Positions 1-64,000 of a stretch of DNA of 64,000 nt are shown here, in pieces (position 1 is the stretch's first letter; every line of letters starts with the position of its first letter). The DNA lies in IMG/VR virus record IMGVR_UViG_3300001798_000006, positions 62,001-126,000 of that record. One strand, 5' to 3'. A program made the translations under genes and the position numbers. Below the pieces are notes generated by a model. That model saw only the letters and a program-made list of their open reading frames with translations, was not told the DNA's origin and did no database searches. The DNA is from a virus.

Positions 1-1
1 A

Positions 2-571
2 CCAGACTATAGTTGTGCAGAACACTACAATAGATTGGGACTTAAGGGGTACTGGTGGACACATCACGCCGACGAGAATATCTTTAAGCCATACCCAGAT
101 ATCAAAGAAGAGTTTGGTCTAATAACTACATGTGGACCAAGAGGGTATGGTCACTTAAAAGGATTGACAGAAAGATTACAAGAGGCGTTAGGCAACCAAT
201 ATAAAAACGAAAGATTTTTTTATGGCGATGACCATCCTAAGTTTTTGTCTAGGGGCAAAATAGTGCTACAATGTTCGCAATTCGGGGAGTTGACCAGACG
301 AATATTTGAAGGCATGGCCTGTGGCAAAATGGTTTTGACAGATAAATTATCTCCAGATACACATATTGAAGATTTATTCGAAGATGGCAAAGATATTATT
401 TACTATTCGTCAATAGACGAGTGTATAGAAAAGGCAAGATATTATATCGAACACGACGATGAGCGTAGGCAAATAGCTTTAAATGGGTACAATAAAGTAA
501 TGGCCAATCATTCAATTAAAGCTAGAGTAGATGAATGGGAAAGGATAATCCAGGCTTATGTGCGAGTTTAG
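2..571 (+). CDS. CgeB-like glycosyltransferase, 5'-truncated
   Basis: The reading frame is open from base 2, so the gene starts left of the window and only its last 189 residues are present. The C-terminal half has the nucleotide-sugar-binding layout of GT-B enzymes of the CgeB/YkvP type: a CSQFGELTRRIFEGMACG stretch, in which the E of FEGMACG is the usual sugar-phosphate contact, then a D-x-F-x-DGKDIIYY segment and a helical tail. These enzymes transfer a sugar from a nucleotide donor. The target could be host surface glycan, phage DNA or virion protein; nothing here decides. It overlaps the next gene by 14 bases and is followed by a second, GT2-type transferase, so the pair probably acts on related substrates. 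The family call is fairly safe and the substrate unknown. Confidence 0.7.
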   Translation, partial: PDYSCAEHYNRLGLKGYWWTHHADENIFKPYPDIKEEFGLITTCGPRGYGHLKGLTERLQEALGNQYKNERFFYGDDHPKFLSRGKIVLQCSQFGELTRRIFEGMACGKMVLTDKLSPDTHIEDLFEDGKDIIYYSSIDECIEKARYYIEHDDERRQIALNGYNKVMANHSIKARVDEWERIIQAYVRV

Positions 572-791
572 AAAAATTCGTAAGATTAAGCTATTATCGA
601 CAGGAGATATTGTTCATGTTAAACATCTTTCTGTATGGCACACTGACAGACATTTAATACAAGAACCGGCAATATATACTATATGTGCCTCTGGATCAAT
701 TTCATTTTATTGGGATGGTCAATCAGGCTTTTATGAACACAAAGATTATGAGGTTATGGAGTATACAAATTTATATGACCACGAGCATTAG
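558..791 (+). CDS. Small hypothetical protein (77 aa)
   Basis: I do not recognise this protein. It is 77 residues, begins with an ATG inside the end of the upstream glycosyltransferase gene and ends inside the start of the next one. The N-terminus is basic (KIRKIKLL) and is followed by GDIVHVKHLSVWHTD, which looks like a small beta-barrel or SH3-like strand pattern, and by the aromatic segment SFYWDGQSGFYEHKDYEVME. It has no signal peptide or membrane segment. The tight overlaps at both ends argue that it is translated as part of the cluster. A role with the flanking glycosyltransferases is only an inference from position. Confidence 0.5.
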   Translation: MCEFRKIRKIKLLSTGDIVHVKHLSVWHTDRHLIQEPAIYTICASGSISFYWDGQSGFYEHKDYEVMEYTNLYDHEH

Positions 792-1566
792 ATCGCCATA
801 TGGTGATAAATGGAATTATGAGCGGCATGAATTTAAGCCATTTGACCCATTCAAAGAGCCCCAATTAATATCTATCATATTCCTAGCCTGCGGTAAGTCC
901 AAAATAACAAAGCTTTGTTTAGAAGCGACCGCTAAGGCTGCCGCTTTATATGGCGGTGAACTAGAGTGGGTATTTATGGAAAATGGAGATTGCCAGGAGA
1001 ATTGGCAATTATTCGATGAGTTTAAGTGCGAGCGTAAGACACTTATTAAAAGTAGAAACTTCGGGATTTGCCATGGATTCAATCAGATGTTAGCTGTGAG
1101 CCGTGGGGAATTCGTGATGTTCCACGAAAACGATTTCAGAAATCAAATACCCGATTTTAATTTCTTGCAACACGCCAAAGATATATTAAATGAGCAACAA
1201 GACATAGGACTTGTCAGACTTAGAGATCCTTATGATCCATATGAGAATTGGGGCAAAAATAAAAAAGAGTATGAGCCTATGTCATGTCCCGACGCCAAAG
1301 TATGGCGAGCAGCTACTCTTGGTGGACACCTTTATTATTTCTATGAGTGTCCAAACGGCTTTAATAACAACCCAAACCTAGTGCGTCGTAGTTTACTTAA
1401 TGAAGTCGGTATGTTTCGCGAGCCAATTTTTGGTAGCGACCCCCGACATGGCGAGCAAGATTTTCAAGAGCGTGTCAGAGCAACAGATGCATTAACAGGT
1501 TATATCGGAGTTCCAGTCTATCATCACATTGGCGGAGGACTCCGCTTATTCTACGAAAGGAATTAA
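775..1566 (+). CDS. GT2-like (GT-A fold) glycosyltransferase
   Basis: The protein has 263 residues from the ATG at 775, which overlaps the preceding stop; a longer in-frame start at 685 would overlap the previous gene by over 100 bases and adds unlike sequence. After about 30 residues comes the first strand of a GT-A fold (LISIIFLACGKSKITKLCLEAT), then LEWVFMENGD, then NFGICHGFNQMLAVSRGEFVMFHEND. The last matches the GT2 pattern in which an N-x-G helix precedes an acidic metal-binding motif, here HEND in place of DxD. The C-terminal half carries an E-QDFQERV segment like the catalytic acid region. It probably uses a nucleotide sugar. Family confidence is moderate, since the DxD is atypical. 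It sits directly after a GT-B enzyme. Confidence 0.65.
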   Translation: MTTSIRSPYGDKWNYERHEFKPFDPFKEPQLISIIFLACGKSKITKLCLEATAKAAALYGGELEWVFMENGDCQENWQLFDEFKCERKTLIKSRNFGICHGFNQMLAVSRGEFVMFHENDFRNQIPDFNFLQHAKDILNEQQDIGLVRLRDPYDPYENWGKNKKEYEPMSCPDAKVWRAATLGGHLYYFYECPNGFNNNPNLVRRSLLNEVGMFREPIFGSDPRHGEQDFQERVRATDALTGYIGVPVYHHIGGGLRLFYERN

Positions 1567-1567
1567 A

Positions 1568-1807
1568 ATGTCTAATTTAAATGTAGGCGACAAAGTACTT
1601 TTTCATGGAAAAGAATTATCGGTTGTTAACAGATGGGGTGCTGGTAAATATCATACTTATGTTTTTAGCGATGGCACTCAAGTTAATTTTGATCCAGTCG
1701 AGGCTGTTAAAGCTGGTACGCTCACCCTTTTAACTAAGGAAGAACCTGAGACGCCAAAAGCTCTCAAGAGCGTTTTTAGGTTTAATAAAAATGAAGAAAA
1801 AGACTAA
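1568..1807 (+). CDS. Small hypothetical protein with SH3-like start (79 aa)
   Basis: The ATG at 1568 is preceded by a GAAAGGAATT ribosome site and is preferred over an upstream in-frame start at 1529 that lies inside the previous gene. The 79-residue protein begins SNLNVGDKVLFHGKELSVVNRWGAGKYHTYVFSDG. This alternating pattern, with a GDKV turn, is typical of small KOW/SH3-like barrels and of hypervariable phage proteins that bind nucleic acid or stabilise complexes. The C-terminus is charged. It overlaps the following nuclease gene by 17 bases, so both are probably translated together. The family is unknown; the fold is an inference from the strand pattern. Confidence 0.5.
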   Translation: MSNLNVGDKVLFHGKELSVVNRWGAGKYHTYVFSDGTQVNFDPVEAVKAGTLTLLTKEEPETPKALKSVFRFNKNEEKD

Positions 1808-2276
1808 AGCTTCTCTCATAACTGATTCCAGAGAAAAACAAGCCTGGGATTTTTATGGCGACGAAGATTTTGATTCAGTAATAACCGAAAAACTTGATGC
1901 TGGTGATTATTCCTTAAAAGATCCTAATAATTTAATTATCATAGAGCGGAAAGCTAGTATCGACGAAATATATAACAATTTCTCCACGACTGATGAAAAA
2001 GAGCGTATGTATCGAGAAGCAGAACGCTTACAGGCATTTAAATATAAGTTCCTAATTATAGAGGATACGCTAGATAACGTGCTCAACCCGGAAATGTATT
2101 ATGTTAATAAGAAAAGGCTTAACAAAGCCTCGCCTTACATGCCTCCGGCAGTTGTAATTAATAACTTTATGCGACTTATGTTCCACTATAATATCCACGT
2201 AATTTTTGCTGGCAAAAAAGGAAAGCAGATTTGTAAGAAGTTATTGCTGCAAGCATATAATGATCGCGATAGCTAA
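1791..2276 (+). CDS. ERCC4/XPF-type nuclease
   Basis: This 161-residue protein is essentially one ERCC4 nuclease domain, as in archaeal/eukaryotic XPF and MUS81. It shows the ordered motifs TDSREK (residues 11-16), LDAGDYSL and IIERKASIDE, which together make the metal-binding GD-x(n)-ERK-x3-D active site. The family cuts branched DNA such as flaps, forks and 3' overhangs. No helix-hairpin-helix pair follows the domain, so it is a minimal version. It overlaps the terminase gene by 17 bases, so the two are translated together. This suggests a role in clearing branches from replicating DNA before packaging, as endonuclease VII does in phage T4. The domain call is strong; the packaging role is inferred. 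Confidence 0.85.
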   Translation: MKKKTKASLITDSREKQAWDFYGDEDFDSVITEKLDAGDYSLKDPNNLIIIERKASIDEIYNNFSTTDEKERMYREAERLQAFKYKFLIIEDTLDNVLNPEMYYVNKKRLNKASPYMPPAVVINNFMRLMFHYNIHVIFAGKKGKQICKKLLLQAYNDRDS

Positions 2277-4227
2277 AGATATTCAAGACACTTTTGATAA
2301 ACATGGTCCATTAGGAGCAATACCGGCCTTATCTAAATTTTCGCTAGCCTGGTTCGTTGAAAAGACATTTTGTAATGCGGCCGGTAGACCTATGATTTTG
2401 GAGCCTTTTCAGGCGGCTTGTTTACAGATTCTCTGGACTAAAAAATTCCCCATGATGATTATGACTAGAGGTGGCGGTAAGACGTTCCTACTGGCGTTAT
2501 ATGCTTTAATAAGATGTATTTTGGTTCCTGGCAGCAAAATAGTTATTGTCGGTGCTGGTTATAGGCAGGCTAAACTTGTATTCCGAGAAATCCATAAATT
2601 ATATGAGTGTAGTCCGATTATACAAGAAGCGTTAAGTCAGTGGGGTGGACCTAAATATGGGTCTGACATGGCTTCGTTCCGCATCGGCAATTCAAGTATA
2701 GTTGCGACACCTATTGGCGACGGAGAAAAAGTCAGAGGTCAGAGAGCGACTGTACTTTTATGTGACGAATTTGGATCTATCCCAGAAGAAATTTTCGAAG
2801 TTGTTATTTTGCCGTTTGCTGCTGTCCATGCCGACCCGGCAGCTAAAGCGGCTACTAATAGATTTATTAAGACTTTAAAAAGACTTGGTGCAGACCAAAG
2901 AATCATAGATGTTATAGAGTCATCTCAAGATTTCGGCAATCAAGTAGTAATTTCCGGCACTGGTACTTATAGACAGAATCATTTCTTTAAAAGGTTTCAA
3001 ACCTATAGAGCATTCTTAGATTCGCGTGGTGATAAAGAGGCACTTAAAAAAGCATTAGAATCAAGAGCCGTAGCAATGACCGGCAAATCTACTATGATTA
3101 GTAATTCCGATATTGAACGTATGGCTAAAACTTGGACCAATTACGCAATTATTAAGATTCCATACCATGCTCTCCCAGAAGGGTTTATGGATGAAGACTT
3201 AATTAGGTCAGCTAAGGCTGCTAATGCACCACATATCTTCAGTATGGAATTTGAAGCGACGTTTCCCGAGGATACTGATGGTTTTATTAAGCGGTCATGG
3301 ATCGAACGAGCTACGCCGCGAGCACCAGAAGCTATTCCTGTAAATATCGAATTATATGGCGACCCACGAGCGATTTATGTTCTTGGTCTTGACCCTGCAC
3401 GCTGGAACGACAACTTCGGCTGCGTTGTTTTAAAACTTACTAGTCGCGGCAAAGAACTTGTGTATTGTGCTTCATGGGATCGTAAAGAGTTTAATAAGTC
3501 GGCCAATATGATCCGTGAAATATGTCGTAGATTCCCGATTAAATATATTGCAATGGATAAAGGCGGTGGTGGTGACGCTGTACTTGAATGGCTTTGTAAA
3601 AAAGGGCAGGACGGCGTTGGCGATCATGAATTAATTTGGCCTATCCCAGATCAGCTTGAAAATAAAGCGGATATGTCGGCACCTGGACGCAAAATCCTTG
3701 AAATGATTAATTTTAATGGCTGGTCTGTAGAAGCTGCTCATAGTCTAGAAGCTGCTATACAACAGTGTAACATATTATTCCCATATAAAGGCGATGACTT
3801 AGAAATTGTTAAGCAATATAAGAGGTATACCGGCGTAGACAATATAACAGAAAGCGTTGCAGAGGAACTTAGTATGGAATTATGGGGTATAGATGACTGG
3901 GAAGCTAAGCAGGCTAATAAGACCCCTAAGACCGGCACTTTTAATGACATTAATGAGTGTATCAACGAAACCTGTTCTATTATTAGAGATACTACCGAGA
4001 CCGGCGTTGAAAGATTCGTATTGCCTAAAGTCAACAATTCAAGCGATGGCGTTGACGCAAGACGCCGCGATAGATTTACTGCATTATTACTTGCCAATTA
4101 TGCAGCTAATGTATATTTGAGCCATGGACATAAACCAACTAATCTCCCTGGTATGGAGCCTACTACACGCAGGATCAGAAGACTAAGAATGCGTGGTGTT
4201 CGTAGAAAAGGCAAGGCAGCATACTAA
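2260..4227 (+). CDS. terL: Terminase large subunit
   Basis: This is the DNA-packaging motor ATPase and headful or site nuclease. It has 655 residues from the ATG at 2260, which sits inside the end of the nuclease gene; an in-frame start at 2206 only adds a poor N-terminus. The Walker A variant TRGGGKTF is at about residues 69-76 and Walker B LLCDEF at about 166-171. The RNase H-like nuclease domain follows, with VLGLDPA (about 374-380), the central IKYIAMDKGGGGD strand and a C-terminal DARRRDRFTALLLANY helix. Length is normal for a TerL. No small terminase was recognised nearby. The arginine- and glycine-rich tail (RRIRRLRMRGVRRKGK) could contact DNA or the portal. Confidence 0.93.
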   Translation: MIAIAKDIQDTFDKHGPLGAIPALSKFSLAWFVEKTFCNAAGRPMILEPFQAACLQILWTKKFPMMIMTRGGGKTFLLALYALIRCILVPGSKIVIVGAGYRQAKLVFREIHKLYECSPIIQEALSQWGGPKYGSDMASFRIGNSSIVATPIGDGEKVRGQRATVLLCDEFGSIPEEIFEVVILPFAAVHADPAAKAATNRFIKTLKRLGADQRIIDVIESSQDFGNQVVISGTGTYRQNHFFKRFQTYRAFLDSRGDKEALKKALESRAVAMTGKSTMISNSDIERMAKTWTNYAIIKIPYHALPEGFMDEDLIRSAKAANAPHIFSMEFEATFPEDTDGFIKRSWIERATPRAPEAIPVNIELYGDPRAIYVLGLDPARWNDNFGCVVLKLTSRGKELVYCASWDRKEFNKSANMIREICRRFPIKYIAMDKGGGGDAVLEWLCKKGQDGVGDHELIWPIPDQLENKADMSAPGRKILEMINFNGWSVEAAHSLEAAIQQCNILFPYKGDDLEIVKQYKRYTGVDNITESVAEELSMELWGIDDWEAKQANKTPKTGTFNDINECINETCSIIRDTTETGVERFVLPKVNNSSDGVDARRRDRFTALLLANYAANVYLSHGHKPTNLPGMEPTTRRIRRLRMRGVRRKGKAAY

Positions 4228-4229
4228 TA

Positions 4230-4240
4230 CTAGTGTAATA
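4230..4240 (+). promoter_or_regulatory. Candidate late promoter, site 1
   Basis: ACTAGTGTAAT lies between the terminase and portal genes, 25 bases before the portal start. It matches the A(T/C)TAGTGTA(T/A)T element shared by five other intergenic sites at 6686, 8409, 12139, 16789 and 30314. The portal gene downstream has its own TTGGAGG ribosome site, so a transcript starting about 7 bases after the motif would carry a normal short leader. The role is inferred. Confidence 0.5.
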
Positions 4241-4265
4241 TTATTACAATATAATTGGAGGTTTT

Positions 4266-6683
4266 ATGGTTAAAAAGTCATCAAAGGCGATTGCAGTTAA
4301 AACTGTAAGAGTAGATCCGCAGGCAATGCTTAACGCAACTCGCCGCATTAATTCAAATAATAAGTCTATAGCTTCTTATGCTGTTCCGTTTGGAAATCTA
4401 GGGGATAGCATCGAACGTCGTTTTACTGGTACTGATGTTCTCGGTGGCGGTAGCGACTATTATCAAGGCGGTATGGGTACCGGCTCTACATACTCCGCAG
4501 TCAGCTATGGTAATTATTATGGAGCGGGGCAAGGCTATGGACCATTTAGTAGATTTGGACCATGGGTTCCTGGTAGCAGTAATGGCGGCTTCCAATATCT
4601 TAAAAGGTTTGCCGGTAATGCTGCCTTTAGTCATGCTATTATTGCGTCGTGCGTGATGGCTTATCTAGGATACGGTGTAGTCCGTAACATTATTGATTTA
4701 TATGCAGATTTCGCCACTGAAGGCGTTGAGATTCAGGACGAAGATAAATATGCTAGAGAATTCTATACGGCATGGGCACGTAAAGTAAAGCTTAAGGAAC
4801 GTCTTAATAGAATTTTTGCTGATATTTTTACCACTGGAAATGTTTTCGTCCTTAGAAAATGGGCCAAACTCTCAGACGATGATCAGAAACGACTTAGACG
4901 CATCAAGGGAAGTGTGCATATTATTAATGGGAAAATTATTATACAGGACAAAAAACAATATTACGAAATTAATCCAAAAACTAATGCCTTGTCTGAATTG
5001 CTTAGTAGCAAGGAAATTACGAGTGCTACGGCAGCAATAAAGGTTGAAAAGGCATATGAAGATGATCTCAAGATTGCTAAAGACACTATACCTTGGGGTT
5101 ATGTATCTCTCAACCCACTACAGATGGAACTTCGCGGTAAAAGATTTACTGATAGCCAATATTGGGTTATGGCTCTTGATCGTAATGATACGAAAGATCT
5201 ATTTGATATACATAATTATACATCCTACAAGGAACTTGGAAGATCAGATAGTCTGCCAGAGCAATTAAAAGGCAGGCTAAGTAAATATCAAGGCATCGGA
5301 GCGACTTACTATGCAGAGATTAAGTTTGATACCGATGAATTATTTATTCTACAAGATCGCAAGCCAGATTATTGGGATTGGGCAGTTCCATTTGTCTTCC
5401 CTGCACTTAGAGCCCTTACGTTTAAAGACTGCTTACGTAATATGGAACTTCGTGCATGTGAGTCAGTTATTAACACTATATTCCTTTTCAAATTAGGTAA
5501 TATAGAAAAGGGTATGCCTGCTGAAGAAGAACATTTTGAACGACTGGCCGATATGTTACAAACCCCTGGGAATGTTATGAACATTCTATGGAACGAGGCT
5601 ATTGAGGCCGAGGTTGTACAGGCCGATGTTTCTAAATTGTTTGATCCCAAGAAGCATGAGTCCGCAGATAAAGATATTTTAACAGCTCTTGGAGTACCAG
5701 AAGTCCTACTTGGTGGAAAAGGTGGCAATTTCTCTAATTCTAATATATCAGTAGCTACCGTCCTTGAAAAGATCAATACAGTAAGAGATAAAGTAGAAAC
5801 ATGGTTACTTGGCGAACTGAAAATTATCGCTGATGCGATGGGCTTTAAGAGATTACCGACTATTAAATGGGGTAAAACAAATCTTACTGATAAAAATGCC
5901 GAGAAAACCCTTATGACTAATCTGTTTGACCGGGGCATTCTTTCTGCCGATACTCTTCTGCGTGAATTTGATACAAACTTTAATATGGAAATGTCAAAAC
6001 AGCTAGAAGAAAAGAATGAAAGTGACAATACTGGCGTTGGGGTTATGGACGCTCGTGGTCCATATCTTAAACCAGAGGCTATGATTGAACAAGGTATTGT
6101 AAAACCTGGATGGGATGAAGAACACGATATTAATAAAAAGATGGAAAATAAACAAGAAAACGAATTTCAACATCAATTAAAATTAAAAAAAGCAGGCTCA
6201 CCAAAAACGGCCAATGGACGACCAGGAGCAACAAAAGAACCAATTAAAAGAGGTAAACAGACTAACCCTCGTGGACCAAAAGGTTTTGCATCAGCAGATC
6301 TTAATGATTATGACGAGATGCTTGAAGTCGGTAAATCTATGTTATCGGCACTTGAAGACAGTATTGGCAGTAAATTCTTACAGGCTAAAGGACTAAAATA
6401 TATCAAGCAGGCTCCACAAGAAGAGAGGGATCGGCTTGAAAAAATGATTTATAATGTTTTTAGCCATATGCCAGCCGCTCCGCAGGGTTTTAATACTGAT
6501 GACTTTCTATTAAACGTCCTACAAAATAATAATATTACGTCACGGATGAAAGCAGAAGTCCTGGCGACTTACCATGATAAAATTGCCAAATATGAGGATA
6601 AATTTGGTAAAGAGCCGGATAGAGAGCATCGTAGACAATTTATGGTGTCTGCCTGGACTCAAGCGGCTATGACATGTAATTAA
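4266..6683 (+). CDS. Portal protein
   Basis: The 805-residue protein starts at an ATG with a TTGGAGG ribosome site and lies directly after the large terminase, the usual portal position. After a glycine-rich, low-complexity N-terminus (about 1-110, many GYG and GGS) comes a typical portal core: ASCVMAYLGYGVVRNIIDLYADFATEG, then a helix-rich ARKVKLKERLNRIFADIFTTGNVFVLRKW segment. An N-terminal wing, a clip-like beta region, and a stem region (ALGVPEVLLGGKGGNFSNSNISVATVLEKI, about 475-510) follow. The dodecameric portal forms the DNA channel at one capsid vertex. The last 180 residues are charged, with a lysine-, proline- and glycine-rich linker, and are longer than in most portals. Confidence 0.88.
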   Translation: MVKKSSKAIAVKTVRVDPQAMLNATRRINSNNKSIASYAVPFGNLGDSIERRFTGTDVLGGGSDYYQGGMGTGSTYSAVSYGNYYGAGQGYGPFSRFGPWVPGSSNGGFQYLKRFAGNAAFSHAIIASCVMAYLGYGVVRNIIDLYADFATEGVEIQDEDKYAREFYTAWARKVKLKERLNRIFADIFTTGNVFVLRKWAKLSDDDQKRLRRIKGSVHIINGKIIIQDKKQYYEINPKTNALSELLSSKEITSATAAIKVEKAYEDDLKIAKDTIPWGYVSLNPLQMELRGKRFTDSQYWVMALDRNDTKDLFDIHNYTSYKELGRSDSLPEQLKGRLSKYQGIGATYYAEIKFDTDELFILQDRKPDYWDWAVPFVFPALRALTFKDCLRNMELRACESVINTIFLFKLGNIEKGMPAEEEHFERLADMLQTPGNVMNILWNEAIEAEVVQADVSKLFDPKKHESADKDILTALGVPEVLLGGKGGNFSNSNISVATVLEKINTVRDKVETWLLGELKIIADAMGFKRLPTIKWGKTNLTDKNAEKTLMTNLFDRGILSADTLLREFDTNFNMEMSKQLEEKNESDNTGVGVMDARGPYLKPEAMIEQGIVKPGWDEEHDINKKMENKQENEFQHQLKLKKAGSPKTANGRPGATKEPIKRGKQTNPRGPKGFASADLNDYDEMLEVGKSMLSALEDSIGSKFLQAKGLKYIKQAPQEERDRLEKMIYNVFSHMPAAPQGFNTDDFLLNVLQNNNITSRMKAEVLATYHDKIAKYEDKFGKEPDREHRRQFMVSAWTQAAMTCN

Positions 6684-6685
6684 TA

Positions 6686-6696
6686 TTAGTGTATTA
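6686..6696 (+). promoter_or_regulatory. Candidate late promoter, site 2 (leaderless type)
   Basis: ATTAGTGTATT begins just after the portal stop codon. The conserved part ends 7 bases before the ATG at 6703, and that gene has no Shine-Dalgarno sequence. If the motif acts as a -10 element, transcription would begin at or next to the start codon and give a leaderless message. It matches the other five sites. The role is inferred. Confidence 0.5.
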
Positions 6697-6702
6697 CTCG
6701 GT

Positions 6703-7617
6703 ATGCATCAAGCACAAGCTGTTATTAAGGAACAAAATGGCCAATATTATATTTATTCCCACAAAGGTAAGAAAATAGGCGGTCCATATGATTCTAAAGA
6801 TGCTGCCGAGAAAAGATTACGTGAAATAGAACATTTTAAGAATAAAGGAAATATTATGTTTGATGACTTTATTGAGGATTTTACAAAAGCCGCTAAATTG
6901 TCTAAAGATCCGGCTCCGGGCGATGAAGATTTCTCTCTTCAGCAAAATAAAAAGAAAGCAAAAAAATTACCTTCCGATCCGGCTGGTGGCCGTACTAAAA
7001 CCGACTTAGTAGGAGTTGTTGCTGGCGTAAAGTCTTCTCTTGTTATCGACAAAAAAGAACATTTGCCAATTAATACTGAAGACCAGGCTACCTCTGCTGC
7101 TTTAAGGGTTACTTGGATGAATGATCCACCTGCGTGGTTTTCTGGCACAGCAAAGGAATTAAAGAGTATGGTGCTTAATGCGATAGCTTTTAAATATCCA
7201 GATCTGCGAGTGACTATGAAGCTTCCTGTACGGAAGGCATTCACTATCGGGACAACTATCGAAGATCCCGCAAAAGATCTACAAACAAAAGTACCAGAAT
7301 TTGAAAGACCTAATATTAAAAATACTGGGCCAGAATTACTGGATAAAGTATATGCCATGTACCCAGACCAGAAGGTTTTAGGAGCTACTCTTTTAGAAGC
7401 TCTAAAGTGCAAGCAAACAGAGTTGAAAACTGCCGTTAAAGTAGCAGAACGACTCATGGAGTCTGGCATGACTGGCGACGAATTTAAAGAATTATACTTA
7501 TATTTACAGGAAGACGTACTACGGGAACTTTTATATAAGGGAACTCAGGCTAATAAAAAACAAGAAATCTTTAAGAAAGTAATTGAGAATAGAAAAAATG
7601 CAAGCTCAGGAAACTAA
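6703..7617 (+). CDS. Head-region hypothetical protein (304 aa)
   Basis: The function is unknown. The first 50 residues (YYIYSHKGKKIGGPY, then KDAAEKRLREIEHFK) form a compact unit of a kind I associate with phage head-region proteins. It is followed by an acidic linker and a longer C-terminal region of mixed strands and helices (about 85-300), without a catalytic motif that I recognise. The ATG at 6703 lacks a ribosome site. An in-frame ATG at 6856 has AAAGGAA five bases upstream and would give a 253-residue shorter form starting MFDDFIEDF. The gene lies between portal and protease, where minor capsid or internal proteins are common. It overlaps the next small gene by 20 bases. Confidence 0.6.
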   Translation: MHQAQAVIKEQNGQYYIYSHKGKKIGGPYDSKDAAEKRLREIEHFKNKGNIMFDDFIEDFTKAAKLSKDPAPGDEDFSLQQNKKKAKKLPSDPAGGRTKTDLVGVVAGVKSSLVIDKKEHLPINTEDQATSAALRVTWMNDPPAWFSGTAKELKSMVLNAIAFKYPDLRVTMKLPVRKAFTIGTTIEDPAKDLQTKVPEFERPNIKNTGPELLDKVYAMYPDQKVLGATLLEALKCKQTELKTAVKVAERLMESGMTGDEFKELYLYLQEDVLRELLYKGTQANKKQEIFKKVIENRKNASSGN

Positions 7618-7780
7618 AACATATACGCTAACTTTTGATGAGCGTAAACTCAGAGAGTTGCTCATTAAGTCTGGGCTCGACCTTCCTAAAGATGGCCCAT
7701 TTAGTTTTAGCGTCCAGAATGGACATTTAAATATTACGTGGTCTACTACTAATGTAGTGAGTATTAAGGAAAATATATAA
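7598..7780 (+). CDS. Small hypothetical protein (60 aa)
   Basis: The gene starts at the ATG at 7598 inside the end of the preceding gene; a TTG at 7583 in frame is less likely. The 60-residue product (TYTLTFDERKLRELLIKSGLDLP at the start, then NGHLNITWST) has a strand-helix-strand pattern and no motif that I know. The stop overlaps the next start as TAATG, so it is translated in a chain with its neighbours. The coordinated overlaps support a real gene; the function is unknown. Confidence 0.55.
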   Translation: MQAQETKTYTLTFDERKLRELLIKSGLDLPKDGPFSFSVQNGHLNITWSTTNVVSIKENI

Positions 7781-7971
7781 TGGCAGATCTTAATTCTGGC
7801 TTTCAAAACAATATAAATATTTTAAGTATTCGCTCTAATGGATCAGCATTACAAATTGTAACAGACAGAACTATTGCTGACGGTGATGCCCGCACTATAG
7901 TAAAGGCTCCTACAGAGACAGATGCAGGCGTAACTCCCCAGGGGGATATATTTACAGAAGGTGTTGAGTAA
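7780..7971 (+). CDS. Small hypothetical protein (63 aa)
   Basis: This 63-residue protein is coupled by TAATG overlaps at both ends. It starts ADLNSGFQNNINILSIRSNGSALQIV and then turns acidic (TEGVE end). It has no cysteine, no membrane segment and no recognisable motif. The position among head genes suggests a minor virion or assembly protein. Nothing in the sequence identifies it further. Confidence 0.5.
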   Translation: MADLNSGFQNNINILSIRSNGSALQIVTDRTIADGDARTIVKAPTETDAGVTPQGDIFTEGVE

Positions 7972-8408
7972 TGAAAGACGATAGAAAACATGGATTTAAT
8001 GAGGAGGCTTTAGATGCTTCATTAAAACAGGCTCATGGCTCACATGACGAAGGCCATTGGTCACGAACGTTAGATAGCTCAGATCCGGGCGATCCATTCG
8101 GATATAGTCTTAAGCCACAAGATGTTAAAGTATGGGAGAAGACCCCGATTACCGAAGAGGAAAAAGCGATATACGCTGGATTACATATTCATACCGAGAG
8201 CAATCCCCTTGGATTACATAGTCATCTTCCTGGTGGAAAACTAGGCGGAGCACATACGCACGGACCATCAAACCGATTTGGTAGTCATACTCATGCAGAT
8301 ATAACTGATGATTATGAGATTTATTCCGTAGATGGTAAACATACACATGAATATGGTGTTAATAAACCCTGTGGTGAACACCAACATCATCCCAACTCAT
8401 TCGGATAA
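7971..8408 (+). CDS. Histidine-rich repeat protein (145 aa)
   Basis: About 17 of 145 residues are histidine, mostly as H-x-H pairs spaced through the C-terminal half: LHIHTES, GLHSHLPGG, GAHTHGPS, GSHTHAD, GKHTHEYG and EHQHH. The pairs alternate with glycine turns, so the region looks like a short repeat that could hold metal ions, as in beta-helical tips of phage spikes and long tail fibres that coordinate iron through HxH motifs. The N-terminal half (about 1-60) is charged and lacks the repeat. It is too small to be a fibre on its own. It lies between small head genes and the protease, coupled to the upstream gene by ATGA. Metal binding is a reasonable inference; the virion role is not known. 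Confidence 0.6.
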   Translation: MKDDRKHGFNEEALDASLKQAHGSHDEGHWSRTLDSSDPGDPFGYSLKPQDVKVWEKTPITEEEKAIYAGLHIHTESNPLGLHSHLPGGKLGGAHTHGPSNRFGSHTHADITDDYEIYSVDGKHTHEYGVNKPCGEHQHHPNSFG

Positions 8409-8419
8409 TTAGTGTAATC
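8409..8419 (+). promoter_or_regulatory. Candidate late promoter, site 3 (leaderless type)
   Basis: ATTAGTGTAAT directly follows the stop codon of the histidine-rich gene and ends eight bases before the ATG at 8427. As at site 2, no ribosome site lies between motif and start codon, which fits a leaderless message. It is one of six matching intergenic sites. The role is inferred. Confidence 0.5.
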
Positions 8420-8426
8420 TCTTAAT

Positions 8427-10199
8427 ATGCATAAAACATTAATCCCTGTTAAGTCTGAAATTATTCAGCCTAATACAGATCAATTTAAAACAGCGGCGTC
8501 AACTTTAAAAGAAAAATATGGCTTTGAATTAAAGCCACAAATGGATCTTTTATATGTACGCTCGTGCTTAGTCACTGCTGCAATTAATGAGAATGATGAC
8601 GTTTTTACCAAACAAGACCTATGGGACGCTAGACATACACCAGTACTTAAGCCTGCTAATTGGCAACACAATGATAAAGATATTATTGGTGTTGTTTATA
8701 GCGTTCAGGCTCGTGACCTTAATGGCAACATTATAGATTTTGAGCAAAGCACTGCTCCAGAGGTAGATTTTGAACTTTGGACAGAGGCAGTAGTCTTTAA
8801 AATGATACATGCCGATAAGGCCGTCATCATTAAAGATAAATTTGCTAAAGGTAGTTTATTCGTGTCTATGGAAGCGTGGTTTGATGATTACGACTATGCT
8901 GAAGTTGATAAAGGTGGTTCAGTACAGAAAATTATAGCTAGAAATGAACAAACATCATTTTTGGATAATTATTTAAAAGCGTTTGGTGGTAATGGTAATT
9001 ATGACGCCAATCGTATAGGTCGAGTCTTAAGATCAATTACATTTGGTGGTTATGGATTTGTTGATAACCCTGCTAATAAAAGATCGTTTATCACAGAAAT
9101 AAAAGATTTTAGTCAGGCTAATGAACAAATGGTTATGTTATTAAAACAATTAGTAGATAAAGAGGAGAATGTTATGGTTGCTAATGCAAGTGTTAGTCAG
9201 CCTGGTGCTTCCACCGCAGCAGACGTTGCTGAAATAGTTGTTAAGACTATTGATCAGAGAGAAGCAGACAAGGCAAAAGCTGCCGCAGAACAGGCTGTTA
9301 GAGCCCAAGTTGATACTCTTACAAAAGAGAATGAGACTCTAAAGGCTAAGGCTTCTGAGGCAACAAAAGCAAACGATTTAAGAGATGTTGCAATTAAGGC
9401 GTTTGATAATGATCTTAATGAGGTTATTAAGGCAATTTCAGGTGCTACTGGCAGCACGCCCCCAGAGATAGCAAAGATTGATTCTGTCACAGGTGGCGAA
9501 TCTGCCTTTAAAGCTAAGATTTCTTGGATTACTGATTCTGTTAAATCGGTAGCCGCAAAAGCTAAACGTGCCGATGAGCTTGAATCAGAGTTACAAAAGG
9601 CTTCAATAGCTTTCCGTGAACAGGAAGTACAGGATCTTTTTAATGGTCTTTTGACAGATGAAGAGGTACAAGCACTCGCATCAGTCGGAGCCTCTAAAAA
9701 TGAAGCTGATTATGCGGAGTGGTTTACAGAGAAAGAAGTGCTTGCTGCTGCTTTAGCTGCTAAAAATACATTTAAGGAAGATGAAGACGAAGATGACGAA
9801 GATCCAAAGGATAAAAAGAAGTTCCCTTTCCCGCCTAAGAAAGGTAAGGGAGCGTCTAATCAAGAGATTTTCGCTGCTCTATTAGAGAAACGCAAGGCTA
9901 ATTTGGAAGCAATCCCTAATGAAACAGGGGATGTAAAACCGATACCTAATGGTAAAAATATTAACTCTGGAGTTAATCCAGGTTCATTAAAGACTCCAAG
10001 ATATAAGATTGCTGGCAATGCCGGAACAGACCCCGAAAAGGTGCTAAGTAATGCAACTCCTGAAAAAGGCGTCGATTTCGCTGGAGCCAATGTTAATGCC
10101 GACGAAGAAGTAGATGGTTTCAAAGCATTAGCTAACGTCGTTTGTGAAGTGGTCCGTAAAGAGAAGGCTGAAAAGCCAGGTTTCGATCCAGTAAAATAA
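8427..10199 (+). CDS. Prohead protease-scaffold fusion
   Basis: This protein of 590 residues precedes the decoration and major capsid genes. The N-terminal part (about 30-240) looks like a prohead maturation protease: NWQHND with H81, a KGSLFVSMEAW strand with a candidate serine at 147, and TFGGYGFVDNPANK closing the domain. From about 250 the protein is a scaffold: alanine-, lysine- and glutamate-rich coiled coil (about 275-320 and 380-410), an acidic cluster EDEDEDDEDP near 450, then a proline- and lysine-rich segment. A scaffold joined to its protease is known from several phages. The scaffold guides shell assembly and is then cut away. An internal start at 9174 could make the scaffold alone. 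The catalytic residues are my reading by eye. Confidence 0.75.
   Translation: MHKTLIPVKSEIIQPNTDQFKTAASTLKEKYGFELKPQMDLLYVRSCLVTAAINENDDVFTKQDLWDARHTPVLKPANWQHNDKDIIGVVYSVQARDLNGNIIDFEQSTAPEVDFELWTEAVVFKMIHADKAVIIKDKFAKGSLFVSMEAWFDDYDYAEVDKGGSVQKIIARNEQTSFLDNYLKAFGGNGNYDANRIGRVLRSITFGGYGFVDNPANKRSFITEIKDFSQANEQMVMLLKQLVDKEENVMVANASVSQPGASTAADVAEIVVKTIDQREADKAKAAAEQAVRAQVDTLTKENETLKAKASEATKANDLRDVAIKAFDNDLNEVIKAISGATGSTPPEIAKIDSVTGGESAFKAKISWITDSVKSVAAKAKRADELESELQKASIAFREQEVQDLFNGLLTDEEVQALASVGASKNEADYAEWFTEKEVLAAALAAKNTFKEDEDEDDEDPKDKKKFPFPPKKGKGASNQEIFAALLEKRKANLEAIPNETGDVKPIPNGKNINSGVNPGSLKTPRYKIAGNAGTDPEKVLSNATPEKGVDFAGANVNADEEVDGFKALANVVCEVVRKEKAEKPGFDPVK
9174..10199 (+). CDS. Internal start: free scaffold protein
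   Basis: Inside the protease-scaffold gene an in-frame ATG at 9174 has AAAGAGGAG ending six bases upstream, a much better ribosome site than that of the full gene, which has none. Translation from it gives 341 residues that begin MVANASVSQ and contain only the scaffold half. This is the arrangement of lambda C and Nu3, where nested starts give protease-scaffold and excess scaffold. The site and frame are read directly; its use is inferred. Confidence 0.5.
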   Translation: MVANASVSQPGASTAADVAEIVVKTIDQREADKAKAAAEQAVRAQVDTLTKENETLKAKASEATKANDLRDVAIKAFDNDLNEVIKAISGATGSTPPEIAKIDSVTGGESAFKAKISWITDSVKSVAAKAKRADELESELQKASIAFREQEVQDLFNGLLTDEEVQALASVGASKNEADYAEWFTEKEVLAAALAAKNTFKEDEDEDDEDPKDKKKFPFPPKKGKGASNQEIFAALLEKRKANLEAIPNETGDVKPIPNGKNINSGVNPGSLKTPRYKIAGNAGTDPEKVLSNATPEKGVDFAGANVNADEEVDGFKALANVVCEVVRKEKAEKPGFDPVK

Positions 10200-10212
10200 C
10201 AAGGAGATTATT

Positions 10213-10695
10213 ATGGCACTAGGAGCATATCGACAGGTATTCCACACAAACGTGGAATTAACCTCGTCTGGTGTTGCCGAGCGTGGCGGTATTTTCTCAT
10301 ATGTCCCAGGCGTTGATGGCCTTGGAGCTTATGCGGATGCTACTGCTGTGTCTGGCAGTGCTAGACCAGCCGGACTCCTCTTGGATGATGTTGAAGACAT
10401 CAATTATTTCAAGAATCCAGAGTATCGGCAGCGTAATGTTGTACCAAAGGGTAGCGTTGTTGGCCTCGCTACCGAAGGCGAATTCATAACTGATTTCGTC
10501 GAACAAACTGGCCCTGGAGCTATTTCGGTTGGAACGTATGCTAGAGGCGACCTACTTTATCTTGCTGATAACGGTCAAGTAAGCCGCAACAATGGTACGT
10601 TTAATAACGCAGGAACAGCAATCAGATTCTTAGTCGGCCGAGCCCTATCTACGCTTGGTTCAGACGGTTTCCTAAAAATCAGACTTGAACTCTAA
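10213..10695 (+). CDS. Capsid decoration (stabilising) protein
   Basis: The 160-residue protein sits between scaffold and major capsid genes with a strong AAGGAGATTATT ribosome site. This is the classic slot for head decoration proteins such as lambda gpD. It is rich in glycine and short strands (AERGGIFSYVP, ARPAGLLLDDVED, KGSVVGLATEGEFITD, GTYARGDLLYLADNGQ), giving a small beta-barrel. Such proteins bind the expanded capsid lattice and strengthen it. A diverged copy of the same protein is encoded at 14642-15226 in the neck region. The position supports decoration; the fold class is inferred. Confidence 0.72.
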   Translation: MALGAYRQVFHTNVELTSSGVAERGGIFSYVPGVDGLGAYADATAVSGSARPAGLLLDDVEDINYFKNPEYRQRNVVPKGSVVGLATEGEFITDFVEQTGPGAISVGTYARGDLLYLADNGQVSRNNGTFNNAGTAIRFLVGRALSTLGSDGFLKIRLEL

Positions 10696-10707
10696 AGGAG
10701 AACAAAC

Positions 10708-11742
10708 ATGTTAAAGAAATATGCTCCAGAAGCGGTTCAGGCTCTTAAGGCAACTGCCGCAAGCGATCCAATGATTCGTGATAATGCACAGCGTTCGTTT
10801 GCTGCTGCACTTAATAGCCCACTTCGTCAGGGTGTATTCGATAGAGATAACCTTGGTAACATCTTCGAGCGTCAAGTCCTTGCTCCTGGTGCTCAAGCTA
10901 ATTATCCTCTCGATTTTATTAAACCTGGCGAGGAACAGAATTACATTGCATTTACAATGCCGAAACAGGGTAGTATTCCAGAGCGTCATGTCGAAGGTGA
11001 CGAGCTTTGGGTACCTACTTTCCGTATTGCGAATTCAATTGATTGGGATATTCGTTATGCAGAGGAGGCTCGCTTTGATGTAATTATGCGAGCGGTTAGA
11101 GTTTACGAAGCTGGCTTTGTTCGTAAAATTAACTCAGACGGTTGGCGTACTATTCTTGGTGCGGCCGATGCTCGTGGACTTATTATCACGGCTCTTGGTG
11201 CGGCTCCATTCACAGGTAGTACATTAACTCCGACCCCTGCTGCTGGTCAATTTACCAAGGAACTTATCTCTCGTATGCGTACAGCTATGGTGCGTGCTGC
11301 GGGCGGTAACGGTAACTCTGGTAGACTAACTGATGTTTATCTTTCTTTGGAAGCAATGGAAGATATTCGAGCGTGGGATGTCGATGAAATTGATGAATTT
11401 ACTCGTCGGGAAATTTTCGTGTCCCGCGAATATGGACTTGCTAGTATTTATGGCGTTGTACTTCACGAAATGACTGAGTTTGGTGAAGGCCAGGAATATG
11501 AGGCTTTCCTTACTGATGTTCTTGGACGATCACACCAGACGATTGGTGATACCACGTTGCAAGAGTTCTGTATTGGGCTTGATTTAAGCACGATGGACTC
11601 GTTTGTTTCGCCGATTCGAAAAGAACTCGAAACTTTTGAAGATCCAACACTTTATAGACAAAGCCGAGCCGGTATTTATGGTACGATGGAACACGGCTAT
11701 GCGGTCTTAGATTCTCGCAGAGTCGTATTAGGCGAGTTCTAA
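10708..11742 (+). CDS. Major capsid protein (HK97-like fold)
   Basis: The 344-residue protein directly follows the decoration gene, has a strong AAAGGAGAACAAAC ribosome site and is followed by a clear intrinsic terminator, as expected for the most abundant virion protein. The layout fits the HK97 fold: a helical N-arm (about 1-60), an extended loop (NYPLDFIKPGEEQNYIAF), the RIANSIDWDIRYAEEARFDVI helix of the P domain, and a C-terminal A domain with LSLEAMEDIRAW and EYGLASIYGVVLHE. No long N-terminal delta domain is present, in keeping with a separate scaffold. Identification is mainly by size, context and fold pattern. Confidence 0.85.
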   Translation: MLKKYAPEAVQALKATAASDPMIRDNAQRSFAAALNSPLRQGVFDRDNLGNIFERQVLAPGAQANYPLDFIKPGEEQNYIAFTMPKQGSIPERHVEGDELWVPTFRIANSIDWDIRYAEEARFDVIMRAVRVYEAGFVRKINSDGWRTILGAADARGLIITALGAAPFTGSTLTPTPAAGQFTKELISRMRTAMVRAAGGNGNSGRLTDVYLSLEAMEDIRAWDVDEIDEFTRREIFVSREYGLASIYGVVLHEMTEFGEGQEYEAFLTDVLGRSHQTIGDTTLQEFCIGLDLSTMDSFVSPIRKELETFEDPTLYRQSRAGIYGTMEHGYAVLDSRRVVLGEF

Positions 11743-11770
11743 GCAAATACTGACGCTTCAACAACTTACA

Positions 11771-11801
11771 ATTGGCGGCCCTAAAAAGCCGCCAATTTTT
11801 A
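11771..11801 (+). terminator. Intrinsic terminator after the capsid gene
   Basis: A nine-base perfect stem, ATTGGCGGC at 11771-11779 with GCCGCCAAT at 11788-11796, encloses an eight-base loop and is followed by TTTTATATT. It closes the head transcription unit 28 bases after the capsid stop codon. Confidence 0.9.
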
Positions 11802-11840
11802 TATTATTAATATGCGAAAAAGAACATACGAAAGATAAAA

Positions 11841-12143
11841 ATGATCGAACAAGCTAGTAATATGGGGTCAGTAAATTCCTTAGTTGTACACCCACAAAAG
11901 CCATTCGATGGCGACGTTGTAACAATTATAGGCAAAACCACATATTGTGGCACTTTAGTAGTTACTATAAAAGGGCACAACGGAGCTAATATTCCATTTG
12001 AAATACAATGTATAGATGGTGTATTCAATATATTGTTTAAATGTCCTGATTATAACGTACCTAATTATCAAATTATGGTAACATTTAAGCAGCCAGACCA
12101 GTCTATATCTACTAAGACTATTCCAGTACGTAAACGGAATTAG
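11841..12143 (+). CDS. Small beta-rich protein, possibly Ig-like (100 aa)
   Basis: The 100-residue protein starts at an ATG with a weak ACGAAAGAT ribosome site and has alternating strands: NSLVVHPQKPFDGDVVTIIGKT, GTLVVTIKGHNG, FEIQCIDGVFNILFKCPD and YQIMVTFKQPDQS. Seven or so strands with GDVVTI and YQIMVTF resemble a bacterial Ig-like or FN3-like sandwich, as often decorates phage heads and tails. It stands alone between the capsid terminator and candidate promoter site 4, which overlaps its stop codon. Its promoter was not identified. The fold call is by pattern only. Confidence 0.5.
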   Translation: MIEQASNMGSVNSLVVHPQKPFDGDVVTIIGKTTYCGTLVVTIKGHNGANIPFEIQCIDGVFNILFKCPDYNVPNYQIMVTFKQPDQSISTKTIPVRKRN

Positions 12144-12149
12144 TGTATT
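12139..12149 (+). promoter_or_regulatory. Candidate late promoter, site 4
   Basis: ATTAGTGTATT overlaps the TAG stop of the upstream gene (12141-12143). The next gene starts 64 bases downstream with a ribosome site, so the message would have a structured leader of about 55 bases. The motif matches the other sites. The role is inferred. Confidence 0.5.
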
Positions 12150-12203
12150 CTCTATCGAAGCCAGAATTTGGCTGCTAGTTAAAAATAAATCTATAGAGAG
12201 GAT
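12150..12203 (+). promoter_or_regulatory. Structured 5' leader pairing near the ribosome site
   Basis: CTCTAT at 12150-12155 can pair with ATAGAG at 12193-12198. A smaller hairpin, AGCCA with TGGCT around GAATT, lies between them. The right arm overlaps the AGAGAGGA ribosome site (12195-12202) of the gene at 12213. This could modulate translation or protect the 5' end. The pairing is visible; a regulatory effect is not shown. Confidence 0.35.
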
Positions 12204-12212
12204 AATTAAATT

Positions 12213-12806
12213 ATGGCTAGACCGCGTGGTATTCTTAATAAAAATGCACTTAAGCAGCTTAAAGCCTCTGCTCCAAGTGGACTCTTACGTGTAAGGATAA
12301 ATTCCCTGACAGGTAATACTATTGCAGATGTGTATGGCGAAGTTGCAGAGTTCCAGAAAAATTCACATATTTTCCCTAACGTTGGTAGACTCACAATTGC
12401 CAAGGGACAATATTACATTCCTTCATACACTACAATGCGACTAGGCTCAAGCGTGGAGCAAAGTGTTGGATCTGGCTTCTTAACGCAGTCGCCTGGTGTC
12501 TATCTTGTACGCGGTAGCGTGGCTGTTTCCGGCGTAGCTATTGAAACATATGCTGGTGCTGTTATGATTGATGGAGCCGTTGCATCAGGTACGCAGACAT
12601 TTACACCGGCTTCTGCTACAAGTGCCGCAGTAGTTAATATTGCTGGTATAGTCCATGCTCTATCTGGTCAGCGACTTAATATTGGCGTTAGAGCACTACA
12701 CGGTATTATTACTACAATTGGTACAGAAGATACTGGCGGCAATGCCCCTGCTGCAAACTTAATTGTTATAAAGCTGCCTTCGGAACTACCAACATTTACT
12801 GCATAA
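12213..12806 (+). CDS. Virion surface protein, jelly-roll-like (197 aa)
   Basis: The 197-residue protein has its own candidate late promoter upstream and its own terminator downstream, so it is probably made in quantity. The N-terminus is basic (MARPRGILNKNALKQLKAS). The C-terminal 130 residues show the strand order of C1q/TNF-like jelly rolls: SPGVYLVRGSVAVSG, ETYAGAVMIDGAV, VVNIAGIVHALSGQRLNIGVRAL and ANLIVIKLP. This fold is widespread in trimeric phage surface and receptor-binding proteins. A head fibre or second decoration protein is the best guess. The fold was read by eye and no motif settles the function. Confidence 0.55.
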   Translation: MARPRGILNKNALKQLKASAPSGLLRVRINSLTGNTIADVYGEVAEFQKNSHIFPNVGRLTIAKGQYYIPSYTTMRLGSSVEQSVGSGFLTQSPGVYLVRGSVAVSGVAIETYAGAVMIDGAVASGTQTFTPASATSAAVVNIAGIVHALSGQRLNIGVRALHGIITTIGTEDTGGNAPAANLIVIKLPSELPTFTA

Positions 12807-12825
12807 CCTAACGATGTTAATACTA

Positions 12826-12854
12826 AGCCGGAGGTATGCCTCCGGCTTTTTTTA
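12826..12854 (+). terminator. Intrinsic terminator
   Basis: The perfect nine-base stem AGCCGGAGG (12826-12834) and CCTCCGGCT (12839-12847) closes a TATG tetraloop and is followed by seven T residues. It ends the single-gene unit at 12213-12806. The next gene starts 14 bases further on, so its message must start by read-through or from a promoter that I do not see. Confidence 0.93.
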
Positions 12855-12868
12855 TTAAAGGACTTTAA

Positions 12869-13741
12869 ATGTCTGAAAAAAAAGTACTGACGCTAGGCGG
12901 AGAATTATCTGCACTTGATATCTTTTTAAGTGCAAATGGCGTACCTATTAATGCTGATACCGTAGATTTTACTGTATATGATGCTGCATCCACATTGGCG
13001 GCGAGCGGCACAGCTATAAATCCTGCCGTTGGACAATATACTTCGAGTGGTGTCGTTCCAACTGGGTTCACACTTGGCGAGTGGCTCATTACATGGCTTA
13101 TTACGCCAGTCGGCAGTACATTAATTACAGCCAGTGAACATTTCGATGTACAGGCCCTATCAGTTGCCTTCGGATTCTCTCCTCCAGATGAAGTGATTAC
13201 TGGAGTATATGATTGTGTCCGTATAGATATTGGCGATCCAGAAGCTAAAGTATTTAGTGATGAATTTTTGCGTCGAGTTTTAATTAAGGCTGTTCGCCGA
13301 CTAAATAATAAGTTAGGTTTGGCCCCTACTGTGCGTGGTCCTATTGGTGTTCCTGGTCAATTCGGGGGCCAACGAATCAGAGTGATCCCTATAACAATTA
13401 ATTTGGAAGATGGAACCATTGAGCCTGCCGGTGATGAATATGCAGACTTACTTTGCCTACAAATGGAATATATTATTGCCACTTCAGAAGTCTCTGCTCT
13501 TAAAAGGCTTTCTATCGCTGGCACGTCTGGCCCATTCGAGGCATCAGTCAATAATGCTGTTAATGATGGCATTTCCGTTAAAAATGCTGATGGTGTTAGT
13601 ATCGAGGTGGGTTCTGCACGATTACAGACTAGAGCGTCTCTAATGAGATTTCATGCTGAGTCGCTTGCGAAGGAATTAGATGATGCTGTTCGAAGATTCC
13701 TATCAAGGCTTACTGGTAGTTTTTCTAAAATGGTATGGTAA
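12869..13741 (+). CDS. Head-tail connector (neck) protein
   Basis: The 290-residue protein starts at an ATG with AAAGGACTT upstream. The N-terminal 100 residues form an Ig-like sandwich (VDFTVYDAASTLAASGTAI, then GEWLITWLITPVGS with EHFDVQ). The rest is helical and matches the size and helix pattern of head-completion adaptors of the gp6/gp15 type: FSDEFLRRVLIKAVRRLNNKLG and DEYADLLCLQMEYIIATSE. Adaptors form a ring under the portal. Its place after the head genes and before the tail tube supports the call. The fused Ig-like module is unusual. Confidence 0.6.
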   Translation: MSEKKVLTLGGELSALDIFLSANGVPINADTVDFTVYDAASTLAASGTAINPAVGQYTSSGVVPTGFTLGEWLITWLITPVGSTLITASEHFDVQALSVAFGFSPPDEVITGVYDCVRIDIGDPEAKVFSDEFLRRVLIKAVRRLNNKLGLAPTVRGPIGVPGQFGGQRIRVIPITINLEDGTIEPAGDEYADLLCLQMEYIIATSEVSALKRLSIAGTSGPFEASVNNAVNDGISVKNADGVSIEVGSARLQTRASLMRFHAESLAKELDDAVRRFLSRLTGSFSKMVW

Positions 13742-13744
13742 AGT

Positions 13745-14359
13745 ATGAAAAAATGTTCTGAATGTAACACTTTATTTAAAGCAACTAACAATAGACAGCT
13801 TGCATGTTCGCAGTGTAAGACCCGTAGGGAAGTGCGTATTAAAAAAGAGCGTCGTCATAGTGATCCACAGATCATGCGGCGGCAACGTGACGCTATGCGT
13901 CAATATCGTCTCAATAATCTGAACAAGGTACGTATAGCGGAACGAACTAGGTATTGGGAAAACCCTGAGAAATTTAGGCAGAAATCTAATAATTATAATA
14001 AAAAACACAAAAAGGAAAAGTCTGCATATCTGCGTCGTTGGCGTGCTAATAACGCAGAACACATGAGAGAATGGGAGCGTAACCGCTATCATAATAATAT
14101 GGATGTTAATCTTAAAAAGAAAGAACGTGCTCGCCAAAAACGTTTTGGTGATGTAAATATTAATGAAATATTTGAACGTGATGGGAATATATGTTGTTAT
14201 TGTAAAGATACCAAAGGTCCGTTCCACATTGATCATATGATTCCATTATCTCGTGGTGGTCTTAATGCGTTGGATAATCTGACTGTAGCGTGTAAAACAT
14301 GTAATTTAAGAAAACACACACTTACGGCGGAGGAGTTTATTAATGTTAGTCCACTATAA
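13745..14359 (+). CDS. HNH endonuclease with N-terminal zinc knuckle
   Basis: The 204-residue protein has a C-terminal HNH nuclease domain: CCYC, then FHIDHMIPLSRGG with the catalytic H-D-H, then LDNLTVACKTCN with N and the second zinc-binding cysteine pair. Upstream is a long, very basic helical region (about 30-130) that probably binds DNA, and a first zinc knuckle CSEC...CSQC at the N-terminus. Such proteins are either free-standing homing endonucleases or helpers of terminase. It interrupts the connector genes, three bases after one and overlapping the next by 17 bases, which fits an insertion. The family call is firm; the biological role is open. Confidence 0.85.
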   Translation: MKKCSECNTLFKATNNRQLACSQCKTRREVRIKKERRHSDPQIMRRQRDAMRQYRLNNLNKVRIAERTRYWENPEKFRQKSNNYNKKHKKEKSAYLRRWRANNAEHMREWERNRYHNNMDVNLKKKERARQKRFGDVNINEIFERDGNICCYCKDTKGPFHIDHMIPLSRGGLNALDNLTVACKTCNLRKHTLTAEEFINVSPL

Positions 14360-14660
14360 AGAGAAAAATGGGACGTTGCACTTTATGGGATATCGTATCT
14401 ACGGTATTAATATTGGTGTTCCATGTGATTTGCCTAAAAATATTTACGATCAATTAAAAGACGTACTTGTATATGCCACTTATAGAGAGGGTTATTTCAA
14501 AGCCAGGTTCGGCGTGACGGTGCCACCTGTAGCCTTTACTTACCCAGAGATTGATTATTTAAACAAAACAATATTAAACAAAATATTAAGAGCCGCAGGG
14601 CAACGCTATGGTTCTATTGAAGTAATGAAGGGTGCTTTAAAATGTCTCTTAGGCCAATAA
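14343..14660 (+). CDS. Small neck-region protein (105 aa)
   Basis: The 105-residue protein begins with an ATG inside the HNH gene, behind a good GGAGGAG ribosome site. It contains MGYRIYGINIGVPCDLPKNIYDQL and YFKARFGVTVPPVAF, mixed strands and helices, and a basic C-terminus. I see no motif. It overlaps the next gene by 19 bases. A connector or tail-completion role is likely from context only. Confidence 0.5.
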   Translation: MLVHYKEKNGTLHFMGYRIYGINIGVPCDLPKNIYDQLKDVLVYATYREGYFKARFGVTVPPVAFTYPEIDYLNKTILNKILRAAGQRYGSIEVMKGALKCLLGQ

Positions 14661-15226
14661 GACAGGTTGAAGGATTAAATATTGATTTTCCGACTATATA
14701 TACATCTGAACGAGGAGGTATTTTAACATATGCTAATGTCTCTGGAATACAGATTGTACAATACGCAAATGATCCTAGTGGAGCTATTCCCGCTGGTCTG
14801 CAATATAATGATGTTGAATATATGGATCTAAGTAGGCACTATGACCCAAGAAGATTACGCGAAGTAGAAGTCTCCCTTGGAATTTGTGGTGTCGCCGCTC
14901 AGGGCGACTATGAGACTGACTGGATTCATGCCGTTGGCACTATTAACAGGGGCGATACTGCATACGTTGGACCTAGTGGCATGTTAACCAATGCCGCTAG
15001 TTTTGGCGGTTACAAGGTTGGTCATTTCTTGAGTACGTTATCACGAGAGCCACACTTAGTTACTTTTTATGGGCTTGGATTTGCCAGAGAACGTATGGAT
15101 CATATTACTAAGCAAATTATTTTTGATAATGACCCGCGAGCAAGAATTTTTGTTTTATCAGATGGATTTATTAAGGTAAGAATTTCTCAGTTTGAGATGA
15201 TGAAATCGCAGGCCGGTATACTATAA
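14642..15226 (+). CDS. Paralogue of the decoration protein
   Basis: This 194-residue protein resembles the decoration protein at 10213-10695 along its length. Shared landmarks in the same order are SERGGILTY/AERGGIFSY, IPAGLQYNDVEYMDL/RPAGLLLDDVEDINY, VAAQGDYETDW/LATEGEFITDF and GTINRGDTAYVGPSG/GTYARGDLLYLADNG. It has extra residues near the N-terminus and a longer C-terminus (about 150-194). It lies among neck genes instead of beside the capsid gene, so the copy may be adapted to the portal vertex or tail. The likeness was seen by manual alignment. Confidence 0.65.
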   Translation: MSLRPIRQVEGLNIDFPTIYTSERGGILTYANVSGIQIVQYANDPSGAIPAGLQYNDVEYMDLSRHYDPRRLREVEVSLGICGVAAQGDYETDWIHAVGTINRGDTAYVGPSGMLTNAASFGGYKVGHFLSTLSREPHLVTFYGLGFARERMDHITKQIIFDNDPRARIFVLSDGFIKVRISQFEMMKSQAGIL

Positions 15227-15762
15227 TGATATTTCTAACAAATAGAGAAGATTTTTCACAAGCCTCTGGTTTATTCGATGTTGCTGGCTTTGAAGCCATA
15301 TATGAGACATTTATTGATACGTCCTTCGTTACACTTGGGCGTACAGTGACCCTACATTTAGAGCCATTAGTGCAACAAGATGTTAATACGCAAAGTCAGG
15401 GTGCTGCTCAACAATATAATCCATTTTTCGGACGAGTACCAGTTCCAAAAACTAATACTAAGGGTACTGGCGTGAAGATAACTCACAGAGATGTTAATTA
15501 CTCTGCCCATATAAAAATCGGGCCTCTTAAGATGGGCGATGATATGCAAGGTATGGGGGATTTGAAAGAAAACGAAGCGGCAATTACTTTAGTAATAGAA
15601 GCATTGCCGGACTTAAAACAAACTCGCGTAATCTCTATTGAGGGCAGACGTTATAGTATAATGGAGACCAGGCCATTCGGCTTTAGCACAAGAAAATATA
15701 TTATTGTGAAGCTGAAAGAGATTAATGAAAAAGATACTGACACTTCGGAGACCGCTGGCTAA
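15226..15762 (+). CDS. Head-closure/neck protein (178 aa)
   Basis: The gene is linked to its neighbours by TAATG at both ends. The 178-residue product has the size and mixed beta pattern of head-closure proteins (VTLGRTVTLHLEPLV, GVKITHRDVNYSAHIKIGPLKMGDD, TRVISIEGRRYSIMETRPFGF). These rings close the DNA channel below the adaptor. No diagnostic motif was recognised, so the call depends on order: connector, closure, tail completion, tail tube. Confidence 0.5.
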   Translation: MIFLTNREDFSQASGLFDVAGFEAIYETFIDTSFVTLGRTVTLHLEPLVQQDVNTQSQGAAQQYNPFFGRVPVPKTNTKGTGVKITHRDVNYSAHIKIGPLKMGDDMQGMGDLKENEAAITLVIEALPDLKQTRVISIEGRRYSIMETRPFGFSTRKYIIVKLKEINEKDTDTSETAG

Positions 15763-16787
15763 TGACACTTGATTATCAATTGAGATCGCTTTTAAAGCTA
15801 AACTTAAAACTATTCTTAGACACTATCTTTATTAGAAGTAATGCATTTACCAGTGTTACCTCGGGAACCACTTTTTATGATGGTTCTGACATGAGTATTT
15901 TCCTGCCGGATACATCTGCTGATAATCTATATTTTGGACTAAGCGACGGCCAGGTATGGCAGAGTGCCTTTCGCCAGTTTATATACGAGAGCGGCGTTCC
16001 ATTAGATGGCACAAATATCAGCGAACCACCACGAGCTTACTCTGGTGTTTATATTGAGGGCTCACTCCGAAGACCAGACGATGCCATCTTCGGTCATACA
16101 GTTGATTATATTAATGGAAGAATTATTTTTAATACTGCACAATCTTTAGACTTAAAAGTTAATGCCGATTTTGCATATAGGGACGTTCGCGTTGGATTTG
16201 AACACGAATTTAACCAGCAATTCCAATTTGGCTACTTAGAATCTAAGTATACTACTAACCCTGGCACTTCTATGCAACTTGTTTACCCATCAGGTAGACT
16301 ACAGCCATTTCCGGCGGTATTTATTGAGGTTGATAATCGTGATTTTAAAGCTTACGAAATGGGCAATCGCAGTGCCATTATTCAGGATGTAATCAATTTA
16401 CACGTTTGGGCATTAGATGACTTGCAAAGAGATAATATAGTAGATACTTTAACCGCTCAATGGCATAAAGTGCTACCAATTATAGATTTTAATAAGGCCC
16501 CGCTCCCATTGAGTGGTATTTATAATACGCTTTCTAACGAATATATACCATACCAAGAAATACTTAAAAACAATACATTGGTCACAACAGTTGGGTCTGG
16601 GACGCCAATACGCTACTTGGTTTATCTGGATGAAGTACGTGCGGATAATTTACAAGCCGAAAAAGAGTACGAAAAATCTATTGTGCGATTTAAAGTTAAA
16701 ACCTATCTTAATGCTCCAAACACGCCTCTAACCACTATGTTCGGACCAATTTCGCACTTACCGGCACTTGGAGACTCATTCTTTTAA
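15762..16787 (+). CDS. Tail-completion or neck protein (341 aa)
   Basis: The 341-residue protein is coupled to the closure gene and is the last gene before the tail tube. It contains GHTVDYINGRIIFNT, AYRDVRVGFEHEF, and a C-terminal half with IIQDVINLHVWALDDLQRDNIVDTL and EKEYEKSIVRFKVKTYLN. The latter resembles tail-terminator proteins that cap the tube and join it to the head. It is long for a terminator, so it may combine two roles or be structural. It ends at candidate promoter site 5. Confidence 0.5.
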   Translation: MTLDYQLRSLLKLNLKLFLDTIFIRSNAFTSVTSGTTFYDGSDMSIFLPDTSADNLYFGLSDGQVWQSAFRQFIYESGVPLDGTNISEPPRAYSGVYIEGSLRRPDDAIFGHTVDYINGRIIFNTAQSLDLKVNADFAYRDVRVGFEHEFNQQFQFGYLESKYTTNPGTSMQLVYPSGRLQPFPAVFIEVDNRDFKAYEMGNRSAIIQDVINLHVWALDDLQRDNIVDTLTAQWHKVLPIIDFNKAPLPLSGIYNTLSNEYIPYQEILKNNTLVTTVGSGTPIRYLVYLDEVRADNLQAEKEYEKSIVRFKVKTYLNAPNTPLTTMFGPISHLPALGDSFF

Positions 16788-16788
16788 A

Positions 16789-16799
16789 TTAGTGTATTA
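16789..16799 (+). promoter_or_regulatory. Candidate late promoter, site 5
   Basis: ATTAGTGTATT starts two bases after the stop of the tail-completion gene and 91 bases before the tail-tube gene. It gives the abundant tail-tube protein its own transcript, bounded downstream by the terminator at 18326. The motif matches the other sites. The role is inferred. Confidence 0.5.
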
Positions 16800-16812
16800 G
16801 TCATACGGACTT

Positions 16813-16869
16813 ATGCCGCGTTCTATGTTTGTGGCTGGTATCGTTATAATACAAAGTTATACAATATAA
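16813..16869 (+). CDS. Possible 18-residue leader peptide
   Basis: An ATG at 16813 opens an 18-codon frame, MPRSMFVAGIVIIQSYTI, whose TAA lies directly against the AAGGAG ribosome site of the tail-tube gene. A weak GGA lies upstream. It could couple or tune tube translation, or be chance in an AT-rich leader. Only the frame itself is observed. Confidence 0.2.
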   Translation: MPRSMFVAGIVIIQSYTI

Positions 16870-16879
16870 GGAGTTATAA

Positions 16880-18298
16880 ATGGTTGCAAATAATCGCATC
16901 TATTGGCCCATTGAGCAAGTTGCTCTTAAAGATAATGCTGCTGCGGCCACAAGCACAGTCGCTCCATTTAATAGCCGAGAATTCGCAACCGGACCATTAG
17001 CTTCGGGTGTTGATGAAGTAGGCGGTTTATGGGAAGTCCCGCGTGGTATGCAGTCTATGGGTATGTCTACTACTTTCAATCTTGAAGAAGTTTTCCAACT
17101 TGGTCAAGTTGAAGTTTATGAACAATCAGAGCGTCAGCCTGATGTTGAATTAACCCTTAATAAGGTTATTGACGGCTCTAAGCCGGTTTTCTTTATGGTA
17201 ACAAACCCAACACAGGGTAACGATATCGTAGCTCGTACAGCTAATTATCGCGTTGATGTTACAATGCAAATTTATCCTGATACACGATTCCGGTCAACTG
17301 GTCGTCCTATTTCTATTGTAACCGGCTCTGGTCTATTCCTTTCATCTATTACATATACCTATCCGGTAGATGGTTTTGTTACGGAAGACCTTACATTAGT
17401 CGGAAATGATAAAATCTGGGGTACAATGGTTGCTATTTCCGGCGTTACTCGCGGAAATTCTGGATTGGGTACGAATGGCGAGCCATTAGTTATTTGGCCT
17501 GATGATGCACTTGGTAACAATCCAAATGCACCAGAAGGTCTCCCATCAGGCGTATTTGGTCACGACGGACTAACATCGGCTCTTGTAGAAGGTGGAGCGT
17601 TCGAAGTTGCTGGCCCGCCTGATAAATTCGGTCTTATAGTTGTTGGCTCTGGTATCCAGAGACGCGAAGAAGTGGAGCTTAGTAGATCAATTCTTCCAAG
17701 CACAATCCCAGGCGTTATTATTCCGACAATTTCTGGTATCAATGCGGCTTATGTTAATGGTGGATTTGGAGCACAAGGCCCCGGAACTGCCTCTGCCTCA
17801 GACCAATTAATTGCAAATGCTAATACTGACTTTATTCAGGAACACATTCAAACAATTACTGTCTCTGCTGATCTTGGCCGAGACGATATCTTCGAGCTTG
17901 GTTCTAAGAGACCGTATGCTAAAGTTGTATCATTCCCAATCGAAGTTACCGCGTCAGTTGAAGTTATTACTGCTCAAGGTGACTTGGTAGATGCAACCTC
18001 TGCTATAGACTGTGGCCCAGACAATACTCAGCCAAACGAGACAATTATTATTAGAACGTGTGACGGTTTCCAAGTAGATCTTGGTGATTCGAACCGTATA
18101 GCAGATGTACAAACGACTGGCGGTGAGGCCGGTGGCGACAATATGATTGTCACCTACAATTTCCAATCGTTCAATGTGTTTAATGTCAGTCACGATTTCT
18201 ACCAACCAAATCACAGGGTTTTAATTTTCCAAACAGGTAATAGCCGATTCAATGTCGGAGCAAAATCATTTAGACGAAGCGATTTAGGGATCTTTTAA
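16880..18298 (+). CDS. Major tail tube protein
   Basis: The 472-residue protein has an AAGGAGTTATAA ribosome site, its own candidate promoter and its own terminator, as expected for an abundant structural protein just before the tape-measure region. The N-terminal 190 residues carry tube-type features: GMSTTFNLEEVFQLGQVEVYEQSERQPDVELTLNKV and TYTYPVDGFVTEDLTLVGNDKIW, which belong to the stacked-ring tube fold. The following part repeats beta segments and may be a surface Ig-like or duplicated domain, making it longer than classical tube proteins of 200-250 residues. No sheath gene is nearby, which favours a non-contractile tail. Confidence 0.75.
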   Translation: MVANNRIYWPIEQVALKDNAAAATSTVAPFNSREFATGPLASGVDEVGGLWEVPRGMQSMGMSTTFNLEEVFQLGQVEVYEQSERQPDVELTLNKVIDGSKPVFFMVTNPTQGNDIVARTANYRVDVTMQIYPDTRFRSTGRPISIVTGSGLFLSSITYTYPVDGFVTEDLTLVGNDKIWGTMVAISGVTRGNSGLGTNGEPLVIWPDDALGNNPNAPEGLPSGVFGHDGLTSALVEGGAFEVAGPPDKFGLIVVGSGIQRREEVELSRSILPSTIPGVIIPTISGINAAYVNGGFGAQGPGTASASDQLIANANTDFIQEHIQTITVSADLGRDDIFELGSKRPYAKVVSFPIEVTASVEVITAQGDLVDATSAIDCGPDNTQPNETIIIRTCDGFQVDLGDSNRIADVQTTGGEAGGDNMIVTYNFQSFNVFNVSHDFYQPNHRVLIFQTGNSRFNVGAKSFRRSDLGIF

Positions 18299-18325
18299 CG
18301 ACTCCCCGGCTTAGTCCGGTTATCT

Positions 18326-18355
18326 TTGGGGGCGATAATCTCGCCCCTAATTTTT
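18326..18355 (+). terminator. Intrinsic terminator after the tail tube gene
   Basis: GGGGCGA at 18329-18335 pairs with TCGCCCC at 18341-18347 across a five-base loop, followed by TAATTTTT. It closes the tail-tube unit 28 bases after the stop codon. Confidence 0.85.
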
Positions 18356-18365
18356 GGTGCTAGGT

Positions 18366-19517
18366 ATGCTTAGTATAGACGAACAAATATCACTGCTACT
18401 CTGGGATAGAAGACTTGTTATTATTCATGACAAGACATATCATATCAAAAATACTCCCATCGGTACGAAAAATCGTGCTATCGCTCTAAAAGAGCAAACC
18501 TATCGAAATGCCATTTCGGAGGGGGTATCTACCGAAGCAGACCTTATTCAAGATGCTATCGCGTCAGATTTGCTCCCGTATGATTATAATGATCGACTAG
18601 TACATATCACCGAACAAGTTGAACATCTGTCCGAGTCACTAAAAAATCAAAAACATTTAATTAAAAAAAAGAAAATGCGTACTGAGCTTGAAAAGCTCAA
18701 AGCACAGCATACTGATATTATAGAACAAAAAGGCCGCATTTATATGATGTCTGCTGAATATATGGCACAGGAAACATACATATATAATTTAATGATTGGC
18801 ACGATACTGGACGATGAAGAGAAGCCGATATGGAGCAATTTAGACTCATTATATCAATATAAGCAGCAAGACCCCACGTCGTTTAATGCTATTATACACG
18901 AATTCCTTAATAATCAAATCTGGGAACAATCGACCTTGAGAATAATAGCGAGATCTTTTGAATGGCGACTTATGTGGAATTTATGTAAAGAAAATCTAAG
19001 TCAATTATTTAATGGTCCGCTGACAGATATCAATTCAAATCAAAAAATGCTTATTTATTGGAGCAGGGTATATGATAGTGTCTACGAAGACCCGAATAAG
19101 CCTAGTGAAGATATTATCGAAAATGATGACTCTTTAGACGCATGGCTACTTGAACGAAACAGTCCAGAAAATAAAAAGACACACGTTAACGCAAAAGATC
19201 ATCAAGAGCAAATGATTGTATTGGATGGATATTACTCAGAAAGTTGTTCCTGCGGAGTAGCTGCGGTGAAAGCTAAAGGACATGGCGAAAAACAACAGCA
19301 CGCAGTAGAATGCCTATATGGTCGATATATTCGATATACAGTGGAAGAAAAGGAACAAATGGCACAGGCTTTTTATAATAAAAATGCTCCGCAAATTAGA
19401 AAAGTAATTAATCAAGAGCAGGATGTCATAGAAAAAGTAGGCACCATTGAAGAACAGCACTTGCGTAAAGGTAAAAATAGACATTTATTAGGTATGGAGA
19501 CTAAGAAAGTAAAATAA
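18366..19517 (+). CDS. Pre-tape-measure hypothetical protein (383 aa)
   Basis: I chose the ATG at 18366; a TTG at 18354 lies inside the terminator stem-loop tail. The 383-residue protein is helical and charged, with a coiled coil at about 80-125 (EQVEHLSESLKNQKHLIKKK). It has a tryptophan-containing block (LMIYWSRVYDSVYE, followed by DDSLDAWLLERN) and a CSCG pair at about 300. It lies where tail-assembly chaperones are found, between tube and tape measure, but it is longer than those and has no visible frameshift partner. Its stop overlaps the next start as TAATG. The function is not established. Confidence 0.5.
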   Translation: MLSIDEQISLLLWDRRLVIIHDKTYHIKNTPIGTKNRAIALKEQTYRNAISEGVSTEADLIQDAIASDLLPYDYNDRLVHITEQVEHLSESLKNQKHLIKKKKMRTELEKLKAQHTDIIEQKGRIYMMSAEYMAQETYIYNLMIGTILDDEEKPIWSNLDSLYQYKQQDPTSFNAIIHEFLNNQIWEQSTLRIIARSFEWRLMWNLCKENLSQLFNGPLTDINSNQKMLIYWSRVYDSVYEDPNKPSEDIIENDDSLDAWLLERNSPENKKTHVNAKDHQEQMIVLDGYYSESCSCGVAAVKAKGHGEKQQHAVECLYGRYIRYTVEEKEQMAQAFYNKNAPQIRKVINQEQDVIEKVGTIEEQHLRKGKNRHLLGMETKKVK

Positions 19518-20068
19518 TGAACAAATCACATCAGTTATTATCTTCTAGTTTTGAGAGAAGATTGAAGCACTTAATGGTACAGTTATTAACAAAATTTGAA
19601 ACTGAATTTTATAATATCAAGGACACACAAAAAGGGTCGCTATTTAGACACGATCTAAAAACTGCTGTAAATGATGTTATTAGGGCATCCAGAGACGAGT
19701 TACGAGATTATCAGGTAGAATATCGTCCATTAAGAATAGGCGACGATAATCGTCTTTGTATGACGGCAGAATTCATATCTTCTATAAAACAAATTGAATT
19801 TACTGATAAGCCGAGCATTAAAATTAAGGCATCGAAAGATAAGATTAAAATATTAAACGCACTAAGAGAAGAATTAGGATGTGGTATCCTTTATTACTTG
19901 TCAGATGCGGCTATTTTAGAGATTGTTGGGTTAAACGAATGTATAAATAAAGTAGTCCCTATTATGGACAATTATACATTTAATAGTGCTGTGAGAGCTA
20001 AATATACAGATTGGCGATACGACCTTGTAAATCAATATATAGGAGTTAGGGATCATGAAGGTATTTAA
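19517..20068 (+). CDS. Pre-tape-measure hypothetical protein (183 aa)
   Basis: The 183-residue protein is coupled by TAATG upstream and overlaps the next gene by 14 bases. It is mainly helical (RRLKHLMVQLLTKFETEFYNI, then KTAVNDVIRASRDELRDYQVEYRPL) with a C-terminal CGILYYLSDAAILEIVG segment. The length and place fit the tail-assembly chaperone group, but no motif proves this. I looked for a -1 slippery heptamer at the upstream junction and found none convincing. Confidence 0.45.
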   Translation: MNKSHQLLSSSFERRLKHLMVQLLTKFETEFYNIKDTQKGSLFRHDLKTAVNDVIRASRDELRDYQVEYRPLRIGDDNRLCMTAEFISSIKQIEFTDKPSIKIKASKDKIKILNALREELGCGILYYLSDAAILEIVGLNECINKVVPIMDNYTFNSAVRAKYTDWRYDLVNQYIGVRDHEGI

Positions 20069-20801
20069 GGCTAAAGATCGCTTTGGATCAGAGACAGAGT
20101 TTATTCTTAAGGAAGCTGGCGTCAAAGAGGTTACTGAGGCAGATATGATTTATCGTATTGCTTATAGCAACTCACTTAAAAATGGTATTTTGCCCAGAGA
20201 AAAGATGAAAGACCTTATGCGAGAACACGGTATCTGGGACGAAGAAGACGATAAGGCTTTACAGGAGCTTATTAAAGATATAGCAAAATTAGAGCTTCAA
20301 TTAAAAGAAAGTGAATCGCGTAGTGACAATGCTAAGTGTATTGAATTAGCAGAGTTACTCGATCAGGCACGTAATAAGATGTGGCGACTATTTTTAATAC
20401 AACAAAACTCATATACGAACTCTTGTGAGGGTTATGCAGATACAGTTAAGCAGGAGGCTCTTATGGCGTCCTGTGTACTTATTAAAGCAAACAATGCTCG
20501 TTACTGGAAGAACTATAAAGAATATGTGCTTGAAAAAGACGAGAATGAAACGTCAGAGGTTCCCATGAGAGCCATGGAAACCTTGGCTGCTCTATTGAAT
20601 ACAAATAAAGATACTTTGTTAGAAACCTTTCCAGAGCACAGGTGGCTTAAAGAGGCAAAAAAACAGTTCTTTGATAAAGAAATCGCGAAAGCCGAAGCTG
20701 AATTAAAAGAAAGAACCGAAAATGGTAAAGCCGACATTGGAGATCCAGTTCATACGCCCGGTGCAGACAACGAGATCGTTCCTGTACAAAGCGTGGAATA
20801 A
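20055..20801 (+). CDS. Pre-tape-measure helical protein, possible chaperone (248 aa)
   Basis: The ATG at 20055 has TAGGAGTTAGG upstream. The 248-residue product starts with a short barrel-like segment (KVFKAKDRFGSETEFILKE) and is then helical, with ILPREKMKDLMREHGIWDEEDDKALQELIKDIAKLE and a second helix bundle around 120-180. The C-terminus is low-complexity and acidic. It overlaps the next gene, in another frame, by 80 bases, which is unusually long here. A chaperone role is inferred from position only. Confidence 0.45.
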   Translation: MKVFKAKDRFGSETEFILKEAGVKEVTEADMIYRIAYSNSLKNGILPREKMKDLMREHGIWDEEDDKALQELIKDIAKLELQLKESESRSDNAKCIELAELLDQARNKMWRLFLIQQNSYTNSCEGYADTVKQEALMASCVLIKANNARYWKNYKEYVLEKDENETSEVPMRAMETLAALLNTNKDTLLETFPEHRWLKEAKKQFFDKEIAKAEAELKERTENGKADIGDPVHTPGADNEIVPVQSVE

Positions 20802-21375
20802 AGCTATAGGTAATCTGGCCGCATGGACAATTACCGACCTAGTTCCAGCTTTAGTATATGGTGGTCTTGGTATTAAGGGTATTACAAGCACTCAGTTTTG
20901 GCATTACATTAATAGTAATGACGGTCTAAGTCAGTTAGGTATACGCCCCGGAGATACTGATTCTCTCTTAAAAGCATATATAGATTCATTTACTGTAAGA
21001 ACACAAGGCCGGTCTTTAATTTTCAGATTTGGTGATGAGGCAGAGCTAAAATATGGGACTCCACATTGGGCGTCTGGTACTGGTAAATTAAAAGTTAAAT
21101 CGTGGCTGCAATGGATCGTAGATGAAGAATCTGTTGGTGATGGTGGTTATGTGGATAGAAATAACCTACCGCCAGAATTACAGGATAGGCCAAGACTTGA
21201 CGCTCCATTGGGCGGTTTAATGCTTCCTAGAGGACGTTTTGGTAGTAGGGGTTATTGGAGATTCGATCCTAAACTTAGACAATATCATGTAGATTGGCTG
21301 CAAAGCAATATGCAGGCAATAGAAGCAGCGATTGGTAACGAGTTTGAAAAACTCATGCAACATGAGGTAAGTTAA
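20722..21375 (+). CDS. Minor tail protein before the tape measure (217 aa)
   Basis: The gene starts at an ATG 80 bases inside the upstream gene, with only a weak ribosome site, so translation may rely on coupling. The 217-residue product begins KPTLEIQFIRPVQ and continues YKAWNKAIGNLAAWTITDLVPALVYGG, then a segment rich in glycine and aromatic residues (GRFGSRGYWRFDPKLRQYHVDW) and a C-terminal helix. Its stop is coupled by TAATG to the tape measure. Possible roles are tail-completion or initiator-complex protein. If the true start is later (for example CTG at 20782), the N-terminus would be 20 residues shorter. Confidence 0.5.
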   Translation: MVKPTLEIQFIRPVQTTRSFLYKAWNKAIGNLAAWTITDLVPALVYGGLGIKGITSTQFWHYINSNDGLSQLGIRPGDTDSLLKAYIDSFTVRTQGRSLIFRFGDEAELKYGTPHWASGTGKLKVKSWLQWIVDEESVGDGGYVDRNNLPPELQDRPRLDAPLGGLMLPRGRFGSRGYWRFDPKLRQYHVDWLQSNMQAIEAAIGNEFEKLMQHEVS

Positions 21376-24300
21376 TGGGCAAGATTCAGTTAGAGGGCAT
21401 TCTAAAACTTAATCAGATACAAATTAATCCCGCAATCTTTAAAAAGGTTAGTAGGATGACTGCTGGATTGCCACAGGACATAAATGTAACTGTTAAGTCG
21501 GCCCAGGCACTTAATCAGCAAATGACCAATGTTGCCAAAAGCACACAAAAAGTACAACAAAATATGGTAGGAGCTAGTAATATTGCACGAAGTTTCGTGC
21601 AACGCATGGCTCAATTCGCTATCTTACTGCCAACATTCGTTACCCTTAATAGGGCTATCCAGGGTGGCGTTGCATTTATTGCAGACTTTGAACATGAACT
21701 TGCAAAGATCGTTAGAACCGACCCCACGGAACTTGCTGGCAAAATGGATCTTATTACCGACTCAGTATTCGAAATGTCAGTTGCTCTTGGTTCTACTGGC
21801 TCAGAAGTGCTTAAAACAGTCAAAGTTTTCAAGCAGGCTGGTGAAACAATCGAACGCTCTCTCGAACTCGCAAGAGCAGCTACGCTTGCAGAAAAGACAA
21901 CTACTCTTGAATTAGCTGACGCTCAAGAAGTTTTACTTGCTATTAGTAAACAATTCGCTGGCCAGGCCGGAAAAGCAACATCTATTGTTGATAAGTTAGC
22001 TACAGTTGAAGACGCTGCCGCTGTTGACGCGATTGACCTTGCAGAGGCACTTAGGACAGGTGGTAACTCGCTTGCATTCGCTGCTAAAAATATTGAAGAT
22101 ACGTTCGGTCTTATTGGTGCTCTACGAGAGCAAACTCGTAAGTCTGGTCGAGAAATCGGCACATTCTTCAAAACTATTTCCACAAGAATTTTAGCGGCCG
22201 GTGAATCTAGAACTGCTATCGAAGCACTCGGTATCTCAATTGAGAATTTCGATGGATCTCTTAGGCCATTACTTCCTGTTTTGAAGGATATAAAGGTTAA
22301 GTTTGATGGTTTAACAGAGGCTCAGCAGGCTAATGCGGCAAAAGCGATTGGTGGTGTTCGTCAAGTTGAGTCTTTTATTGCGACTCTTAATTCTCTTGAG
22401 AGAGCCCAAGAACTTAGCACCATTGCTACTAATTCCGAAGGAGCGTCCCAGAGAAGATTAGAGATTATTCTTTCGACGCTCACATCACAAGTTGATATTA
22501 CTATTGCTAAATTCCAAGAATTAGCAGGTTCGGTTGGACAGGCAGGATTACTTGATATCTTTAAAGAGCTTGTGAAATTCGGCGGCAACTTTGCGTCCGG
22601 CCTTACAGAGATAGTAAAGATTGCAGATACGCTTGGCGTATCTATTGCACCGTTATTGGCTTTAGCTGGTCTTAAGATTGGAGCTAAGATATTCGGTGTA
22701 CAAGGACCGTTAGGTGGCCCTTTAAGTGGTCCTGGTAAAGGCCCGGGTGGCCCAGTATCATTACAAGGCGGTGGCGGTGCAGCAACAGCAGCACAGACTG
22801 GTCCTATAGCGGCATTTACGAATACTGTTCAGAAAGCCGCACAGGCAGTTACAACGTTTACAACGGCATTAAATAGTGCTCAGAAGATTCAAGTGGGTGC
22901 AAATGCACAATTTGTTAGCACAATCAATCATTTCCAAAAAGGGCTACAATCTAGTGCGGCACATATTGCCGCTCAAGCTCAAGCTAATCAGGCTCAAGCA
23001 TCTGCCAATAAGAGACAAACAGCAGTGTTGGCAGCAAGCGTTGCTGGTTATTTAGTATTATCACAGACACAAAAAACTGTAGAAATTGGCTTTGAACAAT
23101 TAGCAGACGCCCAAAAAGGGCAATTAACAGCCTTACAAACAACCTCTAAAAACTTACTTAATCTTGGATTCGATGCAGCTCAAACTAGTCTGGCATTTTT
23201 GCCGCTCGGTGGCAAAGTATCATTATTGGCTGCTGGAATCAGCTTACTCACGCAAGGCGTCAATACTGCCGTACAGGCATTCTTTGAATTTAATAAACTC
23301 AAGAAAGAAATTAAAGACAACGAGCAACGCTTTAAGGCGTTCGATAATGTCCTAGCTGACGTTAATAAAAATGCAGCCGGCGTTGGTCATGATATAGTAG
23401 TTGCTATTGAAAATGCTATTGAGGCTAATAAGGGTCGTATTGACACAACTAAAATAGCTGAAGAAGTAGGCAAAATTGGGAAATTAAGCGGTGGTAGTAG
23501 TGACTTTTTAGGATTTGATCCGCAAGATGTTTTTGATCCTAAGCTAATTGCAGCACTATCTAAAACTGCTGAACGCCTTATAGAAACACGAAAACTCGCA
23601 GAAGAAGGAGCACCACCAGAGAAGATTCGTCGCCAATTCTTTGAAGATTTGGGGGGAGATTTCTCAGAGTTTACTAAAGAATTTAAAGCTAAGACTCGTG
23701 AGATCGAAGATGTATTAGCTGGAGCCTCTTTGTTCGATAAAGCTGCCGAATCAGAAAAGAAATTAGTAGAAGCTCGTATGGAACTACAGTCTATTCAGCA
23801 GGCTAATATTAAATTATTTGAGTCTGAAATTGAAGTCCGAAAGCGAGAACTTGAGGCTACTGAAAATGTACTAGACTTTACAAAGATCAGCCTCGATAGG
23901 TTAACTGATTTAGCTAGACAGAGACCAGAAGGATTCGGCATTACTGGTAATCCAGAACAGACCGCAGAAGAGGCTGCTGATGAATTTTTATCCTCATTTG
24001 CTAAAGCGATGGCCGAATCTGGTCCTGCCGCACAGGGATTCCTCACTAAGTTTTTTGAAGGCAAAGACCTAAGTGATAAACAGCGTCAATTAGTTAATGA
24101 TTTGTTTAGTCTAACAGAAGAAGTGTTGCAACGTCAAGTCACGCTTGCTCAAAAGGCAGCAGATCTTGATAAAGCAATAAAAACTGAGAGTTTCGAAATC
24201 TCACAGGCGAACGTAGAGGCAACTAAGTTATTAAACAGTGCTTTAAATGATACTAAGTTAACTCTTATTGATCTCGGTCTTGGTGCTAGTGCTACTACAG

Positions 24301-26549
24301 CAGACCTGGATACATTGGCCTCACTTACTAGTCAAGATTTTGCAGAAATCCTTAGAGACGCCGGAGACTTTAGTAACGGGGTGAGAAATGCTGTTAAAAT
24401 GGCCTTTGGCAACGATGTCGAAAAAGCACAGGCTTCTCTCAACGCTACAACTGAACGTACAGCATTACAAATTAGTCTTTTAACTGAGAAGCTATCTGAA
24501 TTAGATCAAGAAATTAAATCGACGCCAGCCGGGACAGTAAGTCAAAAGACCGGCAAAGGCATGGCTCAGTTAATCAAAGAGCGTGCCGATCTTCAGGCCG
24601 AACTTGATAAAAGTGAGGTGCAAGGGAAGGTAGATTTAACAAAGGCAAACTTTAATCTTAGAGACTCACTAAAATCCAACGCTCAAAAAGTTAAAGAACT
24701 CGACGAAGCTATTCGAAAAGTTAGAGACGCACAAAGAGAATTTAAAGAAGAATTACTTGATACTGAACAGGCGTATAAGGACTTCTTAAATGAGAAATTT
24801 GCTGATTTAGCAGACCAAGAGGCCAACGCTCAGTCAGAATTGGCTACTTCTCACGGAGAGGTTATAGAAGCATCCTCATCTTTATCAGACGTTTACAAAG
24901 ACCTTATAAAATCAATTCTTGACTACAACAGCACGCTCGCTCAAGCTACTGTAGAATCTAATTTATTAGGCTTACAAATTGGAGAATTGGGTGGCGGCCT
25001 TAATACGTTGGAAGATAGATTGTTTGCAATTAATAACGCATTTACATCTGTGCTATTAGACGCGAATATTAATCTTCAAACACGTATTGAGCTTGAAAGA
25101 CAGTTGGCTCAAGAGACGCTATCATTCTTAAGAGATGCTCAATCTCAAATAACAAGTGCTGGCCTTGGGGTGTTCGGGCAGTCTTTTCAAGAAAATCGAG
25201 CCTTAAGCGAAGGAATTGCCGGACTTGCACTTGTAGCAGATAAACTTGGCGGCTCCTTTGAAAATTTTCTTAAGATTGGAGATACGCAATTTAATGCAAT
25301 TAGTGCTGAATTATTATCCATGCCACTAGAGTTAAGACAGAAAATATTAGATGCTCTAGGCACTCTCCCAAGCACAACTGAAATCGGTGGGTTCAGTCCA
25401 GAAGAATTAAGAACCGCATTAGGGCAGGTTGGTGCTGGTATCGCTCCAGACGAAGGCTTGCCTGCCGTCGAAGACCTTTTAAGCCAACAAAAAGACCAGC
25501 TTGTAAAGTTACAAGATTTAGCTATTAGGGACGCTCAGCTACAGATCACGCAAGTAATGGAAGCTCAACGAGCATTAGAGGCTGCCGAAATACAGCTTGA
25601 AATGGCAAAGATCCAAGAAGAAAGAGCCCGAGAAAATGCGATTATTATCAGAGACGAAATAGCCCGCGAAGTTGGCGTATTGCAATTTGCTAACGAACAA
25701 AGACAAGCACTGATCGAGCGATTACTTGCGGCAACTAAAGAATCTGAACTTAAACAAATAGAGGCCGAAGCTCATCAATTTGAAAGACAGATCGGTACAC
25801 AACATGATATTGGTGGACAAATCGTGCAAGCTATTGATAGACTTGCCTCTGCTAAATTATCAATTTTTCAAGCAGGCACTTCTGCTGGCGAACTATCGTC
25901 TAGATATGCTGGCTATGTCCCTAACTACGGTGGTGGTAACTTAAATCCACAAGAAGCTGCTGCCGTATTAGATGCCGCTAAACGCGAAAAACGTATGATG
26001 CCTGCTGGAGCCGATTTAGCCATAGCTAACACTAAAGAGACTATAGTACCGAATTATGCTAATGGCAACATGGGAACCATAGCATCTGCTATCAACGATA
26101 TAAGATCTCTAAATCCAACCATGGCCGCTGCTATTGCTAGATCAGTAACCTCGACGCTACAATCTATCCCTTCTGTACGCGGCAATGACGAACAAACCAC
26201 ACAACAATTAACGGAAAGACTCGATAGGGTCGTTGATACTTTAGAACAAATACTGGTTGCTAACAATAATATTGCAAGTAATACTGACGCAGCTACAGCC
26301 GCAACACCAGCCGTTGTATCGGCGGCTTCTCCTATTAGTGACATTAATATTAATGTAGTAACACAACAAAACGCTAGCGTAAGAGTTACCGGCCTTGATG
26401 ATCTAGAAGATGCACTTAGAGACGCCATTAAAGGACAATTCGAACAACAATTTGATTCATTAACCGTGCCGGTACAAGAAGCAATAAGAAGTATCTTCCA
26501 AGTTTTAAGAGAGCGGGGAATTATGTCGTCTAACGGCGGAGCATTATAA
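21375..26549 (+). CDS. Tape measure protein (TP901 type)
   Basis: This protein of 1724 residues sets tail length. The TP901 core is clear at about 70-350: FIADFEHELAKIVRT, SVFEMSVALGSTGSEVLKTVKVFKQAG, ALRTGGNSLAFAAKN and GREIGTFFKTISTRI. Long coiled coils follow (about 780-870, 1040-1190 and 1370-1480). Alanine-, glycine- and valine-rich stretches near 410-460 and 560-640 may be membrane-active during DNA entry. A conserved-looking block at about 1515-1565 has VPNY twice, flanking KRMMPAGADLAIANTKET. At about 1.5 angstroms per residue the tail would be of the order of 250 nm, an estimate from general tape-measure scaling. No lytic transglycosylase or peptidase domain was recognised. Confidence 0.92.
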   Translation: MGKIQLEGILKLNQIQINPAIFKKVSRMTAGLPQDINVTVKSAQALNQQMTNVAKSTQKVQQNMVGASNIARSFVQRMAQFAILLPTFVTLNRAIQGGVAFIADFEHELAKIVRTDPTELAGKMDLITDSVFEMSVALGSTGSEVLKTVKVFKQAGETIERSLELARAATLAEKTTTLELADAQEVLLAISKQFAGQAGKATSIVDKLATVEDAAAVDAIDLAEALRTGGNSLAFAAKNIEDTFGLIGALREQTRKSGREIGTFFKTISTRILAAGESRTAIEALGISIENFDGSLRPLLPVLKDIKVKFDGLTEAQQANAAKAIGGVRQVESFIATLNSLERAQELSTIATNSEGASQRRLEIILSTLTSQVDITIAKFQELAGSVGQAGLLDIFKELVKFGGNFASGLTEIVKIADTLGVSIAPLLALAGLKIGAKIFGVQGPLGGPLSGPGKGPGGPVSLQGGGGAATAAQTGPIAAFTNTVQKAAQAVTTFTTALNSAQKIQVGANAQFVSTINHFQKGLQSSAAHIAAQAQANQAQASANKRQTAVLAASVAGYLVLSQTQKTVEIGFEQLADAQKGQLTALQTTSKNLLNLGFDAAQTSLAFLPLGGKVSLLAAGISLLTQGVNTAVQAFFEFNKLKKEIKDNEQRFKAFDNVLADVNKNAAGVGHDIVVAIENAIEANKGRIDTTKIAEEVGKIGKLSGGSSDFLGFDPQDVFDPKLIAALSKTAERLIETRKLAEEGAPPEKIRRQFFEDLGGDFSEFTKEFKAKTREIEDVLAGASLFDKAAESEKKLVEARMELQSIQQANIKLFESEIEVRKRELEATENVLDFTKISLDRLTDLARQRPEGFGITGNPEQTAEEAADEFLSSFAKAMAESGPAAQGFLTKFFEGKDLSDKQRQLVNDLFSLTEEVLQRQVTLAQKAADLDKAIKTESFEISQANVEATKLLNSALNDTKLTLIDLGLGASATTADLDTLASLTSQDFAEILRDAGDFSNGVRNAVKMAFGNDVEKAQASLNATTERTALQISLLTEKLSELDQEIKSTPAGTVSQKTGKGMAQLIKERADLQAELDKSEVQGKVDLTKANFNLRDSLKSNAQKVKELDEAIRKVRDAQREFKEELLDTEQAYKDFLNEKFADLADQEANAQSELATSHGEVIEASSSLSDVYKDLIKSILDYNSTLAQATVESNLLGLQIGELGGGLNTLEDRLFAINNAFTSVLLDANINLQTRIELERQLAQETLSFLRDAQSQITSAGLGVFGQSFQENRALSEGIAGLALVADKLGGSFENFLKIGDTQFNAISAELLSMPLELRQKILDALGTLPSTTEIGGFSPEELRTALGQVGAGIAPDEGLPAVEDLLSQQKDQLVKLQDLAIRDAQLQITQVMEAQRALEAAEIQLEMAKIQEERARENAIIIRDEIAREVGVLQFANEQRQALIERLLAATKESELKQIEAEAHQFERQIGTQHDIGGQIVQAIDRLASAKLSIFQAGTSAGELSSRYAGYVPNYGGGNLNPQEAAAVLDAAKREKRMMPAGADLAIANTKETIVPNYANGNMGTIASAINDIRSLNPTMAAAIARSVTSTLQSIPSVRGNDEQTTQQLTERLDRVVDTLEQILVANNNIASNTDAATAATPAVVSAASPISDININVVTQQNASVRVTGLDDLEDALRDAIKGQFEQQFDSLTVPVQEAIRSIFQVLRERGIMSSNGGAL

Positions 26550-28060
26550 TGGCAGATCTAATTTCAGTAGTAACTAGAGTTCAACCGGCTCCAGTTGTAG
26601 TAAAATATAACGGCAATGGCATAGAACCAGCTCCTCTTATTGATTTCACAGTAGAGCCAGTACTAGATGACTCTGGTACTCGAACTGCTAATAGAACCAG
26701 GCTCACTCTCACAAGCTCTATTTTAATATTCCCATCTGGCAGTTACGAACAAATGTATGTAAAGCAGGAACAGCTACGCAGTATTTTTTCTGTAGATTTT
26801 GGCGACTTTGTTATATTGGCCGGTCCAGGCAACAAAACCTTGGCCGAAGGCACTATTATTGCCTCTGGTCTTCGACCACGAGTGAATTCTGTTAACATCA
26901 CGCCAGACGTTCACGTAACAAGGTTTGATTACAGTGTAGAATTAGAAGATAATACTGGTGCTTCTGGAGTCTCGGGAGTTACAGATTCTTTTAGTAATCA
27001 ATGGTCATTTAGAGAAGACCCGGATGCCTGCGTATTACAAGTAACTCATAATGTTAGTGCTCAAGGTATTACGGGACAGCCAGATGCGTTCCAACAGGCT
27101 GTTCGTAGGGTTAAAGCTGCATTAGGTATTAACCAATTACCAATAGATTTGCCATGTTTCACAGAACCTAATGCTTCTGGTAGTTTTAGTTTTATCCATC
27201 CGTCTAATCCTGCCGGTGGTCCTATTTTCGAAGTCTCTACTCAACGTGAAGAGGTGGCTGACGTTGCAAACGGCAGCTACTCTGTTACAGAAGTATTTAC
27301 TATTGTCTCTGGCGTGCCATTCTTCTATAATCAAAAAACAGCATCTTATACAGAAGATCAAAATGGTATCGCTACCGTAACAGTACAAGGAACGGTCCAA
27401 GGGCTAGGAAGAACCAATACGCCAGGGTTAGGACTAGAAGGGGGTGTAGGATTCCAAAGAGCGGCCTCTGGCTTCTTAAATCAAGTAAAACCACAATTAC
27501 CATATGAAGCATCTGGTATCTATCAAAGATACAAGATTAATATATTTGGAAGCGGACTGGCAGTAAACAATCCTCAGTCTATTAGTATTACAGAAAATAA
27601 GTGTCGCGGTACTGTTCAATTTGCCTATACTTATACGGATGATCCAGCCGTCTTCTTACCTAGCGGGATTGCTAGTAGAGAATGTTCCGTAACGATCAAC
27701 GATGGTATTAGAGTCATAGCTTCACATCCTATCCCCTTTAGGAGGATCGGCCCACTTTTACAGTCTATACAGACAACAACAGAAGGTTCAATATCCATCA
27801 CTTGTAATGCTCAGGCAAAGAACACTAGCGATAATATTGCTGATACTAATCGAGCTATACAATTTGTACAAGACGAGTTAAATAGGCTTCGTAGAATACA
27901 TGCTAACGTAGCTAATTTTCAGACGTTACGGGTTGGTAGTCAGAATCAAACATTTAGTGATATTGATTTAACTTGTAATGCTAATGTAACCTATATCTTC
28001 ACAACGGATATTGCAAGCACACTTAGTAATAACTCAGACATTGTACTTGTGACAATTTAA
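26549..28060 (+). CDS. Distal tail protein (503 aa)
   Basis: This gene follows the tape measure by a TAATG overlap, the usual place of distal-tail (Dit-like) or tail-tip proteins. The 503-residue protein is beta-rich: RTRLTLTSSILIFPSGSYEQMYVKQEQLR, NVSAQGITGQPDAFQQAVRRVKAALG, SYSVTEVFTIVSGVPF, GIATVTVQGTVQGLG and GSISITCNAQA. The middle, with paired VTE/VTV strands, resembles repeated tail-tube-like or Ig-like units. Hub and adaptor roles are possible. No catalytic motif is seen. The tail call is secure by context; the exact part is not. Confidence 0.6.
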   Translation: MADLISVVTRVQPAPVVVKYNGNGIEPAPLIDFTVEPVLDDSGTRTANRTRLTLTSSILIFPSGSYEQMYVKQEQLRSIFSVDFGDFVILAGPGNKTLAEGTIIASGLRPRVNSVNITPDVHVTRFDYSVELEDNTGASGVSGVTDSFSNQWSFREDPDACVLQVTHNVSAQGITGQPDAFQQAVRRVKAALGINQLPIDLPCFTEPNASGSFSFIHPSNPAGGPIFEVSTQREEVADVANGSYSVTEVFTIVSGVPFFYNQKTASYTEDQNGIATVTVQGTVQGLGRTNTPGLGLEGGVGFQRAASGFLNQVKPQLPYEASGIYQRYKINIFGSGLAVNNPQSISITENKCRGTVQFAYTYTDDPAVFLPSGIASRECSVTINDGIRVIASHPIPFRRIGPLLQSIQTTTEGSISITCNAQAKNTSDNIADTNRAIQFVQDELNRLRRIHANVANFQTLRVGSQNQTFSDIDLTCNANVTYIFTTDIASTLSNNSDIVLVTI

Positions 28061-28071
28061 AGGATAAAATT

Positions 28072-28635
28072 ATGGTTTCGATCCCCGTTTGGCAGTGGAT
28101 TCAACAAGACCCTGCTATAAATCCATCTGGACATAGACATGAAGCAGATCCAAGCTTCGGCTTTATAAAGTTATTAAATACGGCCGCTGGTGGTAGTCTT
28201 GATTTTGGATCAATTAATACTACTGTGTCTGGTGCTATTAGTCCTACCAGATGTATATATGGGAGAGTTGCATCTTACGGAGACGCATCTGGCATATTTA
28301 ATCTCAGATTCTTCCTCAGAAATATCTCGGCGTGGGGAGAGGGTACTTATAGATTCTTAGAAAAGAAGAGTTTTGACTTTATACCTAATTTTCAACTTAC
28401 GCTTGGAGATACACCAGATACGCCAACTTCGTTGCCTACTGCTCAAAATCTTAAATCGACTCGACAATTCCCAGAATTTCAGTTCGGTAATAACGTACTA
28501 AGCGGAGTATTAGACGTAGATTCCTCTCAATATATTTATCTCGCGGTATATGCCGATAACGATGTCCCTGTCGGACAACGAGGAGGAGCGGCTGGCAATT
28601 CATTTCGCCAAACCGTTGTTTATGATTTTTCATAA
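28072..28635 (+). CDS. Tail appendage protein A (187 aa)
   Basis: The ATG has AAAGGATAAAATT upstream. The 187-residue protein is rich in Gly, Ser and Phe with short strands (SFGFIKLLNTAAGGSLDFG, GIFNLRFFLRNISAWGEG) and ends DSSQYIYLAVYADNDVP. It resembles the protein at 29272 in layout: a shared NLR-x-FL-x-N-x-SA segment and the SQYIY block near the C-terminus. Both look like small single-domain virion proteins, perhaps tail decorations or tips. Its last 14 bases overlap the methyltransferase-like gene. Confidence 0.5.
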   Translation: MVSIPVWQWIQQDPAINPSGHRHEADPSFGFIKLLNTAAGGSLDFGSINTTVSGAISPTRCIYGRVASYGDASGIFNLRFFLRNISAWGEGTYRFLEKKSFDFIPNFQLTLGDTPDTPTSLPTAQNLKSTRQFPEFQFGNNVLSGVLDVDSSQYIYLAVYADNDVPVGQRGGAAGNSFRQTVVYDFS

Positions 28636-29269
28636 CATAAAACCTCGTGCCTGGTTTGTTTCTCTACACGAGAGATTCCAGCATGATTTTACTATCTTTA
28701 AAGACACATATCAAAATAAAGAGCGTTTTCGATTTGGGATTAATTATTCTGGCGAGTTAAATTTATGGGATTCTGTACATCTATATCTTTTAATTAAAGA
28801 AGTACAGCCTGAGAATATTCTAATTATTGGAGGCGGTAATGGATATACAGAGTCATTGGTTGCTTCAGCTTCAGACGGATCTTTTAATATTGCGAGTTAT
28901 GAGAAGCACCCCGGCCCAAGAATAGCGGCGAACCAAAGAGCAGATTATTTTGGCTATAAAAATCACTTGAAACAATTGACGGAGATTACGCTAGTCGAAG
29001 ACTATGATTTTATTATAATTATGCAGCCTATTAAAAAATTCCCAGTATTAAGACGCTTGAAAAATAAATGCGTATTATATTTTAATGGAGAGCATTTTAA
29101 TTCGGAGAAAGTGTGCAGTCATATAAAAGAATATATAATGCCTGATCCAGGGACTCATAAAGACCTTCTTCTAGGCTCGTGGTGGGATCTATTAAATTAT
29201 TGGGACTATGAGCCGTTCAAAGATAATTTGTTTAACCAGCCGCATTCTACGGCATTATTTGTGGGATAA
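28622..29269 (+). CDS. SAM-dependent methyltransferase-like protein
   Basis: I chose the ATG at 28622, overlapping the upstream stop; the longer frame from 28550 runs through the coding end of the neighbour. The 215-residue product has a class I Rossmann start: LWDSVHLYLLIKEVQPENILIIGGGNGYTESLVA, where IIGGGNGYTES is motif I that binds S-adenosylmethionine, then FNIASYEKHPG with the acidic residue of motif II, and YDFIIIMQPI as motif IV. The target is unknown. It separates two similar tail appendage genes and lies near a glycosyltransferase at 30625, so modification of a sugar or virion protein is possible. It could also be a degenerate Rossmann protein without activity. Confidence 0.55.
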   Translation: MIFHNIKPRAWFVSLHERFQHDFTIFKDTYQNKERFRFGINYSGELNLWDSVHLYLLIKEVQPENILIIGGGNGYTESLVASASDGSFNIASYEKHPGPRIAANQRADYFGYKNHLKQLTEITLVEDYDFIIIMQPIKKFPVLRRLKNKCVLYFNGEHFNSEKVCSHIKEYIMPDPGTHKDLLLGSWWDLLNYWDYEPFKDNLFNQPHSTALFVG

Positions 29270-29271
29270 AT

Positions 29272-29889
29272 ATGGCACTAACACTACCGATTATTGAGTT
29301 TTTCGAGTTTAATACCAGCGAAATAGCCAATCCTGCTGGCACTAGGCATATTCCGGGTGGCTCGTTTGCTTTTAAACAAAGATTATCAACAGGGTGTAAA
29401 AAATCAACCGGCAATACTTCCAGCGGCACATTAGTTTTTGAGAACCTTAATTTTAATGCGGCTTCGCCCACTTCTCATTTGGAGTCTAAAGTAACCGCAG
29501 TAGTTGTCAGAACTGCAACAAGTGGTGTCGCGATTTCTAATTTAAGGTTATTTCTGGGCAATTCTTCGGCATTAAACTATCCGATAGATCAAGGACTAGA
29601 CTCGGCTTTTATTCAGATCGCTCCAAGTGGCACCTGGCAGCCAAATTGTGTATTGCCGTCTGGACAAGGCACTAGATTAAGTGCGATACCAGGGTTATTA
29701 CCAAATATTAAAAGACAAGACGGAGACAATGCGTTAATTGCCAATGATGATGCAAATGTTTCTCAGTATATTTATATGAATCTTGTCATTCCGTATGGAG
29801 GAGCCTTCGGTCAATTTGGAGCCTGTGGGTCCGGCCAGCTACAAATAAAGTTACTTGCGGATTTCTGGGATGATCATTATCGGCTGTAA
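29272..29889 (+). CDS. Tail appendage protein B (205 aa)
   Basis: The 205-residue protein starts two bases after the methyltransferase-like gene, with a weak ribosome site. It has Gly/Ser-rich strands (NPAGTRHIPGGSFAFKQRL, SGVAISNLRLFLGNSSALN) and ends ANVSQYIYMNLVIPYGGAFG and QLQIKLLADFWD. The NLRLFLGNSSA and SQYIYMN blocks match protein A at 28072, so I treat the pair as distant paralogues. It is the last gene before the structured region that starts near 29902. Confidence 0.5.
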   Translation: MALTLPIIEFFEFNTSEIANPAGTRHIPGGSFAFKQRLSTGCKKSTGNTSSGTLVFENLNFNAASPTSHLESKVTAVVVRTATSGVAISNLRLFLGNSSALNYPIDQGLDSAFIQIAPSGTWQPNCVLPSGQGTRLSAIPGLLPNIKRQDGDNALIANDDANVSQYIYMNLVIPYGGAFGQFGACGSGQLQIKLLADFWDDHYRL

Positions 29890-29901
29890 TTACTCAGTCG
29901 T

Positions 29902-30176
29902 TGTGGTCGTACCGACCTTCACTCCTTCGTAATTAGTTATCTAAAGGTAAGCGTCCGCCTGTGAGCGTCCGCAAACGACCGTATTACTGTATATATTAGA
30001 TTTTTCAGGGTCGTTCCTTCGGAACGTCCAGCTATTGGTGAAGGTTCGGCTTACAATTCGTTGCTACACATTGGTAGTTTACGTATTTAAAGCAACGCAA
30101 CCAATTTCCAGCCGAACTGAATATCGGCTCCCGCCGGGGTACTTCGTACCCTAAAGAACAGTAGGTATATACTACA
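29902..30176 (+). ncRNA. Candidate structured noncoding RNA with pseudoknot potential
   Basis: This is most of the only gene-free stretch above 300 bases (29890-30362). It holds no plausible open frame but many pairable segments: 29902-29910 with 29975-29983 (two G-U pairs); GCGTCCGC at 29951 and 29965, a hairpin with a TC/TC internal loop; the hairpin 30009-30029 with loop TTC; 30044-30051 with 30110-30117 (GTTCGGCT/AGCCGAAC); 30059-30065 with 30091-30097 (CGTTGCT/AGCAACG); 30070-30075 with 30100-30105 (ATTGGT/ACCAAT), crossing the former; the hairpin 30137-30151, again loop TTC; and 30161-30164 with 30172-30175. The rest to 30313 is AT-rich with a GGG-TTTT-CCC hairpin. It could be a free RNA, a 3' UTR or a leader. 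No known family was recognised. Confidence 0.55.
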
Positions 30177-30194
30177 CCAAATTTAAGTGGTTCA

Positions 30195-30214
30195 TTTGTA
30201 ACAAGTTTGTAACA
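30195..30214 (+). repeat. Tandem TTTGTAACA repeat
   Basis: TTTGTAACA occurs at 30195-30203 and 30206-30214, so the copies are 11 bases apart, about one helical turn. They lie 100 bases upstream of candidate promoter site 6. A protein-binding site is possible; chance in AT-rich DNA is not excluded. Confidence 0.4.
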
Positions 30215-30313
30215 TTTTTAATCTATTTTTCAAGTCCAAGCGGCATTTATAGTTAATTAACTAAGGGTTTTCCCTAATACCACAGATTTTTCCATAATCG
30301 TTAATTTTAACCA

Positions 30314-30324
30314 TTAGTGTACTT
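30314..30324 (+). promoter_or_regulatory. Candidate late promoter, site 6
   Basis: ATTAGTGTACT lies 38 bases before the small gene at 30363, which has a strong AAAGGAGATAATT ribosome site. With the hairpin at 30557 it would define a short monocistronic transcript. The motif matches five other sites. The role is inferred. Confidence 0.5.
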
Positions 30325-30362
30325 AATTTTAACAGCTTATCTTTTCTAGAAAGGAGATAATT

Positions 30363-30548
30363 ATGGCAACAATTAACTTCGTAGGTAGCACAAATAATGT
30401 CAACCAAGTTGAGTGGTCATACTCTACTAAGATCGTATTTTTAACTGACCGTCCTGCCGGATCTTTCAATCTTCATGATGAAATAGCCGCAGACAATAAC
30501 TTGGGCGTTGGCGTTACCACAACCAATCCATTTACTAATCTGTCATAA
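30363..30548 (+). CDS. Small, probably abundant protein (61 aa)
   Basis: The 61-residue protein has a near-ideal ribosome site (AAAGGAG), a candidate late promoter 38 bases upstream and a strong GC-rich hairpin right after its stop. This is the layout of a highly expressed single-gene unit. The sequence (INFVGSTNNVNQVEWSYSTKIVFLT, then SFNLHDEIAADNN) suggests a small beta domain. No motif, signal or membrane segment is seen. A cement or small virion protein would fit. The adjoining structured RNA lies upstream of the presumed transcription start. Confidence 0.6.
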   Translation: MATINFVGSTNNVNQVEWSYSTKIVFLTDRPAGSFNLHDEIAADNNLGVGVTTTNPFTNLS

Positions 30549-30556
30549 CTGTTAAA

Positions 30557-30584
30557 TGGGGCTCGTGTTTAGGCACGAGCCCCA
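30557..30584 (+). terminator. Strong hairpin after the 61-residue gene
   Basis: TGGGGCTCGTG (30557-30567) pairs perfectly with CACGAGCCCCA (30574-30584) across a six-base loop. No T-tract follows (next bases are ATATTAAG), so it may be a weak terminator, a processing site or a 3' stabiliser. Confidence 0.65.
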
Positions 30585-30624
30585 ATATTAAGCGTGGCCA
30601 TTAGGACTAGCTTAGGGAGTTAGG

Positions 30625-31686
30625 GTGTTTATATCTTATTATAATGACAGGGGCTACGCCTCACTTGGCAGGTTATACCACAAAGGTATTTACGAGAATA
30701 ATATTACCTGTCCACGTTTCCGCTATTCAAATCAGAGAGCGTTTGATCCTATCCCGCAGAGTGTCTCTGGACATTCTTTAAATATTGCTCCAATTTGTTT
30801 TGCGGGCAAACCAGTATCCAAGGATGGACTCAATATTGCGTATGTTAATTATTATTCAGATTATATCCCTAAAAGGGTCTGCATAGAACATCTACACCAG
30901 ATAGATGCGATCATTACTAATAACGAGCAGAATTTTCATAATTTTGATCGTGCTGGTCTTAAGAAGAAAATATTAATTTGCAACACTCCTCTAAACGTTA
31001 AATATTTCAATAATTACAATAAGAGTAAAAATAAGTTACAAAAATCATCTGACTATACATTTTTATCTATTGGATCATTGGATACTATGGAAGGTCTTGA
31101 TATTTTATTAGATGCTTATATTCAAGAATTTAATTATGATGATCCTGTTTTATTAATTTTAAGAACCAGCGTTACAAATAATAATGAACCGTCTCTAAAT
31201 TTAAAACATTGGATTGATGAGATTATTCGAATAAATAATAAGACTCAGCCACCCAGAATTCAAATCGTAAAATCACCAATTGCCGATATTAGAGATTTAT
31301 ATGATATTAGTGATGCTATAGTGTCATGTTCCCGTTACGATTGTAATGGTTTTTCTATTCTAGAGGCTCTTGCCTCTCAAAAGATAATTATTGCTCCTAA
31401 TCACAGCGGGTTACATAAATTCTCAACTTACCTAAGTAATTTTGGCTATAGAATTTATTCAGAAGAAGTTGGTGGTCGTTATATATGTGATGGATCTCAT
31501 GGTCCTTTTGATCTAGTTAAAGTCACGACTGGCGGTACATGGTATGACTGCGATATTGAAAGCGTCAGGACGCAGATGCGTAAAGCATTAAATGAAAATA
31601 AGAGAATAGATATAGTTCCTGATTTGTCTGAATTCTGTCATTTAAAAAATACTGATAATATTATAGGATTTATTAATGGATTATAA
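30625..31686 (+). CDS. GT-B glycosyltransferase (GT4-like)
   Basis: The gene uses a GTG start at 30625 with GGGAGTTAGG upstream and encodes 353 residues. The C-terminal half is a clear GT-B donor domain: YTFLSIGSLDTMEGLDILLDAY, then ADIRDLYDISDAIVSCSRYDCNGFSILEALAS, which is the family's E-x(7)-E region in a relaxed form (GFSILEALA), then IIIAPNHSG. The N-terminal half is the acceptor domain (FISYYNDRGYASLGR). It lies between the small abundant protein and the giant LamG protein, inside the tail module. Glycosylation of virion proteins is possible, as reported for some actinobacteriophages; sugar and acceptor are unknown. Confidence 0.75.
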   Translation: MFISYYNDRGYASLGRLYHKGIYENNITCPRFRYSNQRAFDPIPQSVSGHSLNIAPICFAGKPVSKDGLNIAYVNYYSDYIPKRVCIEHLHQIDAIITNNEQNFHNFDRAGLKKKILICNTPLNVKYFNNYNKSKNKLQKSSDYTFLSIGSLDTMEGLDILLDAYIQEFNYDDPVLLILRTSVTNNNEPSLNLKHWIDEIIRINNKTQPPRIQIVKSPIADIRDLYDISDAIVSCSRYDCNGFSILEALASQKIIIAPNHSGLHKFSTYLSNFGYRIYSEEVGGRYICDGSHGPFDLVKVTTGGTWYDCDIESVRTQMRKALNENKRIDIVPDLSEFCHLKNTDNIIGFINGL

Positions 31687-32041
31687 ATTTGAATATGAGG
31701 GGGATGTTGGTACCCTATATTTAACAACACATTTAAATACTCATCATGTGATTACTTGCAATAAACTATCAGATGAATTTTTTCGTATTGGCGGCACCGC
31801 TTTAAGTGACTTAAGTATGCAAAAAGTCATTATAGACGACAAAGAAAAGTTTATTGTAGAATATTATGATATTAATATGGAAACATCTCAGCCTAAATTG
31901 CTTATATTGGATCATCAGCCTACGAATATTAATCTGCTTTTTATTAATATAGATATCATTGACGGCGGTGGCAATATTATGCGTAGATATAGAGTAGACC
32001 CATGGTTTGGTGATTATAAAGAGATTAATTTATGGTCATAA
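31676..32041 (+). CDS. Tail-region hypothetical protein (121 aa)
   Basis: The 121-residue protein overlaps the glycosyltransferase by 11 bases and the giant tail gene by 10. It shows the strands DYKFEYEGDVGTLYLTTHLNTHHVIT, EKFIVEYYDINMET and NINLLFINIDIIDGGG, giving a compact beta-rich fold. No motif was recognised. It may be a small chaperone or adaptor for the giant protein downstream, an inference from the overlaps only. Confidence 0.5.
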   Translation: MDYKFEYEGDVGTLYLTTHLNTHHVITCNKLSDEFFRIGGTALSDLSMQKVIIDDKEKFIVEYYDINMETSQPKLLILDHQPTNINLLFINIDIIDGGGNIMRRYRVDPWFGDYKEINLWS

Positions 32042-35000
32042 ATGATGGAAGTTTAATTCTTTTAGCTCCACTTAATGAACCAAGTGGATCTCCAGTATTC
32101 CATAATTATGCTCCGTCATATGCTGGCAAACCATCTGGTATCAGTTTTGATTTACATGTACATATAACTGGGGATGATACGGATTTATCTGCACAGGCTT
32201 CATGGCCTGGTACTTTTTCTGAATTTAATATATCGTCTGGCACAACATATACTGGATATAAAGTACAGGGTACATCTAATCTTAGTCTTGAAGATAGTAG
32301 TCCAAATGAAAAAGCATTAATCTTAGGACATGGTGGTTTTTCTGCTCGTATGGCATTAGCTCCACCAGCAGTAGCCCAAAGTGGATTTACTGTAGGTTTT
32401 TGGGTTAATCCACAAACAAATGGATCGGCAGACATTGCTGGCGTTCAAAATACTAATGAATTACTAGCAGAGCATCACGCATTAATAGCAAAAAGTGCTG
32501 CTAATGCTGGATTTATACTCGGAGTTTCTGGCAAATTAAATGAAGGTGCCCAATTTAGTGCAGATCCTAATAGATTTCCATTAACTGCATACGCACATAT
32601 TTTACAAAATGCTTTACATTTAACAACTCCTATCGAGTCTGGTAATTATATCCATTTAACTTTTACTTACAGATTTATTGATGGTACTAGTAATCAGGCT
32701 GTTTTATATAAAAATGGTCGTGTGGCTGCCAGCGGTACTACATCCACCTCTTTAACTAGAGCTAATGCAACTTATGCTGATCGTGTTTTAGCTATAGGTG
32801 CTAGTCAAACTACTACAACTTTAACTGATATTTATGATCATGCTACTGGATGGGGTCATTTAGTTTCTGGCGTTTATGCTTATGACCGTGTTTTGCACGA
32901 AGGAGAAATCCTTGATATTCATTTGGCCGGCGGTTTACAACCATTAGATGGTATTGGTATCGCCGAAGGCAAAGAAATCCTTCTTGGTGATCGAAAACTT
33001 ATTGCATATTATCCTAATATAAGTCCAAGTTATATTGATGTTGGTAGCGGACACTTTAATCTTATAGCAGAGCGTGATTTAGGTTCTACTAATGGAGTTG
33101 ATGAATATGTTACAATCGCTCCCGGTCCATTTGGACATGTTATGCCCTTTATTAGCTCGTCTACTACTGTTGGACTTGCTGCCGGTAGTGGTTTATCACA
33201 AAACTTAATACACAATCGAAGTTTTACTATTGCTGGTTGGTTCAATCTAAATGCAAATGATGGTAAAATTTTCTCATTTGGAGCCACGGCCAATACTGCT
33301 AATTCTAATGGATTCGTGTTAGATATTACTGGCACCGCTCCAAATAATCGTATTCAGGCTAGAATATTTAATAATGGCGACTCTTCCAATATTACAACTC
33401 TAAGTTCTAATATTAATGATCCGTGGAGTGCAACAACAAGCCATGTAGCGTTCTTGTATGATGATCAAACCCTTGGCGTGTCTCTATATGTGAATGGCAT
33501 TTTGGCTCAAAGTGGAACCCTGCCAGTCTCATTAATTAATCATATTCAAGGACTAGCAACAAGCGGATTTCCTTTGGTATTTTGTCAGGATATACCAACG
33601 TCTATATTAACATATGATAATGCTACACGTAATGCATTCGCTGATGTACTTATCATGGGTAGACCATTACTTGCGTCTGAAATCAATTTCTTGGCTCAAA
33701 GCGGTATTAATATTACGCCGCTTTTTTATACTCCGCATGATCCTAGATTAAGAGGTTATTGGCCCGGTTCTGGATTATTAAATCAGGGATTCAATATTGC
33801 GGACCATACTATGTCTATGGGTGGAACCGCTATCCCTGCACATTTAACGAGGATAGCTAGTGATTTAGAATGGGATCAAATAGAGGCAAGTGACACACAA
33901 AGTCCATTTTTTAAGATAGATAGATTCAATATTACTACTGATCCAATACTAGGGTTTACATCTGGTACTTATGTTGTTATGGCAGGAAGTAAGGGTTATC
34001 ATGAAATTGGTGGAGAATTTACATCCGAGAGATTAACAGGATCATCTGATCTTTCAATGCGTTGGATTCCAATTGATGCTGAAAGAGATCGTAGACAACC
34101 AGCACAAATTAATGAATTAGTTTGGGTATTTGATGTTACTCCTAGCGGATCTATTCCAAGAATATCTGATGCTGGTAGCACAGGTAGGGAATTTAATTCT
34201 TTATTAATGGAATACGGAGATGATTCAGATAGGTTATTTGCATTCTTAACTGGCATTAATGCAAATCAACCCGGATCTGGTATTGCTATAGTTTGGGAAT
34301 CGAGAGACGCTTTAGACGGCAATCAGACTCCACTATGTTCTGGTAATCTTGTTTATGGTTTACCGAACAGAGTATTATTACGTGCTCGTTCTTTGTTTCC
34401 AAACACCCTAACTACAGCAGCAACTCAACCTATTGAATTTAGTATTTATGTTAGTGGCCAGAGAATTCAAACTAGAACGATTACTAATGCGTTGGGTCGT
34501 TATTATAGTGACGTTGATCATCAACCATGGATTTTACAATTTGGTGGCCGGGCGGCATCTGATACATTTAGCACGCATAAGACTTTATTTGGCGGTCTTG
34601 GTCAAATATCTCTAAGGAATGTTGCTGTTTTAATTGGCTCTTTTTCAAATGACGATATATTACATTTAGCAGCTTCCGGTATTACAAATAATGTTAATTT
34701 ACCAGGATATATAAACGCACCAGCACAGCGACGTACAGACATTTTACGTGAAGGATTAATAGCCAATTGGCGATTTTCTGGAGATGCTTCTGGTACGTTA
34801 GATGTAACTGGTCAGGGTAATAATCTGAGACACCTTGCTAGAGAGGTGGCAGAAAAGAATTTATTTGCAAGTCAATCCAATGCTGCCCATAATTTAAGGT
34901 ATACTCCTGGCCCACTAAAAGACTCGCCGCTAAGATTTAGAGCTAGTGGTATTTCTTACGCCGCTAAGTCTTTCGTAGTCGGTGATGCTATTACTCCATT

Positions 35001-38000
35001 TGCAGCGTCAGGTGCGGCTTTTAATACCCCAAACGAAGGGTTTACTGTCGGTTTTTGGTTTGCTCAGAGAGCCGCTGTTGCTGCTACAGACGCCCAATTT
35101 ATTATGGGGTATGGGAATGTACCAGATGCAATTAATGATACCGCTTTTAATGATTCTTCGTGGGCTATTATTATTGATGACTCAAATTCTATTAAGATGT
35201 TGTTATCTCGTAATGGTAGTATGCCATATGATAATACGAGCACTACAGCTAATGTTATTCGTTGTGGTTTAATAAGAACTGCCACTGATAGTAATCCAAA
35301 TGATGTTGTAGAATTATTTAAAAATGGTGCATTTGATGGCGGACACATTGATTCCTGGCAACATTTAGCGTGGTCATATAATAAGAATAATAATACTATT
35401 AAAGCGTATCTTAATGGTATTCCGATTGACTCTAAAGGTGTAGATCCTAGTGGTTTCCATGTTCCACAACAGGTTGAGACTAGAATCCTAAGTTTCTTAG
35501 TTCCGCAAACCGGAGTTTGGGGATGGGGTGTTAATAGAGCGTCGTTCGATTCATATCTAGCAGACGTTGTATATTTCAATAAACCACTAAATGATAGTGA
35601 AATATTATACCTATCTATGAATGGTTTAGGTGCCGCCTCCGGCACTACCTCTGGTATTATTGGTGGTTATTTACAAGGTTCTGATTATGGTTCCGGTATT
35701 ATAGGTGGGTATATTAATGCATTAGGGCAATCGTCTGGTATTATTGGCGGTCAAGTATCTGGTATAAGTGGTGCAATCGCTAATATTGGCGGTTATATCA
35801 TTGGTGAGCAAAGATTTGCCTCTGGAGTCTTTGGTGGATTTGTTTCTGGCATCGGTGATAGACCAGTTAATATGCACACCAGTTTTCACTTAGATGCTGA
35901 TGAATGGAAAGGCTACGAGGTTATTAATTATTATACTTTTAAAGCTGACGAAAGTGCTCACGGAGGCGTAATCCTTGAAAGTATAAGAGATCGAGCGACG
36001 TGTAATAATTTAGTTCCATTTAAAAGACCCTATGGATCACAGTTATTTGTTGCTGGTGCTAGAGGTGCTCTGGGTAGCGGCCTTGTATTTAATGGTATCA
36101 ATGATGCATGGTGGCGTGAAAAAACTATATTATTTGGATATTCTGGAGTACAAAGGGGTTGGGATGCTAGCACAGCACAACAAACACTAAGTAATCTAGC
36201 TATTGCGGAGGCAACCTTTGGTATCTGGGTCAAACCAGATGAGATTACAAATACTCGCGGTATTGTTGCTATAGGTAGCGGCCTTACAGCAACAAGCTGG
36301 CGACCTGCATTAAATCTTTACCAAGAGGGGGATACAGTTGTTGCTCGCGTTAATAATGACGACGTAGAATTAAGGGCTAGGAATGTTTTAAGTGTCGATA
36401 AATGGACGCATATTGCTGTAACATTCGACAATAATTTGTCAAAAACTCCTAATCATTTAATATTATACATAGATGGTATTCCCACTATGTTAAAAGCAAA
36501 AGTGGGAGCTGGTAATATATTCGCCAATCAGACAACGCCGATGTTTATTTTGGGCACATCGTTATCTGGATTGCCGGGATCATTTCCAGACCCTCATCCT
36601 ACGCTCCCTTATTTTAAAGGAGCAATAGCTGAAACATTCTTCATATATGGCATATTAGGATCTGGGACACCGCAGGCTATACAGTCTGGTTTACTAAATA
36701 TAACACGCAATGCAGGATTTTACGATGCTATTACATCATCTGGGGTTGCTCTGACTATTAAAGATGCTGGATTAATAGGATTGTGGAGACTTGATGATGT
36801 TGAGGAAGATCTGTTAACTTTTAGAGACAATAGTTTTGGTAATCATGACATGATTTTTGTTGGTGATGGCGAATTGCCAGAAATTATCGCTCCCGGTGCT
36901 CAAAAAGATGGAACATTTGGTTCTGGAGCATTTTTTAAACATAATAATGCTCCTGGTACAGCTATTATAACAAGTACCTTACGTAATACTGATGTAGCGG
37001 CATGGGATGCTATACAGACTAACGGACGATTTACTGTCGCGTGTTGGGTTATGCCCACACTTACTAGCCTGCGTAATAGCACGAATCCTACTAATAGTAT
37101 GATTTTCGGTCGTGGAGTTGATGGGCTGGTCTCTATTAATAATGAATGGTTCTTTGGCATGACTCCAAGTACCGATAATAATAGAGAAGATAACATTAGA
37201 ATGTTATTGAGCGATTCTGTGACTGATAGATCAGTAGACCTTGGTTTTTATCCTGGTTTCTGGTCAGACCTAGCGTTTGGTGGCACGCGAGAAAATCGTA
37301 TGAATACCCCACAGCATATTGCTATGGTCGCCGATTCTAATATAGCTTATTACTATTTTAACGGTCATTTATTAGGATATAGACCTATTGTACCGCCCAT
37401 TGATGGGGCATCGTCGGATGACATATTCTTGTTTCTAGGCGGTATAGTTGATGAAGCTGCTTTACCATTTGTTGACACAACTGGTTTCAGCGGTATTATA
37501 AAAGATGCGGCGATCTTTAATCGACCACTGACATCCCTTGAAATAAAAGCTCTTGTTAGAGATGGCATTGCTCCTAGAACCGCCGAAACAGCAAGTGGCG
37601 TTATCGGAGGGTATATTACTGGTGTTGATGATCCTAATGTAACAAGAGTGTTGTCAAGCGAGTTTATCAGAGATAATCTTATTACTTATCATAAATTTTT
37701 AGATTTTAGTGATAATGCTGGATATAAAGATGAAGTTGGTGCATTACGTATATCAAATTTATTTGCACATCCATCGTCGGGGCTCCCGACAGCAAGTTTT
37801 AGCCTACCAGTATCTATTAATACTAATCCTGTCTCTATCACCCCTAATACATCACTTGGTATAGTTTACTCGCCAAGAGCCATGATTACGAATAGTAAGA
37901 CAGACTATCTTGGTTCTGAGGCTGGTACTGCGGCCGGATATTGGGAGTCCACCCCCGGTCATAGGGAATTTTCATTATGTTTTTGGTATAGACCAAGGGG

Positions 38001-40350
38001 CAACGCCTTTGATGGCAACGAACGCGGTATTATAGGGCTTGGGGAGGGTAGTTCTGCAACGAGATTCGGCGTGTTTCATACGCAGGATGACGTTACAGTA
38101 TTTTACGGGGGAGGTACTGGTAAAACTGAATCATTTAGTAATGTTCTACAGCTTAATAGTTGGCAATTTATAGCGATCACTAGGACTGGATCTGGTATTG
38201 CCTCGTCTGAATTACCTATAGATTATGCATTAAATCCAGCACAAACGATGTTTGACTATCAATACACTACTTTTTATACTCACGGTATCCCACAAGGGAG
38301 TGGATCGTTTGTCTCTGGGGTTAATGCAGTTTTTGCCGCATCAAGATTATCTGATGCATTTATTATAGGAAATGCTTTTGAAAATAACACCGGATCATCT
38401 GGCGTGCAGGATATAGCAGATTTTGCAGAAATATCGTTCTGGAGAAAACCATTAAGTGCTGCCGAAATCCGTGGGATTATGTTAAGCGGCATTAATATAT
38501 CATTGCCGCGACTGAATGAAACAGACGAGGATTTATTATTTCTATACAGAATGGAAGAGGATACACAGGCAGATAGAATTAATTCAGCCAGATCATTACT
38601 TGCAACTACGACTAATCTTGATCTAAGCGTCTCTGGCGTAGGGGTAAGTCTAAGTCCACATCCTAATCCGCCAAGATTAATTGGTGTAGCTAGCGGTATT
38701 GGTAATACTTTTGAACAAAATACTATTAACTTAAGAAACCATGGATTCAATCATAAACCATGGAATAGGTTCGCCTCAGATCCACTTGGTCTTGGCGGAC
38801 TTTCTGGAAGTTTCGTCTATATATCTGATAATGATCAAGATGGTATTTTTGATGACAAAAGATCTAATTTCTCATTTGGCGGTTGGTTTAAGATATTAGA
38901 CACCTCTCAACTTAATACCTCTATATTAGGACGAGGAGCTAATTTCCAAGGGCCAATTCATTTCAGAGCACGCGGCTCTGCCGCTGATGTGATTTTAGAA
39001 GTGCAGGGAGAAAGTCAGAATAATTATCCACTAAGTCCACCAACAGAAGACGTTGATGGTAGTGCTCCATCTGTTGAGACTTGCGAATCTCATTTAACCT
39101 ATGTATTTGATAATAGTCTACAAGAATCTCGTCTTTATCGAGACGGTATACTTATTAATGCGATCAAACACCAAGGAGGAGACACGCAGGCCATCTTAGC
39201 AGATGGTGCTAATGGTGATTTTGTAATCGGACATTTCCCACGTATGTCGTCTACTAACTTCTCAGGTATCTTGACAGACGTATTCTTTATGAATAAAGTA
39301 CTATCGCCAGAGGAGATTAGGGGTATTGTTGTATATGGGTGGGGAGAAAATCCGCTTTGTTCTGGTATCATAGGCGGATACGTATCGGGTATAGAGCCCG
39401 GTGGCGTTGGTATGATAGGCGGTTATACACATGGCCTCGGTATAAACTCTGGTGTGGTTGGCGGCTATATTGAGGGAGTGATTCCAATTTCTGGAATTAT
39501 TGGAGGTTATTTAAGAGGCATGTCTAATGGATCGTCTTATATCGGCGGGTACGTATCTGGTATCCTTGGTGAAGCTTCTGGTATTATCGGTGGATATATA
39601 TTAGTATCTCAATTAGGCTCGGGTATAGTAGGAGCGTGGCTTAATGCAGGATTATCTGGTGTAGTGAACTTTGATGCGACCTTCAAAGTTGGAGCGTTTA
39701 ATGTCGCTAATTTTGACTCTAACGTCACTATAGAAAAGACTAGTGCTGCTAATTTTGACTCACAAATAGTTATCTTCCAAGAGGAACTCCCGCCAAGTGT
39801 GGAGATTATTATACCCACAATGACAGTAAGCGGATTAGCTCCAACATTTGGACAATATTTTATTGCGAGGGCTTCCGGGCTTCAAGGTAAAGGTATTAGT
39901 CATGCAAGATGGGTATTTGGGGACTTAACACCACCAGAACTCTCTTCTGAGAGTGGCACCGCACTATTCCCGGCTTTCCACACTTTTGCAAATTCTGGAT
40001 ACTTTACTGTAGTTGTCGAAGTTACCGATACTGCTGGTATTAGAAATGCTGATACAATTGTTGTAGATTGTGCGTCTGGTATTTCGCCTGTAGAAATGAC
40101 ACTATCAGGAGTACCTAGGGGTGGTGTGGCTCCATTACAAGTACAATTTGCTCAGAGGATCGAGTCTATACCGAGTAATGTGACTATTACGGCCAACTTA
40201 TTAAACTATGGAGATAGTACAGCAACATCGACTTTAAATAGCCTACATACATATACGGAGCCCGGTCTTTATTATCCTATTTGGATTGTCAGAGATAGTC
40301 GTGGCGTCATATGGTCAGATTCATTAGAAGATGGGATTGATTTGAGGTAA
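32032..40350 (+). CDS. Giant LamG/GGY-repeat/PKD tail adhesion protein (2772 aa)
   Basis: This is the largest gene in the window. At least seven LamG/concanavalin-like lectin modules can be seen from their FTVGFW-type strands near residues 118, 397, 1004, 1394, 1667, 1980 and 2281, with a weaker one near 680. Each is followed by a YKNG- or YLNG-type loop and an IADVFFMNK-type closing strand. Two clusters of a 14-residue SGIIGGY repeat (about 1207-1273 and 2444-2543) and a single copy near 1855 separate modules. Three NFD-x-x-V units follow near 2545-2580, and two PKD-like domains (GDLTPPE...HTFANSGYFTVVVEVTD; NYGDSTATS...HTYTEPGLYYPIWIV) end the protein. LamG and PKD modules bind carbohydrates or matrix proteins, so this is probably a tail fibre or host adhesin. 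No enzymatic domain is seen. Confidence 0.75.
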   Translation: MVINDGSLILLAPLNEPSGSPVFHNYAPSYAGKPSGISFDLHVHITGDDTDLSAQASWPGTFSEFNISSGTTYTGYKVQGTSNLSLEDSSPNEKALILGHGGFSARMALAPPAVAQSGFTVGFWVNPQTNGSADIAGVQNTNELLAEHHALIAKSAANAGFILGVSGKLNEGAQFSADPNRFPLTAYAHILQNALHLTTPIESGNYIHLTFTYRFIDGTSNQAVLYKNGRVAASGTTSTSLTRANATYADRVLAIGASQTTTTLTDIYDHATGWGHLVSGVYAYDRVLHEGEILDIHLAGGLQPLDGIGIAEGKEILLGDRKLIAYYPNISPSYIDVGSGHFNLIAERDLGSTNGVDEYVTIAPGPFGHVMPFISSSTTVGLAAGSGLSQNLIHNRSFTIAGWFNLNANDGKIFSFGATANTANSNGFVLDITGTAPNNRIQARIFNNGDSSNITTLSSNINDPWSATTSHVAFLYDDQTLGVSLYVNGILAQSGTLPVSLINHIQGLATSGFPLVFCQDIPTSILTYDNATRNAFADVLIMGRPLLASEINFLAQSGINITPLFYTPHDPRLRGYWPGSGLLNQGFNIADHTMSMGGTAIPAHLTRIASDLEWDQIEASDTQSPFFKIDRFNITTDPILGFTSGTYVVMAGSKGYHEIGGEFTSERLTGSSDLSMRWIPIDAERDRRQPAQINELVWVFDVTPSGSIPRISDAGSTGREFNSLLMEYGDDSDRLFAFLTGINANQPGSGIAIVWESRDALDGNQTPLCSGNLVYGLPNRVLLRARSLFPNTLTTAATQPIEFSIYVSGQRIQTRTITNALGRYYSDVDHQPWILQFGGRAASDTFSTHKTLFGGLGQISLRNVAVLIGSFSNDDILHLAASGITNNVNLPGYINAPAQRRTDILREGLIANWRFSGDASGTLDVTGQGNNLRHLAREVAEKNLFASQSNAAHNLRYTPGPLKDSPLRFRASGISYAAKSFVVGDAITPFAASGAAFNTPNEGFTVGFWFAQRAAVAATDAQFIMGYGNVPDAINDTAFNDSSWAIIIDDSNSIKMLLSRNGSMPYDNTSTTANVIRCGLIRTATDSNPNDVVELFKNGAFDGGHIDSWQHLAWSYNKNNNTIKAYLNGIPIDSKGVDPSGFHVPQQVETRILSFLVPQTGVWGWGVNRASFDSYLADVVYFNKPLNDSEILYLSMNGLGAASGTTSGIIGGYLQGSDYGSGIIGGYINALGQSSGIIGGQVSGISGAIANIGGYIIGEQRFASGVFGGFVSGIGDRPVNMHTSFHLDADEWKGYEVINYYTFKADESAHGGVILESIRDRATCNNLVPFKRPYGSQLFVAGARGALGSGLVFNGINDAWWREKTILFGYSGVQRGWDASTAQQTLSNLAIAEATFGIWVKPDEITNTRGIVAIGSGLTATSWRPALNLYQEGDTVVARVNNDDVELRARNVLSVDKWTHIAVTFDNNLSKTPNHLILYIDGIPTMLKAKVGAGNIFANQTTPMFILGTSLSGLPGSFPDPHPTLPYFKGAIAETFFIYGILGSGTPQAIQSGLLNITRNAGFYDAITSSGVALTIKDAGLIGLWRLDDVEEDLLTFRDNSFGNHDMIFVGDGELPEIIAPGAQKDGTFGSGAFFKHNNAPGTAIITSTLRNTDVAAWDAIQTNGRFTVACWVMPTLTSLRNSTNPTNSMIFGRGVDGLVSINNEWFFGMTPSTDNNREDNIRMLLSDSVTDRSVDLGFYPGFWSDLAFGGTRENRMNTPQHIAMVADSNIAYYYFNGHLLGYRPIVPPIDGASSDDIFLFLGGIVDEAALPFVDTTGFSGIIKDAAIFNRPLTSLEIKALVRDGIAPRTAETASGVIGGYITGVDDPNVTRVLSSEFIRDNLITYHKFLDFSDNAGYKDEVGALRISNLFAHPSSGLPTASFSLPVSINTNPVSITPNTSLGIVYSPRAMITNSKTDYLGSEAGTAAGYWESTPGHREFSLCFWYRPRGNAFDGNERGIIGLGEGSSATRFGVFHTQDDVTVFYGGGTGKTESFSNVLQLNSWQFIAITRTGSGIASSELPIDYALNPAQTMFDYQYTTFYTHGIPQGSGSFVSGVNAVFAASRLSDAFIIGNAFENNTGSSGVQDIADFAEISFWRKPLSAAEIRGIMLSGINISLPRLNETDEDLLFLYRMEEDTQADRINSARSLLATTTNLDLSVSGVGVSLSPHPNPPRLIGVASGIGNTFEQNTINLRNHGFNHKPWNRFASDPLGLGGLSGSFVYISDNDQDGIFDDKRSNFSFGGWFKILDTSQLNTSILGRGANFQGPIHFRARGSAADVILEVQGESQNNYPLSPPTEDVDGSAPSVETCESHLTYVFDNSLQESRLYRDGILINAIKHQGGDTQAILADGANGDFVIGHFPRMSSTNFSGILTDVFFMNKVLSPEEIRGIVVYGWGENPLCSGIIGGYVSGIEPGGVGMIGGYTHGLGINSGVVGGYIEGVIPISGIIGGYLRGMSNGSSYIGGYVSGILGEASGIIGGYILVSQLGSGIVGAWLNAGLSGVVNFDATFKVGAFNVANFDSNVTIEKTSAANFDSQIVIFQEELPPSVEIIIPTMTVSGLAPTFGQYFIARASGLQGKGISHARWVFGDLTPPELSSESGTALFPAFHTFANSGYFTVVVEVTDTAGIRNADTIVVDCASGISPVEMTLSGVPRGGVAPLQVQFAQRIESIPSNVTITANLLNYGDSTATSTLNSLHTYTEPGLYYPIWIVRDSRGVIWSDSLEDGIDLR
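35650..35850 (+). repeat. SGIIGGY 14-residue repeat, first cluster
   Basis: Inside the giant gene, tcTGGTATTATTGGTGG-like units recur about every 42 bases and encode SGIIGGYLQGSDYG, SGIIGGYINALGQS, SGIIGGQVSGISGA and later diverged copies (IANIGGYIIGEQRFA, SGVFGGFVSG). They link two LamG-like modules. The DNA copies have diverged at synonymous sites, so the protein repeat is under selection or old. Confidence 0.75.
39361..39660 (+). repeat. SGIIGGY 14-residue repeat, second cluster
   Basis: Seven diverged units (SGIIGGYVSGIEPGG, VGMIGGYTHGLGINS, GVVGGYIEGVIPI, SGIIGGYLRGMSNG, SSYIGGYVSGILGEA, SGIIGGYILVSQLG, SGIVGAWLNAGLSG) follow the last LamG-like module and precede the NFD repeats and PKD domains. 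The period is 13-15 residues. A single copy also occurs at 37594-37623. Confidence 0.75.
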
Positions 40351-40352
40351 AT

Positions 40353-43300
40353 ATGTCTAATCATTATATTGCGACAAGTGGAGCCGGAGTACCAAATAAC
40401 GGTGTTATGTTTCCTTCTGGGCTTTTTGGTTCCGGTGTCCCAGGAAGTGATTTAGGAGCGTTCCTTGCATCATTAAATGCTACTTTTGGATTTAATCTTA
40501 CACAACATAATTTCCAGTTAGAATTTATCCCATTCGGTAACGCGGCGTCATTTCATGGAGCTTCGGGGCAATTACCTCCTATAGGACATCATTTTGAATT
40601 ATTTATTGGTGAGTTTTTTATTCGTGGAAAAATCTCCCATTCTGACTACACAGTAACAGACGGCGGTACTATTGTTACACTTAATGTACAAGATAATAGA
40701 AAAAATCTTACAAGGGTAAAAATTCATACCGAAGACCTCGGCGAAAGCGTCCCAAGTGGCGTAGTTTCTGTCGCAAGAGCATTCCGTAAATTAAATGGAC
40801 TTATAGATATTAATGGTGACCCTTTAGATCCGAATATCAAAGAGTATAAGAGGATTTTAGAGCATGGAGCTACTTATTCGCAAATTTTAGAAGCCATTGA
40901 TTTATCTTTTAATGAGGGGCTGAGTGCATTTCCAATTTCAATATTACCTACTGTTGAACAGCTTGAGCTTAATATTGGCGGTACGATTGAGGCAATTAGA
41001 TTTATATTTAATTTAGATCCATTGGATGAGGTGTTAACAAGAGTGCTCCAAGATACTGGTTTCGACTGGTATTGGAATATGGATGGCAACCTAGTTAATC
41101 TTATTAATAAGAAATTGCCATTTGATATTAGTGAGGCCGGTATTCTTGATTTAGTATCCCAATTTGGAAGTCTGAGCGGTCTCAATGAGACAAAACAAAT
41201 AGGGTTTGGTTCCGATCTTATTCAAGAGTCAACTAGATTTAGACTTCTAGGAGGACACCAAGAGGGAATAATCAATTCTCCATTATTAAGCCCCATAGAC
41301 GGAGTAGACACAACCGCATTGGACAATAATATCACCTTTACTAAGGCGTGGGATTTAATTAGTATTGGATTTTATGATCCTGATGGCTTTTACAGGGTGT
41401 ATACACCAACTGAAAAAGAATTACAATTAGCTCTGGCTGGCATAGAACAATGGACTTACTTCAAGATATACCAAACTTCAGATCCAAATGGTAGTCCCCC
41501 CGGTTACGGACTAGATGGGGACGCGGGGTCCGTCGCAGCACAAAATCCAGCATTCCAAAGTAGATTAGATCCCTTAATGCCGCTAGCTGGTGAGGCTACT
41601 GGTGCTGGAATATCTGGTATTAGAATCATCTCTAATAGAAGGGATGAGGAACATAATTGGGTTATAGATTTCTATAACCGCGTCAGAGATCATGCGTCCC
41701 GCCATTATGGCAGATCTTATGTCGCTGAAGGTATTTTATATAATCAGGCTTCTGGACTATTAAGATTAATTGATAGTGCTTGGGCCAATGTTGAGAATCA
41801 ATTACAAGGAGCTAATCTTTCGCAGTCCGGCAGTGTGAATGGTCCATTTACCAATAATTATGAAATTAATAGACAGCTAGGCCCGATAAGTCCTTTTGTT
41901 GCAGATGATTTTAGAGTTATCGCACATTGCGTGTTACCACAAGATACTGTGTATGGTCCGCAAGGAGATGATGTTCCAGCTAGTTTTGGGAATTGGACAG
42001 AGGACGCTCCGCCATTTAATCCATCTGGGGATGGGAGACATTATATACCAGTCACATTAGTAGAAGTTGGTCAACGTGTTATCAATCCCAGAAGTGATGA
42101 CCTTTTCTCGTTTGAGGCTTTTCCAGAGGGCACGCTACTGTGTCAATTACCTATTAATGCCGGTCCTGCTAGCGGACTATTAGAAGATCAGGTAATTGCT
42201 AACTTAGCTACGTTACTAACAGTTAGAACAAAGTTAGATGGCTCTGGATTAAGGGATATTTTGAATCCTGCTATAGTTTTAAATGCATATCAAACACTAA
42301 GCGGAGTGGCCATCCCTATTGAATCTCGTTTACGGTATGGTCAAAATTATCCGACTACCTGGGTACAGGGTGAGATTTCTGAAAATGATGAATTTGTTCA
42401 GTTAGATGATCAATTTGTACCATGGACTTATTTCCCAATTGGAAATCAAACTTCATTAGACGTTATGACAGAGCGTGCTATGCGTCGAGTTATAGGGAAA
42501 ATTGTGCCTAGAAACACTTCTCGATATGCAGATTTTGTACAGGTTGGATTGCCATTACTATCATTTGATAGTTTCGCCGATCAGTCCGTTGGAGCGTCAG
42601 GATTATTTGGCCAGGTAACACATGGCGTAAACGAATTAAATATAGGGTTTGGATTTGATGGATTCAATACCCGTTATAAAATACAATCATATTTTCCTAA
42701 GTTTGGACGCGAGGCTCCGCTTGGCGAACGCAGTAGAGCTATCCTCAATGGCATTATTAATCCTATTGATTTTAGCTTTTTAAGTTTAGCTAATCCTATC
42801 CCCCCAGACTCAAGAGATCCATCATTACCTGGAAGTCCAGAACTTCCACCTATCTTTTTTGATACAGAGAAGAGAGCAGTACGTGTTGAAATCACCGAGG
42901 TGAACAATGTCTTCACTTTAGGGAGTGTTGGCACACCGCTACCCGAAAGATATTTTGGCGAAGATGCTAACTTATATACAAAACCCCCACAATTCTCGTC
43001 TAGTAATCCAGATTTTACAGAAGGTGCAGTATGTATTGATGGATTCTTAAATATTGGTGATGCCGCCATATATAATACAGATGAATTTGAGGGCGGTGGT
43101 GGTACTGTGATTTTTAGATATTTTACGGGCGGTAGACCTTTCGGTAATGGGACTATTGTTCAAGTTGAACAGAATAATGTAGATGATGCTACTAAATATG
43201 ATGTCACTATTATAGATCCTACGGCTGCATTAAATGGTGTTACGAGAGCTTTAAAAGGACTTTCTGTATTAAATGGAATGGTACAGATTGGAGATCGTAC

Positions 43301-43610
43301 CACATTAGCCGCACAAGGAGATGCAGCCATATCTCCTGGTCCGAGTTTTGATGGAATTTTTATTAATGGTACAACAACCTCTAATGGGTTGCCAATCCAG
43401 ATTATAGATATTATGAATCCTGGTACCTCTGGTGCATTTGCCTTGTGTAAACAACTGAATAAAACCCTTGATCCAGTCAATAATTTTGTTAGCGGTGTTG
43501 TATTCCCATTCCCTCAATTCGCCAGAATAGGAGATCAGGGATTGGCCGTTACAACCATTGACCAAGGTAATCTTATCTTTATAGCAAGACAGGCATTCAT
43601 AGGACAATAA
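40353..43610 (+). CDS. Tail hub/baseplate-like protein (1085 aa)
   Basis: The ATG has TTGAGGTAAAT upstream, two bases after the giant gene. The 1085-residue protein starts with a tail-tip type region: HFELFIGEFFIRGKISHSDY, TIVTLNVQDNRKNLTRVKIHTEDLG, and LTRVLQDTGFDWYWNMDGNLVNLINKK near 230-255, a pattern seen in gp27/Tal-like hub proteins. The remaining two thirds have many SG turns and beta segments without a recognisable enzyme. A tail-tip hub carrying the adhesion protein is the best reading; the name rests on context and one segment. Confidence 0.55.
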   Translation: MSNHYIATSGAGVPNNGVMFPSGLFGSGVPGSDLGAFLASLNATFGFNLTQHNFQLEFIPFGNAASFHGASGQLPPIGHHFELFIGEFFIRGKISHSDYTVTDGGTIVTLNVQDNRKNLTRVKIHTEDLGESVPSGVVSVARAFRKLNGLIDINGDPLDPNIKEYKRILEHGATYSQILEAIDLSFNEGLSAFPISILPTVEQLELNIGGTIEAIRFIFNLDPLDEVLTRVLQDTGFDWYWNMDGNLVNLINKKLPFDISEAGILDLVSQFGSLSGLNETKQIGFGSDLIQESTRFRLLGGHQEGIINSPLLSPIDGVDTTALDNNITFTKAWDLISIGFYDPDGFYRVYTPTEKELQLALAGIEQWTYFKIYQTSDPNGSPPGYGLDGDAGSVAAQNPAFQSRLDPLMPLAGEATGAGISGIRIISNRRDEEHNWVIDFYNRVRDHASRHYGRSYVAEGILYNQASGLLRLIDSAWANVENQLQGANLSQSGSVNGPFTNNYEINRQLGPISPFVADDFRVIAHCVLPQDTVYGPQGDDVPASFGNWTEDAPPFNPSGDGRHYIPVTLVEVGQRVINPRSDDLFSFEAFPEGTLLCQLPINAGPASGLLEDQVIANLATLLTVRTKLDGSGLRDILNPAIVLNAYQTLSGVAIPIESRLRYGQNYPTTWVQGEISENDEFVQLDDQFVPWTYFPIGNQTSLDVMTERAMRRVIGKIVPRNTSRYADFVQVGLPLLSFDSFADQSVGASGLFGQVTHGVNELNIGFGFDGFNTRYKIQSYFPKFGREAPLGERSRAILNGIINPIDFSFLSLANPIPPDSRDPSLPGSPELPPIFFDTEKRAVRVEITEVNNVFTLGSVGTPLPERYFGEDANLYTKPPQFSSSNPDFTEGAVCIDGFLNIGDAAIYNTDEFEGGGGTVIFRYFTGGRPFGNGTIVQVEQNNVDDATKYDVTIIDPTAALNGVTRALKGLSVLNGMVQIGDRTTLAAQGDAAISPGPSFDGIFINGTTTSNGLPIQIIDIMNPGTSGAFALCKQLNKTLDPVNNFVSGVVFPFPQFARIGDQGLAVTTIDQGNLIFIARQAFIGQ

Positions 43611-43611
43611 C

Positions 43612-46488
43612 ATGACTGTTACCTCTGGGATTTATCCATATGATTATGCTAATCCTTTTCCATTTAGAATACGAGATAATGAAAACTCCTCTGGTATTAT
43701 AAATTTAAAAGACCCATATACTAATAGATTTTTAATAACTCTACCAGCTATTAGTGGCATACACATGGGTAATGCCTGGCACGCACTTTTAGCTCAGATT
43801 AGACTGTTTGATAGATTTAGTACAGTCCCAACTATCAAAGCTTATATTAATGACACTTATGGGATTGTTCGTAATATTCGTGAACCAGATCCTAGTGGAT
43901 TCGCTTTTACTGCCGAAAGCAATACCGAAGAGTTTAATTTTTCACAAGTATCAAATATTAGATTGCCGTCTGATGCAACCTCTGGGGTAGCTCAAATACA
44001 CACATCTGGTTATATTAAAGATTTAAGAGATGGACTTAATGCTCTATTTACATCTATGTCTAATGAATATAATGATTTCTCTCTCAATATTAATACCGGA
44101 GCCCAAATTAATTGGGATAACAATTTCTTACTGCGTGATTGGTTACGCTCTATGTTTAGAGACACAGTAAGTGGCGTTATTGGGGAATATAACTATCCGT
44201 CTAATATTTTAGCCTCAAGTGGAGCTATGTTTGACATTAGTTGGGCAGAGGTATTTTATAGTCCGTATCCTAGAATTGCAAGCAAGGAAGTTGTGAATCT
44301 TACTAATAATATTAGGGATCAAAGATTCGACACCTCCACACAATTAGCAGAAAATACTAGAATCTATGCTCGGTTAAGTCAGTTTGGCCCAGTTTATCCA
44401 CCGTTCCAAACACCAGAGGGGTTTACGTTAATACCTACCGAGATAGATCAAGATATTATTACAGATAGTAGTAATTTTACTATTGCCTTATCTGGGTGGG
44501 CTCACGCTAAAAATACAAAAACTATTAGAATTGATGGGCATATTTTAGTATCTGGATTAGTTGATCTAAAGGTTATTGAGAATATTAATAGAAAAACATC
44601 TCCTAATAATTTGGCTCTAATTGATGATGAATTATATAATATATTAGGCACTAGTACACATATCCTTCAGAGTGGTGCTAGGGAATTTGGAAGGACTGTT
44701 AATAAGAGAACGCCAAACGTTGGCATTAATATATATCGTTTTCCAGCTACGTCGATTGGGTATCCCTCTCATTCTGGAGAACCTGTACGGAATATAGCTG
44801 GAGGTATTCCATTACTACCAACACAAAAAATTATTAATGCTGATCATTCAAGTAGAGCTTGGTATGAGATACCTACGTTAAATAACTTTAACTATATTAC
44901 CCCTCGTTTTGGAGAAGTTCGTAATGTAAAAAGATTAGCAGTAGTAGCTAATAATAATATAGCCGGGACAATAGATGCGAGCGGCGTTTTAAGAGACGGT
45001 ATAGCTCCTTCGGGGCTCATTAGTATTTGGCCATCCCCAGGAGCTTATAACGGTGGCAGTGGACAAGGCTATCATATTATGGATAAAGCTATATGGGTAC
45101 GCCATGTACAAGATTCTCAGGGTATGGTACTAATATCTCCATATAATGGTCAACGCTTGGCATATAAATTTGCAGATATTAATCCTATTGTCATAGAACA
45201 AGACGTTTTAAGAGAGTATGACAGAGATATATCTTTTGATGCTGCTAGTCGTATAGCAACAGTTGTCCCACAATATAGATTATATACTTATGGTACTAGT
45301 TGGGGCGGAGTAGCAGGGATCACGGCCGCAACTTCATTTGGATGTCATTCAGCAGGATATTATCACATTTTCGGCACAAGAACGCCAGCTAGTCCGGCTC
45401 CTTTAGACGAGTCCAATATTGTTGGTGGTATATCAGTTAAAAATGGAAGCGTTAATCTCGTTACAGATTTTACCACTTTTGTATTTGAAAGTTATGACGC
45501 CGGAGAGTCATCAATAACACATTTTAGCGATTTAAAGGCACATGGACTTTGGGGTATACCATCACTACAAAATATAGGTACTGGTAAGGCAACTCTTGTA
45601 GGTGATTCTACCAACTTTACTAATGACGTTACCAGTGCGTTACCGAAATTTAATCCCCGATCCCAGAATGGTAACTTATTTAATATTTTAGTAGGTATTG
45701 GTCCGGCAATTGGAAGAATTCCTGTCGGTTATTCGGTCCCAAGTTACTACACTATGCTCTCGTGGAGTCCTGGCCTATCTCTCTCTGAGAGAACAGACGA
45801 TGGTTTAATGTGCGGTAGAGGGACACAAGGGGCTAGCACTTTTGGATTTTTAGATTCTGGCGGATTTCCCCCATTAACAAGAGAAGATTTATGGACACGA
45901 GCAACGACACCAGACGCAGGAGGATTCCAATTTGGACTTGGTACTCAAATTACTCCAGGTACACATCCTGCCGTAGCGGCAAATACGATAGCTGGTCTAA
46001 TTGCTCCGGCTATTGATTATATTACTCCAGACACTCAAATAATGACGTTTACCCCCGGAGAGACTGATCCAATTATCTCTGTCGAAGCTATTGATTCTGA
46101 TACTGTTGGATCAATTATACAAGGTAATTTTACTTTAGGAACATTTGTTGGTTCAGTAGGTAGTTTGATTGTTGGTAGTATTCAAAGCGATTTCGATGGA
46201 AAACATTTTGGTAATGTTGCTATAGGTGGATCTGCTAGACAAATCACAGGATTCACATATGTTGATGGAGAGATTATTGCCATAGCCAGGGGAAATAATG
46301 TAAGTTCGCCATTCGCTAATAAGCTGTCTATAGCTCCGTTAGATCTGAATGCCACTCAAACAATTTTTGAAGAGACTAGACTTAATACACAAGACCTAGA
46401 TCCTGGTGCAGATTTTATCTATATAGGAGAAACTGGGACTGCGGATCTCACTTTCTGGCCACAAATAGTATTCGCGGATATCATTTAA
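43612..46488 (+). CDS. Large tail/fibre protein (958 aa)
   Basis: The gene starts one base after the hub stop with an AGGACAATAAC ribosome site. It encodes 958 residues rich in N, S, G and aromatic residues (GIYPYDYANPFPFRIRD; LRDGLNALFTSMSNEYNDFSL; WGGVAGITAATSFGCHSAG), typical of phage fibre or tail-tip proteins. No catalytic or lectin motif was recognised. Its TAA overlaps the TAA of the oppositely oriented NAD gene by four bases, with no terminator between. Confidence 0.55.
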   Translation: MTVTSGIYPYDYANPFPFRIRDNENSSGIINLKDPYTNRFLITLPAISGIHMGNAWHALLAQIRLFDRFSTVPTIKAYINDTYGIVRNIREPDPSGFAFTAESNTEEFNFSQVSNIRLPSDATSGVAQIHTSGYIKDLRDGLNALFTSMSNEYNDFSLNINTGAQINWDNNFLLRDWLRSMFRDTVSGVIGEYNYPSNILASSGAMFDISWAEVFYSPYPRIASKEVVNLTNNIRDQRFDTSTQLAENTRIYARLSQFGPVYPPFQTPEGFTLIPTEIDQDIITDSSNFTIALSGWAHAKNTKTIRIDGHILVSGLVDLKVIENINRKTSPNNLALIDDELYNILGTSTHILQSGAREFGRTVNKRTPNVGINIYRFPATSIGYPSHSGEPVRNIAGGIPLLPTQKIINADHSSRAWYEIPTLNNFNYITPRFGEVRNVKRLAVVANNNIAGTIDASGVLRDGIAPSGLISIWPSPGAYNGGSGQGYHIMDKAIWVRHVQDSQGMVLISPYNGQRLAYKFADINPIVIEQDVLREYDRDISFDAASRIATVVPQYRLYTYGTSWGGVAGITAATSFGCHSAGYYHIFGTRTPASPAPLDESNIVGGISVKNGSVNLVTDFTTFVFESYDAGESSITHFSDLKAHGLWGIPSLQNIGTGKATLVGDSTNFTNDVTSALPKFNPRSQNGNLFNILVGIGPAIGRIPVGYSVPSYYTMLSWSPGLSLSERTDDGLMCGRGTQGASTFGFLDSGGFPPLTREDLWTRATTPDAGGFQFGLGTQITPGTHPAVAANTIAGLIAPAIDYITPDTQIMTFTPGETDPIISVEAIDSDTVGSIIQGNFTLGTFVGSVGSLIVGSIQSDFDGKHFGNVAIGGSARQITGFTYVDGEIIAIARGNNVSSPFANKLSIAPLDLNATQTIFEETRLNTQDLDPGADFIYIGETGTADLTFWPQIVFADII

Positions 46489-47879
46489 AGTGCCGCACTC
46501 GCTCTTAATTCTCCAAACCTATGTTCAAGCGTGATCTCGCCATTAAGATATTTTTCCTGCAATATATTTTCACCAACACATTTTTCATTTAAGGTTATAT
46601 ATCCTAGATTTGGATCATTAACTAATTTAAGTCTACCACGCTTAGAACTCTTTGCAGAGTCAGTAATTGGCTGTTTCCAAACATCTACTTCGCGTCCATC
46701 ACAGATAGTAGATGAGCATTTAAAGGCAAACTTCTGTGTATCTCTATTAACATTCTGGAGTAATCCACCACCAGAACCGAAGGCAATGTTATCTGCCGAC
46801 CAGCCCTTAAGAGCTAGATTACTAAGAATACGTTCTATAGTGTGTTCTTTTTCAGTAATCCATTTAATACCATCTCCCTGAATCATTCTTACTTTATTAA
46901 GAACTTTAAAGCCCTTTGAGTTAATCGAATAACCAAATGCATATCCGAGGGCTTCTATTACATCAAGATCTACTTGTTCTGGAATACCTGAATCTGGTCT
47001 AGCAACGAGAGTATTCTTAGCAGCAAGAACTTTATGTTTAAGTTTATCACCAATTATATTTTGGCAGAAGTTTATAATATCATAACTATCGCCAACAATA
47101 GCATATAGTCCTGTTGGGCTATCGCCAAATTGCTGAATTATATTAGCCACAGACTCATGTTCGAATTCTGGGCCACCCCAACTTGTAATAGTGCTATGTT
47201 CAGCGGCGGGTATAGAGAAGCCAGCCATATCTTCGCTATAATATTCTAATACATATTCAAAAGCTTCGGCTGTGTCAGTACCCATAAAATTAACTAAATG
47301 AGCCATACCGCCGACACCAGCCGATTCAACGCTACTTACCCCACGGAAGCCGAAGTCATGTAGCTTAAATAGCAATCCTGCCGGATCGCCGTTTGCGTCC
47401 AAATATCGCTTGATGATTCTTTTAACTTCTCGGTCTGAGGTAAATACAGTCGATGGATACCAAACTTGTGACAGTAGGGTCTCAAACCAATTTGTAAGCC
47501 ATGGAACTTGTAGGTCAGTATTTTCTACGGTCATTAATACGTTGCTGACCGGCACCGAAAGTCCTTCTGGAGTCGCCATAATACGCAATGGTAATTTGCC
47601 GCCATGTTTATTAACTATATGCATCCATCCGTCTCTATTAAAAAGGTTTGGATCGTTAAAATGCTTAGCCCATCGACTAGCCGCGTAGTCAACATCATCT
47701 TTAGTGACACGTTGGGTTAAATACTTCTTAAGCAATATTTGTAAACCGACTACTGCTGCTGTCGGGAATTGGCCTCCGCGAGATTCAAAATATGAATATA
47801 CACTTGTGGTGCCAGGTCTATATTGCTTCCAATGTGAGACTTTATAACTATCGGTTAATAGAGCGAGATTTTTTCTCAT
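46485..47879 (-). CDS. nadV: Nicotinamide phosphoribosyltransferase
   Basis: This 464-residue protein is a full-length NAMPT, which makes nicotinamide mononucleotide from nicotinamide and PRPP. Family hallmarks in order are TDSYKVSHW (9-17), HDFGFRG (174-180), AAEHST with the catalytic-type H228, and ARPDSG (293-298, with R and D matching the human active site), then GDGI and GSGGGLLQ. The ATG at 47879 has AAAGGAT upstream and overlaps the end of the adenylyltransferase gene by four bases (ATGA). With that neighbour it makes a two-step route from nicotinamide to NAD+, corresponding to the phage NAD+ reconstitution pathway called NARP2, which counters NAD-depleting defences. Confidence 0.95.
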   Translation of the reverse strand: MRKNLALLTDSYKVSHWKQYRPGTTSVYSYFESRGGQFPTAAVVGLQILLKKYLTQRVTKDDVDYAASRWAKHFNDPNLFNRDGWMHIVNKHGGKLPLRIMATPEGLSVPVSNVLMTVENTDLQVPWLTNWFETLLSQVWYPSTVFTSDREVKRIIKRYLDANGDPAGLLFKLHDFGFRGVSSVESAGVGGMAHLVNFMGTDTAEAFEYVLEYYSEDMAGFSIPAAEHSTITSWGGPEFEHESVANIIQQFGDSPTGLYAIVGDSYDIINFCQNIIGDKLKHKVLAAKNTLVARPDSGIPEQVDLDVIEALGYAFGYSINSKGFKVLNKVRMIQGDGIKWITEKEHTIERILSNLALKGWSADNIAFGSGGGLLQNVNRDTQKFAFKCSSTICDGREVDVWKQPITDSAKSSKRGRLKLVNDPNLGYITLNEKCVGENILQEKYLNGEITLEHRFGELRASAAL

Positions 47880-48865
47880 AATGATCCTTTATTTATATAT
47901 TCAGTAAGTTTATCAAGCAATCTTTGATGTTCTTCCATGATAGGAATATTTTGAGCTAAATTAAACCATTTAATTTCTGCTATATCATCATTAGCTTTCG
48001 CTAAACCAGTATAGGGATTACATATAAAGAAATTTGTCATATAACCAACCTTATCAACACCACGAATTCTCCAATCATCTATTTTTTGACTACATAGGTA
48101 TCGAAAATCAACGCCACAGATACTAGTTTCCTCATAAAGTTCTCGATATGCCGCCGCTTCTAAAGAAGTATCTTCCAAATCTACATGACCACCGGGAAAT
48201 CTAAACTTATCCTCATCTGGTTTACGTCCTAATAGGACTTTAAAATCTTTTACAGTTTTCCCATTCATATGTGGTGCTCGATCTAACGGTCTTATACATG
48301 CCACATCTACTGTAGAATAAAGTCTTGGTGGAAGATTCATAATAGCATTAATTTGGCCATTTCTAAAATCTTCTGTATGTAAACTCAAATCATTACAAAT
48401 ATGTAATCTACTTGCCACTTGTCTTAACTTTGTGCCAGAAATAAATTCTTCAAAATCTAATTGAACTGTTTTATATTTACCAGAATAACGAGATATAAAA
48501 CTGTCTCGGCCACCATATAGTATAAAATCTGGTGTTGATTGTGTATATTCATCATACCTTAATTCTTCTATATAAGAATCTACCGACTCGCTCCATATTG
48601 GATCTGAGCGTCTATCCTTGATTGATTTTATTTGAATATCATGACCCAAATCAAATCTATTAGATCTAATATACTCATCTAACATTTTATAAATAATAGT
48701 AGATGGTAACGGATTTTCATAATTTACTGGAGTTGGTCTTTCTCCAATAAGAAAGATAACAGAGGTATGTCGTCTTAAAACTTCAGCAATTAATTTACGA
48801 TGAGCTATATGTAAATAAGGCACTTGGAATCTACCAATTATTACGCCGACCGTCTCAGAGTTCAT
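47876..48865 (-). CDS. nadM: Bifunctional NMN adenylyltransferase/Nudix hydrolase
   Basis: The 329-residue protein starts at the ATG at 48865, with AAAGGA upstream; a start at 48913 would only add 16 poor residues and overlap the previous gene more. The N-terminal nucleotidyltransferase has GRFQVPYLHIAH (11-22, an HIAH form of the HxGH motif) and ISGTKLR (142-148). The C-terminal Nudix domain has GGHVDLED followed by AAAYRELYEET (225-247), a box with one extra residue, as in ADP-ribose hydrolase-type members. The first domain makes NAD+ from NMN and ATP. The second probably cleaves ADP-ribose or a related nucleotide, which could recycle or clear products of NAD-degrading defences. The fusion is known from bacteria and phages. 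Confidence 0.92.
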   Translation of the reverse strand: MNSETVGVIIGRFQVPYLHIAHRKLIAEVLRRHTSVIFLIGERPTPVNYENPLPSTIIYKMLDEYIRSNRFDLGHDIQIKSIKDRRSDPIWSESVDSYIEELRYDEYTQSTPDFILYGGRDSFISRYSGKYKTVQLDFEEFISGTKLRQVASRLHICNDLSLHTEDFRNGQINAIMNLPPRLYSTVDVACIRPLDRAPHMNGKTVKDFKVLLGRKPDEDKFRFPGGHVDLEDTSLEAAAYRELYEETSICGVDFRYLCSQKIDDWRIRGVDKVGYMTNFFICNPYTGLAKANDDIAEIKWFNLAQNIPIMEEHQRLLDKLTEYINKGSL

Positions 48866-49169
48866 GTGCAGATATCCTTTTAGAGGGAGTTGCCTCCATA
48901 TATACGTATCCACCCTCGCCGTCTACATACCCTGCCATCCATTCGGCCTTTACTTTTAAGTCTGGAGTTTTATCTAGCGTGCCGTCTATGATTCGACTTA
49001 TCATAGCTTTAATGCGAAAACGCACCATATCACAAGCCTCGTTTGGTGAATTACCAAACCCATGAATATCGCCGAATTCCGAGACAGCAACATACATGAT
49101 ATTTGGGTCTGGAGGATTAAAAATATTCATATATGGCTTCCATTCTGACTTCCAATACATTATTTTCAT
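48855..49169 (-). CDS. Unknown first gene of the NAD operon (104 aa)
   Basis: The 104-residue product starts at the ATG at 49169 behind an AGGAG ribosome site and overlaps the adenylyltransferase gene by 11 bases. It is the first gene after the strong promoter and so probably the most expressed. The central part (MYVAVSEFGDIHGFGNSPNEACDMVRFRIKAMI) has a strand-strand-helix pattern that recalls HicB-type small proteins, with a GFGNS-x-NEA turn. This is a weak resemblance and could be chance. It has no membrane segment. Its place suggests a role with NAD salvage, or as an anti-defence protein. Confidence 0.6.
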   Translation of the reverse strand: MKIMYWKSEWKPYMNIFNPPDPNIMYVAVSEFGDIHGFGNSPNEACDMVRFRIKAMISRIIDGTLDKTPDLKVKAEWMAGYVDGEGGYVYMEATPSKRISAHEL

Positions 49170-49187
49170 AATTATGCTCCTATCTCT

Positions 49188-49215
49188 ATTATAGCATGTT
49201 TATCCTTGGTGTCAA
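49188..49215 (-). promoter_or_regulatory. Perfect sigma70-type promoter for the NAD operon
   Basis: On the minus strand, TTGACA (complement of 49210-49215) and TATAAT (complement of 49188-49193) are 16 bases apart, and TGC precedes the -10 box, giving an extended -10. All twelve core positions are consensus. It lies about 20 bases upstream of the first operon gene. This predicts strong early transcription by the host enzyme. Confidence 0.88.
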
Positions 49216-49221
49216 GCCATT

Positions 49222-49233
49222 TTTAGAGTATTA
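49222..49233 (+). promoter_or_regulatory. Possible late promoter, weak seventh site
   Basis: TTTAGAGTATTA resembles the six late motifs with one change in the core (TAGAGTATT for TAGTGTATT). The gene it would serve starts about 100 bases downstream, after a leader that can fold: CGGAGC at 49258 with GCTCCG near 49305, enclosing AGCGT/ACGCT. It is weaker evidence than the six exact sites. Confidence 0.3.
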
Positions 49234-49334
49234 CTAAGATAGCATTGCTCTCGCTTTACGGAGCATAGCATATCCCGCCTGAGCGTTCAATACGCTAGAT
49301 AGCTCCGGTATTTATAAATACAAGGAGGTGTACC

Positions 49335-50045
49335 ATTTGTGCATCAGGTTTGCGTTTCTTTAATTGTAGTGGGGCTTTCGGTGGAACACCATCTACTCGT
49401 GCAACACCAAATCTTGAAATTTTCAATTTAGAACCAGGAGCTACAGCCTCACCAGAAAGACTGGGATTTTTCGGGCTTCTCGGAGCCCCAAACGGACCAG
49501 TAATTGTAGGAACTTACCAAGAACGTACCCATCGTACAGATCATAACGGTACAGATCTTGGTACATTTATGAATGTTAAATTTACAGGAGCCTCCTCGGC
49601 AGAAGTCTCTGGGGTACCATTAACATTAACAGGACATACACTTGCAACTATCCCACAAGCATCTGGCACTTTACTTGTGAGGTTCACCGAGCCCTCTGGA
49701 ACGCAAGTACAAACACAGAATGCCTTTATAAGAGCGATAGCTTTAACTGAAGCTTCTGGAGCATTAATTAGCACGACACCTAGTAATATTACTATTCAGG
49801 CAGCACAACTTGCAGATACTCATGGTAATGCCGGTGACTCTTCTTGGAGCGATTTAACGGGTGGTTCTAATCAATTAGATCTAGCTAATCAGGCAGGAAC
49901 GGCACTTGTTCATGATTATCACTTAATTTTATCGGCCTCGCCGCTCACGGCCGGAGTTAACCGTTCATGGGGCTTTTATGTCCAGCTAGAATTTTTAAAT
50001 ATATTATTCGCTGCCGGTCTTTCCTTTCTAAGTTACTTCTCTTAA
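49335..50045 (+). CDS. Tail-like virion protein with unclear start (236 aa)
   Basis: The frame runs to 50045. The first ordinary start codon, TTG at 49350, lies 21 bases after the excellent AAGGAGG ribosome site at 49322-49328. An in-frame ATT at 49335 is at the ideal six-base distance and would give MCASGLRFFNCSG. I give the ATT as start but mark it uncertain; sequence error is another option. The 231-236-residue protein is rich in SG turns and small residues (PQASGTLLVRFTEPSGTQVQ, SGALISTTPSNITIQ) and ends SWGFYVQLEFLN, then a hydrophobic tail. It resembles the tail appendage proteins in style. It is followed by a strong terminator. Confidence 0.6.
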   Translation: MCASGLRFFNCSGAFGGTPSTRATPNLEIFNLEPGATASPERLGFFGLLGAPNGPVIVGTYQERTHRTDHNGTDLGTFMNVKFTGASSAEVSGVPLTLTGHTLATIPQASGTLLVRFTEPSGTQVQTQNAFIRAIALTEASGALISTTPSNITIQAAQLADTHGNAGDSSWSDLTGGSNQLDLANQAGTALVHDYHLILSASPLTAGVNRSWGFYVQLEFLNILFAAGLSFLSYFS

Positions 50046-50065
50046 AGAGATATAACCTACTATAT

Positions 50066-50095
50066 AGGTGAGCTACAAAATAGCTCACCTTTTTT
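50066..50095 (+). terminator. Strong intrinsic terminator before the replication genes
   Basis: AGGTGAGCTA (50066-50075) and TAGCTCACCT (50081-50090) form a perfect ten-base stem with loop CAAAA, followed by six T residues. It isolates the virion gene upstream from the replication promoter downstream. Confidence 0.95.
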
Positions 50096-50103
50096 ATTTT
50101 CCC

Positions 50104-50131
50104 TTGAAAATCCCAATCTCGCCGGTATAAC
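50104..50131 (+). promoter_or_regulatory. Sigma70-like promoter of the replication operon
   Basis: TTGAAA at 50104-50109 and TATAAC at 50126-50131 are 16 bases apart, one mismatch from consensus in each box. It lies directly after the terminator and 30 bases before the first replication-region gene, with AAGGA as ribosome site. Confidence 0.6.
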
Positions 50132-50160
50132 AAAGATCTTAGAATAAGGATATAATTAAT

Positions 50161-50688
50161 ATGACTCTAGCGACCAAGACTTCAGATCCATACGTACCAG
50201 GACATCGTTGGATCGCAAGTTTGAGCAATGGACAAACGATTTTTCAGGATAATACGCCTGGGATAGAATCAGCCTGGAATCGTTTACGTAATTATGTGCA
50301 AGCTAACCGCCTACAAATAACTAACTTGCGGTTACAAGCCTATGGACAACATGTACAATTATTACCATTTAAAGCAGACGATGGATCACCGCAAGTGGCG
50401 GGATATTGGTTTTCTAATCGGATGGCAAGAATATTCGGATTGTCAGGGTTTGAATCCGAGACTAAAGAAATAGGTATAGGATACTTAAAAGATGGAAAAA
50501 TTCATATTACGTGGGTACGAGAAGATGGTATAATCTCTGTAGAAGAACGATTATATAAACCAAACGAACTAGGAATAATAGTAAATCATGTTCCTGAAAT
50601 AGAATTTAATTATGAGCTTTTTAAAACGTTAGAAAATTTACCCGGCAAAACGCCAGATATCCCATATGAGGGAGATGAAGATTTATGA
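50161..50688 (+). CDS. First gene of the replication operon, unknown (175 aa)
   Basis: The 175-residue protein begins with a small alpha-beta domain: HRWIASLSNGQTIFQ, GIESAWNRLRNYVQANRLQITNLRLQAYG, HVQLLPFK. The pattern of a strand pair with a W-x-RL helix is one I associate with phage proteins of unknown function. The second half (GIGYLKDGKIHITWVREDG, then ISVEERLYKPN) is another strand-rich unit. It may be an early modulator. No catalytic motif is present. It ends with an ATGA overlap with the next gene. Confidence 0.6.
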   Translation: MTLATKTSDPYVPGHRWIASLSNGQTIFQDNTPGIESAWNRLRNYVQANRLQITNLRLQAYGQHVQLLPFKADDGSPQVAGYWFSNRMARIFGLSGFESETKEIGIGYLKDGKIHITWVREDGIISVEERLYKPNELGIIVNHVPEIEFNYELFKTLENLPGKTPDIPYEGDEDL

Positions 50689-51110
50689 AATTTAAGTCTA
50701 TTACTACACCGGATGTTGAGCATGATACTGCTAATATTATCACAGAATTATTGTTCCTAAATAAGGAACATAAATCAATAGACGCTCCGTGGCGTCAAAA
50801 TCATAGACTTTGGTGGTCAAAAAATGTTGCGGCGGTTAAAAAACTAATGCGTGATCACGATATAAATGAAGATCAATTAGCTTTTTACGTCTTCAAATGT
50901 TCGCCCACAGAGATCTCTTCGGAGGAATTCGGTAAGGCAGCAGTTGTAGCTAAAAAGCTATTTAAGAAATATAATCTTAATGAATTAGTAGAACATTATA
51001 GAAGTCATTATAAATCATCAGACAATTTTATTGTTCTTAAGATTAAAGAGGCTAGGAAAACAAAGTCTCTTACTCAGTTTTTAAAGGAACTAGCAGATGG
51101 CCAAAGCTAA
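50685..51110 (+). CDS. Replication-region hypothetical protein (141 aa)
   Basis: The 141-residue protein is helical and basic (NHRLWWSKNVAAVKKLMRDHDI, KAAVVAKKLFKKYNLNELVEHYRSHYK). It overlaps the recombinase gene by 14 bases. Such a small basic partner next to a RecA-like protein could be a mediator or helicase loader, but no motif supports a choice. The reading frame is well supported by coupling on both sides. Confidence 0.5.
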   Translation: MKFKSITTPDVEHDTANIITELLFLNKEHKSIDAPWRQNHRLWWSKNVAAVKKLMRDHDINEDQLAFYVFKCSPTEISSEEFGKAAVVAKKLFKKYNLNELVEHYRSHYKSSDNFIVLKIKEARKTKSLTQFLKELADGQS

Positions 51111-52227
51111 AAAAACAGAAGATATTATTGAAAAATTCCAATCTGGTAATTATGAGTTGTTTTGTGCGGAAGCGGAAAAACTTGAGGGAGCACTAACTTT
51201 TAATGTCGCTGAGTTAAAAAAACACCCTCCTAATAAAACCGGATCTTATAATCTAGATTATGATTTAGCAACACCGTGCCCTGATAAGGGTATTATTGAG
51301 CTATTCGGTCCAGAGAGTTGTGGTAAAACTACTGCCGCTCTAGAAATTGTAGGACAGGGCCTTCAAAAGGGGAAGCGTTGTTATTATCTTAATCAAGAAG
51401 GCTCTTTAACTCCAGAACTCTTAAAAAGTATTAGAACTATAGCTCCTTTTTTAGTAGATAAAGAAAAAAGTAAGCTACTTGATATAGGTAGAGCCGACTC
51501 TGGCGAAAAAGCTTTACAATTAATATTGTTATTTGTTTCGCAATGTCCCAATTCAATAGCAGTTATAGATTCTATTGATGCGTGTGTACCACAAGCTATT
51601 TTAGCCGGAGAGATTGGCGAACAAACTATGGGGGCTCATGGTAAGCTTATGAGCGATGCTGTACGTAAGATAAATAATATGGCATACGCGAACAATTGTC
51701 TCGTGATCTTTATTAATCAATTAAGAGATAAGATTACTATGTTTGGCGATCCGCGAGAAACCCCTGGCGGTAAGGCTGTGAGATTTTATGCGTGGCAGCG
51801 TATTGAATTCCAGAAGCCTGGCAATGCTCAAATGATTGCGGACCCTAATGGTCCTGGTAATATTGGGCAGATTATGCGTTACAAAGTAATTAAAAATAAA
51901 TTAGCTCCAGGTGTTGCCGAGGGACAGGTGCCATTACTTTATTTTAATGGTTATTGGCGAGAACTTGAAGTATTAGACATGTGTTTAAAATTTGGCCTTT
52001 TGAAAACTGGTGGCAAAGGGGGTAAACAAGTTGTATTACCTAAGTTAGATGAGTCCGGTGCGTTAACTGATAAAACTATTACCACAAGCAGAATTAACGC
52101 TGCTCGTCGTTTAATTTTAGATACTCAATTATTTAACTACTTAGAAGCACAACTTATACCGCTTATCACTAAATCTAACACAATTAATAGTTTGTTAGAG
52201 ACTGACGAAATAGAAGATGAAGCTTAA
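51097..52227 (+). CDS. RecA-like recombinase
   Basis: The 376-residue protein has Walker A GPESCGKT (71-78), a YYLNQEGS strand with the catalytic glutamate, Walker B SIAVIDSID (153-161), and a RecA-type L2 region with FINQLRDKITMFGDPRETPGGKAVRFYAWQRIEF. The G-MGAHGKLMSDAVRKI segment matches the RecA L1 region. It forms a filament on single-stranded DNA for recombination-dependent replication and repair. The length is close to bacterial RecA, with a changed C-terminus. Its neighbours are a small unknown protein and a Vsr-like nuclease. Confidence 0.9.
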   Translation: MAKAKKTEDIIEKFQSGNYELFCAEAEKLEGALTFNVAELKKHPPNKTGSYNLDYDLATPCPDKGIIELFGPESCGKTTAALEIVGQGLQKGKRCYYLNQEGSLTPELLKSIRTIAPFLVDKEKSKLLDIGRADSGEKALQLILLFVSQCPNSIAVIDSIDACVPQAILAGEIGEQTMGAHGKLMSDAVRKINNMAYANNCLVIFINQLRDKITMFGDPRETPGGKAVRFYAWQRIEFQKPGNAQMIADPNGPGNIGQIMRYKVIKNKLAPGVAEGQVPLLYFNGYWRELEVLDMCLKFGLLKTGGKGGKQVVLPKLDESGALTDKTITTSRINAARRLILDTQLFNYLEAQLIPLITKSNTINSLLETDEIEDEA

Positions 52228-52633
52228 GACCCTTGATGGTAGAATGGTTAGTAGACAATTTACTGGAGATCGACATGGATTAAAGTCTCGTGATAAGTGT
52301 AAATCCGAGAGCCAGTATTTATTAGGCCAATTGCTTAAACAAGTATACCCTGGGTATGTAATTTGTGAAGAATTTATTATACCGGATACTAGGTTGTCTA
52401 TTGATTTTTTTATTCCTGTTTTGGGGATTGTTTTTGAGTTTGATGGTTCGCAGCATTCTAAGTATAATAGCTTTTTTCATGGGTCTAAAAAAGCATTTGA
52501 GGCACAAATTATACGAGATCAGAAAAAAGAAGAGTGGTGTGCGTTGAATGGTTTTCGTATTGTGAGAGTTACTGATAAATACATTACCAAGGAACAATTA
52601 ATAGGACTGATTATAAACTCAAATGAGTCATAA
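52217..52633 (+). CDS. Vsr/PD-(D/E)XK-like small nuclease
   Basis: The 138-residue protein has the Vsr-like layout: a helix with SESQYLLGQLLKQVYP, then YVICEEFIIPDTRLSIDFFIPVLGIVFEFDGSQHSKYN, where D of SIDF and E of FEFDG are the metal-binding residues, then IIRDQKKEEWCALNGFRIVRVTD. The family nicks or cuts DNA, for example at mismatches, and also occurs as free homing-type nucleases. It starts inside the recombinase gene and overlaps the helicase gene, so it is co-translated with replication proteins. The fold call is good; the substrate is unknown. Confidence 0.75.
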   Translation: MKLKTLDGRMVSRQFTGDRHGLKSRDKCKSESQYLLGQLLKQVYPGYVICEEFIIPDTRLSIDFFIPVLGIVFEFDGSQHSKYNSFFHGSKKAFEAQIIRDQKKEEWCALNGFRIVRVTDKYITKEQLIGLIINSNES

Positions 52634-54110
52634 TGTAGCGGCAGAGAGACTTTTACTTAGTTGTTTTATACGACACACTGATACGTTTTTTGAAGCATAT
52701 TCATTTTTGACCGAGGATGATTTTACAAGTCCTAGTTGCAAATCTATATTTCAATGCATATCTTCTTTATTTATAGATAAAAAGACAACCAATTTAAGTA
52801 AGTTAAAAATTATCGCCGAAGCTAAAAGCCTTGGTATTGATAATTTTATGTCCCTCACTAAAGACGGAGCTATTTTAGACGAGATCTTAGCACAAAAAGT
52901 AGAGCCGGCTGAGTTTGGGAAACTTTTCATAGACGTGAAGAAATGCTCTATTATCCGAAATTATGATGGAGCCGCCGACTCTATTAAAGCATATCTTGCG
53001 GACACATCCGATAATCCTGATACTATTATCCAAGAAGTCGAGTCTAGGATATTAAAACAGTCCAACACCATAGATAATGGTAGACATGCGATTGTATCTC
53101 TAAACAAAAGAGCTAAAAAGATTATTGAGGAATATGCGGATAACCCCGGTAGTCTTGGTCTGGATATAGGGCTACCTATTTGGCAGCACAGGAGTGGTCA
53201 AATAAGGAACGGTGCCATTAGTTTTATGGCTGCGTCTGCGAAAATGGGCAAAAGCCAATTCGCTTTACGTGCTGGTAAGATTGTTGCTCACAAGCATAAA
53301 GTCCCTGTGCTGATTATAGATACAGAACTTAATGAGAAAAATCAAGCAATACGATTTGTTGGTATGTTTGCAGGGGTACCATATAATATTTTAGAGACAG
53401 GCTTCTGGAAACTTACAGAGGACGAACTTCATAAAGAGGGGGTACCAGAAGATCAAATTCCAGCTATTGTAGATTATGGTAAGAGGCTTAGAGACCCGGA
53501 CCTTTGGGAAAAAATAGATAACTCTAGTATAGATTATTTACCGGCTGCCGGGCTTGGTATGGAACAGATTATACCCAAAATGCGTCAATGGGTCTTGTCA
53601 AGAGTTAAGCCGTCTAAAGATGCTAAGGCTCCACAATGCTTGATAATATATGATTATATTAAGCTTTCGTCTCTAGATGAGATAAAGGGGGGTAAAGTCG
53701 CGGAATGGCAGATGCACGGACTTAATGTCGCCGCATTACATGATTTTGCCAACCATTATAACGTGCCAGTATTTGCACTTGGGCAAACTAATAAAGAAAT
53801 AGATGATAATTTTAATTGTATAGCTGGTGGTAAGCGTATAGTTGAAAACGTTGACTCTATCAGCCTTCTAAAGGTTAAAACTGAAGAAGAAAGAATGCTT
53901 GATTCGAATGGCGACCATTTAATTAGGGTATTTGCTGGAAGGTTTGGTCCAGGTACGCCGAATGGTCATATTAATATTAATTTTCGTAAAGATTGCGGGC
54001 ATCTAGAAGAATTAGAATATAAGATTATTAATTTCTTCCAAGAAAAACAAAAGAGATTACAAGAATATAAAAAACAGAGAGATCAAAAAGACGATGATGA
54101 CGACCAATAA
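52623..54110 (+). CDS. dnaB: DnaB-like replicative helicase
   Basis: The 495-residue protein has a DnaB N-terminal helical domain (AAERLLLSCFIRHTDTFFEAYSFLTEDDF) and a RecA-type C-terminal motor domain starting GAISFMAASAKMGKSQFAL (Walker A, about 203-213), then VPVLIIDTELNEKNQ, Walker B CLIIYDYIKL, and PVFALGQTNKEIDD as the DNA-binding and sensor region. It unwinds the fork ahead of the polymerase. A coiled, charged end (QEKQKRLQEYKKQRDQKDDDDD) overlaps the primase gene by 17 bases. Helicase and primase are adjacent, as often in phages. Confidence 0.9.
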   Translation: MSHNVAAERLLLSCFIRHTDTFFEAYSFLTEDDFTSPSCKSIFQCISSLFIDKKTTNLSKLKIIAEAKSLGIDNFMSLTKDGAILDEILAQKVEPAEFGKLFIDVKKCSIIRNYDGAADSIKAYLADTSDNPDTIIQEVESRILKQSNTIDNGRHAIVSLNKRAKKIIEEYADNPGSLGLDIGLPIWQHRSGQIRNGAISFMAASAKMGKSQFALRAGKIVAHKHKVPVLIIDTELNEKNQAIRFVGMFAGVPYNILETGFWKLTEDELHKEGVPEDQIPAIVDYGKRLRDPDLWEKIDNSSIDYLPAAGLGMEQIIPKMRQWVLSRVKPSKDAKAPQCLIIYDYIKLSSLDEIKGGKVAEWQMHGLNVAALHDFANHYNVPVFALGQTNKEIDDNFNCIAGGKRIVENVDSISLLKVKTEEERMLDSNGDHLIRVFAGRFGPGTPNGHININFRKDCGHLEELEYKIINFFQEKQKRLQEYKKQRDQKDDDDDQ

Positions 54111-55113
54111 GATTGAACTTAAAGAGTTGGCATGTCAGAATATCAGTCTGGTCCTAGATAAATTAGGGGTCACATATTGCCAGAAGGGAGCTATTCTACA
54201 GAGTAGTTGCCCATGTAAACAACATGGCGGTGATGGTAGTAACAGGACAGCTTTTTCTTGGCATGAAGAAATTAATCATTGGCGATGTTGGTCACACGGA
54301 TGCCAGGATACGTATGGTGACGATGTAGTTGGCTTAGTACGCAGTATATTAGATTGTAGCTACCATCGTGCCTTGGCCTTTTTAAAGGATGTTCTAGAAG
54401 GACAGGCGACCATTTATAGTGGAAATAATCAACACCGTAATACTATTATTTCTAATCGTCCTCTTAAGGAAGAATTGGTCGAATTTTTGGATTATAATAA
54501 TACACATTCATATCTCCTACAAAGAGGACTTTGCCATCAGATTTTAGCAGGATATCAAGTTGGATATTGGCATCGTTTGGGTAGTTTTATGCACGATAGA
54601 GTGATTGTGCCTATTAGAGACGAACATATGAATTTAATAGGATTCTCTGGCAGGACTGTTTATCCAGAAAATGAATGGGATAAGCGTCATATAGTATCCA
54701 AGTGGTTACATGGGAGATATTATGATCGGTGGTCTAATACAGGTGAGTTTCTTAAAACTAAAATTCTCTATAATTTATGTTATGCTAAAGAGTCGGCTCG
54801 CCAACTCAATACTATGATTTTAGTCGAAGGTCCGTTTGATGGTTTTAAATTACAAGAAGCTAAAGTACGTAATTGGTGTGGTATTCTAGGAACATCATTT
54901 AATGATTATCAGGTACAGTTATTGATTAAGAACGGTATTAATAGACTTGCATTGGCATTTGATCCTGACCAAGCTGGTAATAATCTAGCTATTAAGATAA
55001 AAGAAAAATTTGGAGACATATTAGATATTACTGATATGAAATTAATAAAAGAACCTGGTGACATGTCGTTAGAGGAGATTTATGTTAGATTTAAAGACTT
55101 TATCTGCGTCTAG
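54094..55113 (+). CDS. dnaG: DnaG-like primase
   Basis: The 339-residue protein combines a zinc-binding domain (CPCKQHGGDGSNRTAFSW, then WRCWSHGC, about 36-70) with a Toprim catalytic domain: MILVEGPFDGFKL with the glutamate near 233, and LALAFDPDQAGNN with the DxD near 288. It makes RNA primers for lagging-strand synthesis. It is shorter than bacterial DnaG and lacks an obvious helicase-binding C-terminal domain, so contact with the helicase may differ. Two adjacent ATG codons (54094, 54097) are possible starts. Confidence 0.88.
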   Translation: MMTTNKIELKELACQNISLVLDKLGVTYCQKGAILQSSCPCKQHGGDGSNRTAFSWHEEINHWRCWSHGCQDTYGDDVVGLVRSILDCSYHRALAFLKDVLEGQATIYSGNNQHRNTIISNRPLKEELVEFLDYNNTHSYLLQRGLCHQILAGYQVGYWHRLGSFMHDRVIVPIRDEHMNLIGFSGRTVYPENEWDKRHIVSKWLHGRYYDRWSNTGEFLKTKILYNLCYAKESARQLNTMILVEGPFDGFKLQEAKVRNWCGILGTSFNDYQVQLLIKNGINRLALAFDPDQAGNNLAIKIKEKFGDILDITDMKLIKEPGDMSLEEIYVRFKDFICV

Positions 55114-56020
55114 AATTAAAACTTATGAGATGTGTCTTTATAAATATTTTATGAATTATCATTTAAAAATACAACTAAAGACAAATTGGGGGGCAGTGCA
55201 TGGATCTCTTTTACATGAGATATTACGTAGGTATGCTGATGGTGATAGGGATTGGGTTAATTACTTATATGCTGGATATTCCGGTGAGTTACTTTATAAG
55301 GATAATATTGAGGGCAATAAAAAAGAGGAGAGCCCGTTAAAATGGGCGAAAGAGAAAGAATTTAAAAATATTCAACCAAGATGTGATATGTGTTGCTATA
55401 AAGACAAAGATCGGTGTAGAGTCAGTGGTGAACCTTTAGACGCTTTGTCTGGTTGTCCTAAAAATCTTTTTCAAATATCTCATAGATTATTAACAGAAAC
55501 TATTGATAGATATAAAGCTATCTTCGATAATCCTAAGTCAATACTTGGGATAGAATATCCTTATAATTTACCGATAAAAGGCGTAGATACAAAAATGATT
55601 GGTTATTTAGATTTAGTTATAGAAAAAGATCCAGAGACAGTAATGGTGATAGATTATAAATCTGGGGTAATGATTCCAGAATATGATGAATTTATTAGCG
55701 ATATACAAGTCCGTTGTTACTCTTGGGTTGTTCGTAAGATTTTTATAGAAGATATATTACAAAAGGGTTATAAATATAAATATGTAGTATTAAAATTTGA
55801 TTACTTGCGTGATGAACCAATGACGATAGCTTATACTGAAAAAGAAGATTATAGTCTAGAAAGTCATTTAGCTGATGTAGTTAATAAAATTAAAAATACT
55901 AAACATATCACTAGAGTAATTGGTGATGGAGATTTTAATTGGAAATGCAAATATCTATGTGATATAAAACAGTGTGAAGCAAATTGGAAAGGTAATTTTG
56001 ATGCCGAAGCCAATATCTAA
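55082..56020 (+). CDS. Cas4/RecB-like PD-(D/E)XK nuclease with cysteine cluster
   Basis: The gene starts behind GAGGAGATTT inside the primase gene. The 312-residue protein has LSASRIKTYEMCLYKYFMNY at the N-terminus, GSLLHEILRRY with a motif I histidine, and IGYLDLVIEKDPETVMVIDYKSG, which carries the catalytic D, D and K, followed by IQVRCYSW with the motif glutamine and tyrosine. Cysteines at CDMCC, RCRV and SGCPKN in the middle and C-KYLCD-x-KQC near the end could hold an iron-sulphur or zinc centre, as in Cas4 and AddB. It is probably an exonuclease for recombination or end processing. Confidence 0.8.
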   Translation: MLDLKTLSASRIKTYEMCLYKYFMNYHLKIQLKTNWGAVHGSLLHEILRRYADGDRDWVNYLYAGYSGELLYKDNIEGNKKEESPLKWAKEKEFKNIQPRCDMCCYKDKDRCRVSGEPLDALSGCPKNLFQISHRLLTETIDRYKAIFDNPKSILGIEYPYNLPIKGVDTKMIGYLDLVIEKDPETVMVIDYKSGVMIPEYDEFISDIQVRCYSWVVRKIFIEDILQKGYKYKYVVLKFDYLRDEPMTIAYTEKEDYSLESHLADVVNKIKNTKHITRVIGDGDFNWKCKYLCDIKQCEANWKGNFDAEANI

Positions 56021-56582
56021 AGACTGGATCGAGCAATACTTCCTTAATGGCGTAGATGTTGCAAATAGAAGAATATTTTTAACCGCCGATATAGACCAAG
56101 AGAGTGCCGGGTCTATTATTAAAGGTATCTATCTAATGGAGACTAAAAATACTACCGAGCCGATAGAGTTATTCGTTAGCTCATTTGGTGGCGATGAATA
56201 TTTTATGTTTGGTATTTATGACGCTATAAGAACAGTAGGGTGTCCATTAGTAACAGTCGCTATAGGCCCATGTATGAGTGCGGCACCGTTGCTAGTCGCC
56301 GCAGGATCTAAAGGTGAGAGATATGCTACTCCTAATGCCTGGTTTATGGTACATGAGGGGCATTGGGAGTTTGACAGGCCACAACGATATATGGAAATGA
56401 AATCTACAACTAAACATAGAGATGAACTACAGCAAAAATGGCTTTCTTTAATGGAGAAGCATACTAAAAAAGATGTTAAATTCTGGGACGTTTTGTGTAA
56501 AAGAGTGGAGGATAGTTATTTTGATGCTCATAAGGCTCTTGAATATGGTATAGTAGATAAACTTTGGGAAGAAAAAGAATAA
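56001..56582 (+). CDS. ClpP-like serine protease
   Basis: I chose the ATG at 56001; a GTG at 55974 would lie deeper in the nuclease gene. The 193-residue protein has the ClpP/crotonase fold: NRRIFLTADID, IELFVSSFGG, then GPCMSAAPLL with the catalytic-type S93, and AWFMVHEG with H118; the third residue is probably the D in VEDSYFDAHKALEYGIVD. ClpP relatives in phages serve as capsid-maturation proteases or degrade host proteins with an AAA+ partner. Here it lies among replication genes, far from the capsid cluster, which has its own protease. This favours a regulatory role, though that is inference. Confidence 0.85.
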   Translation: MPKPISKDWIEQYFLNGVDVANRRIFLTADIDQESAGSIIKGIYLMETKNTTEPIELFVSSFGGDEYFMFGIYDAIRTVGCPLVTVAIGPCMSAAPLLVAAGSKGERYATPNAWFMVHEGHWEFDRPQRYMEMKSTTKHRDELQQKWLSLMEKHTKKDVKFWDVLCKRVEDSYFDAHKALEYGIVDKLWEEKE

Positions 56583-57193
56583 TGGCATTATATTATTTCA
56601 AGTGTAATAAAGATCATACGTTTTGTTTTCATATGTCTCATAAGGCTTATGAGAAGTTTGTGAGACAGTGTGATAAACTCTTAAAAGTTTGTAGTGAATG
56701 TAAGCCTGTTAATAATAAACTTATAGAATATATACCACCAGTACGGAGTAAATTTGATGACGATAAAATATATATTTGCGTCCAGGGACATCAAACTAGG
56801 GTCGGTATCTTTTCCAATGGCATTATTCATATATCTTGGGACGAGAATCACCAAAATATTGAATCTTCTACGGAAGACTTTTATAAAAAGATTAAAGACG
56901 GTATCATTAAATGTAGGTGCGATTTAAATCTTATACCTATAGATGATTCTGAGTTGAAACCACCAGCTATCTTTGGTATAAAGACTAAAGTGAGAGTTGG
57001 TGATATCTGGGATAAAGCTAAATGCCCAGACGCCAAAGCATCTCATTATGACTCAGATAATAATTTTATTGAAACAGACTTTGCTAAACGAAACAAAGAG
57101 CGATTAAAAAAGATCCGTAAGGAACGCATTTCTAAACCGGCGGGAACACCAATAACTAAACCTACAAAAAGAAGATATAAAAGAGATGCCTAA
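56582..57193 (+). CDS. Cysteine-containing hypothetical protein (203 aa)
   Basis: The ATG at 56582 overlaps the protease stop as TAATG. The 203-residue protein has a possible zinc-binding start (YYFKCNKDHTFCFH, then LLKVCSECKPV), a middle of strands (KIYICVQGHQTRVGIFSNGIIHISWDE) and a very basic C-terminus (KRNKERLKKIRKERI). It may bind nucleic acid. I do not recognise the family. It overlaps the polymerase gene by eight bases. Confidence 0.55.
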   Translation: MALYYFKCNKDHTFCFHMSHKAYEKFVRQCDKLLKVCSECKPVNNKLIEYIPPVRSKFDDDKIYICVQGHQTRVGIFSNGIIHISWDENHQNIESSTEDFYKKIKDGIIKCRCDLNLIPIDDSELKPPAIFGIKTKVRVGDIWDKAKCPDAKASHYDSDNNFIETDFAKRNKERLKKIRKERISKPAGTPITKPTKRRYKRDA

Positions 57194-60100
57194 GCAATTT
57201 ACGCACTTGCATACACATAGTATCGGCTCCATGTTGGATGGTATGGCCACTGTTGCAAATCTAGTTAAAAAAGCCAAGAGCCTTAATATGACTGCTCTAG
57301 CCATTACTAATCATGGTAATTTATTTGATGCAATTAATTTTTATACAGAAGCCCAGAAGGCCGGTATCAAACCAATCCAGGGTGTAGAGTTTAATTTTGT
57401 AGAAGATTGCACCGAATCTAAGTCCGCAAAGTTGCGGCAAACGTCTCATATAACCATTCTAGCTGAGAATAATATTGGGTGGCGAAATCTGATACACTTA
57501 GTTTCAGAGTCTAATAAGGGAGATTGTTACTATTATAAGCCACGGATAGATTTTAAATTACTTGAAAAGTACAAAGAGGGGCTAATTATTTTAACCGGCT
57601 GCTCTGGCGGGATTATTTCTAAATATCTACACAACCAAGACGGCAATAAATCGGTTTTAAGAGCCGAGGCACTCTTGCGTAGACTTATGCAATTATTTGA
57701 TGTCAACCACCTATATTTAGAGGTTCAGGATCATCACTCTGATATAGAAAAGGAACTTATAACGGAGCTACGTAAATTAGCAACCAAATATGGCCTTAAA
57801 ACAGTAGCGACTAACAATGTCCATTATATTGATAAGGACGATTATCATGCACATGCTACGCTACTTAATATAGCAGAAACTATGCATACACGCTATAGTT
57901 ATAGTAATTTTGATTGTAGTGATTATGGGCTTAAAACCAGAGAAGAGATGGAAGCTCTTAGTCTTACCGAGGATGAACTAAATCTTACTAGTGAGATAGC
58001 AGATAGATGTAACGTTGAAATCAATCTTAAGAAGAAAAGATTACCATCGTATAATAAATTCCTCCCGGAAGGGATAGGCTCTAAGGATTATCTTTATCAA
58101 CTAGTCACGGTTAGTGCGATCCAAAAAGGACTAGATATTAAAGCTCTATATCTAGAGAGAATTAATAAAGAGCTATCAGATATTGACTCGATGGGTTTTA
58201 ATGATTATTTTCTCATTGTCTGGGACGTAATACAATGGTGCCGAAACAATAATATATTTTTGGGCCCAGGCCGTGGGAGTGTGGGCGGCTCATTAGTTGC
58301 CTACTTATTAGGGATTACAGACATTGACCCTATCAAATACAATCTTATTTGGGAACGCTTCCTTAACAAGGGTCGCGGCGGCTTACCAGATATCGACACA
58401 GATATACAGAGAAGTAAACGTGGTCTAGTCCTGCAATATATTAAGGATCGTTTCGGAAGTGATACTGTTGCTCAATTACCAACATTTTCTAAACTCGCCG
58501 CCAGAGCAGTACTAAAAGACGTATTCAGGGTTTTTGGACTTGGTTTCGAAGAATCTAATCAAATTACTAATTTAGTGCCCATGAAGAATGACGATCATAC
58601 TCAGATTTCATTGGACGAAGCTATTAAAAAGGTTCCAGAATTAGCGGCGTATGAGGTAAAGTATAAATCGTGGTTCGCTATCGCACGGCAAATTGAAGGT
58701 TGTTATAAGTCTCTTGGGACTCATGCGTCGGCAGTAGTTATTGCAGACACCCCATTTTCTGAGGGAGAATATCCGACGTGCAAATCCTCCGACGAAGAGA
58801 GTATTGTTTGTGGATGGGATATGGGGACAGTCGATAAACTAAATCTTCTTAAACAAGACGTGTTGGGACTGAATACTCTTGATGTGTTGGATGATGCATT
58901 TAGACTTATTAAAGAAAGACACGGCGTTGCTCTTAATATGCAATCTATTCCATTAAAAGATCAAGCCACATTTGATTTAATTTCTTTGGGTAGAACTATT
59001 GGCGTCTTTCAGCTTGAAAGTCAGCTTGGTAGAAGCTGGTGTAGGAAACTAACACCACAGTCGATAGAAGAGGTATCAGATTTAATCGCACTAATTCGTC
59101 CAGCAACACTAGACACTGGCATGACCAAGAAGTATTATGAGACCAAAACTGGACAAATACCCTATACACCAGTACATCCATTGTTGGATTCTGTAGTAAA
59201 ACCAACTTACGGGATACTCTGCTTTCAAGAACAGACTATTAGGGCATTTAAAGAATTAGCTTCGTTTACTCTTGAGGAATGCGACCTTATAAGGCGTGCA
59301 ATTGGGAAAAAACATCCTGAAGAATTAAAGGCTTTTAAAACTAAGTTTATTGATGGGTGTTTGAAAAACAATATTCTGCAAGTAGACTCAGATGCAATTT
59401 GGGATAGTATAGAACAAGCAGCGGGGTATCAATTTAATCTTAGCCACTCGATAGGTTATGCTCTATTATCATATTACACAGCATATTTAAAAGCTAATTT
59501 TCCCGTAGAGTTTTTCTGTGCTCAATTAAATAATTCTCAATTTTCTCAGGATGCTTTAGAAGAGATACAGAAATTTGTGAATGATGCAAAGTTATTTGAT
59601 ATTAAGGTGCTACCACCGTCTATTAAGAGTGGTAATTTAAACTTTATGATACAGGACGATACCACAATTGCATTTGGTTTATCTTGCTTAAAAGGCATAG
59701 GTGAAAAAACTCTTAGTAAATTGGTCAAAACTATTACGGGGACGCTATTAAACTCATATGATGAATTTTTATGGGCTTTAGTTAGTGCGGGACTTAATGT
59801 TAAAGTAGTTGAAGCTCTTATTAAAAGCGGTGCGTTTGATTCTTTTGACATGCCGCGATGTCGTATGTGGGCCAAGTACGTATTATTATCAGAGCTAACT
59901 ACCATTGAACAAAAACAACTTAAAATATTAGTTGATAACAATGTGTCCAAAAACTGGGTTCAGCATCTAAGAGCAATGTGTCATGAGACTGAGTATATTG
60001 CTTTAAAAGAACAGATTAAGGTTCCTAATGTGGCTCGACGAGCGACTATTAGAGAATTACTAAACATGTTTGATGCATCAGATCCATTTGATGGCCCAAT

Positions 60101-60455
60101 CGAAAAAATTGGTTGGGAGAAATATTATCTTGGAATTCCCTTAACTGGGAGTGAAACTGACCTATTTAAATCTAAGGACAAGTGTAAGGATATTATTAAG
60201 ACATTTAGTGCTGGATATCCTATTGACACCATTATACAGATTGTATCAGTAAGACAGATTAAAACTAAGAAAAATGACGACATGGCCTTCATTACAGGGG
60301 GCGACCATACTTGTCAACTAGATAATATAGTGATCTTTCCTCAAACTTTTAATAAATATAAGATGCACTTGTCAGAGGGTAATATTTTGAGATTAAAAGG
60401 AAAATTAGACACCAGCGGTTCAATCATTGTTGATGTCGCGGAACGATTAAAATGA
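57186..60455 (+). CDS. dnaE: DNA polymerase III alpha subunit
   Basis: The 1089-residue protein is a C-family replicative polymerase. The PHP domain starts FTHLHTHSIGSMLDG with its paired histidines. The palm has LGPGRGSVGGSLVAYLLGI and LPDIDTDIQ near 400-406, with the two catalytic aspartates. The finger and tau-binding regions contain SHSIGYALLSYYTAYLKA, and a helix-hairpin-helix (LKGIGEKTLSKL, about 834-845) and OB-fold follow. Length is slightly shorter than bacterial DnaE. The phage thus brings a full core replisome with its helicase, primase and SSB. No separate exonuclease or clamp is in this window. Confidence 0.95.
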   Translation: MPKQFTHLHTHSIGSMLDGMATVANLVKKAKSLNMTALAITNHGNLFDAINFYTEAQKAGIKPIQGVEFNFVEDCTESKSAKLRQTSHITILAENNIGWRNLIHLVSESNKGDCYYYKPRIDFKLLEKYKEGLIILTGCSGGIISKYLHNQDGNKSVLRAEALLRRLMQLFDVNHLYLEVQDHHSDIEKELITELRKLATKYGLKTVATNNVHYIDKDDYHAHATLLNIAETMHTRYSYSNFDCSDYGLKTREEMEALSLTEDELNLTSEIADRCNVEINLKKKRLPSYNKFLPEGIGSKDYLYQLVTVSAIQKGLDIKALYLERINKELSDIDSMGFNDYFLIVWDVIQWCRNNNIFLGPGRGSVGGSLVAYLLGITDIDPIKYNLIWERFLNKGRGGLPDIDTDIQRSKRGLVLQYIKDRFGSDTVAQLPTFSKLAARAVLKDVFRVFGLGFEESNQITNLVPMKNDDHTQISLDEAIKKVPELAAYEVKYKSWFAIARQIEGCYKSLGTHASAVVIADTPFSEGEYPTCKSSDEESIVCGWDMGTVDKLNLLKQDVLGLNTLDVLDDAFRLIKERHGVALNMQSIPLKDQATFDLISLGRTIGVFQLESQLGRSWCRKLTPQSIEEVSDLIALIRPATLDTGMTKKYYETKTGQIPYTPVHPLLDSVVKPTYGILCFQEQTIRAFKELASFTLEECDLIRRAIGKKHPEELKAFKTKFIDGCLKNNILQVDSDAIWDSIEQAAGYQFNLSHSIGYALLSYYTAYLKANFPVEFFCAQLNNSQFSQDALEEIQKFVNDAKLFDIKVLPPSIKSGNLNFMIQDDTTIAFGLSCLKGIGEKTLSKLVKTITGTLLNSYDEFLWALVSAGLNVKVVEALIKSGAFDSFDMPRCRMWAKYVLLSELTTIEQKQLKILVDNNVSKNWVQHLRAMCHETEYIALKEQIKVPNVARRATIRELLNMFDASDPFDGPIEKIGWEKYYLGIPLTGSETDLFKSKDKCKDIIKTFSAGYPIDTIIQIVSVRQIKTKKNDDMAFITGGDHTCQLDNIVIFPQTFNKYKMHLSEGNILRLKGKLDTSGSIIVDVAERLK

Positions 60456-60664
60456 TAGAATATAAATTAATAGATTTAGAAATAGATGCTAATGAACTAA
60501 CAATGACTGGTATAAACCTTGATGGTAGACGTAAATTGAATAAGATAGTCGAAGATAAAATTAATGAAATGTCAAAAGAAGGGTGGACCTTACATTCTTC
60601 TGGAATTATTACTATTCCTGTCTTATTATTCTATAAGGAAAAACGACAAACAAGGAGGAAGTAA
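60452..60664 (+). CDS. Small hypothetical protein (70 aa)
   Basis: The 70-residue protein is coupled to the polymerase gene by ATGA and to the SSB gene by TAATG. It has a strand-helix-strand pattern (YKLIDLEIDANELTMTGINLDG, KIVEDKINEMSKEGWTLHSSGI) like the small DUF4177-type proteins found widely in phages, in which an EGW turn follows a helix. The function is unknown. Confidence 0.55.
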   Translation: MIEYKLIDLEIDANELTMTGINLDGRRKLNKIVEDKINEMSKEGWTLHSSGIITIPVLLFYKEKRQTRRK

Positions 60665-61023
60665 TGGCTGATTTTGCAACAATAAGTTTTTGTGGTCGTA
60701 TTACGGATGATATTAAATTCTTTGATATAAAGGACTCTAAGATGGCTAAATTTGGGGTTGCTCTTAATTTATATACCCCAAAGGGTGAAAAAACAATTTT
60801 TAAAGATGTTGTTGTATTTGGTCCACAGGTTAAGTATTTAACTATGGTGCAGGAGAAAGGTTCACCAAAAGGTGCCACGGTATTTATTTCTGGGACAGTA
60901 GAAGTTGATTCTTATAAGGACAAAGATAAAGAAATTGTACGTGCCACGTCTATCCAGGTACTTGGGAAGAGACCAAAACAAACCGAAGTTCCAGAAGAGA
61001 CTGGCAACGGATTACCATTTTAA
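60664..61023 (+). CDS. ssb: Single-stranded DNA-binding protein
   Basis: The 119-residue protein has an AAGGAGGAAGTA ribosome site. Its OB-fold is typical of SSB: FATISFCGRITDDIKFFDI, KMAKFGVALNLYTPKG, TIFKDVVVFGPQVKYLTMV, KGATVFISGTVEVDSYKDKD. The C-terminus ends EETGNGLPF, a short variant of the acidic DDDIPF tip that recruits partner proteins. It protects single-stranded DNA at the fork and partners the RecA-like protein. The gene lies between polymerase and sigma-factor genes. Confidence 0.9.
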   Translation: MADFATISFCGRITDDIKFFDIKDSKMAKFGVALNLYTPKGEKTIFKDVVVFGPQVKYLTMVQEKGSPKGATVFISGTVEVDSYKDKDKEIVRATSIQVLGKRPKQTEVPEETGNGLPF

Positions 61024-61619
61024 TGAAGATACAGGAACTTGAGCCGATCATTAAGAGAATAGCTAATAAAACACATCATATATCACCAGTTATATCTAAG
61101 GAAGATCTAGAACAGGTCGGACGCTTATCTGCCTTCAAGGCTCTTAGGAGTTTTGATCCCACAAAGGGAAAAAGTATTAAATCTTATATATATAAATGTG
61201 TGCAGAGAGCTATTTACGAAGAGGCGTCAAGTTTCTATGGTCCGTATAGATTGCCTCATCGCATTCTAAGACTTTGCTCTAAAATTAATACACTCGCCGG
61301 AGTAGAAGCCTCCGGCGAGGAAATATCTTCGATTTTAAATGCCGAGAAATCACCTATTAAAAAGACGACACCTGATACAGTCAGGAAACTAAAGGTGCTA
61401 TATCGTGGCGTTGCGAGCGATAGTGATTGTTTATGCAGCAATGACGATCACTTTTTACAAGAGATTACCGTTTCAGAACTAGAACGCAATATATTATATT
61501 ATCGGTATATTCATAATTACTCTTTAAAGGAAACTAGTCAAATTTTAGGGATTTCTATCGGTAGATTAAGAGGATTGGAAGCAATTTTGAAGGGACGGAT
61601 AAGGGATTTATATGAGTAA
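61023..61619 (+). CDS. Phage RNA polymerase sigma factor
   Basis: The 198-residue protein has a region-2-like part (SKEDLEQVGRLSAFKALRSFDPTKGKSIKSYIYKCVQRAI, about 25-66) and a region-4 helix-turn-helix at the C-terminus (SELERNILYYRYIHNYSLKETSQILGIS, then GRLRGLEAILKGRI). No region 1 or 3 is seen, so it is a compact, ECF-like or phage-late-type factor, as with T4 gp55 or SPO1 gp28. It probably redirects host RNA polymerase to phage late promoters; the ATTAGTGTA motif is the natural candidate target. The gene is coupled to SSB by TAATG. Confidence 0.8.
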   Translation: MKIQELEPIIKRIANKTHHISPVISKEDLEQVGRLSAFKALRSFDPTKGKSIKSYIYKCVQRAIYEEASSFYGPYRLPHRILRLCSKINTLAGVEASGEEISSILNAEKSPIKKTTPDTVRKLKVLYRGVASDSDCLCSNDDHFLQEITVSELERNILYYRYIHNYSLKETSQILGISIGRLRGLEAILKGRIRDLYE

Positions 61620-64000
61620 GAAGAGAATACTTTTTTGTGGGGAAGCTAGTTTTCTATCTACGGGCTTTAGTACCTACTATAGGGAACTATTGCCAAGATT
61701 AGCCGTGACTGGGAAGTACGATATTTTTGAGCATGGATCATACGCTCGCCAAGATCACCCCGAAGTGAATAACTTTATCAAGGGGCGTTGGAAATTTTAT
61801 GGGAATTTACCCTTAACAGAGGAAGAGGCTAAGGCTTATAATCAACCTTCGGCAGATCCAAAAGATAAGGGTCAGAATATTTCCCAATTTGGAGCTTACA
61901 AATTTGATGGTGTAGTTGCGGATTGTAAGCCAGATATATGTATAGATATCAGGGATAATTGGATGTTACGCTGGCAGTTAAGTAGTGTTTTCAGACCATG
62001 GATTAAACTCGTTTGGATGCCCACCGTAGACAGTCTGCCTCAGCATGAGGATTGGATTAAAGACTATGAACAGGCTGATCTTATAGTTGCATACGCAGAT
62101 TTTGGCGTACATACTTTAAAGCAGCAGAGTCCGTTAATGCGTGTATTCCCTAAAGCTATGCGTCCTGGCGTAGACTTAAAAACTTTTTATCCAATGGATA
62201 GAGATCAGATCAGGGAAGAGTTTTGTATTGCGAAGGATGTGCCAATTATTGGCAGCCTGATGCGTAACCAATCTCGTAAACTTTATCCAGATCTTATTGA
62301 TGCTTTCGCACGTATGAAAAATAAGTATAAAGGCGAAAAGGCTGTCGATAAAGCTATTTTGTTGCTACATAGTGCGTGGCCAGATAATGTTTATTCTTAT
62401 GATTATCCACGCCACGTTATGAGGCTACAAGCATATCCATGGCTTGCTAATTATTCCAAGGGTATTAAAGACAGCGTAATGCAAACGCTTATGTGCCATA
62501 ACCCGGCCTGTGGGAAGAAGTCACTTGCTTATGCTATTAATTTATATAATAAACCACTCCGTAATGGAGTGATATTGTTGCCGTGCATGTGGTGTGGGCA
62601 GCAGACCGCTACCTGTCCAACAACAGGGGTAGGATTTAGTCGCGAGGAGCTTGCTAAAGTATATAATTTATTGGACTTATATGTTCAATGTTCTATATGT
62701 TTTACGCCTGATACCCCGGTATTAACTGGTGAAGGTTGGAAAAATATCTGCGATATTCGAGAGGGCGAACAGGTCTTTGGTAAAGATGGTCAATTGCATC
62801 ATGTTTATAAAACTATGAAGAATAAGACTGATTCGCTGGTAGAAGTTAAGTTGCATGGTAATGCATGGTCTAATAAATGTACTCCAAACCACCCGTTTTT
62901 GGTTGTTAAAGACGCATGGCCCGATAACAAAAATTCTTTACGAGAAAAGATTGGACAGAAAAATCCTGAACGATTAGATTTTGAATATAAAGACGCTGGC
63001 GATTTACAGCCAGATGATATGGTTGTTCAGACTATTCCTATGAAGTCAACCAAGCCAGAAATTAAATTAGATGATGGTACTCCAATTATTTTTGATGAAC
63101 ATTTCGCTTGGTTTTTGGGCGTAATGGTTGGAGACGGTAATGTAAATATTAATGATACGACAGCATATTGCAGAGTAACATGTGCGTCAGATGACGCAAC
63201 AGCTTTTCAGAAGATAAATTTGATAGCCAAAAGATTAAATCACGAAGCAAAAATTAGACAATATATTGATCGGAAAGCTTTTGATGTTAATATTAATGAT
63301 AAACGATTAGCTATTTTACTTAGAAAAGAACTATATCATGATAACGGATATAAAAAGAGTCCGTTTAATTTTATATTATGGCCTCCTGATTTGCAACTAG
63401 CTTTTATTAATGGATTAATACATGCTGACGGTCACGTAATTGACGAAAAAGTAAATGGGTTTACTAATACGTCTCCATACGTTGCCAGGGATTTATATAT
63501 TGCTCTGCAAAAACTTGGTTTATATTTTAATTGTCACATGCAATATCCAGAGAACAAAAAGCCTCGTTATAGGTTTGAAATTAATTTTTCTGGTAAAAAA
63601 TCATCTACTTCTTCTCTTTATTGGAAGCAAGACGGTGTAAATTATATGTTATCGAAAGTGAAATCTATAACTAATATTGATTACAATGATTATGTCTATA
63701 ATATAGACGTTGCTGATGATCATAATTATATTATATGTGGGCATTCCGTCCACAACTGTGAGGGAGATGGAATGCCCGTCCAAGAGGCTAAAGCCTGTGG
63801 TAAACCAACTCTTGTAATGGATTATTCCGCCATGCGTGAGAAGGGGCGATTCCCCAAAGAATATTCACATTTTAAGCAACTCGGAATTACTGAGGATAGC
63901 TATTCGTGCCACAAAGGTGGTGACGTTATTGATGTTGGTCGCTATTATTATGAACCTGAAACCTCGTGTATGCGGGCTCTGCCCGATATTGATGATTTAG
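61612..64000 (+). CDS. Intein-containing GT4-like glycosyltransferase, 3'-truncated
   Basis: The ATG at 61612 overlaps the sigma-factor stop and the frame stays open to the window end (796 codons). The host protein is a GT-B glycosyltransferase: KRILFCGEASFLSTGFSTYY at the N-terminus, then GSLMRNQSRKLYPDLIDAF. A cysteine knuckle (CHNPAC near 295 and CMWC near 325) is inserted, and the donor motif follows as EGDGMPVQEAKACGKP. That motif is split from LYVQCSI by an intein of 353 residues, from Cys 363 to Asn 715, with Cys 716 following. After splicing the catalytic motif is restored as CSICEGDGMPVQEA. Acceptor and sugar are unknown. The gene's 3' end lies outside the window. Confidence 0.85.
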   Translation, partial: MSKKRILFCGEASFLSTGFSTYYRELLPRLAVTGKYDIFEHGSYARQDHPEVNNFIKGRWKFYGNLPLTEEEAKAYNQPSADPKDKGQNISQFGAYKFDGVVADCKPDICIDIRDNWMLRWQLSSVFRPWIKLVWMPTVDSLPQHEDWIKDYEQADLIVAYADFGVHTLKQQSPLMRVFPKAMRPGVDLKTFYPMDRDQIREEFCIAKDVPIIGSLMRNQSRKLYPDLIDAFARMKNKYKGEKAVDKAILLLHSAWPDNVYSYDYPRHVMRLQAYPWLANYSKGIKDSVMQTLMCHNPACGKKSLAYAINLYNKPLRNGVILLPCMWCGQQTATCPTTGVGFSREELAKVYNLLDLYVQCSICFTPDTPVLTGEGWKNICDIREGEQVFGKDGQLHHVYKTMKNKTDSLVEVKLHGNAWSNKCTPNHPFLVVKDAWPDNKNSLREKIGQKNPERLDFEYKDAGDLQPDDMVVQTIPMKSTKPEIKLDDGTPIIFDEHFAWFLGVMVGDGNVNINDTTAYCRVTCASDDATAFQKINLIAKRLNHEAKIRQYIDRKAFDVNINDKRLAILLRKELYHDNGYKKSPFNFILWPPDLQLAFINGLIHADGHVIDEKVNGFTNTSPYVARDLYIALQKLGLYFNCHMQYPENKKPRYRFEINFSGKKSSTSSLYWKQDGVNYMLSKVKSITNIDYNDYVYNIDVADDHNYIICGHSVHNCEGDGMPVQEAKACGKPTLVMDYSAMREKGRFPKEYSHFKQLGITEDSYSCHKGGDVIDVGRYYYEPETSCMRALPDIDDL
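62698..63756 (+). mobile_element. Intein with LAGLIDADG homing endonuclease
   Basis: The element encodes 353 residues. It starts CFTPDTPVLTGEGW, a standard splicing block A, has CTPNHPFLVV as block B, FLGVMVGDGNV and FINGLIHADGHV as the two LAGLIDADG motifs, and ends YNIDVADDHNYIICGHSVHN followed by the extein cysteine. All four essential splicing residues (Cys 1, block B His, last Asn, Cys +1) are present, so splicing is expected to work. The intein splits the catalytic motif of a glycosyltransferase. Confidence 0.93.

Follow-up and report, generated by a model that had tools for sequence, protein, structure and literature searches.

A noncoding insertion at a phage late-gene junction, probably a transcribed spacer rather than a dedicated structured RNA

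Why would a phage that packs its genes tightly keep a long stretch of DNA without a gene, and could that stretch act as an RNA? The question arises from a 64,000-nucleotide piece of viral DNA (the window), bases 62001-126000 of a 177,274-base uncultivated viral record for which no close relative was found among phage records. An earlier note, made from the sequence alone, had pointed to the window's only long gene-free stretch as a structured RNA candidate with a possible pseudoknot, either a separate RNA or a 3' UTR. The 473 bases (29890-30362) hold no plausible gene, and we found no other long stretch of this kind in the window. A seemingly larger gap at 61620-63454 was rejected because it belongs to an intein-containing ORF that continues beyond the end of the window, and a large structured RNA considered at 61620-62720 was dropped, the region being coding. 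This ORF (61612-64000) is glycosyltransferase-like, and the intein that splits it, at residues about 362-715, includes a LAGLIDADG domain. The placement given in the earlier note also proved right: the stretch lies 3' of a tail-region gene, here called p205 after its 205-aa product, and 5' of a late-promoter-like box, conserved in relatives, that precedes a 61-aa gene, p61 (Table 1).

Table 1. Features in and around the gene-free stretch, in window coordinates.
Feature	Position	Strand	Remarks
p205 (205-aa gene)	29272..29889	+	40-52% identity, kept in all syntenic relatives; insert begins directly after its stop codon
Lineage-specific noncoding insert, ~420 bp, at the p205/p61 junction	29890..30313	unassigned (.)	comparison with relatives; no homolog
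5' domain, closing helix GTCGTTGTGG / CCGCAAACGAC (10 bp, one bulge, one G-U)	29897..29979	+	MFE prediction only
Hairpin GGTCG-TAC-CGACC	29905..29917	+	competes with the 5' domain helix
Helix ACCTTCAC / GTGAAGGT	29915-29922 / 30038-30045		
TTACTGTATA, degenerate match to TTAGTGTAWT (core TTAGTGTA, one mismatch)	29984..29993	+	possible decayed promoter copy; post hoc
Hairpin GGTCGTTCC-TTC-GGAACGTCC	30009..30029	+	includes CGTTCC-TTC-GGAACG, 30012-30026
Long imperfect hairpin GTTCGGCT...AGCCGAAC	30044..30117	+	contains both helices of the crossing pair
Helix GTTCGGCT / AGCCGAAC	30044-30051 / 30110-30117		
Helix CGTTGCT / AGCAACG	30059-30065 / 30091-30097		
Crossing helix ATTGGT / ACCAAT	30070-30075 / 30100-30105		
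Hairpin GGGTAC-TTC-GTACCC	30137..30151	+	
3' part of insert, A+T-rich, weakly structured	30177..30313	unassigned (.)	
Late-promoter-like box TTAGTGTACT of the 61-aa gene	30314..30323	+	same box at window 6686, 8409, 12140, 16789
p61 (61-aa gene)	30363..30548	+	48-61% identity, kept in all syntenic relatives

To place the stretch, we compared the junction between these two genes across related viruses. Searching viral contigs with the upstream 503-aa protein, we obtained 22 syntenic loci, to which the 205-aa protein contributed one more, 23 in all; searches with the p61 or p205 protein alone yielded few extra relatives. The gene order p503-p187-p205-p61-p121 is common to these loci, the succession p205, p61, p121 being kept in every one. 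In nearly all relatives the late box TTAGTGTATT follows the p205 stop directly or at a distance of no more than about 30 bases, and it stands 54-79 bases upstream of the p61 start; in the window, 424 bases lie between stop and box. One locus, L025, carries an HNH endonuclease gene at this very junction (11545-12060), and four others (L009, L019, L022 and L024) carry one at the next junction, p61/p121, where it is preceded by the late box and the leader hairpin. Thus, because the p205 stop and the late box (nearly) abut in relatives and L025 has an HNH gene between them, the window stretch is an insert specific to its lineage, in a junction prone to insertions. That it is an insertion is shown by the relatives, in which its flanking genes are adjacent without it. 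Within the window, the 187-aa gene (28072-28635) looks like a distant paralog of the 205-aa gene, whose product is about 20-26% identical to the relatives' 187-aa homologs.

Intergenic insertions at phage gene junctions are typically homing endonuclease genes (compare PMC10448857, on nuclease genes at boundaries of genetic exchange). The window insert occupies the same kind of site but encodes no protein. A second noncoding insert, of ~350 bases, follows p61 in L008 (11175-11530); we considered it as a homolog of the window insert and rejected it, the two being unrelated. It resembles intergenic regions elsewhere in G003, G004 and G005 (71-93% identity), which lie between divergent genes in G003 and G005, and it is apparently a displaced copy of such an early intergenic region.

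How, then, would the insert be transcribed? The box TTAGTGTAWT recurs before late genes of the window (positions in Table 1) and many times in L002-L025, and window 61023-61619 encodes a sigma-factor-like protein; because of this recurrence and this gene, the box is very probably a late promoter. Within the stretch itself we found neither an intrinsic terminator nor a sigma-70-like (host-type) promoter above chance, and because neither signal was found a 3' UTR reading fits. Of the two readings in the earlier note, it is the 3' UTR that agrees with the data, whereas a dedicated pseudoknotted RNA is not supported, given the lack of an Rfam family or a homolog and a folding that is typical of the genome. 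We favour, at a probability of roughly 0.6, the reading in which the insert is a spacer without dedicated RNA function, transcribed by read-through as the 3' UTR of the tail genes upstream.

The main rival is a stand-alone structured noncoding RNA of a new class, three-domain and pseudoknotted, ~280 nt long, read from the plus strand and made late in infection, which we regard as unlikely. The pairings behind it are real: every one named in the earlier note sits where it was said to be, including two hairpins with TTC loops (30012-30026 and 30137-30151) and the crossing of ATTGGT/ACCAAT with CGTTGCT/AGCAACG. Helices are dense on the plus strand, and the U-G pair of the 10-bp helix that closes the 5' domain favours that strand. 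The pseudoknot geometry, 7 bp of stem and 6 bp of crossing helix formed between the loop and the bases just outside the stem, arises in 1.0% of shuffles and is present in 36 of 1740 overlapping genome windows (about 2%). The pseudoknot partner is not unique, however, because ACCAAT can pair with either ATTGGT, that in Table 1 or a second one at 30034-30039. Perfect hairpins of at least 6 bp number two in the stretch, and 23% of genome windows have at least two.

For folding stability, the earlier note had named shuffled sequence as a check on the pairing. On the plus strand 29902-30176 is modestly more stable than its dinucleotide shuffles (z = -2.1; 6 of 200 shuffles were as good), but it is ordinary for its own genome. 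We applied the identical fold measure to 505 windows of 275 bases, on both strands, across the whole record; the background z has a mean of -0.8 (sd 1.36), with 14% of windows below -2.1 and 9% below -2.7. Because so many windows score as low, the stretch is not an outlier in its genome, and folding clearly above this whole-record background was found on neither strand. A 275-base window taken anywhere in this genome would, in other words, fold this well relative to shuffles in 9-14% of cases, which calls for caution. The minus strand folds equally well or better, against the stand-alone RNA (for 29890-30200 its z is -2.8, compared with -1.7 for the plus strand). Fold and pairings together exceed chance only weakly.

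Searches for a known class or a homolog do not help the stand-alone RNA either. GOLLD, ROOL and similar large RNA classes were defined by covariation. The earlier note had recognised no GOLLD or ROOL motif, correctly, and the Rfam scan that it suggested matched no family: covariance models for GOLLD, ROOL, the group I intron, tmRNA, RNase P and ribozymes gave no match at gathering score in the window, and 29800-30450 gave nothing credible at a relaxed threshold (E up to 10). ARAGORN found no tRNA or tmRNA in the window. Distant blastn of the insert against phages and plasmids returned nothing credible, and blastn against the complete records of 29 viruses, related or distantly so, returned chance 14-28-mers only. 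Exact k-mers from the insert, four parts in viral contigs and one in bacterial genomes, were chance matches without partner strands or structural context. A single-sequence covariance model of the insert matched itself alone in its own record and nothing in the relatives' records. With no homolog found, in collections that may leave out records very near the window's own, there is no covariation to weigh for a stand-alone RNA, and the stretch offers no promoter or terminator signature of its own. Like GOLLD, ROOL and other large ornate phage or bacterial RNAs (GOLLD, ROOL and OLE structures are described in PMC12286853), the stretch is noncoding, with several hairpins and a possible pseudoknot; it differs in having no Rfam match and no homologs found, and as drawn it is much shorter.

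Thus, a dedicated pseudoknotted structured RNA is not supported by any test run, whether Rfam, homolog searches or fold background. A more specific version, a lineage-specific pseudoknotted phage RNA of ~280 nt that would be a late-expressed, non-protein accessory insert with a role in virion assembly or in the expression of late genes, we consider quite unlikely. Two points nevertheless speak against a mere spacer. It is suggestive that 280 bases hold three hairpins, an imperfect stem of 20 bases and a crossing helix, and the persistence of the stretch despite tight gene packing elsewhere could reflect selection. A functional RNA in the insert is possible but unproven.

In the relatives, covariation appears in the leaders of the neighbouring late genes. 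Where this late box precedes p121 or an HNH gene, the leader has directly after the box a hairpin gaGGCrTAG...CTTAGYCTY, then GGAGNAAGG; we saw it at L002:11190-11251, L005:7197-7264, L018:11151-11216 and 15 other loci. Across 18 sequences 98% of cells pair and 5 of 7 pairs show changes in both partners; the covariation score is 0.62, compared with 0.36 for shuffles and no more than 0.28 for slid controls. Covariation thus supports the p121-type leader as a probable structured 5' UTR in this uncultivated phage group. Leaders of p61 (L002:10866-10944, L009:10886-10948, L025:12063-12128 and others) begin with a hairpin of variable sequence, a 5-bp stem and a 5-base loop, followed in most by the palindrome CGAACGTTCG or a variant. 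All 5 of its pairs vary on both sides in 11 hand-trimmed cases, a figure that is indicative since trimming favours pairing. The window's own p61 leader has neither hairpin nor CGAACGTTCG palindrome. The covarying leader hairpins of these two neighbouring late genes are a better RNA lead than the insert.

A piece of such a leader may lie within the insert. The sequence TTACTGTATA, the degenerate late box at 29984, differs from the consensus at two bases, core position 4 and the last one, and the 13-mer TTTCAGGGTCGTT, just 5' of the 30009-30029 hairpin and running into it, recurs unchanged in the p61 leader of L002, the locus with the highest 503-aa protein identity among the matches listed. A 13-mer shared with any of 21 p61 leaders arose in 0 of 200 shuffles. 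Like the p61 and p121 leader hairpins of the group, the insert hairpin follows a late-box-like sequence; it differs from them in its degenerate box, in a box-to-hairpin spacing of 25 bases, longer than in relatives, and in having no CGAACGTTCG palindrome or start codon after it. The hairpin is possibly a remnant of a p61 leader hairpin, and the likeness, noticed post hoc, is suggestive of a duplicated, decayed p61 late promoter and leader piece at 29984-30029.

Could this piece still work? An extended p61 leader would use a weak late promoter at 29984, with an mRNA from near the 30009-30029 hairpin and a structured 5' UTR of ~330 nt, besides the short transcript from 30314. The degenerate box, the leader-like hairpin downstream and the 13-mer common with L002 all agree with it, as does the build of the relatives' p61 leaders, box then 5'-terminal hairpin. 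We nevertheless hold it to be improbable: the box is off consensus, the spacing exceeds that of the relatives, a better box stands at 30314, and the chance expectations were calculated post hoc.

Nor does the insert look like a decayed gene or short ORF, for instance the remnant of an HNH endonuclease. L025 has such a gene at the same junction, and the insert holds one short open frame of 38 codons (GTG 30038 to TAA 30154), but its six frames have no similarity beyond chance to the relatives' ORFs, PHROGs or Pfam, in which we looked for HNH and other nucleases, and the 38-aa ORF has no phage match; this origin is very unlikely. Slimmest of all are the chances of a DNA-level element (a mobile element end, a palindrome-associated insertion or a protein-binding site), to which the insertion itself, hairpins that fold on both strands, C-GAA-G mini-hairpins on the minus strand and ATTA at both insert edges would lend themselves, but ATTA is trivial in A+T-rich DNA, no second copy was found in the genome or elsewhere, and terminal inverted repeats are absent.

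We therefore return to the spacer and 3' UTR as the preferred reading. A noncoding insertion of ~420 bp separates the p205 stop from the p61 late promoter and would probably be transcribed, by read-through, as the 3' untranslated tail of the tail-gene transcript. Its hairpins, ordinary for this genome, would probably have no dedicated function beyond that of a spacer or 3' UTR. The segment 29984-30029 may derive, somewhat speculatively, from the p61 late promoter and 5'-terminal leader hairpin through duplication or recombination at the junction.

On present evidence, what was inserted between these two late genes of the phage is an ordinary spacer. Should an RNA function prove true, the phage would have acquired a noncoding RNA where homing endonucleases or accessory genes usually settle. 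For questions of late translation or of mRNA stability in this group, the covarying leader hairpins after the late promoters are the more tractable lead.
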